Shown here: one piece after another, positions 1 to 37,692 of the stretch
How positions within the stretch are numbered: the stretch's first letter is position 1
Layout of the letters: each line of letters begins with the position of its first letter
Origin: a virus
Direction: 5' to 3' (one strand)
IMG/VR virus record: IMGVR_UViG_3300009083_000004
Location: 1-37,692 of that record
Length of the DNA stretch: 37,692 nucleotides
Program-made: the position numbers and the translations under genes
The notes under the pieces: generated by a model
Seen by the model: the letters and a program-made list of their open reading frames with translations, nothing else
What the model was told of the DNA's origin: nothing
Databases searched by the model: none

Positions 1-496
1 CATTGAGGCCGAGGATTTCGTCGGCGTCGATGACCTCCCCCATGTGCAGATCGGTGAACAGCATCGAGAGCACTGAGCGGTTACGCTTGCTGCTCGCGGC
101 CTTCACAAGCCACTCGGGCGGCGACACCTGAAGCTGACGGACGCCGCCAACTTCCTCAAGCATCTTCTCGACCGCCGCCAATTCCTTCTCGGATGCGTTG
201 AAGCGCGTGCGCCAATAGGCGCTATCGTGAACCTCGCGCCGTGACGGCGGCTGATTGTCGTTCGCCGCCGGCACGAACAGTTCCCAATTCGGCATCCAGT
301 GAACTTCGTCACGATCGGCGAGCGCACCCTGCGCGCGGACCCAATCCGTCAGCGTGTTCTTGTTGAGCCTGAGTCGCCGGGTGGCTTCGAGCACTGCCGA
401 GCCGTTGCCGAGCACCTTGGAACGATACGGAGCATAGCCTTCTCGAAGGCACTGCTCGATAGCTTCCTTGTATTTCTTGTTAACGGACACGTTCAC
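1..496 (-). CDS. Metallophosphoesterase, N-terminal part (cut by window edge)
   Basis: Translating the minus strand from the GTG at 494-496 gives 165 open residues that run off the left edge. Residues 10-60 look like a helix-turn-helix region with a pattern of NKNTLTDWVRAQG. Near the edge comes LFTDLHMGE, with D149 and H151 forming the D-x-H metal motif I that opens calcineurin-like phosphoesterases. The remaining metal motifs would lie outside the window. The GTG overlaps the stop of the upstream membrane-protein gene (GTGA), with a GGAAG Shine-Dalgarno-like element just before it. Its place after the lysis genes in the late transcript is unusual for a nucleic-acid enzyme. The HTH plus phosphoesterase reading is fairly confident; the substrate is unknown. 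Confidence 0.7.
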   Translation of the reverse strand, partial: MNVSVNKKYKEAIEQCLREGYAPYRSKVLGNGSAVLEATRRLRLNKNTLTDWVRAQGALADRDEVHWMPNWELFVPAANDNQPPSRREVHDSAYWRTRFNASEKELAAVEKMLEEVGGVRQLQVSPPEWLVKAASSKRNRSVLSMLFTDLHMGEVIDADEILGLN

Positions 497-828
497 TGCG
501 GCTTCCCACTCTGCGTCAAAAACTTGTCGAACCTCTCGCCGATGCGATCGAGCGAGCGGACTACTCGCTCTTCGAATCGGTCGAACAACGCGATGGTCGC
601 GTATTCCTGCGCCACCCTCTCACGAAACTGAGCGAGGTCGCGCTCGATCGCAGCAGCTTGTCGCTGCGCCTCGATCGCTGCGGCCTTCGCCTCATTGGCG
701 ATTGCCTTTCCGGCCCTTGCGGATGCCTCAGTCCTGGTGTGCTGCACTGCGTTGCGGATCAGCACACCAACGCCAGCGCCGACCAGCGCAACGATCGAGA
801 GGACTACGCCTTCCTCAACCGTGATCAT
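493..828 (-). CDS. Small membrane protein with coiled coil, lysis region
   Basis: A 111-residue protein with one hydrophobic segment at about residues 7-27, followed by a long Ala/Glu/Arg-rich helix (about 30-100) likely to form a coiled coil. The ATG overlaps the stop of the o-spanin gene (ATGA, 825-828), so translation is probably coupled. Position in the lysis cluster and the single N-terminal membrane helix fit a holin accessory or a second Rz-like protein, but I do not recognise a family. It is one of several candidates for the missing holin function. Confidence 0.65.
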   Translation of the reverse strand: MITVEEGVVLSIVALVGAGVGVLIRNAVQHTRTEASARAGKAIANEAKAAAIEAQRQAAAIERDLAQFRERVAQEYATIALFDRFEERVVRSLDRIGERFDKFLTQSGKPQ

Positions 829-1112
829 TTGGCGTACTCGATCCGCATGTTCCGAACGTTCTTTCGCGCGATGCCGAGGCGATTGTTGGCTTCAGTCCGA
901 GCCGCCTCTTCCATCCTCCACGCCACGCGCGCGTCCATTCCAGGTTGGATGTTCGGTGCGGCCACCTGATCGGGGACCACCGTCGATTCGTGAGGAAGCG
1001 ACGGCTTGACCGGATCAGCGCCTTGCGTCGTTGCGCACGCCGCGAGTGAAGTCGTCAGGACCGAGCAAGCAAGCAGCGTTCGGGCGAGCTTGGAGACGTT
1101 CCGCGTAGTCAT
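825..1112 (-). CDS. o-spanin, Rz1-like outer-membrane lipoprotein
   Basis: Read from the ATG at 1110-1112 the product is 95 residues with a basic N-terminus, a hydrophobic stretch and a lipobox (S22-L-A-A-C26), so it should be cleaved and lipidated at C26. The mature part is short with several prolines (VKPSLPHE, VVPDQVAAPNIQPG) and a helical C-terminus, as in Rz1-type outer spanins. An AGGA about 8 bases before the ATG supports this start; the frame is open further upstream but that extension puts basic residues ahead of the signal peptide. The gene begins inside the i-spanin gene in another frame, the classical Rz/Rz1 arrangement. It would link to Rz across the periplasm to fuse the membranes at lysis. 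Confidence 0.75.
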   Translation of the reverse strand: MTTRNVSKLARTLLACSVLTTSLAACATTQGADPVKPSLPHESTVVPDQVAAPNIQPGMDARVAWRMEEAARTEANNRLGIARKNVRNMRIEYAK

Positions 1113-1479
1113 TGATTTCGTCCTGTGCTGCTTCGGCGCGCGCGGCTGCGGCCTTCCGTTCAAGATCGGCCTGATCGGCCATTTGCTGGGAAAGCAAAAG
1201 TTCCATGTTCTTGACTTGGATCATGTTGTCTTTTGCCGCGATCTTCTCGCGCAGGGCCGCCACCTCCGCTCGATCATCCGCTACGCGGAAACCGACAAGG
1301 AAGGCGGCGGCCCCGACGAAGAGCAGCAACGCAAATCGCGCCGTGGTGACATACCCCCTCAGCGCAGCGATGCTGCTCACAATCGGAAAATACCCAACGA
1401 CTACTGCGGCGAGGATCAGAACCCCCAACGCAGCCAAGAATACGTCCGACGTAACGAGCGTCCAGAGAAAGCCGCTCAT
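1015..1479 (-). CDS. i-spanin, Rz-like inner-membrane protein with two membrane helices
   Basis: From the ATG at 1477-1479 this encodes 154 residues: membrane segments at about 12-33 and 48-66, then an Ala/Glu/Lys-rich coiled coil (about 70-140) and a short tail LLGPDDFTRGVRND. The start overlaps the endolysin stop (ATGA). The 3' 98 bases overlap the o-spanin gene in another frame, which is the main reason for calling it Rz-like. Known inner spanins usually have a single N-terminal membrane helix; the second helix is odd and could mean that this protein also provides holin-like function. The function is inferred from context and architecture, not from a clear sequence match. Confidence 0.65.
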   Translation of the reverse strand: MSGFLWTLVTSDVFLAALGVLILAAVVVGYFPIVSSIAALRGYVTTARFALLLFVGAAAFLVGFRVADDRAEVAALREKIAAKDNMIQVKNMELLLSQQMADQADLERKAAAARAEAAQDEINDYAERLQARPNAACLLGPDDFTRGVRNDARR

Positions 1480-2387
1480 TCCCTTTCGCTCCACGCCCAA
1501 ATCGCAAGCCCGATCAGGATGAAGACACCGAGCGCGGTGATCACCCTCCAATCAGTGAGCAGGCCCGTGACCGACGACAACGACAGGCCGGTGAAGAGGC
1601 CGGACGCCGCCGTGAACTTGCTCTTGATGAACGCCGCGAGCTTGCCGGGTTTGGTGGCGCTTTCGTCTCGGTCTTTCTCGACGGACAGCACCACGTCTTC
1701 CTCGCCGCCGCTTTCATCGGTGTCCGTCCGGTCGGTTCCCGCCGAAAGGTCCGCGAAGCCATACTGCGCGCGTCGCAGCACGTTCTTGCGAAGAGCGTCC
1801 AGCGGGTACAGAGGATTCGTGTCGATCTTCCGCCCCGGCGAAATCATCCAGTGAGTCAGAATATCCTCGATCGCGTATTCGGACGCGACCGAGCGGCACA
1901 GCGCCTCGACGGCCTCGATCTGTGCGGCGGAATAGGCGAGCCAATAACCAGCGCCGTGCGCATCCGACTTCGCGTACTCCACCTTCAGCTTCGGGTTCTT
2001 GTTGGTGTCGATCGTCACGACGGCGTTCTTGTAGACGCCTTCCGACACCTTCTGAAGCTTGCCGGGATTGTCGATTTCGATCCCGACAGCATAGCTGTTG
2101 AGGAACTTCCTGCCGCGCCACTGCGACTTGCCGGCGTGCCACGCGACCACGTTGCACGGCACAAGTTGCGTGATCTTGCCTTCGCGGCTGACGACGAAAT
2201 GGGCCGAAACCTTACTCGCGCGATCGGCGAGCCACGACACATCGCCATCGTCCTTCAGGCCGGAAGCGGTGTCGTGGATCACGATGTAGATCGGATTGAG
2301 TTTGCCGCCGATGTTCGGGCTCTTCACAAACGGCAACCGGCGTCCGCCTTGATAGGCAAGGCCGTTGTTGATGGTGATCGACTGCAT
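1476..2387 (-). CDS. Endolysin: N-acetylmuramoyl-L-alanine amidase (Amidase_2) with C-terminal membrane segment
   Basis: A 303-residue protein. Residues 1-200 show the Amidase_2/AmpD fold signature: IVIHDT (H38), AWHAG (H84) and THWMISPGRKIDTNP with H179 and D189. The 10-residue spacing of the last two matches the AmpD zinc ligands, so H38, H179 and D189 are the likely metal site. It would cut the amide bond between MurNAc and the stem peptide. After a linker of charged residues (about 205-260) a hydrophobic helix lies at about 280-298 (VITALGVFILIGLAIWAW), so the enzyme is probably membrane-anchored at its C-terminus rather than free in the cytoplasm. The ribosome site GGAGAG and the ATG are inside a hairpin (see 2386-2426). 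Confidence 0.88.
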   Translation of the reverse strand: MQSITINNGLAYQGGRRLPFVKSPNIGGKLNPIYIVIHDTASGLKDDGDVSWLADRASKVSAHFVVSREGKITQLVPCNVVAWHAGKSQWRGRKFLNSYAVGIEIDNPGKLQKVSEGVYKNAVVTIDTNKNPKLKVEYAKSDAHGAGYWLAYSAAQIEAVEALCRSVASEYAIEDILTHWMISPGRKIDTNPLYPLDALRKNVLRRAQYGFADLSAGTDRTDTDESGGEEDVVLSVEKDRDESATKPGKLAAFIKSKFTAASGLFTGLSLSSVTGLLTDWRVITALGVFILIGLAIWAWSERE

Positions 2388-2426
2388 GGCTCTCTCCGAT
2401 TAGTTCGTGAGAGTATGATCAGCCAT
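2386..2426 (-). promoter_or_regulatory. RBS-masking hairpin with mini-ORF before the endolysin gene
   Basis: ATGGCT (2386-2391) pairs with AGCCAT (2421-2426) and CTCTC (2392-2396) with GAGAG (2409-2413), with a 7-base bulge (2414-2420). On the minus-strand mRNA the downstream arm holds the Shine-Dalgarno GGAGAG and the first two bases of the endolysin ATG. The upstream arm contains an ATG opening an 8-codon frame (MADHTLTN, 2426 to 2400). Translation of this mini-ORF would open the stem. The rest of the gap to 2486 shows no promoter that I can defend. Confidence 0.5.
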
Positions 2427-2486
2427 CGTTCCGCGTCCGTCAGGACCATTTGAGTCGCCGCTTCCACGCAATTTTACAGACATAGA

Positions 2487-3647
2487 CTAGGCGACATTCC
2501 CTCCACCAACGTCACCGGCGGAATTGTTCGGTGACGTCAAGCCAGGTTTTTTACCGGGCTTGCTGCTTCCACTCCAAGAGTTGTCGTCACCCTCGCCGCC
2601 CTGCTCGCACGAAATGCGAGTGGTGAGGCCCTGACCATTGAGGCTGTGCGTCGCCGACTTGATCGTGTAGGCATCGTCAGCATCGGGGTCGAAGCCGACC
2701 GCCATCAGCCCCGCGCCAGCGAACATCTCAGTGCGGCCGGGAAAACTTGCGCTGAAGACCTTGCCGCCGCGCGCGAGCGACGACTTCGTGGCGTTGGCCT
2801 GCGCCTCGGCCTCTTCCTTCGTCTTGAAGAGCTTCCGGTTACGATGGACAGCGCCCTTCTTGCCGCCGCCACCACCACCCTTGCTCTTCACCCACTCGCG
2901 TTCACCCTTCTTGACGTTGTGCCAAGCGGCTTCGACGGACTCGTATTCGCCTCGCGTGGAGCCGGTGCAATCCCATTCCGTCTGCCCGGTTTCGGTGAGG
3001 ATGAAGGTCGGCGCCGCACCGCCGCCGGGAAGCTGGCCCGAGCCGGCCTTGTTGAAGATGATCTTCTCGTCCGCCAGCTTGAAGTTAGCGCCGACGCGCC
3101 CGCCCAGCCGTGTGAGGAAGTTGATGTCGGACTCGTTCGATTGGTCAATATGCCCGATCTTCACGCCGGCCAACTCGCCCGAGATGACAACGCCCAGGCC
3201 GTGTTTGCCGGCGACCTTCTTGACGATGTCGCCGACCGTTGTCTCATGATAGGACCGAGACTTCGGGGCCTTGATATCCGTCGTGAGGCCGGCGGCCTTC
3301 GCCGAAACACTCATCGTCTTCGGCCGCCCCTTCTTCGTCCACGACTCGATTAGATAGGTGCCCATGTAGTTGACGCCGGTCTCGACGAAGCCGAGCCAGA
3401 CCTGCATCTTCGCACCCTTGCCAGGCGACGGGATGTACTCGCGGGCATCCAGTTCAAGCTCGCAGGAGTCGGACTTCTTGCCCTCATTGTCCTGCACAGT
3501 GATCGAAAGCAGTGCGCCACGGCCGAAGCCAAGACCGCCGCCAGCAATGACCCGACCACCACCTTCGAGCGGCAGGCCAAAAGGTGCCGGCAGCAGGTTT
3601 GCGGTGATGTCGGTTCCGTCGAGCATGATGCGGCACGCGGGTGTCAC
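2487..3647 (-). CDS. D: Tail/baseplate hub protein, P2 gpD-like (late control gene D family)
   Basis: A 386-residue protein, almost the length of P2 gpD (about 387). It has the order expected of the family: an N-terminal beta domain with SITVQDNEGKKSDSCELELD, then the region TVGDIVKKVAGKHGLGV and IDQSNESDINFLTRLG, which is strongly typical of gpD/gp27-type hubs, and a C-terminal Gly/Lys-rich tail. I chose the GTG at 3645-3647 because it overlaps the gpX stop (GTGA) and has GAGGA eight bases ahead; the frame is open 42 bases further upstream. It should form the central trimeric hub under the tail tube. It closes the P2-like tail run U-X-D. Confidence 0.9.
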   Translation of the reverse strand: MTPACRIMLDGTDITANLLPAPFGLPLEGGGRVIAGGGLGFGRGALLSITVQDNEGKKSDSCELELDAREYIPSPGKGAKMQVWLGFVETGVNYMGTYLIESWTKKGRPKTMSVSAKAAGLTTDIKAPKSRSYHETTVGDIVKKVAGKHGLGVVISGELAGVKIGHIDQSNESDINFLTRLGGRVGANFKLADEKIIFNKAGSGQLPGGGAAPTFILTETGQTEWDCTGSTRGEYESVEAAWHNVKKGEREWVKSKGGGGGGKKGAVHRNRKLFKTKEEAEAQANATKSSLARGGKVFSASFPGRTEMFAGAGLMAVGFDPDADDAYTIKSATHSLNGQGLTTRISCEQGGEGDDNSWSGSSKPGKKPGLTSPNNSAGDVGGGNVA

Positions 3648-3850
3648 GACCAAATCCTCGTTGTCGCGTTGACTTTCTTCTTCGTCCACGCCGGAATGAC
3701 GATGGTCATGCCGGGCGGGAGCTTCGTTCCGGCGGCGGCAAGTCCGGGGTTTGCGCGAAGGATTACCTCAGCCGCGTCGCGCGTATCGCCGAAGCGGTGC
3801 CATGCGATCAGATCGACCGTGTCGCCATCCATCGTCGTGTAGTTTTCCAT
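3644..3850 (-). CDS. X: Tail protein X, LysM-like (P2 gpX)
   Basis: A 68-residue protein read from the ATG at 3848-3850, close to the length of P2 gpX. It shows the short LysM-like pattern: TTMDGDTVDLIAWHRFGD, then VILRANPGLA and LPPGMTIVIP. The start overlaps the gpU stop by one base (TGATG) and its own stop overlaps the gpD start. A longer upstream frame exists but is antisense-like in composition and would run through gpU. Small LysM-type proteins of this kind sit at the baseplate hub or tail tip and are thought to help interaction with the cell wall. Confidence 0.88.
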   Translation of the reverse strand: MENYTTMDGDTVDLIAWHRFGDTRDAAEVILRANPGLAAAGTKLPPGMTIVIPAWTKKKVNATTRIWS

Positions 3851-4236
3851 CACGCATATGCCTTCAGGCTGATCGAGAACTCGATCTTGCGCGGCGCGCC
3901 GTCCGACATCAGGACCTCTTGAGTCTCCTTGATCGTCTCGATGACGTAGCTTCCGAGATAGCGACCGAAGCCGGTGATCAACGGGAGCGGCCTGCCCATA
4001 CCGGCCTGCGCTCGCATCTGGTCGATCTGGCGCAGGCCGCCCCGGTAGTGCGGGAAGATCACGCCATCGATCGAGATCGTGTCCTCGCCGGGGCCGACAT
4101 ATTGCGCGGCTGGCGCCATGCCGATCCGTTCCTGCGTCGGCCAACGCCAGGACGAACTTCGTTCAAACTTCTGGTACGCGCCAGTGGAGACCGCGAACCG
4201 ATAGGAGCCGAGGGCGAGAAGGACGGTGCTTTGCAT
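3850..4236 (-). CDS. U: Tail protein U (P2 gpU-like)
   Basis: A 128-residue protein from the ATG at 4234-4236; a TTG two codons earlier (4242) is the alternative. Motifs of the gpU family are visible: an N-terminal MQSTVLLALGSYRF, a middle GEDTISIDGVIFPHYRGG, and RPLPLITGFGRYLGSYVIE, ending in EFSISLKAY. It lies between the tape measure and gpX, as in P2. gpU is a tail completion or baseplate-proximal protein. Confidence 0.9.
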   Translation of the reverse strand: MQSTVLLALGSYRFAVSTGAYQKFERSSSWRWPTQERIGMAPAAQYVGPGEDTISIDGVIFPHYRGGLRQIDQMRAQAGMGRPLPLITGFGRYLGSYVIETIKETQEVLMSDGAPRKIEFSISLKAYA

Positions 4237-4238
4237 GA

Positions 4239-6815
4239 TCAATCGCTCAAGAGGCCGCGCTGTTCGGATTCAAGACGGGCGAAGACGCGGTAGACAGCAT
4301 CTTCGGCTGCGCGGCCGATCGCCGCCGGATCGCCGCCTTGGACCTGCACAGTGACTTCCGCGCGCTGGGAGCGGGTGTTGGTGGTCGAACTGGAAGACGC
4401 GCCAGCGACCGCCGCAGCCCCGTTGGTGGTCAATCCGCGCAGGGTGTCGTTCGTCTCGATACGGCCGGTCTGACCGGGCACGAAGATTTCAGGACCGCGC
4501 TCGCCGACCAGGTACGGCTTGCCGAAGCGCACCGGGCCGCCCAATGCGCGCGCGCCAGCGAGCGGCGCGGGAGACTTAGGCGCATTCGGCAAAGTCTTCG
4601 GCGCGGACCACATGCCACGGATGGCACCGGCAACCTCGCCAGCCTTCGAGATGACGGTGCCGAAGAACCCAATCAGGCTTTTGATGCCGTCGATCACGGC
4701 GTTGACGCCGCTCGCTGCCGCGCCGCCGACTGCCTCGCCCCACGACTTCCATTTGGCGCCGCTTTCGTCCAGCGGACCGAGCAACCGCCCCAGCCATCCG
4801 AAGGCGGACGCGAGGCCGTCGCCGATGCTCTTGATCGCCCCGGCGGCCGGGCCAACGCCGGACATGAACCCGTCGCCGAACCCGCCAAAGAAGCTTTTGA
4901 GGCCGTTCCAGTTGTTGGCAACCCACACGCCAAGCGCCGTCAGAGCGACAACGATGGCCGTGATGACCACACCAACGGGGTTGAAGATCAAGGCGGCGCC
5001 GACCGCGCGCAGGGCCACGATGGGGAAGCGCAGAACAGCCGCACCGAACGCGGCGAGGCCCGCGCCAAGGGCGGACACGCCGGCCAGCGCGACCGTCGAG
5101 AACCGCAACATCGCCATCGCGGCAATGAGACCGCGCAGCCGCGCGCCAAAGAGCAGCGCCGCAGCGCCGGCCAGAGCGAGCCCTCGGGCGAGCCCCACAA
5201 CAGCGACCGCCGCCAAACGAAGCGGCGCGAACAGAAGCGCAAGCCCTGCGGCGACACCCTTGAAGGCGAATGCGCCGAGGCGACCGATCGCGCCGAGGAC
5301 AAACAGCAACGGTCCAGCCACCGCCGCAGCCGCGACCAGGCCGACGCCGAGCTTCAACGCCGCCGGGCTCGACTTGCCGAGATCGTCCATCGCCTTCGCG
5401 ATCCGCTCAAGCGCATCCGTGACAACGTCGAGCACGCCGGATCGGGCGATGCTGATCCAGAGGTTGTCCCATGCGCCCTTGAACCGCATCACAGCCCCAA
5501 CGATGCCCTTCAACATCGTCGCGGCACCACGCGCGGACGCGCCATCGGTCTTCGGATCGAGGATTTGGCCCAAGAGGTTCTGATACAAGTCGCCCGAGAA
5601 CAGCGTCGAGAGCCGGGCTCCCTGACGAACGTCGAACAGATTAGCGAGCTTGCCGAGGCTGACGCCCTTCTCTTCGAGAGCGCGGATCATGGCGTCCGCG
5701 TCAACCTCTTCGGCCATATTGCCGAGGAAGCCTGAAATCGTGCTGGCAACTACCTTGCCGTCGCGCGCCTTCAGCTTCATGCCCTCGACAAGCATCTTCG
5801 TGACCGTCTCACGAATCTGCTTCGCCTGCGTCTGCGGGTCCATGTCCTTGACGGCATTCGTGACCTTGTCCATGAGGGACTTGTTCACATTAATGCCGTT
5901 CAAGTTGAGAACGCCCTGCAAGCCGTTGCCGTCGAACTTCTTCCATTTGTTGGTAAACTGCTCGAACGACAGCCCATTGGCTTCCAGCGCGGCGCGCGCG
6001 GCTGCGGTCGGCCTCACCATACGGATCAGCATCGAGCGCAACGCGACGCCGGCCTCGTTGCCCTTGAGGCCGTTCTGATTCATCGTCGCGATGGCAGCGG
6101 CTACCTGCTCGATCGACATGCCCGCCTTGTGCGCCAGCGGGGCGACGTACTTGAAGCCTTCCGCGAAGTCGGACACGTCGGCTCGCGAGATGTTCGCGCC
6201 CTTTGCGAGCACGTCGCCGATCCGGGTCGCAACCTGGCTCGCCTGCTCAAGCGTCTCCATCGGCTTCTGATATGCGGCGGCGACCGAAGTGATAACGTCA
6301 GCGGCTTTCGCCGGCTCAACGTCGCCGTACAGCGAGAAGTTAAGCGTCGGTCGCGACATACCAATGGCCTGGTCAACTGACCGACCGGCCTGAATGTACC
6401 GACGCTGAAGCTCGACCGCATCCTTCGCGCCGGCAAGCCCGAGCCGGGCCATCTCACGCGCGTTGTTTCCGATGCGCTTAAGCTGCTCATCGGACAGTTC
6501 GCCATACGCTTGAGTCTTGTTGAGTTCCTTCTCGAAGCCGTAAACAATCGACGCACCGCTTCGCGCGACCAATGCGCTAGGCATCGTGATCGCCAGCGCC
6601 GCGTCACGGCCCTTCTGTTGAAGTTTCTCGAAGCGCTTCGCCGTCGCATCGACGGAACGATTGAGGGCCGCGAACTGCGCAGCGCCGCGCTGGCCGATAC
6701 CCGCGAGCGAAGCGCCCAAGCTATTGACTTGGGTCTTCGTCGCGGCCACGGCGGCTGCTAGGCTCGGGTTGACCTTGCCCCCGATGTTCACAAATACGGA
6801 GAAGCTGGTCGCCAT
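4239..6815 (-). CDS. T: Tail tape measure protein (P2 gpT-like)
   Basis: An 858-residue protein. The N-terminal 450 residues are helical and Ala-rich with the conserved tape-measure core: GLAGAKDAVELQRRY, DVSDFAEGFKYVAP, AGMSIEQVAAAIATMNQNG and GNEAGVALRSMLIRM. Residues about 485-640 form a long run of hydrophobic segments. The C-terminus is Gly/Ala/Pro-rich with ALGGPVRFGKPYLVGERGPE, the ending seen in many tape measures. It sets tail length and probably helps DNA cross the inner membrane. The ATG at 6813-6815 directly follows the E' stop (TAGATG). Length agrees with P2 gpT (about 815). Confidence 0.93.
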   Translation of the reverse strand: MATSFSVFVNIGGKVNPSLAAAVAATKTQVNSLGASLAGIGQRGAAQFAALNRSVDATAKRFEKLQQKGRDAALAITMPSALVARSGASIVYGFEKELNKTQAYGELSDEQLKRIGNNAREMARLGLAGAKDAVELQRRYIQAGRSVDQAIGMSRPTLNFSLYGDVEPAKAADVITSVAAAYQKPMETLEQASQVATRIGDVLAKGANISRADVSDFAEGFKYVAPLAHKAGMSIEQVAAAIATMNQNGLKGNEAGVALRSMLIRMVRPTAAARAALEANGLSFEQFTNKWKKFDGNGLQGVLNLNGINVNKSLMDKVTNAVKDMDPQTQAKQIRETVTKMLVEGMKLKARDGKVVASTISGFLGNMAEEVDADAMIRALEEKGVSLGKLANLFDVRQGARLSTLFSGDLYQNLLGQILDPKTDGASARGAATMLKGIVGAVMRFKGAWDNLWISIARSGVLDVVTDALERIAKAMDDLGKSSPAALKLGVGLVAAAAVAGPLLFVLGAIGRLGAFAFKGVAAGLALLFAPLRLAAVAVVGLARGLALAGAAALLFGARLRGLIAAMAMLRFSTVALAGVSALGAGLAAFGAAVLRFPIVALRAVGAALIFNPVGVVITAIVVALTALGVWVANNWNGLKSFFGGFGDGFMSGVGPAAGAIKSIGDGLASAFGWLGRLLGPLDESGAKWKSWGEAVGGAAASGVNAVIDGIKSLIGFFGTVISKAGEVAGAIRGMWSAPKTLPNAPKSPAPLAGARALGGPVRFGKPYLVGERGPEIFVPGQTGRIETNDTLRGLTTNGAAAVAGASSSSTTNTRSQRAEVTVQVQGGDPAAIGRAAEDAVYRVFARLESEQRGLLSD

Positions 6816-7267
6816 CTACTTGCCCTTAGCCTGCGCCTTGTTGATGTCGGCCTGAAGCGCTGCCGCAGCTTCAAGCCACCCGAGGAAATCGTCGAAGTCC
6901 ATTTCCTCGACTTCGCTGATCGAGACGCCGCCTTTGGTGAGTCGGATCAGGGTCAGTATCGCCTTGCGAAGATCGCTTAGCTCAACTGACCCCCACGAAA
7001 AGCTTCAAGCTGATCGCCCAGCGACTTGGTATCGACCTCATCGAGTTCTTCGATCACGTTCGGGGCGACATTGCAGAGGTTCGCCAGAAGCAGGATACCC
7101 TTCGCCATGTCGTCACCGCGCGACGCAGCAACGATCTTGGAGTCCTTGGTCTTCGGCCGCCGCATCGTCAGCGCCTTGTACTTCACGCCATCGACGACGA
7201 CCGGGTATTCGAGGGGGACTTCGGCCGCCGCTCGCGCATCGTAGTTCTTCTTGGTGTCAGCATTCAT
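6816..7267 (-). CDS. Tail assembly chaperone E+E', made by -1 ribosomal frameshift
   Basis: After the gpE-like frame reaches about 6990-7001 (minus-strand TTTTC then GGGGG), the -1 frame stays open to TAG at 6816-6818. It encodes a coherent extension, with SDLRKAILTLIRLTKGG, a middle of acidic residues including EEMDFDDFLGWLEAA, and the basic end QAKGK. The joined protein would be about 150 residues, against about 142 for P2 E+E'. The E' stop touches the tape-measure ATG, exactly where P2-like phages place the shifted product. The exact slip codon is uncertain: TTT can re-pair on the preceding T, or the slip may be in the G run. The fusion is thought to coat the tape measure during tail assembly. 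Confidence 0.8.
6977..7267 (-). CDS. E: Tail assembly chaperone gpE-like
   Basis: A 96-residue protein from ATG 7265-7267, close to P2 gpE (about 91). The central VKYKALTMRRPKTKDSK, followed by an alpha-helical part ending in DEVDTKSLGDQLEAF, is the pattern of the E/41/14-type tail assembly chaperones. It ends at TAA 6977-6979, just past the proposed frameshift site. It lies between the tube gene and the tape measure, as in P2. Only the unshifted form is counted in this entry. Confidence 0.85.
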   Translation of the reverse strand: MNADTKKNYDARAAAEVPLEYPVVVDGVKYKALTMRRPKTKDSKIVAASRGDDMAKGILLLANLCNVAPNVIEELDEVDTKSLGDQLEAFRGGQLS

Positions 7268-7308
7268 CAGACTTCAAAGCTCCCGCTCATGAGTTGAGAG
7301 AAATAGAC

Positions 7309-7339
7309 CGGCCCGTGCGTTGTGAGGCGCACACGGCCG
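7309..7339 (-). promoter_or_regulatory. Imperfect hairpin between tube and chaperone genes
   Basis: CGGCC (7309-7313) pairs with GGCCG (7335-7339), and GTG (7315-7317) with CAC (7332-7334), with a bulged C. It lies in the 78-base gap between the abundant tube protein and the low-demand chaperone. There is no T-run, so it may be an attenuator or processing site rather than a full terminator. Confidence 0.3.
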
Positions 7340-7345
7340 ATCGGG

Positions 7346-7849
7346 TTACATGCCCATCGCTGCGCGAATGGACGCCAACTGATCCACGCCGTTGACGACG
7401 CGAACCATGTTGTCGATGTCGATCTCGGTGACGACGGTGTCCGCGATCTGAATCTTCAGGTAGCGGACCGACATCTCGATCTCGTTGTTCGAAAGATCGC
7501 CGGCCTTCCAAGAGCCAAGCGTGCTGGTCTTGAAGCCGCCGTGCATCTCGACGATCATCGGAACGGCGGTTTCACCGTCCCGCTGAAGGGCACCACGAAG
7601 CTGCACGCGGGCGGCGTTGCCATCCATGTTGCCCCACAGACCCATGATCGCCGGGTTGTATTCGGCGAACGTGAGCTTGGCGGTCATGGTCTCGAGTCCC
7701 ATGTCCAACTCGACCGAGCCGTCCATGCCGCCGCCACGATGCTCTTCCGTCTTGATGGCCTGCTCGGGGAGTTCGACTTCGGAAACGCGACCGGCGTAGC
7801 CGGTCCCGTTCACGAAGGTGTTGAAGTTGCGAAGTACGCGCGGGATCAT
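7346..7849 (-). CDS. FII: Major tail tube protein (P2 FII-like)
   Basis: A 167-residue protein, near the length of P2 FII (about 172). Typical features are the start MIPRVLRNFNTFVNG, the LPEQAIKTEEHRGGGMDG block, MTAKLTFAEYNPAIMGLWG and the end region EIEMSVRYLKIQIADT. It forms the inner tube of the contractile tail. The start lies 12 bases after the sheath stop, so sheath and tube are co-transcribed in the usual order. Confidence 0.95.
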   Translation of the reverse strand: MIPRVLRNFNTFVNGTGYAGRVSEVELPEQAIKTEEHRGGGMDGSVELDMGLETMTAKLTFAEYNPAIMGLWGNMDGNAARVQLRGALQRDGETAVPMIVEMHGGFKTSTLGSWKAGDLSNNEIEMSVRYLKIQIADTVVTEIDIDNMVRVVNGVDQLASIRAAMGM

Positions 7850-7861
7850 CTGTCTTCCCCG

Positions 7862-9274
7862 TTATGCGAAGAGGTTGCGGATGTAGTCGGAGACGAGATG
7901 CGACCGGAAGGTCACGCGCTCGGCCGGATACGGCGGGGTGAAGTCGTAGGAGAAGGTCGCATGACCCTGGGTGATGTCGGCTTCGGTGTTGAACTCGGGA
8001 TCGACCCAACAATCACCGCCGAGGATCGCGCCGCGCGTCTTCAACTGACGCAGGTAGGCGCGGACCGACGCCGTCACGTCCTCGAAGTAGTTCTTCGTGA
8101 TCGAGCGATCCACGGCCCAGCGATGCGCCTTGGCGATCGAGATATCGATCATGTCGCTCGTGCGCGAGACGCACAGGAACGCGAACTTCTCGTCTGCCGA
8201 GCAGGTGCGGTTGCCCCACAGATACCAGCCGTCGTCGCGGATGAACGTGGCGATCTGATTTTCGTTGAGGATGTTCGCACGGCTGTTCTTGTCGCCATAC
8301 GCATAGTCGATCGGGCGCGCGAGGCCGCCGATGCCGTAGACTTCCTTGTTGGACGGCGACTCCCAAAACCCGAGTTCGTTGTCCACGCGCGAGATCAGGC
8401 CGGCGACGCGCGGCGATGCCGGCTCCACCGCATAGGTGTTGCTCTTCACCGACCAGCCCGACACCTTCGGATCGACGACGAACACGCGGCGGGTGCCGTG
8501 GTCGTTGCGATACGCGAAGGCGGCGGCATCCGTGGTCGAGGGACCATCGGCGATGATGTGCGCCTTCAGCGCGTCGGCGATCTGCTTCATCTCCGAGACA
8601 ACCGGATTGGCGGCTGCGCCAGTCTGGATCGTCACGGTTGCGCCAGCGCCGTCGCCGCCGATGGTCGCGGTCACCGGGGCGGTGATGCCGTAGCCGAGCG
8701 TCGTGAAGTCGAGCCCCGTGAACTTGCCGTTCACGATGATCGGGGTCGCCTGCGGAAGCACTGCGCCCTGCCCGCCGCCCGCGAACATCACGCTCGCCGT
8801 GGTGTAGTCCGTGGTGCCGGCGGCGGTGACGATGTGGCCGCTCACGCCGATCGGGCGCTGATGGGTGAAGCCCGGCGCGATCAGGATCATCGGCGAGACG
8901 CCGCACTCGGTTTCAGCCGCTCGGAAGACGTGAATGCCGGTGAACTCGCCGGTAATGGCATCGACACCGCCGATGATCTTCGACATCTGCTCGTTTTCGT
9001 CCTCGACCTGCTCGACACGCACGACCACGATGAGGGCGCCGCCCTGATCGTAAATCGCGTCGATGGCCTGCGGCAGGGTGCCGTCGCTACCGATCATCGC
9101 CGCCGCCTGACGACGGTTGACGAGCACGGGCTTGTCGAGGGGGAATGCCACGTCGTTCGCGGCGGGTGCAGTACCGATCAATCCAATGACGGACGAGCGG
9201 ACGGTCTGGATGGGCCTGGGGCCACGGTCAACGACGACAGTCTCGACGCCGTGAAGGAAATCGGTCAGGGACAT
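7862..9274 (-). CDS. FI: Tail sheath protein (P2 FI-like)
   Basis: A 470-residue protein. The N-terminus (VDRGPRPIQTVRSSVIGLIG, then LDKPVLVNRRQAAAMIGSDG and LPQAIDAIYDQGGALIVVVR) is the standard sheath opening, and the C-terminal half has the conserved NEVYGIGGLARPIDY-type loop (here SNKEVYGIGGLARPID), GWYLWGNRTCS, and the final FTPPYPAERVTFRSHL. It is longer than P2 FI (about 396), with an inserted Ala/Thr-rich domain around residues 170-260. It is the contracting outer layer of the tail. Its leader holds a 14-bp hairpin covering the ribosome site. Confidence 0.95.
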   Translation of the reverse strand: MSLTDFLHGVETVVVDRGPRPIQTVRSSVIGLIGTAPAANDVAFPLDKPVLVNRRQAAAMIGSDGTLPQAIDAIYDQGGALIVVVRVEQVEDENEQMSKIIGGVDAITGEFTGIHVFRAAETECGVSPMILIAPGFTHQRPIGVSGHIVTAAGTTDYTTASVMFAGGGQGAVLPQATPIIVNGKFTGLDFTTLGYGITAPVTATIGGDGAGATVTIQTGAAANPVVSEMKQIADALKAHIIADGPSTTDAAAFAYRNDHGTRRVFVVDPKVSGWSVKSNTYAVEPASPRVAGLISRVDNELGFWESPSNKEVYGIGGLARPIDYAYGDKNSRANILNENQIATFIRDDGWYLWGNRTCSADEKFAFLCVSRTSDMIDISIAKAHRWAVDRSITKNYFEDVTASVRAYLRQLKTRGAILGGDCWVDPEFNTEADITQGHATFSYDFTPPYPAERVTFRSHLVSDYIRNLFA

Positions 9275-9276
9275 TT

Positions 9277-9313
9277 GCTTCTCTCAATCCTCGATCTTTG
9301 GATTGAGAGAAGC
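9277..9313 (-). promoter_or_regulatory. 14-bp perfect hairpin covering the sheath ribosome site
   Basis: GCTTCTCTCAATCC (9277-9290) and GGATTGAGAGAAGC (9300-9313) are perfect inverted repeats around a 9-base loop. On the minus-strand mRNA the downstream arm ends three bases before the sheath ATG and contains the purine run GAGAGAAG that serves as Shine-Dalgarno. No T-run follows on either strand, so a simple terminator is unlikely. Confidence 0.6.
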
Positions 9314-9339
9314 TTAGTGAGCGACTAACTACGTGTCGG

Positions 9340-9354
9340 GACCGTTTCGGTATC
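9340..9354 (-). repeat. 15-bp intergenic repeat, copy 1 (GACCGTTTCGGTATC)
   Basis: This 15-mer occurs again at 33850-33864. Both copies lie in short gaps upstream of minus-strand genes. It contains the inverted repeat ACCG-TTT-CGGT. A phage-specific promoter or operator is possible; no standard -35/-10 pair is evident here. Confidence 0.45.
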
Positions 9355-9359
9355 TCTTG

Positions 9360-9854
9360 TTAGCGCAACAACGCCGACCGGAAGAGCGCGTCAAGCTCAT
9401 CGTCGGGGTACTGCCAGACCGCCTGCAACGCTTGCACAATCGGGTGACCACGCTCGGCTTGCGACATCGTCGCCCAAGTGATGACCGCTTCGTCGCGATC
9501 GGCTTCAGGGAACAAGTCAAACACGGCCTGCACCGATGCGGGCACAACTCCGCTCGTCGCCGCCGCAATCGCTTCTTGTGCCGTGATGAGTCCGCGCGAC
9601 TTCAGTTCGAGCAACAGTTGCCGGCGAGTGATCGGAGCGAGCGGCGCGGGAAGCGTCGGATCGAGATCAGGCGGGTCCGCAAACTCGCGCGTGCTCGGCG
9701 CGAGATGATAGCCCTCATCGGACTGCCAGGTCTCGTCCGCGCCGAAGGCGACAATCGTCGTGCCGGGAACATCGATCCGAGGCGGGATCATCTCCCACCA
9801 ATCGAGTTCTGCGCCATCAGCGTCGCGCACCAAAGCGTAACCATTCTTCTGCAT
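9360..9854 (-). CDS. Tail-fibre-associated protein, uncharacterised
   Basis: A 164-residue protein. The N-terminal half is rich in Trp and Asp/Glu (ELDWWEMIPPRID, WQSDEGYHL). The C-terminal half has ITRRQLLLELKSRGLITAQE and ends in a helical segment. This Q-hydrophobic-L...GLIT..EA pattern resembles the small domain often found beside tail-fibre genes; I recall it by pattern only. It begins three bases after the stop of the Gly-rich fibre, so it may be its assembly factor. Confidence 0.7.
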   Translation of the reverse strand: MQKNGYALVRDADGAELDWWEMIPPRIDVPGTTIVAFGADETWQSDEGYHLAPSTREFADPPDLDPTLPAPLAPITRRQLLLELKSRGLITAQEAIAAATSGVVPASVQAVFDLFPEADRDEAVITWATMSQAERGHPIVQALQAVWQYPDDELDALFRSALLR

Positions 9855-9857
9855 GTT

Positions 9858-10805
9858 CTATCCCCAATCGATATACATTCGGCCGTAAGCTCCGCCGGCA
9901 CCAGCGCCGCCAGCGTAACTATTCGTCGAAGGATAACCGCCACCACCGCCAATGCCCGGAGGAAAGACAGCGACATGATACGGGTAGCTCGGGTTGATTT
10001 GGCCCCAATAGTAGGTCTTGATGAAGTAGCCACCCGAGCCACCCCGTCCGCCGGCCCCACCGTAGCCACCACTACCACCCATGCCACTACCACCCATGCC
10101 ACCGCCGCCCGGCCCGCCGCCCCCGCCACCAGCACCGCCGGCTGCGTGATCGCCAGCGTAGGTGTTATCATCGCCGCCGACACCAGTGCCGGGATCACCA
10201 CCGCCACCGTCGGCACCATTGTAGTTTCCGGAGTAGTAACCACCACCACCCGGACCACCGCCCATGCCGCCGAGGGCATAAGGACCGTCGGCGAACCGCG
10301 TGTAGCCGCCTTCAACGCCGCCACCGCCAGCGCCACCCGGCCCCAGGACGCCACCACCACCACCGCCACCACCGCCACCGCCACCAGAGCCCCAGCCCTG
10401 TACGCGGAACCAGTTGAAGAAGGCGGGCGTGTAAATGTCCCATTCCCCGGTAGTCCAGCCTGTGCTCCACGTCCCGCCCGTCACATTTGCAGTGGTGATC
10501 ACCCAAGACGTCGTCGTGGTGTCGATCGAAATCGATACCGAGCGCGAGCTAGACCACGCGCCCGCCGCAGTCGCGCGGATGGCAATGCTCTCGCCGGGAT
10601 TGATCATTGCGGGACCGCCCGACCAAGCCCGGCCGGCGATGCAATGCTCGCAGCCATTCGGGATCACCACCGCCTGACTATCGTAGCCGGTCGGAACGAT
10701 CGTGTTGCTGTAGCAAAGCTTATTCACCGCGACGTTCGCGACATTGCTGAATGCGAACGGCAAGGGCTTCGAGTTTCCGGGGCAAATGGTTGCGAAGGGG
10801 AACAT
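9858..10805 (-). CDS. Glycine-rich tail fibre / adhesin
   Basis: A 315-residue protein read from ATG 10803-10805, whose start overlaps the upstream fibre stop (TGATG). The N-terminal 160 residues are a normal mixed domain with VIPNGCEHCIAGRAWSGG and INPGESIAIRATAAG. The C-terminal half is glycine-dominated: a run of 12 Gly, then blocks of GGxGGxGG separated by short loops, and the closing YGRMYIDWG. Runs of this kind form polyglycine-II bundles in some phage adhesins (the S16 gp38 adhesin is the known case), so this is probably the receptor-binding tip. The GGN-rich DNA makes repeat-length change likely. Confidence 0.8.
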   Translation of the reverse strand: MFPFATICPGNSKPLPFAFSNVANVAVNKLCYSNTIVPTGYDSQAVVIPNGCEHCIAGRAWSGGPAMINPGESIAIRATAAGAWSSSRSVSISIDTTTTSWVITTANVTGGTWSTGWTTGEWDIYTPAFFNWFRVQGWGSGGGGGGGGGGGGVLGPGGAGGGGVEGGYTRFADGPYALGGMGGGPGGGGYYSGNYNGADGGGGDPGTGVGGDDNTYAGDHAAGGAGGGGGGPGGGGMGGSGMGGSGGYGGAGGRGGSGGYFIKTYYWGQINPSYPYHVAVFPPGIGGGGGYPSTNSYAGGAGAGGAYGRMYIDWG

Positions 10806-11524
10806 CAGTTGACCGCCACGATATGCAAGTGGCACCACGCCGCTGACTTGGTGATGAAGAGGAAGTAGCCCTTGTTGATGTTGGGAACCATCGTGGAGCC
10901 GGTCACCTTCGTAAATCCAGACAGCGTCACACCGCCGGATTGGTGGTTGAAATACTGAAGAACCATCGTGCACGCACTGACGGCCGGCGGCACCATCGTA
11001 TGAGCGCCGTGGACTTTGATCGCCTGCACATTGCCAAGATGCGGATTCGGCGTGAACGTGGTTCCGGCATTCACGTCGATGACGGGAGTGTTTCCGCTGA
11101 AGCCACCCGTGAGTGACTGCCCGCCAGCAAGAAGGGCGCGAGCCGCGAGCGCGGCGGTGGTTTCGCTGGCGCGCGCGTTGATTGCAGATTGCAGCACACC
11201 CTTGTCGGCCGTAGTCCGATCCGACAGCGTGTTGACCGTGGCTTCGAGGACATCGAGCAGCGCGACGATCATGTCACGCACCCGCTTCACAGTCGGCACA
11301 ACGTCCGTTGCCGAGCCCGCCGCCGCTTCTTCCTGCGTCGCGAGTTGTACCCGACCTGCTCGGCTTTCAGTGGCCGACAGGCCGCTGTTTGCCATGTCAG
11401 CCTCGATCACTGCGAGATCGTTGTCGATTGCCTGGATGGCGTTGCGGATGCGAGTGGCATCCTCACGCGCAATGTTGTCGGGGTTCGGCAGCGGGTAGCC
11501 GCGCGCGGTCATCTCGTCAGCCAT
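10805..11524 (-). CDS. Tail fibre protein
   Basis: A 239-residue protein. The N-terminal helical part (about 1-110) includes GRVQLATQEEAAAGSATD, a motif recurring in phage tail-fibre repeats, followed by heptad-like segments. The C-terminal part (about 125-239) is beta-rich with HLGNVQAIKVHGAHTMVPP and ends in AWCHLHIVAVN. It starts three bases after the DUF4815-like gene and overlaps the Gly-rich gene. It probably forms the fibre shaft that carries the Gly-rich tip. Confidence 0.75.
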   Translation of the reverse strand: MADEMTARGYPLPNPDNIAREDATRIRNAIQAIDNDLAVIEADMANSGLSATESRAGRVQLATQEEAAAGSATDVVPTVKRVRDMIVALLDVLEATVNTLSDRTTADKGVLQSAINARASETTAALAARALLAGGQSLTGGFSGNTPVIDVNAGTTFTPNPHLGNVQAIKVHGAHTMVPPAVSACTMVLQYFNHQSGGVTLSGFTKVTGSTMVPNINKGYFLFITKSAAWCHLHIVAVN

Positions 11525-11527
11525 GGC

Positions 11528-14500
11528 TTACGCTCCCGTGGTGGACTTGACCGCGACGCAGCGGATGTTGCGCACGTTCGACCGAGCGGCGGGGCCACCC
11601 GTGATCTTGATCTTCGCGCGCGTGATCGGAGAGTTGACGTGGTCGAGCATGTACTGCCGCTCTTCCCATCCGTCGCCGAGCGGCGTCGCCTTTTCCAGCG
11701 TCAGCGCATTCACAGCCGACCACACCGGCAACCCATCGCCGCCGACTGCGGTCTGGATGTTGGCGGCGAAGCTCGCGGTCGAGGGCAGATACACGTCGAG
11801 GATCAGGCGGACCTTCGAGTCGGCGCCCGCATCGAAAGCGCGGCTGACGTAGTCGCCCTCAGACTGGATCGCGCCGGCCACGACCTGGATGTAGGGGAGC
11901 ATCTGCGGCGCCAACGTCGCCGAGCCGGTCAGCCGAAGGCGCACTTTCAGCGTGCCGGTGATGGCAGACGGAAGCTGGATGTTGACCGAAGGCCCGGTGA
12001 TGTACTTCGCGCCGTTCGGAGCCTCGAACTCGACTTCGATAGCCGTGTTCTCGGGCCGCTCGGCAACGAGCAGCGGCATGAGGTCCGAACAGTTCACGAC
12101 CGCCAGATCGCCGACTTCAATGGTGCGCGTGGTCGGCGTGAATCGCGCGCCGCGCAGCCGGAAGGTCAACGAGCGACCGGGTTTCGGAAGCCAAGTGCGG
12201 GCATCCGATCCGTCGAGGAAGGTGCCGGCCGTGAAAGCGTTGCTCGTCACCCATCCGTTGATCTGGTCGAAGCCGCCGAGATCGGCGATTGCGACAGAGT
12301 GCTCGCCATCCTCGGTCAGGACCGTGATCGAGTAGCTGCGGTCTTCGCGCAGCGTCGTGGCGCGCTCGAAGGGAGCGAAGGTCCAATCAGCTTCCGTGCG
12401 CGGTGCGACCGACAGCGGGTCGATGGCAGTGACGTTGTGCATGTCGATGATCGATTCCGCGACGACGCGCTCGGTCGGAATGCCGAGTTCGACTTCGCGA
12501 ATCTGGATGCGCACCGGCTTGTTGCGGTCGCCGATCTTCGTGAACTTCACATCCACGCCGAGAACCTGGCGCGGCTCGGGCAAGCGGAAGGTCTGCGCGA
12601 GCGGGTCCGACTCGTACCAGAACGTCGTGATGAAGGAACGCTCGTTCATCACAGTCGTCGTCCAGCCGTAGGCGGTATAAAGCCCGTTGGCCTTCGACCC
12701 GCCGACGCCCTCGAAGGCGACGTGCTTCACGCCGACCGGGACGCCAGCCGGGATGTCGAACGATGATGTGAGCGTTCCGTTCGCGTCGGCGCGGATCGGG
12801 CCGGCCGGGGTCACGTCGATGTCGTCGAACTTGACCGACTTCAGAAGCTCGTTGAAGCCCCACTTGTTGACGGTGAAGGTCACGTTGCGCGTGCGGATCG
12901 TTTCCTGCGCCACCGTATTCGACGACGTGACGCGATCGACAACGGCCTGGGTCGCGCCCATGAACATATTGCCGACGTGCGTGCCGAAGAAGGCGCGCAC
13001 GGTTCGCGACGTGCTGACCGAAGTCCAGATGTCCACCGTGTCGGTCCAGAGATCGACGGACGGATTCAGGGTGACATCGGTCGCGGGCGGACCGAAGACC
13101 TGATAGGGATTGATCTTCGTCTCGCCCGTGATCTGCCGCTGCTCGAAGATATTCTCTTCGGTGTAGGCAAGCGTCGTCGTACCAACCGGCAGGTTGGTGA
13201 TCGTCGGGATAATCGGGAGCCACAGCTTGCCGCTGAAGATCGCGCCAGACTGAGCGATGCCCTGGTCGCGCATGTCGTCGTCGATCAACGGGTCCACGAA
13301 CACGCCGCGCTTGGCGGTCACCTCCTTGCGGTCCACGTCGCGCTGAAGGCGCTCTTCGGCCACAAGCGCGTAGAGGTCGCCCACCATGTTTTCGAGGCCG
13401 CGCAGGTCGTTGAACGGCATCCGAACGGTCGCGACCTGGCGCACGTTCGGGACAAGGCCCCACTGATTCTCGATATCGGCCAGCTTGTGCAGGGTCGAAG
13501 GCACGACCACGACCTGCGGGGCGTACAGGGACGAGATGCCCTTCAGGTACGAAATCGCACCATTCTGATCGGCCACGACGGCGTCGAAGCGCGGCAGCTT
13601 CGTCCGATACTTCACGAACGCAGTCGTGTCGTCGCCGGCGCCGGTGATGTCGAAGCGGTCGCGCTGGATGTTCGTCGGGGTGACGTTGGTCAGGTAGCGA
13701 TACGTGACCTGGTAGGTTGAGCCAGGCGCGATCTCGGGGCCGGCCGGGGACCAATCGATGGACGCGCCGGTCAGCTTGTAGCTGGTCGCCGCATCATAGA
13801 CGGTGCCACCCTGCTTGACTTTGCGGATCGAGAGCACAGTCGGATCGGGAAGCGCGTCGGACACGCCGGTATACGAGCCGTGCGTCAGCGTCACGGTCTT
13901 TTCGGCGATGACCGTCACCTCGACGATTTCGGCGATCGGCGCGAAGCGAACGATGATCGTCTGAAGACCCGAACTGACAGCATGCGGCTCGTCATCGAGC
14001 AGCATCACTTCCGGCTCTTCGTCCACACGCAAACGATACGATGCAGGCCGCGTTCGCTTGTAGCCGTAGACGTTGATCGTGCCTTCCGAAACGGTGAAGA
14101 CCTGCTTGCCGTTTTCGAGGCCAATGGCCTGCACCTTGAAGCCCTCGACGACGTAGCCGCCATGCGCTTCCCGGTCATAGCGCGCCAGAAGGTTCGCCCA
14201 TGCGTCGTCCATGCCGGGGACGGGCACGGTTTCAAGCTCGCCGTCCTTGATGGTGTAGATCGGGAAGAAGTCGCCATCCTCGCCGTCGCCATCGAAACCC
14301 CAGCGCCCCTTCATGACGAGCGCCGACGCGCCCGGCTCGCCCTGCGCACGGGTGCCAGGTGCCATGCCCTTGAGGGTCGGATCGTCTTCATAGCTCACGG
14401 TGTAGGTGCGCAGTCGGATGCCGACAACGACGGTGCCGATGGCCGACACGACGATGTCGCGGGCTTCGATGTCATGCACCGCGCCGCGAATGTAGACCTT

Positions 14501-14752
14501 CGCCGCCGCAAGCTTCGCGGTGACCATGGCATCGGCGATGGGACTGAGATTGATCGCGCCGCCGCTGACGAGCGAGCCGTCGCGCCAGAACGAGTCAGCG
14601 ATGTTCTTCACGCGATCCGCACCGATTTCCTGCGCGACGTTCATTTCGTTCGCGGTCAGAAAGCGATCGTAGTGGAACGCGAGTCGCTGAAACCCCTTCT
14701 CGCGAATGAACGTATTCTGATAGGCGGGCAGTTGGTCGCGAGCGTCGGCCAT
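11528..14752 (-). CDS. Large baseplate/tail protein, DUF4815-like
   Basis: A 1074-residue protein from ATG 14750-14752; a TTG one codon earlier is also in frame. The N-terminus has QNTFIREKGFQRLAFHYDRF and DIEARDIVVSAIGTVVVG, which I recognise as the DUF4815 type of phage structural protein. The middle has VRMPFNDLRGLENMVGDLYAL, and the C-terminal 400 residues are beta-rich with fibre-like modules (RIQIREVELGIPTERVV, LRGARFTPTTRTIEVG). It lies where P2 carries tail-fibre gene H. A role joining baseplate to fibres is inferred. The start overlaps the upstream stop (TGATG). Confidence 0.8.
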   Translation of the reverse strand: MADARDQLPAYQNTFIREKGFQRLAFHYDRFLTANEMNVAQEIGADRVKNIADSFWRDGSLVSGGAINLSPIADAMVTAKLAAAKVYIRGAVHDIEARDIVVSAIGTVVVGIRLRTYTVSYEDDPTLKGMAPGTRAQGEPGASALVMKGRWGFDGDGEDGDFFPIYTIKDGELETVPVPGMDDAWANLLARYDREAHGGYVVEGFKVQAIGLENGKQVFTVSEGTINVYGYKRTRPASYRLRVDEEPEVMLLDDEPHAVSSGLQTIIVRFAPIAEIVEVTVIAEKTVTLTHGSYTGVSDALPDPTVLSIRKVKQGGTVYDAATSYKLTGASIDWSPAGPEIAPGSTYQVTYRYLTNVTPTNIQRDRFDITGAGDDTTAFVKYRTKLPRFDAVVADQNGAISYLKGISSLYAPQVVVVPSTLHKLADIENQWGLVPNVRQVATVRMPFNDLRGLENMVGDLYALVAEERLQRDVDRKEVTAKRGVFVDPLIDDDMRDQGIAQSGAIFSGKLWLPIIPTITNLPVGTTTLAYTEENIFEQRQITGETKINPYQVFGPPATDVTLNPSVDLWTDTVDIWTSVSTSRTVRAFFGTHVGNMFMGATQAVVDRVTSSNTVAQETIRTRNVTFTVNKWGFNELLKSVKFDDIDVTPAGPIRADANGTLTSSFDIPAGVPVGVKHVAFEGVGGSKANGLYTAYGWTTTVMNERSFITTFWYESDPLAQTFRLPEPRQVLGVDVKFTKIGDRNKPVRIQIREVELGIPTERVVAESIIDMHNVTAIDPLSVAPRTEADWTFAPFERATTLREDRSYSITVLTEDGEHSVAIADLGGFDQINGWVTSNAFTAGTFLDGSDARTWLPKPGRSLTFRLRGARFTPTTRTIEVGDLAVVNCSDLMPLLVAERPENTAIEVEFEAPNGAKYITGPSVNIQLPSAITGTLKVRLRLTGSATLAPQMLPYIQVVAGAIQSEGDYVSRAFDAGADSKVRLILDVYLPSTASFAANIQTAVGGDGLPVWSAVNALTLEKATPLGDGWEERQYMLDHVNSPITRAKIKITGGPAARSNVRNIRCVAVKSTTGA

Positions 14753-15450
14753 CAAATCACCAAAACGTAAGAGAAGCCCTGCCGGGAACTCGGGGACCGA
14801 GAGATGCCGGCGAAGCGATCGAGCAAGAGCAAGTATCCCGGTTCGGCGACATCTTCGGGAGTCAAGTACAGTTGCCCTTCAGGCACCCCTTCGGCGCGAA
14901 CGCTATCGACGAAAATGCCAACTTCACGGATCGTTTCGTCTGCGGCTTCGAGGAAATCGAACTGCGCTGCGACGTAGAGATAGCGGGTCGCCACCGCGGA
15001 GACCGTCCACCTCTCGCCGCCCGGCGTGTAGATGTTGCCGCTCGGATCAGGAACGACAAACTCCACGCTCGTTGCAACGCGGCGGCCAACTTCATTCACC
15101 AAAGCGGTCTCTCCCGAGCCGAGCGCCGTGGTGCCATAGACGGCCTGCGCCTGCACGGTCGCGCCGGGCGCAATACCACCGCCGTTGACGCGCGAAACGA
15201 TGCCCGAGTTGGGGTCGAAGACGTAGTCCGCAGGAGTCTCATAGACCTGCGAACTATTCGGATCGACAAGGGAAAGCGACTCGACGGGCGCATGATCGAG
15301 CGTGAAGCGTTCCGGCGAGCCAGAGAACGTCTTGTTCTTTACGTCCGTCTGGCCCCACCACGCAGCGCCACGTCCCCACGCGAAGTACATCGCGCGGGCC
15401 TTGAGTGCAGCCGCCAAACCGGCGCGTCCGCTATTGACCAGAAGTGCCAT
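14752..15450 (-). CDS. Uncharacterised baseplate-region protein
   Basis: A 232-residue protein. The start at ATG 15448-15450 is chosen because GGAGG lies five bases before it; two in-frame ATGs further upstream lack this. The protein begins MALLVNSGRAGLAAALKARA, has a beta-rich middle (ESLSLVDPNSSQVYETPADY), and SVEFVVPDPSGNIYTPGGER, and ends in RQGFSYVLVI. It overlaps the end of gpI by 20 bases. It lies between gpI and the DUF4815-like protein in the fibre-attachment part of the operon. Resembling fibre-attachment proteins by position only; I do not recognise a family. Confidence 0.75.
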   Translation of the reverse strand: MALLVNSGRAGLAAALKARAMYFAWGRGAAWWGQTDVKNKTFSGSPERFTLDHAPVESLSLVDPNSSQVYETPADYVFDPNSGIVSRVNGGGIAPGATVQAQAVYGTTALGSGETALVNEVGRRVATSVEFVVPDPSGNIYTPGGERWTVSAVATRYLYVAAQFDFLEAADETIREVGIFVDSVRAEGVPEGQLYLTPEDVAEPGYLLLLDRFAGISRSPSSRQGFSYVLVI

Positions 15451-16285
15451 CGGGGCCTCCATAGATGGTGAAAGGTTCAAAGTTTGACCAAGCCAGCGCC
15501 GGCCATCGTCCGTTCGGCCACGGCATCAGAACGTCGTCGGCAAGGTCGATGGTTTCGCCCGACAACGCGGCTTGAATCGCGACTACTGACGGCTCAAGCA
15601 CTTCGCCATCGAGCGGCGAGCGATCGAGGACGAAGCCTTCCTCGAAGCGGGCGGTTCCAGAGATCATGCCGAAGCCGCCGCCGGAAACGTGCACGCCGAA
15701 GCTGATCTCTTCGCCATGCTGCCTGCCGAACGAGAGCTTCGGCTTGATGCCGTCGAGGTAAACGCCCGACCAGTCATCGAGCAGAGCGCCGTCGAGGCGC
15801 ATCATGTCGAGCCGCATCGGTCGGATGTCGTAGCCGCCGTAGACGCGCCCCAGGACGCTTGACGCGCGCTTGGAGAGGTTTGCGAGGCCGATCAGGTTGA
15901 TCAGTTGCTCGAACGTCGGCTCGCCATCCAGACCGATTTGGAACAGGCCCCAGCGTTCATCGCCATGATCGCCGCGCTCGTAGACGCCATTGAGGGCCAG
16001 CCAATCGAAGATGATCTGATAGGCTTCCACGCGGCCACGGACGGTCTGCCAGTGCTTTCCCTCGCGATAGAGGCGCTGATGGTCGGCCATGAACGCAGCC
16101 GCGTCCTCAAGGCCCCAATGGCGCAGCAACCACGGCAGGATGTCTTCCGGGATCACGTCGAGATAGCGGACATCGACAATCGACTGAGCATGAGCGCGGT
16201 GACGCGCGCGCGAGTCCACCGTCTGCACGGCAGCGCGTTCAACCGGCGATGCCGAGCGCGGGACGATGTCGATAAGGTCGGTCAT
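15431..16285 (-). CDS. I: Tail protein I (P2 gpI-like)
   Basis: A 284-residue protein. The gpI signature is clear in the first half: DVRYLDVIPEDILPWLLRHW, then DHQRLYREGKHWQTVRGRVEA. The second half (about 150-284) is an extra domain with GGYDIRPMRLDMMRLD and a beta-rich tail, making it longer than P2 gpI (about 176). gpI joins the baseplate wedge to the fibres, so the extension may be an adaptor for this phage's own fibres. Its ATG overlaps the gpJ stop (TGATG). Confidence 0.9.
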   Translation of the reverse strand: MTDLIDIVPRSASPVERAAVQTVDSRARHRAHAQSIVDVRYLDVIPEDILPWLLRHWGLEDAAAFMADHQRLYREGKHWQTVRGRVEAYQIIFDWLALNGVYERGDHGDERWGLFQIGLDGEPTFEQLINLIGLANLSKRASSVLGRVYGGYDIRPMRLDMMRLDGALLDDWSGVYLDGIKPKLSFGRQHGEEISFGVHVSGGGFGMISGTARFEEGFVLDRSPLDGEVLEPSVVAIQAALSGETIDLADDVLMPWPNGRWPALAWSNFEPFTIYGGPDGTSGQ

Positions 16286-17139
16286 CAGTAGGCCCGACCC
16301 TTGCGATTGATCTTGATCGACCCAAGCGCCACAGCCTCGTTCGCATCGACGTTCACATGATCATCAGCGGCCGGCGAGAGCATTCTGATCCGCCGGACGC
16401 CGGTAGTGCGCAGCGCAGCGATGATAAAGTCGCCCGTGAAATCCCACCCAAGGCGTCGCGCGGCTGCGAACTCGGCCTTCAGGCGGTCTTCGGCCTTCTG
16501 GTATTCGTCGTCGGACGCCTCGGGCAGAAGCCACACGTCGGCTTCGACGTTGATGACGCGGATCACCGCGCGCACGACAGCGACGTGATCGTTGTCGCCA
16601 AGGACATTCGGCCGATTGAGCGCCGCCGAAACGACTGCGAGAAGATCGTCGCTGGCGACGCCGCCCTCTTCCGTCGAGAGGATCGAGACCTTGACGCCGC
16701 CTTTGCCGTCGCCGGCAACGCCAACGTCCGCCACGCGCGGGTCAGCATCGAAGGCGAAGCGCTTGTACCAATTCTCGGTGAAGCCGCCCTGCCCCTTTTT
16801 GGTCTCGCGGAGGCGACGACGGAAATCGTCCATCGATTCGTCGGGAAACGGCGACAAATTCCAGTCGGTGCCCTGCGCGAGAAGGTCAGCGCCTTGGCCG
16901 AAGTCGAGCAGCGTCGCGCGGAACGTATCGTTGAGCGACGTGACGTAGAGAAGGTCGCCGTAGGCGGCATGCCGGCACATATTGTTGATGGGATCGGAGC
17001 GAAGCATCCACGTATCCCAATCGATCCCGGCCGTTGTGAGCAATCCACGCATCTGCGTCAGGCGCTCATCAAAGAGCGACTGGAATGCGGGCTCGCGCTC
17101 GATAACCGGCAGCGAAAAATTGGGCAGCGGCGCGTCCAT
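16285..17139 (-). CDS. J: Baseplate assembly protein J (P2 gpJ-like)
   Basis: A 284-residue protein, close to P2 gpJ (about 302). Family features are INNMCRHAAYGDLLYVTSLN and LLAQGTDWNLSPFPDESMDD near the N-terminus, RRRLRETKKGQGGFTENWYK, the VKVSILSTEEGGVASDDLL strand region, and the DVWLLPEASDD segment before the C-terminus. It is a baseplate wedge protein. It starts on the last base of the gp25-like gene stop (TAATG). Confidence 0.93.
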   Translation of the reverse strand: MDAPLPNFSLPVIEREPAFQSLFDERLTQMRGLLTTAGIDWDTWMLRSDPINNMCRHAAYGDLLYVTSLNDTFRATLLDFGQGADLLAQGTDWNLSPFPDESMDDFRRRLRETKKGQGGFTENWYKRFAFDADPRVADVGVAGDGKGGVKVSILSTEEGGVASDDLLAVVSAALNRPNVLGDNDHVAVVRAVIRVINVEADVWLLPEASDDEYQKAEDRLKAEFAAARRLGWDFTGDFIIAALRTTGVRRIRMLSPAADDHVNVDANEAVALGSIKINRKGRAY

Positions 17140-17552
17140 TAGACATAGCTCCCGGTCACGATATTGTTCGCCACAACGATGCGGTTCTGTGCATCGCGGG
17201 CTTCGGAGTAATCGCCGAGATGGCCGCGCGGGTAGTAGATGCCATCGATGTCGAACTCCGCATGGCCGGTGTCGGTCATACCGGCGAGCTTCATCTGCAC
17301 GACGCGAAAGCGCGGCTCTTCAGCCATCAGCGACTCGGGACTGATCCGATTGATCGCCTCGGGAACGGCCGCATAGAACTCAATGAGCGTGACCTGCGAG
17401 ACGGCGCGGTCAACAAGGCGCGGCATCAGCGACCCGAAGTCCCGCGCCATAACGAGTGACGCGAGCGCGGTTGACAGGATGACGGCAAGCGACTGCCAGA
17501 CATCGTCGATGCCTTCGAGAAGCTTGCCGGTGTTGCGGTCAATGGTCGCCAT
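17139..17552 (-). CDS. W: Baseplate wedge protein W (gp25-like)
   Basis: A 137-residue protein of the GPW/gp25 family: GIDDVWQSLAVILSTALASL, then ARDFGSLMPRLVDRAVS and EAINRISPESLMAEEPRFRV. The R-x-F-G-S motif is the usual landmark. P2 gpW is about 115 residues; here the C-terminal strand is longer (HAEFDIDGIYYPRGHLGDYS). It nucleates sheath assembly on the baseplate. A 56-base gap with a hairpin separates it from gpV. Confidence 0.92.
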   Translation of the reverse strand: MATIDRNTGKLLEGIDDVWQSLAVILSTALASLVMARDFGSLMPRLVDRAVSQVTLIEFYAAVPEAINRISPESLMAEEPRFRVVQMKLAGMTDTGHAEFDIDGIYYPRGHLGDYSEARDAQNRIVVANNIVTGSYV

Positions 17553-17570
17553 ACCACGTACCGTGCCGCG

Positions 17571-17610
17571 AAGTGGGGGTCGGAACGAGCCCGTTTGGCC
17601 CTCCCCACTT
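17571..17610 (-). promoter_or_regulatory. Hairpin between gpV and gpW genes
   Basis: AAGTGGGG (17571-17578) and CCCCACTT (17603-17610) form an 8-bp stem with a 24-base loop, spanning two bases of the gpV stop codon (17609-17611) and most of the gap. No U-tract follows, so RNA processing or stability is a better guess than termination. Confidence 0.3.
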
Positions 17611-18316
17611 ACGTCTTGGCGAAAGTCTTCTTCGCCGGGCCAGCCTCGGTGTTGACCTTGATGTCGATCCGCTCGTTCACGTCGTCGAGCCCGAGGAAAG
17701 TCCTGCCGTCGCCGGCCGTTTTGAACTCGGTATTGACCGTGTGATGCGACTTGTCGGTCTTGGACTCGAACTTCTCACTGGCATCGACAAAGACATGCTT
17801 CGCCTTCAGCGTGATCTTCCCGTCCTTCATGATGATCTCGCAGCCACCGGCCTTGATCGTTACCGACCCGTCCTTGGTGCCGTCGATGTTCCAGGTGTGG
17901 CTCTCCCTGTCGTAGGCGATTTCGCCCTTGTCCTTGAACACCTTTTTCCAAACGCCAGCCTTGTCGGTCGTTTCCTTCTCTTCTTCCTCTTCGGTGTACT
18001 GCCCCGCCGGCATGACGTAGGCGGTCGCAAGCTCGCCGCCTTCACACAGCAGCGCGACCTTCTCACCCACTTCGAGGTAGTGGGTCTCACGGTCGCCCTT
18101 GGCGCGCGCGCCGGTCGCGGGGAGCCAGTCGGTCAGGATGTAGTTGTCCTCATCCTTCTCGTCACCGATCTCGACGCGGTAGGCCGGCGGCTTGCGCTTG
18201 TAGTCCACCTTCTTGATGCGGCCGAACTTGACAACGTCCTGTGCGCGACGATCGATGTCCGTCGCTTCAGGATCGCTCACGCCGCCAGTGCTCGCCGGGT
18301 CGCGCAGGAACTTCAT
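17609..18316 (-). CDS. V: Baseplate spike protein V (P2 gpV-like)
   Basis: A 235-residue protein with the gpV order: an N-terminal OB-fold part (VVKFGRIKKVDYKRKPPAYR, then LTDWLPATGARAKG and YLEVGEKVALLCEGGELATA), followed by a charged linker of Glu/Lys, and a C-terminal beta-helix type segment of short repeats (GEIAYDRESHTWNIDG, SVTIKAGGCEIIMKDGKITL). It is the membrane-piercing spike under the hub. Slightly longer than P2 gpV (about 211). One base separates it from the upstream stop. Confidence 0.92.
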   Translation of the reverse strand: MKFLRDPASTGGVSDPEATDIDRRAQDVVKFGRIKKVDYKRKPPAYRVEIGDEKDEDNYILTDWLPATGARAKGDRETHYLEVGEKVALLCEGGELATAYVMPAGQYTEEEEEKETTDKAGVWKKVFKDKGEIAYDRESHTWNIDGTKDGSVTIKAGGCEIIMKDGKITLKAKHVFVDASEKFESKTDKSHHTVNTEFKTAGDGRTFLGLDDVNERIDIKVNTEAGPAKKTFAKT

Positions 18317-18317
18317 G

Positions 18318-18851
18318 TCAGCGCCCCGCCAGGAAGTCGGCCATGGCCGCGTCGGGGTCGTTCGCAGTCGCGCGGGGGCGCCATGCGGTCCAATACCTCA
18401 CCTTCCAAACGAGGCCGATGGCCCCGATCGGGCGTTTGACCTGCTCAGTCACAACGTCGATGTCGGCCTCGATCAGACGAATGACCGCCGACTCAAGGCC
18501 GGGGATCATGAAGTCCTGGATCGCTGTCTCCATCTCTTGCGCAAAGTCGTCGAGATCGTCGTCAACCGTGAGTGAGTTGGCGACCATCATCCCTTCGGTG
18601 ACAAGGATCAGTTCGCGCTCGACAAGGCTGTTGTCCCCATCGGGGCCGTAGTCGCTATCCTTGTCGGTCTTGTCCATGCGCGCGTAGACGAGAATAGCCG
18701 GGCCATCCTCCTTCAGTTCCTCTTCCGTCACCGGCTGAAGACGGCTGGCATAGACGCGCCCCTGCGCTCGCGTGTGGAACTCGCCGCCGGCCGAGGGTGT
18801 CGCAAGCAAGTCTCTGAATGCGGTGCGGATCAGCCTGCGGGGATGTGCCAT
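18318..18851 (-). CDS. Tail completion-like protein, function from position
   Basis: A 177-residue protein with an N-terminal MAHPRRLIRTAFRDLLATPS and a mixed alpha/beta core (GPAILVYARMDKTDK, VERELILVTEG). It starts two bases downstream of the FII-like joining gene and precedes the spike gene, the place of head-tail completion or tail-terminator genes in P2 and lambda. This is inference from synteny and size; the sequence shows no motif that I can name. Confidence 0.65.
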   Translation of the reverse strand: MAHPRRLIRTAFRDLLATPSAGGEFHTRAQGRVYASRLQPVTEEELKEDGPAILVYARMDKTDKDSDYGPDGDNSLVERELILVTEGMMVANSLTVDDDLDDFAQEMETAIQDFMIPGLESAVIRLIEADIDVVTEQVKRPIGAIGLVWKVRYWTAWRPRATANDPDAAMADFLAGR

Positions 18852-18852
18852 C

Positions 18853-19206
18853 TCAGTCGTTCGCCATGAGCAAGAGCACGGTCATGCCGGTGCCATCGGG
18901 GCGCTTGTCCTCGATCCGGTAGACCTGATCATTGATGGTCAGGGTCTCATTCTGGCGACCGCCCTTGTAGAGATCGGACGTGCGGCAGAGAAATGTCGGG
19001 CCAGATGACGTGATGCTCGCGCCCATCTGTTGCTGATACTGCGTGCCGGTCCACCGATTCGGATTCCAGTTGCTGCCCTCGTCATCGAAGTGACCGGGGA
19101 TCGGCTTCGGCACGGCACCTGGAACGCGCGAGAGGTACTGAGCCTCAACACCGAACTCGTCGGTGTTGAGGAAGATCAGCAGATCGTCGTCGGTCTCGAC
19201 GGGCAT
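18853..19206 (-). CDS. Head-tail joining protein, lambda FII-like
   Basis: A 117-residue protein, the same length as lambda FII. It opens with ETDDDLLIFLNTDEFGVEA, has a beta-rich centre (PTFLCRTSDLYKGGRQNETL) and ends with INDQVYRIEDKRPDGTGMTV, the pattern of head-tail joining proteins of the FII type. It would form the ring beneath the gpW/portal complex that accepts the tail. Its ATG overlaps the upstream TAA (TAATG). Confidence 0.8.
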   Translation of the reverse strand: MPVETDDDLLIFLNTDEFGVEAQYLSRVPGAVPKPIPGHFDDEGSNWNPNRWTGTQYQQQMGASITSSGPTFLCRTSDLYKGGRQNETLTINDQVYRIEDKRPDGTGMTVLLLMAND

Positions 19207-19661
19207 TACAGCCCGCTTTCGGCCAGCGCCAGGGCGGCGTCGATATCGGCATCGCTGATGTCGAAACCAACGATCTCTTCGACGGGCTTCTGCTTCGGCT
19301 TGCCGACCCGCTTGCCGGACTTGAAGTAGTCCCTGTCGGGATCGAGCAGATCGAAGGCCGCCTTGATGTCAGCGATGCGATCACCCACGCCACCCTTCTG
19401 TTCGTCGGCGGGAGGAACGACGACAGAGGGCGGCGTGGGGGGCGAATCCGTCACAGACAGATCGCCAAGCGGGCAGAACGTCGTCATTCGCGCTTCGGCG
19501 TCGGCGGCGATATCCGCCAACGCCAAAGCCTGATCCGGCGCGAGGACGACGCGCGAGGGGCCGAGGCCCTTCGCTTCGTCTTCGCTCAGATCGTGCAGCG
19601 AGCCGGGCGGATGATACCGCCCGTCACGCTTGATCGTTACGAGGCCACGATAGACGGGCAT
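19206..19661 (-). CDS. Head-region protein, lambda FI-like by position
   Basis: A 151-residue protein starting at ATG 19659-19661, which overlaps the capsid stop (TGATG). A longer in-frame extension upstream runs antisense-like through the capsid gene and is rejected. The N-terminus is MPVYRGLVTIKRDGRYHPPG; the C-terminal AFDLLDPDRDYFKSGKRVGK and EEIVGFDISDADIDAALA fit the short 'LDP..lW..GkP...ai..v.G..it..e.d.A' tail motif seen in many phage head genes. It sits where lambda has FI, which assists packaging. Function inferred. Confidence 0.7.
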   Translation of the reverse strand: MPVYRGLVTIKRDGRYHPPGSLHDLSEDEAKGLGPSRVVLAPDQALALADIAADAEARMTTFCPLGDLSVTDSPPTPPSVVVPPADEQKGGVGDRIADIKAAFDLLDPDRDYFKSGKRVGKPKQKPVEEIVGFDISDADIDAALALAESGL

Positions 19662-20719
19662 CACTTCACCTTCGCTCCGAGGGTTCCGTTCGCGCGGTAC
19701 GGCGCGATCAGCGGGGCCGACTGACCGAGCATGTAGCGCACGCTCGGGTCTTCCTCTTCCCAGGACTTCACGAAGAAGTCGCGGGGCTGGAGGCCGGCCT
19801 TCAGGTCGAGGATCGCGCCGAAATGACGGACGCCCTCGATCTCGCGCGACGCCATGACGATCTCGCCCGCCGGCAGCACGTCGGTTTCTTCGCCGGTCAG
19901 CGGGTCGGTGTACTTGTCGGCGTGAACCCACAGACGGTAATCGCCGAACACCGCGACCAGCCGGATACCGGGCGTGATGATGATCGGACCGAGTTCCGCG
20001 CGCCCGGCAGTCAGAGCGTTCGCGGTGCGATCGATCTGAAGACGCATCGATCGGGCGATAGCATCGGTGTCAGGACCGGCCATCTTGTCGCGGATCGTCT
20101 GCCACACGTCGCTCGCCATGAACACGTCGCGGCAGACGAGGCTCGAATGGTCGAAGATTGCCTGACCCCAATCCTCGATGTCATCGAGCGGATTCACCGC
20201 GTCGTCCGACCACCGATCGTCGCCGGTCAGAACAATCGACAGGTCGGGATGCCGGCCGAAGTCCACTTCCTGACGCTGATAGTCGTCGCTTTCGAGGATT
20301 GCCTTGCCGGTGCGCAGAACCTCAGCCGACATCACTTCGAGGCGGCGCGTCCACATCACCAACTGCTCGTTGATGCTGAAGGCGATCGAGGCCGCGAGGC
20401 GCTGTTCCGGCGTCAGGGAGCCGCCGATCTTCTCGCCAGCGCGGCGCTTGAACTGACCTGCCGGTTTGAAGACGCGCTTGTCCTTGAGGTAGGCCGGCGC
20501 GAGCGACTTGGTCTCGTAGCCGGCTTCGCGGACCACCTTGCCGGCCACGATGGGGCTGACGAACGGGGTGATCAGGCGACGGCCCTTGACCTTGTCGAAC
20601 TTCACGTCCTCGGTGGTCGAGGTCTCGACGGTGGTGAAGAACGTGTTGAGGAAGAACGCCGGGTTGAGCGGCAATTCCTCGACGACACGATTCAGTGCGG
20701 TGGTGCTAAAGAGGTCCAT
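19661..20719 (-). CDS. E: Major capsid protein (lambda gpE family)
   Basis: A 352-residue protein (lambda gpE is 341). Typical landmarks: an N-terminal MDLFSTTALNRVVEELPLNP, VKFDKVKGRRLITPFVSPIV, a central helix EQLVMWTRRLEVMSAEVLRT and GKAILESDDYQRQEVDFGR, and a C-terminal YTDPLTGEETDVLPAGEIVM and ILDLKAGLQPRDFFVKSWEE. It is the HK97-fold shell protein and is preceded by the decoration protein, as in lambda. Symbol E here means the head gene, distinct from the tail chaperone E. Confidence 0.95.
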   Translation of the reverse strand: MDLFSTTALNRVVEELPLNPAFFLNTFFTTVETSTTEDVKFDKVKGRRLITPFVSPIVAGKVVREAGYETKSLAPAYLKDKRVFKPAGQFKRRAGEKIGGSLTPEQRLAASIAFSINEQLVMWTRRLEVMSAEVLRTGKAILESDDYQRQEVDFGRHPDLSIVLTGDDRWSDDAVNPLDDIEDWGQAIFDHSSLVCRDVFMASDVWQTIRDKMAGPDTDAIARSMRLQIDRTANALTAGRAELGPIIITPGIRLVAVFGDYRLWVHADKYTDPLTGEETDVLPAGEIVMASREIEGVRHFGAILDLKAGLQPRDFFVKSWEEEDPSVRYMLGQSAPLIAPYRANGTLGAKVK

Positions 20720-20755
20720 GTTGGGCTTTCCGTTTTGCTTCCGTGACGATCTCGG

Positions 20756-21118
20756 TTAGCCCATCGGCTTTACGAGCCAGATCGACTTGTCGCGGCAGGT
20801 CGCGTCGATTGATCCGAGGGTGTGGCCGGCGCCGAGGATCAGAGCATCCTGATCGAACTCGCCGGCGATGTAGACGATGGCCTCCACGTCGGCCGACGTG
20901 GCATCGACATCGTCGGCCAGGATCGCATCGATGACCTGGGAGCCATCCTCCGCCGCCGCGAGCGACTTGACGTACTTCTTGTCGGCGGTGATCTGGCCGA
21001 GCACGGTCGCGGCTTTGAGAGCACCCGCACCGGACTTGATCACCACCTTGCGAGCGCGGTGATGACCGAGCACGAACTGCTTCGGTACGAACGGGCCTTC
21101 ATCCTTGAAGTGTGCCAC
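20756..21118 (-). CDS. Head decoration protein (lambda gpD-like)
   Basis: A 120-residue beta-rich protein (lambda D is 110). It has the N-terminal HFKDEGPFVPKQFVLGHHRA, ATVLGQITADKKYVKSLAAA and the glycine-containing end IVYIAGEFDQDALILGAGH. It starts with GTG (21116-21118), with AAGGA nine bases before it. It lies between the protease/scaffold and capsid genes in lambda order and should bind the threefold sites to stabilise the shell after expansion. Confidence 0.92.
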   Translation of the reverse strand: MAHFKDEGPFVPKQFVLGHHRARKVVIKSGAGALKAATVLGQITADKKYVKSLAAAEDGSQVIDAILADDVDATSADVEAIVYIAGEFDQDALILGAGHTLGSIDATCRDKSIWLVKPMG

Positions 21119-21129
21119 TGTCGGGTTCC

Positions 21130-21555
21130 TTAGTTGCCGGTCGCGAGCTTGAACGCGCCGAGAATTGCGTTGACTGCGGCATCGTCGCCCGTCGCCTTCT
21201 CCGCGCCGGTCGAGGGATGCACTTCGGCGTTCGCCTCGGTGTCTTCCTGCACGGCGGCGGCGCGCTCGGTACGCTTCGCCTTCTCACTGGTGATGATCAT
21301 CGCCGAGAAGTCGTGCGCCGAAGAGCCCGTTTCGATCGCCTTCTGCGCCGCCTGCTCGTAGCCCGGCAGGGTCAGGGCGAAGATGTCGGCGACACGCTTG
21401 CGCTCGATGGCGACCGGGTCGGTCGCAGCGATGGCGGCTGCTTCCGCATCAGCCTTTGCCTTGGCCTCGGCGTCGGCCTCTGCCTTGGCTTCGTTCTCCG
21501 CCTTCACGTCGGCACGAATCTTCGCCTCGAACGCGGCCTTCTCTTCGTCGGTCAT
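21130..21555 (-). CDS. Internal scaffold protein (Nu3-like), in-frame restart within the protease gene
   Basis: An in-frame ATG at 21553-21555 (residue M301 of the protease) is preceded by AGAGG with a five-base gap, a better ribosome site than most in this operon. The product would be 141 residues: charged helix then IERKRVADIFALTLPGYEQ and a short C-terminal domain (NAILGAFKLATGN). This copies the lambda C/Nu3 arrangement, in which the scaffold is made separately from the 3' end of the protease gene. Not proven without protein data. Confidence 0.65.
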   Translation of the reverse strand: MTDEEKAAFEAKIRADVKAENEAKAEADAEAKAKADAEAAAIAATDPVAIERKRVADIFALTLPGYEQAAQKAIETGSSAHDFSAMIITSEKAKRTERAAAVQEDTEANAEVHPSTGAEKATGDDAAVNAILGAFKLATGN

Positions 21556-22455
21556 CTTTACCTCTGCTTGCTGGCCGATTGCGGCCGGGTTGAATCCCAC
21601 AAGGGACGTGAACTCTTCACCGCGAGCCAGGCTCGCGAGAACGGACTCGAAAGTGCCGAGACCATCGGCCATGCCGGCGTCGATCGCCGCCTTGCCGATC
21701 AGGACATCGCCCTTGCCGAATGCTTCGAGGACATGCGCAATCGTCACGCCGCGATTTCTCGCGACAGCCTCAACGAACACAGAGGCCATCGCATCGACGC
21801 GCGCCTGCACGCGGTCGCGCCCCTGCTTGCTATTCAGGTCCATCTTCTTGAACGGCGACTGCGACGACACGAACTCGTAGTTCTTGACGCCGCGCGCTTC
21901 GTCGCGACCGGACGTGTCCTGGATGCCCGCGCGGACGCCAATGGAGCCGAGTGCGGCGGCCGGACCGATCCAGAGCTTGTCTGCGGCAGAACCGATCCAG
22001 TAAGCGGCGGACGCCGCCTGATCACCCGCGTAGGCGTGGATCGGCTTCTTGCCGCGATTGTCGAAGATCGCCTGCGCAAGCTCTGACGTGCCGGCCGCTT
22101 CGCCGCCGGGTGAATGAATGTTGATCAGGATCGCCCGCACGGACGCATTGTCGAGCGCGGCCTGAAGGTCGCGACGCAGCACGTCATATGAGGTCGCGCC
22201 GCAGAACATGGTCATCAGATTGGCGCGCTTGAACAGCGGGCCATCGACATTGAGGATGGCGACGCCGTCGCGGACCGTCGCGCGCTCGGCGCGATCAAGC
22301 TCACCGGCTCGATAGGCTTCGAGGGCTTCGGGCGTGATCTGATTCTCACGCGAGGCGATCTCGATGATCGTCTGAAGCGCCGCTTCGTCCATCGCCCAAT
22401 TCGCGGTGATAGCCGCGTCGAAGATTAGCGGGTTGCGCATGCTGCGGATGGTCAT
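21130..22455 (-). CDS. Head maturation protease, S49 family (lambda gpC-like)
   Basis: A 441-residue protein, almost the length of lambda gpC (439). The protease half includes INIHSPGGEAAG, then AGDQAASAAYWIGSAAD with the likely nucleophile S149, and SSQSPFKKMD, whose K203 or K204 is the probable general base. After residue 300 comes a Lys/Glu/Ala-rich helix (EAKAEADAEAKAKADAEAAA) and a C-terminal scaffold-like tail. The start overlaps the portal stop (ATGA). It processes the portal and scaffold in the prohead. Confidence 0.93.
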   Translation of the reverse strand: MTIRSMRNPLIFDAAITANWAMDEAALQTIIEIASRENQITPEALEAYRAGELDRAERATVRDGVAILNVDGPLFKRANLMTMFCGATSYDVLRRDLQAALDNASVRAILINIHSPGGEAAGTSELAQAIFDNRGKKPIHAYAGDQAASAAYWIGSAADKLWIGPAAALGSIGVRAGIQDTSGRDEARGVKNYEFVSSQSPFKKMDLNSKQGRDRVQARVDAMASVFVEAVARNRGVTIAHVLEAFGKGDVLIGKAAIDAGMADGLGTFESVLASLARGEEFTSLVGFNPAAIGQQAEVKMTDEEKAAFEAKIRADVKAENEAKAEADAEAKAKADAEAAAIAATDPVAIERKRVADIFALTLPGYEQAAQKAIETGSSAHDFSAMIITSEKAKRTERAAAVQEDTEANAEVHPSTGAEKATGDDAAVNAILGAFKLATGN

Positions 22456-24065
22456 TGGTCGTCCTCGTTGTGCGCGACCGGCTTCTTGCCCTTGCCGCCC
22501 TTTTCGGAGCCCTTCTCTTCAGCCGGCGGCGGCGCAGACTGCCCCTCGGGTGCGAGAATTTCCGGTTCGAGCTTCGCGTCTGCGCGGGCCTTGTGCTCGC
22601 GCGCGCGCTGCTTGGTGGTCTGCTCGAAGTCGTCGCCGCCACGCTCCATGATGACTTGCTCGATGGTCCGCGCGCCAAGTTCGACGGCCGCGTGCTCGGC
22701 CTTCCATTCCTTCAGCGGGTCGAGAATGATCCGCGCCGGTCCGATCCACTGCGAACCGAGCCAAGCGGCGCGGCGCACGGGGTCGTTGAAGAAGCCGGGA
22801 GCCGTGATGAGGCCGGCGTTGATCGCATCCGTGAGGAACCACTCGTAGACGGGCGCGCAGAAGGCACGGACAAGCCAGGTCCTTCGGTCCTTGAAGAACT
22901 GCGCCGCCATCTCCAAAGCCGCCCGTGACGCGCTGTAGCTCGCCTCGAAGTGCATCATGAGCAGTTCAAACGGGATCGACAGCGCGACACCGATCTGTTG
23001 AACGACCGACTTGAAAAACGGGTCGAAATTCGACGTGTTCGCCGGCTGCGCGGTCTGGATTTCCTCGCTCGCGCCGATATCGACGACGGTGCCAGGCCCC
23101 ATCGTGATCTCATTCGCGCCGAAGCCGGGGTATGCGCCTTGCGGCGTCGCGCTGGCGAGGCCGTCATCGCCGTCCGTCTTCAGGAAGACGGTGAAGAACG
23201 ACGACACGACGGCCTTCATCAACTCGGCTTCGCTGTAGCGATCGAGTTGCTTCAGAATTTCGACGACAGGCGCGAGCGCGGGGATGCCACGGTTCAATTC
23301 GGGCCGCTGGCGCTCGAAAATGTGGAGCACCATCTGCTCGCCCGACTTCGCGCCGAAGGCCGGGACTTCCCGGTAGCCGTACTGCGCGTAGCTCGGCGAG
23401 TCGCCGGGGTGATCGTTGAGCACGAAATAGCTGATCGGCGCGCCGTCTTCGTCGATCTTGACGCCGTCCCGGATGTAGTAGTCCGACTGCAACTCCTGGG
23501 GCGTGGCAACACGGTCGGCTTCGAGCACACGCAGCGCGAGCGGTACAATGCTTCGCCGCTTCGGTGCGCGTCGCAGAACAAACGCATCGCCGGACTCGAA
23601 CACCGCGTTGAAGACGAGCCCCTGAAGCTCATAGAAGTTCTGCGTCAGAGTGATGTCGGCCGCGCGGGACTGCGCCCAAAGGTCGAACAGCGTCTCGACT
23701 CGACGCTCCCACGTCTCTGCCGCTTCCTCAGAGAGGCCAACAAGCTTGTGATCGAGCTTCGCTCGCACGCGCAGGCCGGTGCCGATGACGTTGCTCTTCG
23801 AGGTCTGGCGCGCGCCGACCGCGATCGGGTTGTTGCGGCCAAGATCGCGCGACCGGGCGCGCAGCGTCGGCAGATCGCCGAGCGTGTCCGCGTCGGCCGA
23901 GCCGGGGTTGGTGCGCCACGTCTTCAGAGCGGCGCGGTTCGAACGCGCACCGGCAAATTGGCCCATCATGTTGAAGGACAGGCGCGCATGGTAGCGGCGC
24001 TGCGCGAACTGCGGCGCGACGCTTGCCAAGAGGCGGTCCGTGAAAGTGGGGGCGAGCGGTTTCAC
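22452..24065 (-). CDS. Portal protein (lambda gpB-like)
   Basis: A 537-residue protein (lambda gpB is 533), starting at GTG 24063-24065 that overlaps the gpW stop (GTGA). Features include SRDLGRNNPIAVGARQTSKS, NFYELQGLVFNAVFESGDAF, VLRRAPKRRSIVPLALRVLE, the central IPFELLMMHFEASYSASRAA, and the acidic/Lys-rich C-terminus EKGSEKGGKGKKP. It is the dodecameric gate at the special vertex and the base for terminase docking. Confidence 0.94.
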   Translation of the reverse strand: MKPLAPTFTDRLLASVAPQFAQRRYHARLSFNMMGQFAGARSNRAALKTWRTNPGSADADTLGDLPTLRARSRDLGRNNPIAVGARQTSKSNVIGTGLRVRAKLDHKLVGLSEEAAETWERRVETLFDLWAQSRAADITLTQNFYELQGLVFNAVFESGDAFVLRRAPKRRSIVPLALRVLEADRVATPQELQSDYYIRDGVKIDEDGAPISYFVLNDHPGDSPSYAQYGYREVPAFGAKSGEQMVLHIFERQRPELNRGIPALAPVVEILKQLDRYSEAELMKAVVSSFFTVFLKTDGDDGLASATPQGAYPGFGANEITMGPGTVVDIGASEEIQTAQPANTSNFDPFFKSVVQQIGVALSIPFELLMMHFEASYSASRAALEMAAQFFKDRRTWLVRAFCAPVYEWFLTDAINAGLITAPGFFNDPVRRAAWLGSQWIGPARIILDPLKEWKAEHAAVELGARTIEQVIMERGGDDFEQTTKQRAREHKARADAKLEPEILAPEGQSAPPPAEEKGSEKGGKGKKPVAHNEDDQ

Positions 24066-24268
24066 AGCGGGATAATCCGCTGGATTTTGACGCCGCCGCT
24101 CTTGGAGCGGCTTGCCGCCTTCTCAAGGCGCTGCGCCCGCTGGTCGAGAACCTTCAGATCGCCACGCCAAAGCTCACGATCCTTGATCGTGTAGCGCTGA
24201 CCGCTCTTCTCGATCTGACGGATCGATTCGAGGGTTTCTTCAAGCTGCTCTTCGACGCTCTTTGCCAT
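24062..24268 (-). CDS. W: Head-tail connector gpW
   Basis: A 68-residue protein, the exact length of lambda gpW. It is mostly helical with a short beta region (QRYTIKDRELWRGDLKVLDQ) between helices, as in gpW. It sits between terminase and portal, the lambda position. It attaches below the portal before the FII-type ring. Symbol W is the lambda head gene and not the P2 W of 17139-17552. Confidence 0.85.
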   Translation of the reverse strand: MAKSVEEQLEETLESIRQIEKSGQRYTIKDRELWRGDLKVLDQRAQRLEKAASRSKSGGVKIQRIIPL

Positions 24269-24321
24269 GCCCCGAAGCTACGGGACGCGGCTCACCTCGA
24301 AGAGATCGTTCCGGTCGCCTT

Positions 24322-24599
24322 TCAGGACGCCTTTTTGCGCGGCTCGACAGGGCCGAAAATAACGACATCGTCGGGTGGCACGCCGCCGGCAAGATAGATG
24401 CGCAGCAACATCTCGATCGTTCCAGACACGGCCGACTTCCACTCTCCATGTTGTAGATGTGGTCGGTCCCGTGCCTCTCAGAGAGCCCGAGGGCGCGCAC
24501 AAGCTCTTGCGCGGTCAGCGGGCCACCGCCCACCTTCCACGCGCGCCCAAGCTTGGTTCGCGCCGCCTTGATATCGTCCCCGTTCATCATGCTCATCAT
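24322..24599 (-). pseudogene. HTH (XRE-like) regulator broken by a one-base frameshift
   Basis: From ATG 24597-24599 (or the later ATGs at 24590 and 24587) the frame reads DDIKAARTKLGRAWKV, PLTAQELVRALGLSERHGTD and HIYNMESG, a helix-turn-helix pattern. It then turns into non-protein-like sequence. In the neighbouring frame, from about 24438, the natural continuation appears: KSAVSGTIEMLLRIYLAGG, PPDDVVIFGPVEPRKKAS, stopping at TGA 24322-24324. One base is missing after GG at 24439-24440. The repaired protein would be about 92 residues. It may be a real loss, a sequencing error, or (less likely) a recoded gene. It lies inside the packaging operon. Confidence 0.65.
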
Positions 24600-24614
24600 C
24601 TAGCGGCCGATCAG

Positions 24615-26564
24615 CTAAGATTCAACACCACGACTGCGAACGCGCCTACGGCCGGAATACGCCTGCTTGACATTGTCGTTCGCCGAGGTCTGGCTATAAG
24701 CCGTGGCCGGCGCCCGGTTGAGGGTGGCCGAAGCCGCCGCTCGTAGGGCCGCGAGCCGCCGCTCCATGTTGACCCCCAGCGAGAGCCGCGCGGCCATGTT
24801 GTAGACCCGAACGTCAAGCGGCTCGTTGCGCTGATGGACTTTGCACCACTCCTTGGTGGTGAAACCCTTCTTGTCGGTCTTCAGGACTGCCTTTTCGGCC
24901 GTCAGCCCCTCGAAGTGCTTCTTGTCGTAGGGCGGCTCGATCATCGGAAAGTGGCAGTATCCGGGACCGGGCTCCTTAATGCCCAGCCGTTTGTAGAGCG
25001 TGTCCTTGCCTTGATCGACGCCGAGCACAAACACGGTGACCTGCTTGGCCTTGTTGACAGTGCCCTTCGCCGGCCAGAGCGGCCGGCCGGGGCCTGCCAT
25101 ACCCTTGATCGCGTAAACCTTCCTGATCTGTCTCGGACGAACGAAGTTGTAGACGTGCTGCGTGTGAGCACCGGAGTCGACGCAGGCCGCCTCGACACGC
25201 ATCTCGACACCGGCCGGGTGTTTGAACGTCCGCAACAGCGCGTGATCGAGCATTTCCCAAAACCCCGGAGAGGTCGGGTCGCCGTAGTAGACCTTGTAGT
25301 CGAGCGACCACGTTTCGTCATCCTGGCCCCAACCGCACCACTCGACTTCAAAGCGGTCATCCTGAATATCCGCCGCAGCCGTAATTGCGCCGACCTGGCT
25401 CGGCAGCAATTCGCTGGCGTCGTACTCTTCGCGCCGGCCGTAGATGGAATCCGGGTTTGCGCGCTCGCCACGATCCTCCCAGGTCTCGGCGAGACGAGTG
25501 TTGACCCACGTCTTCAGACGCTCGGGGAATTTCTTGACGAGCATGAAGTCACGCGCCATCTCGCCGAGGGCTCGCCACGGCGACGCGATGCGATTTAGAT
25601 GAAAGCCAGCGTGCCCCTTGATCTCGGGCGCCGTCGCGATCCAGACGCCGCCAGCGATGGCCTGAAGGCGCTCGGCCTCATCCCATCCGTGGTCGCACAA
25701 TTCACCCGTCGTCGGGTCGCTGTACTCGCAATGATACTTCGCTTCGAGCGGCGCGCCGTCAGGCCAACGTACTTGCTTCCATTGCAGATGCTGAAGGTGT
25801 CCGCACTTCGGGCAATTGACGAAGAAGCGCCTCTTATCGCTTTCCTCATACGACGCCTCAATGCGCGATGCGCCCTTAATGGTCGGCGTCGAGACGAGCG
25901 CGATCTTTCGATTCCAGAACGTCGTGGTTCGCTCGATCGCAAGCGAAACCGGGTCACCTTCCTTGCCGGCGCTCGCCTCGTAGCGATCAACCTCGTCACA
26001 AAGCAGGATGCGGATCGGTCGCGACGCGAGCGATGCGGGCGAGTTCGCGCCGGCCATGGTGATGTGGCCGCCGGGATACTTCTTGTGAAGGATCGTGTCT
26101 TCGGAGTCCCGCGCATGGTTGCCGAGCTTTGCCGCAAGCTCTGGCGTGTCGCGGATCATCGGTGCGAGACGATCCTTCGAATAGGCTTCGGCCATCTGCA
26201 ACGTCGGTTGCAGGATGAGCATCGGACATGGGTCGAGATGGACGTGGAAGCCAGCCACGTTGTTGATGACTTCGGTCTTCACCGTCTGCGCCGCGACCAT
26301 GCAAGTGATGATCTCGATGTCAGGATCAGCGAAGACATCCATGATGCCACGCGAGGGCTCGACGCGCGACGTTGACCATTTGCCCGGCTCCGACGACGCT
26401 TCAGGCGACAGCACGCGAAATTCGTCGGCCCATTCCGAGACCGTTAGCTTCGGGGGCGGGCTGAAGCTTTGGGCAATGATCTCACGCAGCGTCGCACGAA
26501 GAGCGTCTTCGTGCGACGGATCGAGATCATATTCGTCGAGTACCGCGATGTCGGCCATCTTCAT
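24615..26564 (-). CDS. A: Terminase large subunit (lambda gpA family)
   Basis: A 649-residue protein from ATG 26562-26564, chosen because GGAGG lies eight bases before it and it overlaps the upstream stop (ATGA). Lambda gpA is 641. ATPase motifs: a variant Walker A, MVAAQTVKTEVINNVAG (K96), and a Walker B IRILLCDEVDRYEAS (D190, E191). A zinc-ribbon-like CPKCGHLQ follows, with further cysteines to about residue 300. The nuclease half shows AACVDSGAHTQHVYNFVR (the VDSG acidic motif). It cuts and pumps DNA into the prohead. GpA-type enzymes usually act at cos sites; I could not locate the site. Confidence 0.95.
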   Translation of the reverse strand: MKMADIAVLDEYDLDPSHEDALRATLREIIAQSFSPPPKLTVSEWADEFRVLSPEASSEPGKWSTSRVEPSRGIMDVFADPDIEIITCMVAAQTVKTEVINNVAGFHVHLDPCPMLILQPTLQMAEAYSKDRLAPMIRDTPELAAKLGNHARDSEDTILHKKYPGGHITMAGANSPASLASRPIRILLCDEVDRYEASAGKEGDPVSLAIERTTTFWNRKIALVSTPTIKGASRIEASYEESDKRRFFVNCPKCGHLQHLQWKQVRWPDGAPLEAKYHCEYSDPTTGELCDHGWDEAERLQAIAGGVWIATAPEIKGHAGFHLNRIASPWRALGEMARDFMLVKKFPERLKTWVNTRLAETWEDRGERANPDSIYGRREEYDASELLPSQVGAITAAADIQDDRFEVEWCGWGQDDETWSLDYKVYYGDPTSPGFWEMLDHALLRTFKHPAGVEMRVEAACVDSGAHTQHVYNFVRPRQIRKVYAIKGMAGPGRPLWPAKGTVNKAKQVTVFVLGVDQGKDTLYKRLGIKEPGPGYCHFPMIEPPYDKKHFEGLTAEKAVLKTDKKGFTTKEWCKVHQRNEPLDVRVYNMAARLSLGVNMERRLAALRAAASATLNRAPATAYSQTSANDNVKQAYSGRRRVRSRGVES

Positions 26565-26764
26565 ATGCCCGGCCTCCGCTTGAACTCGGAACACCGCTGG
26601 CGCGCGTCAGTCTTGTCGTTGTGATGCTTCGAGGCCGCGCGACGGCAGCGACCATCCCATTCGCACACCCTCTCCCAGCCGGTGCAAGTCTCGCAGCAGT
26701 TCGGCGGCCACCGAAGCCAGGACGGCTTCATGTGGACTACCTGCTCACCCTCTTGATCACTCAT
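26561..26764 (-). CDS. Small Cys-rich protein, possible zinc binder
   Basis: A 67-residue protein with five of its six cysteines clustered: CCETC, then VCEWDGRC and a later RCSEF, plus neighbouring His residues (KHHNDK). The spacing suggests a small zinc-binding knot. It has an AGAAGG ribosome site, overlaps the end of the small terminase gene by eight bases and couples to the large terminase start (ATGA). This tight wedging between the two terminase subunits suggests a packaging accessory. I do not recognise a family. Confidence 0.7.
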   Translation of the reverse strand: MSDQEGEQVVHMKPSWLRWPPNCCETCTGWERVCEWDGRCRRAASKHHNDKTDARQRCSEFKRRPGI

Positions 26765-27296
26765 CGCCTTCTTCAGTTTCCTTGACCGGCTCTTCGACAG
26801 ACAGTTTGATCTCGGTCAGCGCTTCACGGATCAGCTTGTCCACTTCGTTGACGATCCTCTGCGTCTTGTCCTGCGCGCCGACCGCCAGATGGATGATCGG
26901 ACGCGCTTTGGATGGGATCGCGAGTAGTCGAGCGCGCGCGTTGGCGATCTCGTTCGACAGGACGCGCGCAATCATCGAGACCGGCCTGACGAGGCCCATC
27001 TTCGTCGCAAGCTCGATCTCGGCCGTTTTCGCCTTGGCGATCTCATGGCGGAGGCGTGCCTTGTCGATGGTGATTGACTCATCACCCTCGACCACCGACG
27101 CGGCGGCCTTCTGCTTGCGCTCCGCACGCTCGCGAGCGAGAAGCCACTTCAGGCACTTCTCAGTATCGAACTCGAACTGCTTGCCGCGCCCGCCATGCGT
27201 TTCCACGGGCAAGCCATCGTCGATCCATGCGGAGATCGTCGGAAGTGAGTAGCCGAAGATGTCCGCAAGCTCTTGGCGATTGACGATCTTACCCAT
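26757..27296 (-). CDS. nu1: Terminase small subunit (lambda Nu1-like)
   Basis: A 179-residue protein (lambda Nu1 is 181). The N-terminus MGKIVNRQELADIFGYSLPT, then ISAWIDDGLPVETHGGRGKQ, is the Nu1 winged-helix with the wing, which binds cosB DNA. A middle part of Ala/Arg/Lys-rich helix (LARERAERKQKAAA) is followed by a helical oligomerisation segment and an acidic tail (EEPVKETEEGDE) that would contact the large subunit. First packaging gene in the operon. Confidence 0.92.
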   Translation of the reverse strand: MGKIVNRQELADIFGYSLPTISAWIDDGLPVETHGGRGKQFEFDTEKCLKWLLARERAERKQKAAASVVEGDESITIDKARLRHEIAKAKTAEIELATKMGLVRPVSMIARVLSNEIANARARLLAIPSKARPIIHLAVGAQDKTQRIVNEVDKLIREALTEIKLSVEEPVKETEEGDE

Positions 27297-27297
27297 G

Positions 27298-27531
27298 CTA
27301 ATAGTCGATCTCGACGCCCATCTCGATCAACTCGGAGTCGATCTTATCAATGCGGCGGTCGAACTCGGCAACGACGGCCGCCTTCACGGCAGCAAGCATC
27401 TCTTTGTCCTGATAGGTGCCTCGGATCGTCACGCCGAGACCTTCGCCGCTATCTGCAACCCGGCGCGCGTCCTTCAACTCGTTGCGCTTCTTCGTAAGAC
27501 GATCGAGATCGTATGCCTGCGAGAGCTTCAT
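27298..27531 (-). CDS. Small helical protein upstream of the terminase
   Basis: A 77-residue protein from ATG 27529-27531, with GGAG five bases before it and an ATGA overlap with the kinase-like gene. A longer frame upstream is antisense-like and is rejected. The sequence looks helical and charged (LSQAYDLDRLTKKRNELKDA) with a coiled-coil-like second half (AVVAEFDRRIDKIDSELIEM). It ends one base before the small terminase gene start. No family recognised. Confidence 0.75.
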   Translation of the reverse strand: MKLSQAYDLDRLTKKRNELKDARRVADSGEGLGVTIRGTYQDKEMLAAVKAAVVAEFDRRIDKIDSELIEMGVEIDY

Positions 27532-28280
27532 CGGGGCTCCACCAGCTTGGCGACGGTCACCAGGTCGAGAGTCGTCGCCTCGGCGCATTGGCCGGTGCAG
27601 ACGTGGTGCGTGCGCGAGTTGGGCTTCTCGTCCTTCCAGCACGTCGGGCATTCGGCACCGGGAGTGCCGAGATCGCGGCGCGGCTGCTCTTGCATCTCCG
27701 GCAGGCTGTTCTCGGCCGCGCTCTGGCGCGCGACCATCCGCGCAACGAGCCGATCGACCTGGCTGAAGGTGTCGGCGAGATAGCCGGGGACGTTTTCGAT
27801 CAGGTGGTCCGGCATGACCGCGCGCTGCGACCGCTCGGTGTGGTGATCCTGCGGCTCCTGACCGGGCTGATAGACCTCCCAAACGCGACCACCCATACGC
27901 CTGACGGCATCACCTTCATTGGAATGCCGGCAATCCTCGAAGACGACGCGCTCGGGCTGGTCAGAGGCAATCCGGCCGGTTTCGGTCGCGATCCAGAACC
28001 CCTTGCCCATCCATTCACGGCCCCAGCCGTTTCCGAGACCTTCCATGGCGTACCGGGGGGACCGACCATCGAGCCAATCGGTCGGGATTTCCTTCAGATC
28101 GCCCTCGATCATGCGTTCGATGATCTCGGGCGGGCACCCTCGATAGGTCAGGTAGGCGCGAAGCATCGCCTTCAGCGCGCCGGCCCATCGCCCCCGCGTG
28201 AAGCCGTGCCGCTCGACCAGATATCTTGCGATGGTGGACTTGCCGGACCCGATGAGGCCCTTGATGCCGACGACGATCAT
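27528..28280 (-). CDS. Deoxynucleotide monophosphate kinase-like protein with C-terminal zinc-finger-like tail
   Basis: A 250-residue protein. Residues 8-16 (GLIGSGKST) are a Walker A P-loop, followed by YLVERHGFTRGRWAGALKAM and MGKGFWIATETGRIASDQPE, a layout like phage dNMP kinases, and ERVVFEDCRHSNEGDAVRRM with acidic residues for magnesium. The last 45 residues are extra: CPTC, then HHVC and GQC, a C4-like or C3H-like set that could bind zinc. It is the first gene of the late block. It would raise dNTP precursors for replication. The kinase call rests on P-loop and pattern; the appended tail is unusual. Confidence 0.75.
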   Translation of the reverse strand: MIVVGIKGLIGSGKSTIARYLVERHGFTRGRWAGALKAMLRAYLTYRGCPPEIIERMIEGDLKEIPTDWLDGRSPRYAMEGLGNGWGREWMGKGFWIATETGRIASDQPERVVFEDCRHSNEGDAVRRMGGRVWEVYQPGQEPQDHHTERSQRAVMPDHLIENVPGYLADTFSQVDRLVARMVARQSAAENSLPEMQEQPRRDLGTPGAECPTCWKDEKPNSRTHHVCTGQCAEATTLDLVTVAKLVEPR

Positions 28281-28289
28281 GACTGGATG

Positions 28290-28323
28290 GCTCCCGTGAG
28301 AGCCATACGGTCTCAGTCCGTAT
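28290..28323 (-). promoter_or_regulatory. Two hairpins in the leader of the late block
   Basis: ATACGG (28305-28310) and CCGTAT (28318-28323) form an inverted repeat with a seven-base spacer. GGCTC (28290-28294) and GAGCC (28300-28304) form a second one; on the minus-strand mRNA its downstream arm holds the GGGAG that is the ribosome site for the kinase-like gene. The first repeat could equally be a DNA operator. Confidence 0.4.
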
Positions 28324-28360
28324 TGTTTCTTTCGAGGGTGTTTCGATCTCCCTCACGAAC

Positions 28361-28404
28361 AACGGACAGAAAAGCGAGTTCCGGTGATTAAAAACGGACG
28401 AAAA
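28361..28404. repeat. Short direct repeat in the divergent control region
   Basis: AACGGACAGAAAA (28361-28373) and AACGGACGAAAA (28393-28404) are near-identical copies 32 bases apart, three turns of DNA. They lie in an AT-rich part of the control region and could be regulator binding sites. No CRISPR-like regularity is present. Confidence 0.3.
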
Positions 28405-28411
28405 TCGCATT

Positions 28412-28522
28412 TTATGGGATATCGGACTGATCTTCAGCTTCAGCCATTTCGAGAACAGAAAGTGCCGTTTTGGAATTTTTATCTACCAGACGTAGGCCGT
28501 CGCGCGTCACCCGCAGTGCCAC
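28412..28522 (-). CDS. Possible 36-residue leader-region ORF
   Basis: From GTG 28520-28522 to TAA 28412-28414 this minus-strand frame reads ALRVTRDGLRLVDKN and SKTALSVLEMAEAEDQSDIP, which looks protein-like. AGAGG lies very close to the GTG; a second in-frame GTG four codons on has better spacing. It points the same way as the late block. No family; it may be a chance ORF in an AT-rich control region. Confidence 0.3.
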   Translation of the reverse strand: MALRVTRDGLRLVDKNSKTALSVLEMAEAEDQSDIP

Positions 28523-28651
28523 CCCCTCTCAAAGTACCTTTTTCCACTTGTCAAGCTGAAAAACGAGAATATTCTGCTCTATTTTGGCGTTTCGCAGAAG
28601 AAATCATCTGTTTCGCATTGGTTTCGCGTAGTTGAGCGCGGCCGATCGGCC

Positions 28652-28765
28652 TCAAATCGCGCCGAATGCGCTGCGCGCAATCCTATATTCCGCTGCGATA
28701 TCAATGGCTTGATCGAATGCGCTTTTCAGCGTCCGCTTCGCGCCTCTTCGCGCATCGAAATGCAA
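28652..28765 (-). other. Possible tiny ORF in the divergent gap 28281-28988
   Basis: A TTG-initiated frame of 37 residues ends at TGA 28652-28654 and includes RTLKSAFDQAIDIAAEYRIA, which looks helical and protein-like, but there is no good ribosome site. The rest of the 700-base gap has an AT-rich stretch at about 28380-28640 and no other gene that I can support. Confidence 0.2.
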
Positions 28766-28918
28766 TCACAAATCCGTGAGTTCTCGCAATCAACTGATAT
28801 TATTGGGCTTTTCGCCGCATGAGGCGTGCGATGGCCGCGCAACGCAGCGATTGCGCCGTTTTCCGCACCTGGTCCGCCATTGTCCGGCGCCGCGCTCATT
28901 TCCATCCGTTGAAACGCA

Positions 28919-28947
28919 TTGACGGTCCGCTGCATTGGGGGATAGCA
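28919..28947 (+). promoter_or_regulatory. Possible promoter of the accessory cassette
   Basis: TTGACG (28919-28924) is followed after 17 bases by ATAGCA (28942-28947). The -35 match is good and the -10 is weak. It lies about 40 bases before the first cassette gene (ATG 28989), the place expected for a start site. Confidence 0.35.
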
Positions 28948-28988
28948 ACGGACATCGGCAAACGACGCCGCACACGGAGCCCGCACAA

Positions 28989-29120
28989 ATGACCGAACAA
29001 GACCTGATTGATCTGGCGATCGAATATGCGCTGATCCACTCCACAACCGATTTCCGCCAGCGTAGCGCCAAGGCGCGCGGCGCGATCTTGCGCCAGATGA
29101 TGACCGTTGCGGGAGCTTGA
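28989..29120 (+). CDS. 43-residue protein, first gene of the accessory cassette
   Basis: From ATG 28989-28991, with GGAG nine bases ahead, to TGA 29118-29120. The product begins MTEQDLIDLAIEYALIHSTT and ends AILRQMMTVAGA, a short helical protein. An in-frame ATG further upstream lacks a ribosome site. It is followed after two bases by the next gene's ATG, so the two are likely translated together. Family unknown. Confidence 0.6.
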   Translation: MTEQDLIDLAIEYALIHSTTDFRQRSAKARGAILRQMMTVAGA

Positions 29121-29122
29121 TC

Positions 29123-29842
29123 ATGATCAGCCCCGCACTGCTCAACTCTTACCGCTACTGGCGCCAGCAAGCGCCGACCCGCACTGCGGAAATGGCGCTA
29201 TTCAACGCGCGCAAAGACGCCGCCAACGGAAAGACGCGCTATCCCGCCAGCGGCGGCATGGGCGCGGCGTTCAAGGTCGGCGCGGATATGTGCCGCTGGG
29301 TCGAAAGCCCGAAGGAATACGGCCTGCGGTTTGTCGGTCCGGCAGACGAGGTAGCCTCTCAATCAATCCAACATACCGGATGGTTTCTTGATGACGATCA
29401 TCAAGACGAAACCGCGCGCGGCGCGGTTTTTCAGCTTCCCGCGCGCAACGGCAAACCGCAATTCGTCGCGGCCGTCCTAGACCCATGTAACAACGGCCCG
29501 GCAATCGTCGCCTTTGACGACATCACAGACGAAGCAACCACAGCCGCGTCATGGGCTGATCAGCTAGCGGAATGCTACGCGGAGGAGGAACGCGATTATC
29601 GACGCGGCTCCAATGCCCGTTTTGTGTTCGATGAATTGGGCTGTGACGTTGTTAGCAACCGCCGTGAAGCCCTCACGCTGATCCGCGAAGCCAAGGCTTT
29701 GCGCGACGCCTTCGGTCCGAAGGTTTGCGCCACGGTCCGCGCGGCAATTGAGTCGCTGATCCGTGACATTCGCAAAGCCCGCGCCCGTCGCGCCCGGCTC
29801 GAGTCCGAGTTCGCCAGCCATCCCAGTTGGCAAGACGCCTAA
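29123..29842 (+). CDS. Uncharacterised protein of the ArdA cassette
   Basis: A 239-residue protein from ATG 29123-29125 (GGGAG seven bases ahead; an earlier TTG overlaps the upstream stop). The N-terminal half has MISPALLNSYRYWRQQAPTR and a beta-rich part with GAVFQLPARNGKPQFVAAVL and NNGPAIVAFDDITDEATTAA. The C-terminal half is helical and charged (REAKALRDAFGPKVCATVRA), ending in a basic helix. I do not recognise it. Its position next to ardA makes an accessory or counter-defence role possible. Confidence 0.75.
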   Translation: MISPALLNSYRYWRQQAPTRTAEMALFNARKDAANGKTRYPASGGMGAAFKVGADMCRWVESPKEYGLRFVGPADEVASQSIQHTGWFLDDDHQDETARGAVFQLPARNGKPQFVAAVLDPCNNGPAIVAFDDITDEATTAASWADQLAECYAEEERDYRRGSNARFVFDELGCDVVSNRREALTLIREAKALRDAFGPKVCATVRAAIESLIRDIRKARARRARLESEFASHPSWQDA

Positions 29843-29872
29843 TCCCTCCCCCTCAGATCAGGAACTAACACA

Positions 29873-30442
29873 ATGCGTTTTTATGCCGCTTGCCTCGCAT
29901 CCTACAATGCCGGTGTCTTGCATGGCGCTTGGATTGAAGCGTCGGACGATGTCGCCGAAATGCAGATGGAAGTTAACGCCATGCTGCGCGCGTCGCCGTT
30001 CCCCAATGTCACCGTGACGCATCCGGTAACAGGCGAGTCCGTGCCGTCCGCCGAAGAATGGGCGATTCACAACCACGAGGGCTTTGGCGGCGATCTTGCC
30101 GAATATGCCGGGCTAGCGAAGGTCGCGCAGCTATTCACCCTCAATGAAGTCGCCGAAGATCATGACATTCCGCTTTGCATCCTGCGGGACGCTATGAACG
30201 ACGCAACCGCCGACCTTGATCGCGCGGAAGAGTTTATCAGCGACCGATATCGGGGAACGGCTGATACATGGGCCGATTTCGCGGAAGAGTTCACGCGCGA
30301 CACTCACGATATGTCAACGGTTCCGGACTTCCTACAAAACCATATCGATTGGCACAGCATGGGCCGCGAATTTGAAATGTGCGGCGACTTCTCCGGCATC
30401 CGTCACGACGGCGAAAAGCTTTACATCTTCTGGAATCACTGA
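29873..30442 (+). CDS. ardA: Antirestriction protein ArdA
   Basis: A 189-residue acidic protein. The N-terminus MRFYAACLASYNAGVLHGAW is the ArdA signature, followed by IEASDDVAEMQMEVNAML, the EEWAIHNHEGFGG motif, a GDLAEYAGLAKVAQLFTLNE segment, YRGTADTWADFAEEFTRDTH and the C-terminal IDWHSMGREFEMCGDFSGIR then LYIFWNH. ArdA mimics bent B-form DNA and blocks type I restriction enzymes. AGGA lies about ten bases before the ATG. It is the anchor for reading the surrounding small genes as an early accessory set. Confidence 0.95.
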   Translation: MRFYAACLASYNAGVLHGAWIEASDDVAEMQMEVNAMLRASPFPNVTVTHPVTGESVPSAEEWAIHNHEGFGGDLAEYAGLAKVAQLFTLNEVAEDHDIPLCILRDAMNDATADLDRAEEFISDRYRGTADTWADFAEEFTRDTHDMSTVPDFLQNHIDWHSMGREFEMCGDFSGIRHDGEKLYIFWNH

Positions 30443-30443
30443 C

Positions 30444-30755
30444 ATGCGCCGCAAATACACGCCGCGCCGTCAGTCCGCCCGTTGGCTCGACTCTGATTGC
30501 CCGAAAGGCGTTCTGGCAATCCTAGACGCTGGCAAAACCACGAACGGCCGTTGGACGGTCATTTATGCGGAGCCGGTTGTTAGCGGCGACTATCACGAAA
30601 CCATTCTCGGATATCGCGGCATGTGCAGTACACCGTTCGCGCCGTGTGGCGTCGGGCTCTATGGCGAAATGCCCGCGCATGACGCGGTGTACGTTTGCGG
30701 GACGCTTGCAGCGGACTGTCAGACGTACACCGCTCTAATTCAAGTTGAGGATTGA
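30444..30755 (+). CDS. Uncharacterised protein downstream of ardA
   Basis: A 103-residue protein from ATG 30444-30446, one base after the ardA stop. A longer upstream frame lies inside ardA and is rejected. The sequence is beta-rich with several Cys and Gly: DCPKGVLAILDAGKTTNGRW, VVSGDYHETILGYRGMCS and DAVYVCGTLAADCQTYTALI. No family recognised. Coupled to ardA by position. Confidence 0.75.
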   Translation: MRRKYTPRRQSARWLDSDCPKGVLAILDAGKTTNGRWTVIYAEPVVSGDYHETILGYRGMCSTPFAPCGVGLYGEMPAHDAVYVCGTLAADCQTYTALIQVED

Positions 30756-30758
30756 ACC

Positions 30759-30983
30759 ATGCCCGATCAACTTTTCATCGTGCGGTGCGAGCTTATCGAC
30801 TCTGTCAACGTAGCGGCGCCCGGCGGCATTGAGGCGATGCGCCGTGCGGTTAAAGTATTCGCACGCCAATATGGCGTTGACCCTGATCGCGTCATCGCCA
30901 CATCATGCCGTGGCGCCACCGATCGAGAGGCCGAGGCATTCCGCAAGCGGCGCAAGGTTGCCGCGAAGGAGTCCGCGCGATGA
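30759..30983 (+). CDS. Uncharacterised 74-residue protein
   Basis: From ATG 30759-30761, with GAGGA seven bases ahead. It has a beta-alpha core (QLFIVRCELIDSVNVAAPGG, MRRAVKVFARQYGVDPDRVI) and a strongly basic end (FRKRRKVAAKESAR). The basic tail could contact nucleic acid. It overlaps the following zinc-ribbon gene (ATGA). Confidence 0.7.
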   Translation: MPDQLFIVRCELIDSVNVAAPGGIEAMRRAVKVFARQYGVDPDRVIATSCRGATDREAEAFRKRRKVAAKESAR

Positions 30984-31093
30984 CTCCCGGTATCCTTGTC
31001 TATTGCATCGGTTGCCGCGTCGCATTCCGCATTCCCGCGCATTGGCTCCCTTATCGTTGCGATGAATGCGAGTCGCCCGTCACGGTCTATTAG
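30980..31093 (+). CDS. 37-residue zinc-ribbon protein
   Basis: From ATG 30980-30982 (ATGA overlap with the upstream stop) to TAG 31091-31093. Two CxxC knuckles, YCIGC and RCDEC, are 14 residues apart, a minimal zinc ribbon. Such micro-proteins are frequent in phage early regions and may bind nucleic acid or a host protein. It ends just before the structured segment 31100-31166. Confidence 0.7.
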   Translation: MTPGILVYCIGCRVAFRIPAHWLPYRCDECESPVTVY

Positions 31094-31099
31094 GACGAA

Positions 31100-31166
31100 A
31101 CCGGCCCGCATGCCGGTCTAGCGGTATCGCCGCTACTGACGAGTCCATGTCAGCCCAAATAAGGGG
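31100..31166 (+). ncRNA. Run of three or four abutting stem-loops, candidate structured RNA or leader
   Basis: ACCGGC (31100-31105) pairs with GCCGGT (31112-31117); TAGCGG (31119-31124) with CCGCTA (31130-31135); CTGAC (31136-31140) with GTCAG (31149-31153). These stems touch or are one base apart. A fourth, CCC (31154-31156) with GGG (31163-31165), would cover the AAGGGG ribosome site of the next gene. Nothing looks like a tRNA T-loop or acceptor stem. It may be a leader that controls the gene at 31173, an sRNA, or a processing signal. Confidence 0.5.
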
Positions 31167-31172
31167 TGAGCT

Positions 31173-31340
31173 ATGACGGCTGAAGAGCTTCGCGGCGCGA
31201 TCTTGCGCGACATTGATCAACTATCGGACCGCGTGAAAGCGGCAAACACCTATCGCGGTAGGGTCACCAATTACGGAGAAGAGCGACTCGCGGTAATCGC
31301 GGCCGTTCGGGAATTGGTCGCGAAGGATCGAGGCGAATGA
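31173..31340 (+). CDS. 55-residue helical protein after the structured leader
   Basis: From ATG 31173-31175 with AAGGGGTGAG as a strong ribosome site, to TGA 31338-31340. The product begins MTAEELRGAILRDIDQLSDR and is helical throughout (NYGEERLAVIAAVRELVAKD). The next gene starts inside its stop (ATGA). Family unknown. Confidence 0.65.
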   Translation: MTAEELRGAILRDIDQLSDRVKAANTYRGRVTNYGEERLAVIAAVRELVAKDRGE

Positions 31341-31495
31341 TCCGCGCCGCTATGATCTGCGCCGCACTATGCGCCACAACCGCCGCGCATGCCAAGGGCG
31401 ACGCGCAATTCTGGCCCCAATATCAGGATTGCGAGTCCATTATGACGATCGCGCCGCTTGGCCTCTGGATCGATGACCGGAAGGCAAGCCGATGA
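31337..31495 (+). CDS. 52-residue exported protein
   Basis: From ATG 31337-31339, overlapping the upstream stop, to TGA 31493-31495. MIRAAMICAALCATTAAHA is a convincing signal peptide with an A-x-A cleavage site before KGD. The mature part is about 33 residues with W and C (QFWPQYQDCESIMTIAPLGL). A secreted micro-protein in the early accessory set could act in the periplasm or envelope, for example superinfection exclusion; that is a guess. Confidence 0.55.
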   Translation: MIRAAMICAALCATTAAHAKGDAQFWPQYQDCESIMTIAPLGLWIDDRKASR

Positions 31496-31788
31496 TGTAC
31501 CGGAATGAGTTTCCCGACTTCCCAGCAAGCGACATGCCCGGCGATATCCCGCCGGGCTTTGTCGATTCATCATGGCGGAATGACATCTGCCCCAGCTTCA
31601 CAAACGAGGCGCTAGGTTTGGTCCTTTGGATTGATTTCGCCGACCCTTCGCGCAGGGAGTTCCCGCACTGGCACCGCTACCGCGTCACCACTGCGTCGGC
31701 AGACGATATCGCCGATCTATTCGACTCGGATGACTTCGCGGCCGTCGTGGCGTTTGTCGCCGCGCAGGAAGGCGCTAGGGGCGCATAG
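31492..31788 (+). CDS. Uncharacterised acidic 98-residue protein
   Basis: From ATG 31492-31494 (a second ATG follows directly), overlapping the upstream stop (ATGA). Acidic and aromatic: FPDFPASDMPGDIPPGFVDS, then LGLVLWIDFADPSRREFPHW and SADDIADLFDSDDFAAVVAF. The high Asp/Glu content recalls DNA-mimic or anti-defence proteins, but no family is recognised. It ends within the hairpin at 31778-31833. Confidence 0.65.
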   Translation: MMYRNEFPDFPASDMPGDIPPGFVDSSWRNDICPSFTNEALGLVLWIDFADPSRREFPHWHRYRVTTASADDIADLFDSDDFAAVVAFVAAQEGARGA

Positions 31789-31833
31789 CAGAACGGCCGC
31801 CGGATTGTGCGTCCGTTTCACTATGCGCGCCCC
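31778..31833 (+). terminator. Long hairpin at the end of the small-gene run
   Basis: GGGGCGCATAG (31778-31788) pairs with CTATGCGCGCCCC (31821-31833) leaving a two-base bulge, and AACGG with CCGTT forms a second stem inside. The stop codon of the upstream gene is in the left arm. No T-run follows, so if it terminates it would be of an incomplete kind. Confidence 0.35.
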
Positions 31834-31863
31834 AGGGACGCGCAGAAGGAAGGAGTCCGACTC

Positions 31864-32295
31864 ATGTCGCGCCACCATTGGCGCGCGAATGATGGTCCGC
31901 GCGTAGTCGCGAGTCGCATTCGTGCGCCTTCAGCCGGGCAAAGCGCGCCATTTCGCGTGGCGCCGACCCGCGTCATTTTGTCGCAGTTTCGCGGCCGTGG
32001 CGCGGTCGGCGCGGCGATCCGCGCCCTTTGGCGCGCCAGAGGCGACCCGCTCCACAACGCGATTAGAAGCCCGCCGATGCGTTTTCGCGGAAAGGCTAGC
32101 CGTGTGCCGCCCAAATCGGGAAGGCTATCAGGCGCGCGCGCCAGCGCCGGCAATCGGCCCTCAAATCGAGGTCGGGAAACGCACGTTTCCGCCGCGCGGT
32201 CGGCCGCAGGAAGGAAATTTCCCTCACAAACTTACATATCAGGGGAATACGACACGACCTACGCGGGTAAAGTGCCGAAACGGCCGAGAGGGTGA
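31864..32295 (+). CDS. Possible basic, Arg-rich protein (doubtful)
   Basis: From ATG 31864-31866, with AAGGAAGGAG about nine bases before it, an open frame of 143 residues runs to TGA 32293-32295. It is very rich in Arg and Ala (MSRHHWRANDGPRVVASRIR, RGRGAVGAAIRALWRARGD) and lacks the normal amino-acid mix, so it may be a chance frame in GC-rich DNA. If not coding, 31834-32295 is a non-coding stretch with many GGCGCG-like motifs. Confidence 0.3.
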   Translation: MSRHHWRANDGPRVVASRIRAPSAGQSAPFRVAPTRVILSQFRGRGAVGAAIRALWRARGDPLHNAIRSPPMRFRGKASRVPPKSGRLSGARASAGNRPSNRGRETHVSAARSAAGRKFPSQTYISGEYDTTYAGKVPKRPRG

Positions 32296-32793
32296 TGTAG
32301 CCCTGATGAGGCGGCCAAAAAAATAAATTTTTTTTAGGGGGGCTACGCGAGCGAGTGGCGGTCCTCGCGGTCCACGCCACACGTCAGTAGCTCCCACCGC
32401 TTGCTTCGGCAATACGAACGCACGCGCGCCATGGGCCATCCACGCATGTAGCGAATGATCGGCGCGATACGACCGGCCACGGTGCCATCGATCACTTCCG
32501 CGCCAGCACAGAAATGCGGGGCATCGATCCAGAGCAAGCCTGGGTCGGTCGGGCTCAACATCGAGGTCGGGTACGGACCATTCATGGATTGCGACCTCGG
32601 TGCGATTGGGAGCGATCAGTCGGTCAGCGTCGTGGTACTGATCCTGGCTCTCACTCAGTGAGACCGAGGCGATGGTGATCATCACGCCGGTCAGCGCAAC
32701 CAACGACCACCGGCTCGATCGCGGGCGATGGTCAGGGGGGTGGGGAGTCTGTCCCGTCATTTTTTCGGAAGGTGGTGGAGTCATTTCGCTCAT
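32239..32793 (-). CDS. Possible membrane protein of uncertain 3' end
   Basis: The ATG at 32791-32793 overlaps the upstream stop (ATGA). The first 85 residues look real: a Pro-rich N-terminus, a membrane segment RWSLVALTGVMITIASVSLS and a polar part ADRLIAPNRTEVAIHEWSVP. After about 32585 the frame runs antisense-like through the 80-residue gene until 32239. A lost stop or frameshift near 32585 is likely. Only the first part is supported. Confidence 0.35.
   Translation of the reverse strand: MSEMTPPPSEKMTGQTPHPPDHRPRSSRWSLVALTGVMITIASVSLSESQDQYHDADRLIAPNRTEVAIHEWSVPDLDVEPDRPRLALDRCPAFLCWRGSDRWHRGRSYRADHSLHAWMAHGARAFVLPKQAVGATDVWRGPRGPPLARVAPLKKIYFFGRLIRATSPSRPFRHFTRVGRVVFP
32319..32337. terminator. 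A/T palindrome between convergent genes, possible two-way terminator
   Basis: AAAAAAATAAATTTTTTTT (32319-32337) separates the plus-strand cassette from the minus-strand operon that ends at 32343. On each strand it gives a T-tract. A flanking GTAGCCC (32299-32305) can pair with GGGCTAC (32339-32345) to close a larger stem. It fits a bidirectional terminator. Confidence 0.5.
32343..32585 (-). CDS. Uncharacterised 80-residue protein, last gene of the minus early operon
   Basis: From ATG 32583-32585, with GAGGT nine bases ahead, to TAG 32343-32345. It begins MNGPYPTSMLSPTDPGLLWI, has DGTVAGRIAPIIRYMRGWPM and ends in a basic segment with two cysteines (RVRSYCRSKRWELLTC). Codon third positions look normal, unlike the overlapping frame of the upstream gene. 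Family unknown. Confidence 0.55.
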   Translation of the reverse strand: MNGPYPTSMLSPTDPGLLWIDAPHFCAGAEVIDGTVAGRIAPIIRYMRGWPMARVRSYCRSKRWELLTCGVDREDRHSLA

Positions 32794-33434
32794 CGGGGGC
32801 TCGCTCGAACGATCGCTCGGAAGAAATGGCCGGCGAAGCGCGCGTTGACGACGCCCTTCACGGTCCCGAAGAAATCCCACGACTCGTCGATCTTGGCGCT
32901 GTCCTGAAGCACTGCGAGCACCTGAAGCGGCGTGCGCTTCGTCGAGGCCCGTCGCACGATCAGCACCTTCCCGTTCTTGGCGACGATCTGGAACGACTTG
33001 CGCTTGTTGCCGCCGATCCGCTTCAACTGCCGGCGCACCACCGTATGCACCGGGGCGCTGCCGATCGAGCCGTATGGCTTGATCAGGATGCCGCCGGTCG
33101 CCAAACGCCCTCGCCCATCGCGCTTGCTGCGGATCGAGAGCTTCCTGTCGGGGTACTTCTCCTTGCCGGCGCCGACGACATGGCGCTCCATGTACTTGTC
33201 GATCGAGCCGACCACCGCGTTGAGCTTGTTGCCGTTGGCCGGGCGGATGCGGATGCCCCCCACCACCCAATTGCGTCGCAGAACGAACAGGCCGGGAGCC
33301 TCGGCTTTCAGCGCAACTTGCGCGTCCTTCGCGGTGAAGGTCAGCGCCTTGGCGGTCGCCGTGTTGACGCTCGATGGCCGCAGGCTTTCGAGCCTGCGAT
33401 CCCAATCCTTGTCGAGCGACATCGTGATCTGCAT
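32790..33434 (-). CDS. Conserved phage protein of unknown function
   Basis: A 214-residue basic protein from ATG 33432-33434 (TGATG overlap with the nuclease; ATG at 33422 is an alternative). It has NTATAKALTFTAKDAQVALK, RRNWVVGGIRIRPANGNKLN, GSIDKYMERHVVGAGKEKYP and ends SWDFFGTVKGVVNARFAGHF. This layout (helix, 'RP' strand region, ending F..A..) is faintly like a phage structural family that I recall in tail or head-closure regions, though here it lies in an early operon. Function open. Confidence 0.6.
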   Translation of the reverse strand: MQITMSLDKDWDRRLESLRPSSVNTATAKALTFTAKDAQVALKAEAPGLFVLRRNWVVGGIRIRPANGNKLNAVVGSIDKYMERHVVGAGKEKYPDRKLSIRSKRDGRGRLATGGILIKPYGSIGSAPVHTVVRRQLKRIGGNKRKSFQIVAKNGKVLIVRRASTKRTPLQVLAVLQDSAKIDESWDFFGTVKGVVNARFAGHFFRAIVRASPR

Positions 33435-33814
33435 CAGTCCAACCGGCTACGAATATCGGCCTCGACCAGATCGGCCAGGCCTTCCGGCGTCTCGGCGGAG
33501 AACGTCAGGACGATGAAGTCGAGCTTGGCGAGGCGCGCGTGGCGCTCGCGCTGATCCTTCGAGCGCCGCCCGGTCGGCGTCTTCAGTTCGATGGACAGCA
33601 ACAGCCCGAAGGGCATGTAGACGCGGATGTCGGGCTCGCCGGCAGTGATTCCGGTGACCTTCGCTTCCATCTGTGCGCGTCGGTTGCGCTTGGCGCGGTT
33701 CATATCGCCAGCGCACGCGATGGGCAGACCTTCGTCCTCCATCCTGTGCAGACGAGCGATGACGGCGGCCTGATAGCGCCATTCAGGGATGTTGTTGACG
33801 ACCCGAGTTTCCAT
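33434..33814 (-). CDS. VRR-NUC domain nuclease
   Basis: A 126-residue protein with the whole VRR-NUC active-site pattern of the PD-(D/E)xK superfamily: E11 and Q15 (PEWRYQAAVIARLH), TAGEPDIRVYMPFG with D62, LSIELKTPTGRRS with E76 and K78, and DQRERHARL with Q88. Phage versions are single-domain and may act as Holliday-junction or flap endonucleases in recombination, packaging or replication. ATG at 33812-33814; no strong ribosome site visible. Confidence 0.88.
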   Translation of the reverse strand: METRVVNNIPEWRYQAAVIARLHRMEDEGLPIACAGDMNRAKRNRRAQMEAKVTGITAGEPDIRVYMPFGLLLSIELKTPTGRRSKDQRERHARLAKLDFIVLTFSAETPEGLADLVEADIRSRLD

Positions 33815-33849
33815 GCGAGGAAGGTCGCTCGGATCGTCGCAGGCGAAGA

Positions 33850-33864
33850 GACCGTTTCGGTATC
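33850..33864 (-). repeat. 15-bp intergenic repeat, copy 2
   Basis: Identical to 9340-9354 (GACCGTTTCGGTATC). It sits in the 52-base gap before the VRR-NUC gene, about 36 bases before its ATG on the minus strand. The first copy is ahead of the sheath gene. Confidence 0.45.
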
Positions 33865-33866
33865 CT

Positions 33867-34721
33867 TCAGAGAGGCATCAAGCGCCGACCGTCCGACCCA
33901 ATGATCGGCTTGCCGTGCGCCGTCGAGTAGAGCCGCATCCCCTTCCGCCCCCGATCGGCCGTTCGTGCTTCGGCGGTGTAGAGCAAGCCGCTGTCTTCCA
34001 GCCGGAAGGCGATTTTCTCGATCTCGGCACGCTTCATGGTCTGCCCCGTCTTGGCGGCGATCTCGTAGGCTCCGATCCCGAACACGCCTGCCGCCTTGAC
34101 GTAGCGATGCACCCGCTCATCCGCCGGTAGATTGGGCGGTGCCTTTTTCGGCTCGGGCACGGCGATGGGGGTCAGCGGCGCGTCGCCGAGGGCAAGGTCG
34201 GACTCCAACTCCGCGACCACGGGCATGACGCCTGCGAACGTCGCCCATAGGTAGGTCCTGACCAGCGCCACCGGGTAGCCGCGCTGCTCGACGAGCTTGC
34301 GCGTTTCGGACATGACCGCCTTCGCCTCGACCGCGATCGAGCGCCTGATCTCGGCTTGAAGCTCGGGCTGGTCTTGCCAGCCACCCTTCGGCATGCGGGC
34401 CATCAGGATCACGATGCTCCCGATCATCGGCATCAAGCCAGCCAGGAACGCAACCGCCTGCGCCGGCATCAACGACGCCGCCGGCCGTTCGCCAGCGGGG
34501 CGGCCACGTCCGGGGCAGCGGCTCTGCGGGAAGATGCGGGCATGCCCTCGCTGCACCGACCGCCAGATCAGTTTCTTCCGGTGCAGGTACGTCGTCGCCT
34601 GCTCGATATCGCTCGGGTCGATCCTCATGGCCGCGCCGAAGGCGTCCAACCTCATCCCCTGCTCGGGGATCGCAACCTCACGGACCGTCTGCTCCCAAGT
34701 CCTGAAAGTTCCCAATTTCAT
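33867..34721 (-). CDS. Protein with two winged-helix-like domains, possible regulator or replication initiator
   Basis: A 284-residue protein from ATG 34719-34721. Residues about 15-65 (LDAFGAAMRIDPSDIEQATT, LHRKKLIWRSVQRGHARIF) and 205-275 (VHRYVKAAGVFGIGAYEIAA, KTGQTMKRAEIEKIAFRLED, SGLLYTAEART) each look like a winged helix. A hydrophobic/Ala-rich middle (AFLAGLMPMIGSIVILMARM) joins them. It is transcribed away from the AT-rich element 34757-34934, so binding there is plausible. Family unknown. Confidence 0.65.
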   Translation of the reverse strand: MKLGTFRTWEQTVREVAIPEQGMRLDAFGAAMRIDPSDIEQATTYLHRKKLIWRSVQRGHARIFPQSRCPGRGRPAGERPAASLMPAQAVAFLAGLMPMIGSIVILMARMPKGGWQDQPELQAEIRRSIAVEAKAVMSETRKLVEQRGYPVALVRTYLWATFAGVMPVVAELESDLALGDAPLTPIAVPEPKKAPPNLPADERVHRYVKAAGVFGIGAYEIAAKTGQTMKRAEIEKIAFRLEDSGLLYTAEARTADRGRKGMRLYSTAHGKPIIGSDGRRLMPL

Positions 34722-34756
34722 CCGTTGTCATCCCATCTTTCATATTATCGCGAACA

Positions 34757-34934
34757 GGGGGTTTGGAGGGGTATTGGGGTTTTGCGCCTATATATATGGT
34801 ATTGGGCTTAGCTGATATTAGTCATTCACTTATATTCATTATATATATTACCTCTTATATATATACCGAAACCCCCAATGCCCCTACTTGGCCTTTAGGT
34901 TTCGACACAAACCCCCCTTCCAAACCAAAACCCC
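34757..34934. repeat. Two-tier inverted repeat with G-tract and C-tract arms and AT-rich core
   Basis: Left arm: GGGGG (34757-34761), GGGG (34768-34771), GGGG (34776-34779), then an alternating TA run ending at 34797. Right arm: TA-run to about 34865, CCCCC (34872-34876), CCCC (34881-34884), CCCCCC (34912-34917), CCCC (34931-34934). AGGGGTATTGGGG (34767-34779) matches the reverse complement of 34872-34885 except for one base and one bulge, and GGTTTGGAGGGG (34760-34771) matches that of the region 34914-34926. The core 34790-34865 is nearly all A/T. It lies between divergent genes. Confidence 0.7.
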
Positions 34935-34959
34935 AAAGAGCCGAAACCGAAATACATAA

Positions 34960-34976
34960 GTGTCATTTTTCGACAC
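34960..34976. promoter_or_regulatory. Possible operator (GTGTC-N7-GACAC)
   Basis: GTGTC (34960-34964) and GACAC (34972-34976) form an inverted repeat with centres 12 bases apart. TTTCGACACAAA at about 34899-34910 repeats the right half and its flank (TTTCGACACGAA at 34968-34979). They could bind one of the two divergent winged-helix proteins. Confidence 0.35.
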
Positions 34977-35037
34977 GAATATCAAACGCTTTCGGCCTCC
35001 CCCAACTGACCATCCGTCAACATCCCTCACAAAGTCC

Positions 35038-35066
35038 TTGCAATTCGGATCATCCCCGATTATCCG
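35038..35066 (+). promoter_or_regulatory. Possible promoter of the right-hand early operon
   Basis: TTGCAA (35038-35043), a 17-base spacer and TATCCG (35061-35066). Spacing is ideal; the -10 is a weak match. It leaves a leader of about 105 bases before ATG 35179. Confidence 0.35.
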
Positions 35067-35109
35067 TTGATCCGTGGAGCAGAGACCGAGTCGGCCTGCT
35101 CTTAGGGAC

Positions 35110-35160
35110 GGTCCGGGAGGACCAATCACACCACCGACCAACGCAGCGCCCTTCGGGGCG
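35110..35160 (+). promoter_or_regulatory. Two tight hairpins in the early operon leader
   Basis: GGTCC (35110-35114) with GGACC (35119-35123) around a four-base loop, and CGCCC (35147-35151) with GGGCG (35156-35160) around TTCG, the very stable UUCG tetraloop. The second ends 18 bases before ATG 35179, just ahead of the ribosome site. They may protect the message or tune translation. Confidence 0.45.
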
Positions 35161-35178
35161 AACGGGAGAGCTTTGCCT

Positions 35179-35547
35179 ATGGCCTATCCGAATGATCCAG
35201 GCTCGAAGGGTGGCGGTGCGTCGAAGGACGCCGCCGAGGCCATGAAGAGCCGCTGCGCCGACCCGCGCGCGCGCGTCACCGCGCTCATGCTCAACGGCCA
35301 CCACCTGACCGCAGACGAGATCGCCAAGCAGCTTGGCGAGACCGTACTGGCGATCCGGCCGCGTGTCTCCGAACTCGTCAAGGCTGGCACGCTGGTCAAG
35401 ACCGCCGACTTCCGCCGGAACATCAGCGACCTGTCCGCGCACGTCCTGCGCCACACGAACCGGCCGGTTGCCGTCCCCCTCCCCGAGCCTGCGCCGAAGC
35501 AGCGCCGGGCGTCCATCCACCACGACCAGAACGCGCTGTTCTGTTGA
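35179..35547 (+). CDS. Winged-helix DNA-binding protein, first gene of the right early operon
   Basis: A 122-residue protein from ATG 35179-35181 with GGGAGAG about ten bases ahead; an earlier in-frame start is in the leader. The core VTALMLNGHHLTADEIAKQL, then GETVLAIRPRVSELVKAGTL and VKT, is a MarR/phage-type winged helix with the recognition helix at about 65-78. The C-terminus is Pro/Arg-rich (PLPEPAPKQRRASIHHDQNA). It is a good candidate to autoregulate from the upstream repeats. It ends 14 bases before the next gene, a gap of pure G. Confidence 0.75.
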   Translation: MAYPNDPGSKGGGASKDAAEAMKSRCADPRARVTALMLNGHHLTADEIAKQLGETVLAIRPRVSELVKAGTLVKTADFRRNISDLSAHVLRHTNRPVAVPLPEPAPKQRRASIHHDQNALFC

Positions 35548-35561
35548 GGGGGGGGGGGGGG
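35548..35561 (+). repeat. G14 homopolymer between stop and start
   Basis: Fourteen G follow TGA 35545-35547 and end at ATG 35562. It replaces a normal ribosome site for the Zn-finger gene. Such tracts slip, so length may vary; some G-run sequences are miscounted by sequencing machines. Confidence 0.85.
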
Positions 35562-35868
35562 ATGGCGATCAAGGAATGCGTCGTCTGTGGCAACAAGTTC
35601 GACGCACAAAGAAGTACGAAGACCTGTTCGCGCGAGTGCGGCCGATTCAGAGAAGCGCCGAGAGAACACACGGCGCTGGGCCGCGGAAAATCAGAAACGG
35701 TGCCGAGAGATCGAACGCTTATTTCGCCGTAAGCGCGCTCGATCCTTCGAAATCCTTCGAGATCAATACCCATCGGTATTCACCGATATCAAAGACAACT
35801 CACAACTAACTGCCGCCTACCGCACCATCAAGCAACTCGGAATGCAGGATTTGCTCAATGTCAATTAA
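35562..35868 (+). pseudogene. Zinc-finger protein broken by a one-base frameshift
   Basis: From ATG 35562 the frame gives a zinc knuckle with C6, C9, C22 and C26 (ECVVCGNKF, then KTCSREC). It then runs into unlikely sequence. In the next frame, from 35641, the expected charged helix follows: ADSEKRRENTRRWAAENQKR, then CREIERLFRRKRARSFEILR and a C-terminal YRTIKQLGMQDLLNVN, with TAA 35866-35868. One extra base at about 35640 explains both. The repaired product is about 101 residues, a zinc-finger plus basic helix typical of small phage DNA-binding proteins. Real frameshift, sequence error or recoding cannot be told apart here. Confidence 0.65.
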
Positions 35869-36418
35869 GTCAAAATACCCCTTCGACGATCTGAAGCGCA
35901 TTGTGAAGAACAACCCGGAAGGGTCTCGCGCCGACCACGAAGAAGCGGCTCGCGCGCTGTTCATTAAGGACATCGAGTCCTACTTCAAGCCGCTGTTCGG
36001 CTACTGGTTCGACAACCATATCCGACAGCTTGAAGTCGTCCGCTATTCCAACGGGTCAATCAGCGTCGATACCGCGAGGAACATCGAGAAGATCGCGACG
36101 GCGATGAAGACGAAGCCGATCCAGTCGGTTGCCAAGATTCCGGCCCGCACGAAGGAGCAGATCGACGCGGCAAAGAAGCGCACGGAAGAGTTTGGCCGCA
36201 TGGCCGGCCAGCGCATGCAGGCTTTGGCGCTTCTGTCTCTGACCATGCCGAATGGCAAGGAACTGAAAGACTGCACCGTCGCACAGGTCCGCTCATAGTC
36301 CGGCTGGCTGGCCGCGCTGTGCAAGGGGCGCAAGGCATCCGAGGTCATCGGCAAGTTCTGCTCTGAGAAACAGGCGCGAGACGTTTTCGACCGCGAGACG
36401 AAGTCGGTGCGTCGATGA
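35858..36418 (+). pseudogene. Uncharacterised protein interrupted by an in-frame amber codon
   Basis: From ATG 35858-35860 (AGGA eight bases ahead) 146 residues run to TAG 36296-36298: FDDLKRIVKNNPEGSRADHE, FIKDIESYFKPLFGYWFDNH, then TMPNGKELKDCTVAQV. The same frame stays open for 39 more sense codons that look protein-like (SGWLAALCKGRKASEVIGKF, CSEKQARDVFDRETKSVRR) and ends at TGA 36416-36418, overlapping the next ATG (ATGA). That exact coupling shows that the long frame is the original gene. TGG to TAG is the simplest explanation; readthrough is possible. Function unknown. Confidence 0.6.
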
Positions 36419-36675
36419 CCGCTGTCTCGTACCACGAGGGAATGCTCGTCCGCCGAGCGCTTGGACTTGAGCGCTCGTCCAAGGTCTGCCGCAACCGCGT
36501 CGCCGTGCATGTGAACGGCACCGACATCCAGATCGCGGAACGTCTCACTCAATCCGGCGTGATGATCCGCAATCCGCGCGCCGACTACGGCTCGATGCGC
36601 GTGTTCTGCGTCACGCCGGAAGGTGCCGCCGCAGTCGGCAAGAAGCTCCGCTCCGACCTCCATTTCAATCACTGA
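36415..36675 (+). CDS. Small DNA-binding-like protein, uncharacterised
   Basis: An 86-residue protein from ATG 36415-36417, overlapping the stop of the amber-read-through frame. It has an N-terminal helical part (MTAVSYHEGMLVRRALGLER), then VCRNRVAVHVNGTDIQIAER and LTQSGVMIRNPRADYGSMRV, ending VTPEGAAAVGKKLRSDLHFN. The alpha then beta-hairpin pattern could be a small winged helix. Not recognised as a family. Confidence 0.65.
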   Translation: MTAVSYHEGMLVRRALGLERSSKVCRNRVAVHVNGTDIQIAERLTQSGVMIRNPRADYGSMRVFCVTPEGAAAVGKKLRSDLHFNH

Positions 36676-36692
36676 CCTGAAAGCACCTCACC

Positions 36693-37415
36693 ATGTTCCG
36701 TATGTACTTTGGCCTCGTCATGACCGGCGTCGCCATCTCGAACACCACTGATGCCCTGATTCAGGGCTACCCGTGGGTCGCCGTCTTCTTCGCTGCGCTC
36801 GGGCTCATCATCGGCATCCCGTCATGGTTCGACATGCGCCTCCTGTTCAAGGTCGAGGCTAACCTGGCCGAGATGGGGCGGGATATTGACCTTCTGACCA
36901 CGCGGTCAGCCGAGCACGCCAGCGACGCCGGGGCCTACTTCCACGCACTGATCCGAGCGCGTGATGCGCTGAGTGAGGGCGAGTTCGGCGAAGCCTTCGT
37001 GATCGTGTCCGACGCGCTCGCGCACATGGAAGACAACCGTGAGATCGCCGTCCGGCACTGCGTCAACTGGCTGACGGTGATCCTGCACGACGCCAACAAG
37101 CATTGGTGGATCGACCCGGCCACCGGCGAGAACCTTCGCAAGGCCCGCTTCATCGTGCCGACCAAGCTGATGCTTGTCGTGAGTGAATTGTCCGAGGCGA
37201 TGGAGGCGCACCGCAAGAATCTGCCCGACGACAAGCTGCCCCACTTCGACGGCTTCACGGTCGAACTCGCCGACGCCCTGATCCGCATCCTCGATCTGGC
37301 TGGTTCTCAGAACTGCAAGCTCGGTGACGCCGCCGCCGAGAAGATGATCTACAACGCCAAGCGCGAGGACCATAAGGTCGCTGCCCGCCTCGGCGCCAAC
37401 GGGAAGGCGTACTGA
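36693..37415 (+). CDS. Membrane-anchored MazG-like nucleotide pyrophosphohydrolase
   Basis: A 240-residue protein. The N-terminus has hydrophobic helices at about 4-20 and 27-46 (YPWVAVFFAALGLIIGIPSW). Residues 60-150 are a helical linker with DNREIAVRHCVNWLTVILHD. The C-terminal domain carries the MazG all-alpha NTP-PPase motif: KLMLVVSELSEAMEAHRKNL with E165 and E168, and TVELADALIRILDLAG with E191 and D194, the EXXE...EXXD metal set. It would hydrolyse (d)NTPs to the monophosphate form, or modified or signal nucleotides. Membrane anchoring is unusual for MazG. Nucleotide-based defence or (p)ppGpp control is a possible target, by inference only. Confidence 0.75.
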   Translation: MFRMYFGLVMTGVAISNTTDALIQGYPWVAVFFAALGLIIGIPSWFDMRLLFKVEANLAEMGRDIDLLTTRSAEHASDAGAYFHALIRARDALSEGEFGEAFVIVSDALAHMEDNREIAVRHCVNWLTVILHDANKHWWIDPATGENLRKARFIVPTKLMLVVSELSEAMEAHRKNLPDDKLPHFDGFTVELADALIRILDLAGSQNCKLGDAAAEKMIYNAKREDHKVAARLGANGKAY

Positions 37416-37417
37416 TC

Positions 37418-37692
37418 ATGGGTTGCCTCATCAGCATCGAGCAGGAAATCGAAACCATCCGCTTCGTCGATTTCCCCAACAGACCGAAGAGCGTCGAGAA
37501 GGTCGTCCGCATCGACAATCTCATCATGGCGCGCATCAACTCCACGACGGCCGCCACCAACCGGGTGAACAAGAACTTCGCCTATCTGCCGGATTCAAGC
37601 CGGATGGATGATGTTGTCCGTGGCTTGTTTTTGCTGGGGATGATCTCGGAGTCGGCGATGGAGTCGCACATCGCGCACTGCAAGGCACGAGG
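37418..37692 (+). CDS. Uncharacterised early protein, N-terminal part (cut by window edge)
   Basis: From ATG 37418-37420, two bases after the MazG-like stop, a frame of 91 codons is still open at the window end. It reads MGCLISIEQEIETIRFVDFP, NRPKSVEKVVRIDNLIMARI, ATNRVNKNFAYLPDSSRMDD and GLFLLGMISESAMESHIAHC. Helical, family not recognised. AAGG about ten bases ahead is the likely ribosome site. Confidence 0.65.
   Translation, partial: MGCLISIEQEIETIRFVDFPNRPKSVEKVVRIDNLIMARINSTTAATNRVNKNFAYLPDSSRMDDVVRGLFLLGMISESAMESHIAHCKAR

Follow-up and report, generated by a model that had tools for sequence, protein, structure and literature searches.

Positions 31093–31146 (+) of the viral DNA analyzed here are, judged from their sequence, a type II hammerhead ribozyme that overlaps the stop codon of a very small phage gene close to ardA. 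The window, by which we refer to the whole stretch under analysis, is a 37,692-base IMG/VR record of a tailed phage with terminase, portal, capsid, tape-measure and baseplate genes. Its terminase is closest to those of Roseobacter phages (about 51%), and no relatives of the window at the DNA level were found among named phages. The ribozyme belongs to a small operon of accessory genes (29117–31788, +) that includes ardA. The first-pass annotation had placed the region in an ArdA cassette, and the ArdA anti-restriction protein is indeed encoded in the same operon at 29873–30442 (+) (PF07275, 1.5e-29). Upstream of the ribozyme, a 37-aa ORF (30980–31093, +; stop codon TAG at 31091–31093) harbors two CxxC motifs and is zinc-ribbon-like, its match to zinc_ribbon_6 reaching 20.3 bits, below the cut-off of 27. 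The 55-aa ORF downstream (31173–31340, +), taken from the ORF list, belongs to no family according to profile searches, and no confirmed relatives of its product were obtained in the search. Its sequence-predicted ribosome-binding site, AAGGGG (31161–31166, +), also occurs in the related loci L125 and L126.

All invariant parts of the hammerhead core are present, with GAAA at 31097–31100, GTC at 31116–31118 and CTGACGA at 31136–31142. The 5' strand of stem II, GGAC (31093–31096, +), starts with the G that ends the TAG stop codon and forms 4 bp with the 3' strand GUCC (31143–31146, +), as indicated by fold and sequence. It is followed by the conserved GAA and A15.1 (31097–31100, +), which are invariant in alignments A1 and A5, the gathering pattern itself having required those letters. 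The stem III hairpin ACCGGC-CCGCAT-GCCGGT (31100–31117, +), assigned by fold and letters and with 100% of its cells paired in A1, would form the 3' end of an upstream cleavage product. According to the hammerhead consensus and its numbering, cleavage is predicted after C17 of GUC, between 31118 and 31119 (+). The stem I hairpin TAGCGG-TATCG-CCGCTA (31119–31135, +), in which all six pairs covary in A1, would cap the downstream product at its 5' end; it is followed by the catalytic core CUGACGA (31136–31142, +) with C as N7. Thus, three stems surround the core, stems I and III being closed by loops and stem II being open, and the minimum free energy (MFE) structure of 31088–31151 consisted of exactly these three stems plus one G-U pair inside loop I. 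Finally, an arm with the sequence GUCAG at 31149–31153 (+), here termed anti-core, can pair with CUGAC at 31136–31140 and thereby excludes the ribozyme fold.

The first-pass annotation had described three consecutive stem-loops with at most one spare base, and these are real: ACCGGC/GCCGGT (31100–31105/31112–31117), TAGCGG/CCGCTA (31119–31124/31130–31135) and CTGAC/GTCAG (31136–31140/31149–31153), with one base separating the first two and the third following directly on the second. The third hairpin is genuine but represents an alternative to the ribozyme fold and no third element of it. Likewise, the fourth stem proposed to hide AAGGGG exists as CCC/GGG (31154–31156/31163–31165), but comprises 3 bp only and is absent from relatives. 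The span proposed at the time, 31100–31166, misses the first 7 bases of the functional unit, which starts at 31093. A tRNA had rightly been excluded, as ARAGORN detected none in the window. However, the suggestions of a leader riboregulator, an sRNA or an RNA interacting with host defence missed the hammerhead identity because the core (GAAA...GUC...CUGANGA plus stem II) went unrecognized, and we found no sign of an action on host defence.

An Rfam search, recommended earlier as a check, aligned RF02276 to the ribozyme end to end with 34.2 bits (E 1.8e-5 over 301 bases and 2.7e-4 over 4.4 kb). This score falls short of the curated cut-off of 37 bits, which is a rule of the database and not a property defining a ribozyme; at the cut-off, Rfam reported no known RNA family in the window. 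Profile R2, derived from 40 other phage copies with the window and its near-twins L042 and L070 excluded, scored the ribozyme at 62 bits (E 1.7e-15). With filters switched off it was the sole strong match in the window, nothing else exceeding 12.6 bits; 35 matches were listed in all, and the other weak ones looked like chance. Based on the leave-out model and on covariation, the hammerhead identity does not depend on Rfam alone. The window copy shares with RF02276 the core letters, the permutation with an open stem II, the GUC cleavage site and the intergenic place in a phage, but differs by a stem II of 4 bp and the lack of a pseudoknot between loop I and the 3' tail, for which no run of 3 or more bp was found in this copy (score 0). 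Such a pseudoknot could be formed by most type II hammerheads in the text of Perreault 2011, where it is usual and not required (PMC3088659).

Hammerhead-like letters, GCCGAAAC...CTGATGAGGC, also occur at 32273–32313 (+), adjoining a T run, and scored 12.4 bits with profile R1 and 19.3 bits with RF02276. This site was rejected as a second hammerhead since the core letters are there with stems I and III unpaired; it is a decoy or else a different structured element located where two genes converge.

Further copies were gathered with a DNA pattern in which the core was fixed and the stems were free, resulting in at least 120 viral stretches; the gathering patterns required the core letters and three stem II pairs, and several copies on one contig are kin. 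In 157 of 163 unselected parses among the matches listed, stems I and III each reached 4 bp or more. Of the six failing parses, one (L063) merely re-read a copy that had passed in another parse, and those in L011 and L050 scored above 50 bits with R1. Covariation was determined on alignment A1, which consists of 43 equal-sized copies among the matches listed, rows with stems of 4 bp or longer having been selected for it. The covariation score was 0.608 versus 0.120 for shuffled alignments, none of 500 being as high, and at most 0.116 for slides; 99.2% of the stem cells were paired. Omission of the window and its twins gave 0.611 versus 0.119. Stems I and III covaried strongly, and the outermost pair of stem II changed from GC to AU in 2 of the 43 rows and was unpaired in 3. 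The structured RNA postulated in the first-pass annotation thereby passed the test proposed with it, a search for covarying pairs among homologues.

A script encoding the full type II hammerhead recovered 230 copies in 123 loci among the matches listed and none in 1,883,956 mononucleotide-shuffled bases; these runs omitted 11 loci duplicating others or the window. Hence, the earlier claim of a density of structure above chance is decisively borne out by the motif, and only moderately by folding energy (z −2.31 for 31088–31151, with 4 of 200 shuffles as good, and z −2.24 for 31080–31190, with 5 of 200). Up to eight copies occurred per locus among the matches listed, indicating that operons can be cut between several genes. 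Three phage stretches (L119, L098 and L106) hold seven or eight type II hammerheads each, apparently between successive genes. In 16 sibling loci between L005 and L124, Rfam reported 3 at its cut-off, and the script found 64 in 13 of those loci, which suggests that the cut-off hides most of the phage hammerhead group. Under strict filters, only 2 of 190 bacterial genomes of one class held such ribozymes, pointing to a mainly phage feature.

The position at the stop codon was general among the gathered copies. Calling ORFs mechanically, we found that an ORF of 60 aa or more, upstream on the same strand, ended between −6 and +15 nt from the ribozyme in 176 of 230 copies among the matches listed, compared to 6.4% of random positions. 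The start of a downstream ORF was no more than 60 nt away in 127 of 230 (control, 16.3%) and the tail contained a ribosome-site-like motif in 193 of 230 (shuffled tails, 51%), again among the matches listed. However, the place is not purely intergenic, as 64 of the 230 copies among the matches listed were situated within an ORF of 60 aa or longer on the same strand, whatever its frame. The median distance from stop codon to cleavage site was 26 nt (374 of 441 copies with a nearby stop, among the matches listed).

From the computed motif, covariation and placement we infer that the type II hammerhead probably cuts polycistronic phage mRNA between genes and generates hairpin-capped ends, with the core-hiding hairpin either latching the product or restraining the precursor. 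The transcript of the accessory operon would fold on itself and cut between 31118 and 31119. The upstream mRNA, comprising ardA and three small ORFs, would then end in the stem III hairpin 25 nt past the stop codon, and the downstream mRNA would start flush with the stem I hairpin and retain its own ribosome site. As deduced from topology, only the type II layout gives a hairpin at both new ends, the products being joined by the 4-bp stem II alone. Hammerhead cleavage leaves a cyclic phosphate and a 5'-OH, and bacterial nucleases prefer unpaired ends. Hairpins at both ends together with the join by stem II would thus suit the formation of two separately stable mRNAs, both retaining a ribosome site. 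The GUCAG tail would most likely close the core once the RNA has been cut, which would prevent re-ligation and protect the 5' end, and may also keep part of the precursor uncut; the energies fit both a product latch and a precursor restraint, between which kinetics decide. With a single ribozyme in the window, this operon would be cut once at most.

The anti-core hairpin is identical to the third stem-loop of the first-pass annotation. In the window it has 5 bp and an 8-nt loop, at the short end of its class, and it cannot coexist with the ribozyme because both use the core strand CUGAC. Copies were counted as anti-core when the 14 nt after the first three stem II bases contained a stretch of 5 nt or more that is reverse-complementary to the core. 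A first look yielded 25 of 144 distinct copies among the matches listed; overall, the tail pairs with the core (CUGAN/NUCAG) in 51 of 442 distinct copies among the matches listed. The feature was present in 29 of 212 copies of the first set among the matches listed (shuffles: mean 2.08, maximum 7 in 300) and in 22 of 230 of a second set among the matches listed, gathered separately with other stem II sequences (mean 2.16, maximum 8 in 500). Control motifs were rare in the 442 copies among the matches listed: the reversed core occurred 3 times, its plain complement 7 times, the core itself 5 times, the N7-swapped complement 7 times and the other core strand 1 to 3 times. The arm base tracked N7, the only core base that varies. 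Counted once per locus and state among the matches listed, which corrects only partly for kin copies, there were 26 T/A, 18 C/G, 5 T/G and 1 C/A combinations (Fisher 3.0e-8 for this four-cell table, which ignores kinship between copies and leaves out 7 loci with other bases), and L078, L119 and L229 each contained both matched states within the contig. Loop length varied from 3 to 14 nt with the pairing kept. In the first set, pseudoknots of 4 bp or longer (46 of 212 among the matches listed; shuffled mean 25.4, maximum 36 in 300) displayed a weaker excess. Anti-core pairing is a class feature and not an accident of the window copy.

According to nearest-neighbour energies, the anti-core hairpin is more stable than closure of stem II in 48 of the 51 copies, with −5.9 versus −4.4 kcal/mol in the window. 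When flanks were included, the MFE structure was the alternative with the anti-core hairpin and not the ribozyme fold, and for the predicted downstream product of 70 nt a different pairing again is favoured. Based on the flanked fold and these energies, the window copy could be slow or mostly inactive. As for the role of the arm, we tentatively suggest that a sub-class of phage type II hammerheads, with the window as a member, evolved a core-hiding tail hairpin tracking N7 as a two-state switch, such that operon cutting might depend on how the RNA folds during transcription, or on ribosomes occupying the overlapping stop codon and the ribosome site next to it. A rival reading, in which the hairpin is the main point and acts as an off-switch, is rather doubtful. 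Here, ribosomes at the stop codon would cover the 5' core strand, ribosome loading at the next gene would open the 3' arm, and translation would tune cleavage. The overlap of the stem II 5' strand with the stop codon in most copies and the higher stability of the anti-core in 48 of 51 agree with this idea, as does the 3' arm ending at a median of 8 nt before the ribosome-site-like motif, which is also further out in anti-core copies (median 18 versus 16 nt, p 0.0013). However, this shift is small and may reflect only room for the arm, and the anti-core occurs in just 51 of 442 distinct copies among the matches listed although placement at the stop codon is general.

The orthologous places in L125, L126 and L128 all hold the ribozyme, in L125 with GUA instead of GUC and another stem III. 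The anti-core arm is kept in L126 and L125 and lost in L128. The preceding gene differs in L125 and L126 and the following gene differs between the window and L128, although the ribozyme sequence is nearly unchanged in L126 and L128. Such exchanges of genes beside a conserved element, as well as near-identical copies within one contig (e.g., in L026 and L034), would be in line with a sequence that serves mainly as a shared linker, where recombination between short border sequences swaps accessory genes. We consider this improbable, since compensating changes are seen in the stems, whereas selection for identity in a linker would not call for them, and the core is kept exactly. About equally improbable is a decayed, inactive relic with left-over hairpins. 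The Rfam score below the cut-off and the flanked MFE structure would fit a relic, as would the 4 inactive candidates among 18 consensus-type hammerheads tested according to the text of Perreault 2011 (PMC3088659), but every core base is present, all three stems are fully paired and the sequence is near-unchanged in L126 and L128 beside differing genes. An ordinary leader riboregulator, sRNA or chance hairpin cluster devoid of catalysis, for which the only moderately unusual folding energy might speak, is highly improbable given the full hammerhead consensus, the covariation and the absence of the motif from 1.88 Mb of shuffled sequence.

That prophage operons can contain type II hammerheads, beside ardA as well, is already known from the text of Perreault 2011 (PMC3088659). 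It describes three hammerheads surrounding ardA in Agrobacterium tumefaciens and one before ardA in Legionella, reports cleavage of tested tandem phage-type hammerheads in vitro and, for the A. tumefaciens ardA set, also in E. coli, and already proposes processing of phage transcripts. The window resembles these sets in that the hammerhead resides in a prophage or phage operon with ardA; unlike the triple set of A. tumefaciens, it has a single copy, three small genes downstream of ardA. Both the pseudoknot hammerheads described in that text and the window rely on the tail immediately 3' of stem II, but the pseudoknot supports the active fold, whereas the tail in the window pairs with the catalytic core and competes with it. 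Stop-codon placement and the core-complementary tail appear to be less known. A literature search, covering mainly the texts of freely accessible papers, yielded no report of stop-codon placement or a core-hiding hairpin, which is weak evidence for novelty; in the text of PMC3088659, the terms 'stop codon', 'sequester' and 'misfold' occur 0 times. The role of prokaryotic hammerheads is still called an open question in the text of a 2017 review (PMC6155905). The position at the stop codon, retention of the ribosome site, a hairpin on either new end and the covarying arm that hides the core allow specific and cheap tests of whether a single-gene mRNA is stabilized per cut and whether cutting is switched by translation.

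The possibility that ardA is a constant hammerhead partner was rejected as a general rule because a strong hammerhead (E 1e-3 or better) was present in only 5 of 71 ardA loci, three of them contigs already in the set, and in none of five named phages with ardA. A search of 27 ardA loci with Rfam gave no ribozyme at the cut-off.

In L179, ardA is flanked by a Twister-P5 ribozyme (5837–5900, 41.6 bits) and a type II hammerhead (6600–6664, 31.9 bits). Two self-cutting classes around one gene would be expected if the aim were the freeing of a single-gene mRNA. Elsewhere in the window, the C-terminal part of the product of 36693–37415 (+) matches a phage pyrophosphatase family (phrog_5658, 1.7e-51), its first 114 residues lying outside the match.

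Follow-up and report, generated by a model that had tools for sequence, protein, structure and literature searches.

In a temperate phage, two divergent genes are separated by a 457-bp gap with a conserved dyad of two inverted sites around an AT-rich core, and this element has a slightly better than even chance of being a replication origin, bound by the product of the left gene and placed between two repressor-controlled promoters. The gap lies between the left gene (33867-34721, minus strand) and the right gene (35179-35547, plus strand) of the window, that is, the whole analyzed stretch of 37,692 nucleotides. The preliminary description offered three roles for the element, an origin, a segregation site or a master control switch. 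An origin is the best supported of the three.

Conservation, geometry and stability of the dyad

The phage (an IMG/VR record) is a lambda-type siphovirus with a gpA-type terminase and a lambda-family portal, and its relatives are prophages of the root-nodule bacterium Bradyrhizobium. Searches with the flanking genes retrieved the same gene pair and gap from other viral records and from prophages of named Bradyrhizobium genomes; in five loci with distant right-gene homologues (L033, L035-L038) the gap is absent. Alignment of the gap from 13 distinct phages reveals two inverted sites of approximately 27 bp with the structure GGGTTTC-n5-TATATATAG-nn-GTAA. In the window, the left arm occupies positions 34777-34803 of the plus strand (GGGTTTTGCGCCTATATATATGGTATT), its GGGTTT block being invariant among the 13 phages, and the right arm is the inverted copy at 34848-34874, where the minus strand reads GGGTTTCGGTATATATATAAGAGGTAA. 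The outer ends of the two sites are 96-99 bp apart in 13 of 13 phages, and 97 bp apart in the more remote locus of genome G463 discussed below. The core between the arms (34804-34847 in the window), which we propose as the unwinding region, is 42-45 bp long in all relatives. Its sequence is not conserved across subgroups, with identity in the divergent set, between subgroups, close to random (0.49 vs. 0.44 for shuffled cores).

A model of the element built from sequence alone finds exactly one dyad per phage record (eight relatives and the window). It also matches the opposite strand at the same place, which is the dyad symmetry in another form. In host genomes, the dyad is observed at prophages only: it is present in 7 of the 266 sampled Bradyrhizobium genomes, once in six of them and twice in G012, where the two dyads correspond to two copies of the locus. 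In the loci L084/L085 of G012 (contig C20), the left gene is interrupted and the adjoining dyad is intact. A pattern scan of viral contigs yielded 26 contigs with a candidate dyad, and those beyond this phage group were rejected because of chance-level model scores. One dyad per phage, a nearly fixed distance between the sites, and a core of near-random identity between subgroups all favor an origin.

The AT core claimed in the preliminary description is confirmed, since it falls within the 100 bp with the smallest GC content in the whole window (29%, at 34772). In each of four genomes (the window, G001, G002, and G006), the element has the lowest GC content and contains the least stable 60- and 100-bp duplexes (instability z of 5.7-6.5), and the density of AAACC/GGTTT peaks at the same place. 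These extremes in 4 of 4 genomes further support an origin; on the other side, a high AT content is also common in control regions between divergent genes. Also against an origin are the cumulative GC skew, which does not consistently switch at the gap as it would at an origin, and the position of the element several kb outside the helicase/primase operon.

The arms are accompanied by an outer tier of repeats. On the left, the iteron-like G-tract repeats GGGGGTTTGGA and GGGGTATTG (34757-34776, plus strand) lie within the AAACC/GGTTT density peak and likely also form the upstream part of the left promoter. On the right, C-tract/AAACC repeats were delineated at 34875-34952 (minus strand) by the inverted-repeat search and repeat density. 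The outer tier varies among the relatives: tandem G-tract repeats are found in the window, in L032, L003, and L009, and on the right side of L007, and the tier is degenerate in the L002 group. Each side of the AT region has repeats, as one 27-bp arm in all phages and, additionally, as tandem G-tracts in a part of the clade. In one subgroup (L002:4690-4765 and equivalents in L006, L008, L021, L023, L028, L029, and L046), a second dyad, GGTTTaGTTTTGCG...CGCAAAACccAAACC, with the invariant ATAATATGGA after it, lies about 40-100 bp to the right of the main element.

A symmetric, single-copy, intergenic element might also serve as a partition, packaging or recombination site. We consider this highly improbable: eight phage records have no ParB_N domain (the one partition domain searched for), which removes the support for a segregation site, and the gpA-type terminase genes are located about 8 kb from the element.

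Pairing of the arms and probable recognition by protein

The inverted repeat noted in the preliminary description exists, in two pairings: 34767-34796 with 34856-34885 (30 nt, 80% complementary) and 34757-34782 with 34909-34934 (26 nt, 73% complementary). The inner dyad scores 19, compared with a mean of 9.7 (sd 1.8) in shuffles of the G-rich and C-rich sides performed separately, and none of 300 shuffles reached this score. The proposed arrangement in two tiers is not confirmed. Both pairings use the same left G-tracts, with 34767-34782 common to both, and therefore they are alternatives more than nested layers. Folding energy, which was to be set against shuffled sequence, gives a z of about -3.9 for 180 nt, both as DNA and as RNA; this value is discounted because its shuffle does not keep the G-rich and C-rich sides apart and thus flatters the element.

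An extruded cruciform or a transcribed hairpin as the functional form would agree with the fold score and with a few matched changes in both arms (TA/TA in L002, AT/AT in L023, and AG/AG in L032). The comparison of the gap across relatives makes it very unlikely. The arms are retained in 13 phages, but their pairing is not systematically maintained by compensatory change. Ungapped arm complementarity ranges from 22 to 89% per phage, and in L007, L029, and L046 even gapped pairing is no better than in shuffled sequence, which corresponds in part to an outcome, change of the arms without kept pairing, that the preliminary description had named as telling against it. The identity of arms within one phage is 0.64 vs. 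0.59 across phages, a difference (permutation value of 0.006) attainable by relatedness alone. The Rfam scan of the gap produced no match, and the suggested G-quadruplexes found no support: the canonical pattern of four G3+ runs is absent from either strand of the gap in the window and the relatives, with loops of 1-7 or 1-12 nt.

What is retained is the sequence of each site, the orientation, and the distance, which points to protein binding. Since arm pairing is not systematically kept, the dyad more likely acts as a protein-bound site than as a cruciform. Promoters inside the arms were also considered and rejected by eye, as no -35 element occurs at a constant spacing.

The left gene, the neighboring genes and putative repressor operators

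The candidate dyad-binding protein and proposed initiator is the product of the left gene. Its structural model (pLDDT 80.9) has two winged-helix-like domains, joined by a linker and a helical middle part, in agreement with the earlier assignment, and several PDB matches to its parts are winged helices. The linker is flexible and contains an invariant RGRP, which we take to be AT-hook-like; Pfam models report no AT-hook in the protein. Comparisons of the whole protein identified no full-length fold match, no Pfam match over the cut-off, no PHROG match, no sequence relative among known initiators, and no match in 50,697 phage records. In an order-level genome sample, the gene is found in the centre genome only. 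The lack of a known-initiator relative and of a full-length fold match weighs against an origin.

The small right-gene product belongs to the phrog_1123 family and is probably a winged-helix protein too, as had been suggested, with a model pLDDT of just 69. The next gene in the left unit (33434-33814, minus strand) encodes a VRR_NUC-like or resolvase-like nuclease with a Pfam match below the curated cut-off, and an ArdA antirestriction protein homologue is encoded at 29873-30442. Between the stop codon of the right gene and the ATG of the next reading frame there is a run of about 14 G (35548-35561), possibly a slippage site or a sequencing artefact.

Divergence of the element follows that of the left protein. 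Among nine related phages, the Mantel r is 0.73 and the partial r given the right protein is 0.71, compared with a partial r of -0.24 for the right protein given the left. A second line of evidence is provided by G463 from the family sample, where a left-gene homologue (54% identical to that of the window, with no match in 72,556 plasmid records) has an integrase and an AlpA-like gene in its vicinity and is followed, about 380 bp downstream, by the dyad. Here, the left gene and the dyad are present without the right gene and in another relative position. With its additional tape-measure gene, the locus (L088, G463:C17, 7245-16842) resembles a decayed or satellite-like island. The co-variation and the persistence of both partners in G463 favor an origin served by the left protein. 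The Mantel test covers nine related phages. The G463 region resembles a decayed prophage, so its arrangement supports the partnership only moderately and is weak evidence for an origin.

Genes for a ResIII helicase and a Prim-Pol/DUF3987 primase are present in the phages, and a search for Rep_3-type initiators found none, a combination that again favors an origin. P4-type primases bind their own origins; the initiator role could likewise fall to the Prim-Pol/DUF3987 protein, or host DnaA could bind the origin, with the left gene being merely a regulator. We regard this scenario as improbable, because the element goes together with the left gene, also in G463, whose 20 kb read showed no primase, and inspection of the gaps by eye revealed no consistent DnaA box.

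A stronger competitor, still rather unlikely in our estimate, is a transcriptional switch, in which the dyad is an operator or enhancer for the left (or right) protein that controls two divergent lytic units and has no role in replication. The dyad is separated from the left gene start by 46-77 bp and from that of the right gene by about 305-325 bp, both neighbors are DNA-binding-type proteins, and divergent transcription coincides with putative repressor operators in the same gap. These operators, however, already account for the control of both promoters. They are ATCCGT-n4-ATCC direct repeats with a 10-bp period, located over the left gene start (34720-34733, plus strand, ATCCGTTGTCATCC) and around the right promoter. 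The latter, likely TTGCAA-17-TATCCG at 35038-35066 (plus strand), was read from the sequence, and its TTGC..TATCC pattern is conserved in relatives; one operator lies upstream of it (35012-35025, plus strand, ATCCGTCAACATCC) and another overlaps it (35052-35067). In G001 and G002, this motif also flanks the gene for the S24-type immunity repressor. Sites of the ATCC-n6-ATCC form were located at 6095 and 6926 in G001, 52409 and 53261 in G002, and 38016 in G006. In G006 (L032), ATCCAA replaces ATCCGT in the two places, the gap and the vicinity of the repressor gene, and the repressor N-terminus is 49-55% identical to those of G001 and G002, which are 75% identical to each other. A motif common to the gap and the repressor gene, together with its switch in the phage with a distant repressor, makes these sites most likely immunity-repressor operators, and with such putative operators, the dyad is not needed to explain how transcription from the gap is controlled. 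Moreover, an operator would have no need to be the genome's least stable 100 bp or to keep a diverged 44-bp AT core of fixed length, and in G463 the dyad is downstream of the left gene. Thus, the gap is indeed a control region, as the master-switch proposal implied, but by way of separate operators outside the 34757-34934 segment for which that role was suggested.

Under the favored origin interpretation, the left-gene product would bind the two inverted composite sites, each consisting of a GGGTTT block, an alternating TA tract, and a GTAA block. Its two winged helices and RGRP linker may engage both sequence blocks as well as the AT minor groove. Once bound at the fixed geometry of about 98 bp, the protein would strain and open the core, allowing the phage helicase and the Prim-Pol primase to load. 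In the prophage, the immunity repressor would hold both neighboring promoters, and hence the initiator gene, shut; induction would free them.

The literature searched contains no described origin for this group of Bradyrhizobium temperate phages. It is possible, with somewhat less than an even chance, that the left protein represents an undescribed initiator family (winged helix, AT-hook-like linker, winged helix) with a cognate origin of about 98 bp, in which the length of the core is conserved and not its sequence. If so, these phages of nodule symbionts would offer a testable origin and a new initiator type, the locus would show how an immunity repressor could directly gate an initiator gene, and the element might become a compact replicon part for alphaproteobacteria.

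Comparison with known origins

Iteron plasmid origins (RepE, Rep_3) share with the element the combination of repeats and an AT-rich region, and a candidate initiator with two winged helices. Unlike them, the phages yield no Rep_3 match, the sites are arranged as an inverted dyad, not as direct iterons in an array, and clear DnaA boxes are missing. In phage lambda, origin repeats adjoin an AT-rich region, and the operators are repeated at the repressor gene and the lytic promoters. Both features are seen here, whereas the element is outside the candidate initiator gene and the operators are 10-bp direct repeats ATCC-n6-ATCC.

An anatomical match, which itself favors an origin, is with the PICI/SaPI-type origins, where two iteron sets flank an AT-rich region and the origin is located 3' of rep (PMC6092414). 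Several differences are observed. The candidate initiator lacks a helicase/primase domain and does not resemble Rep, and by Pfam, PHROG, and Rep_3 comparison the adjacent gene is not homologous to a known Rep or initiator. The sites are inverted and held at a fixed distance, and the phage element lies on the 5' side of the gene. The likeness is in the short repeats that flank an AT-rich region, which is the least stable 60 and 100 bp in the four genomes, and in the adjoining (here, candidate) initiator gene. It extends to gene order in G463, where an integrase, an AlpA-like gene, the left-gene homologue, and the element follow one another, just as a PICI origin follows rep.
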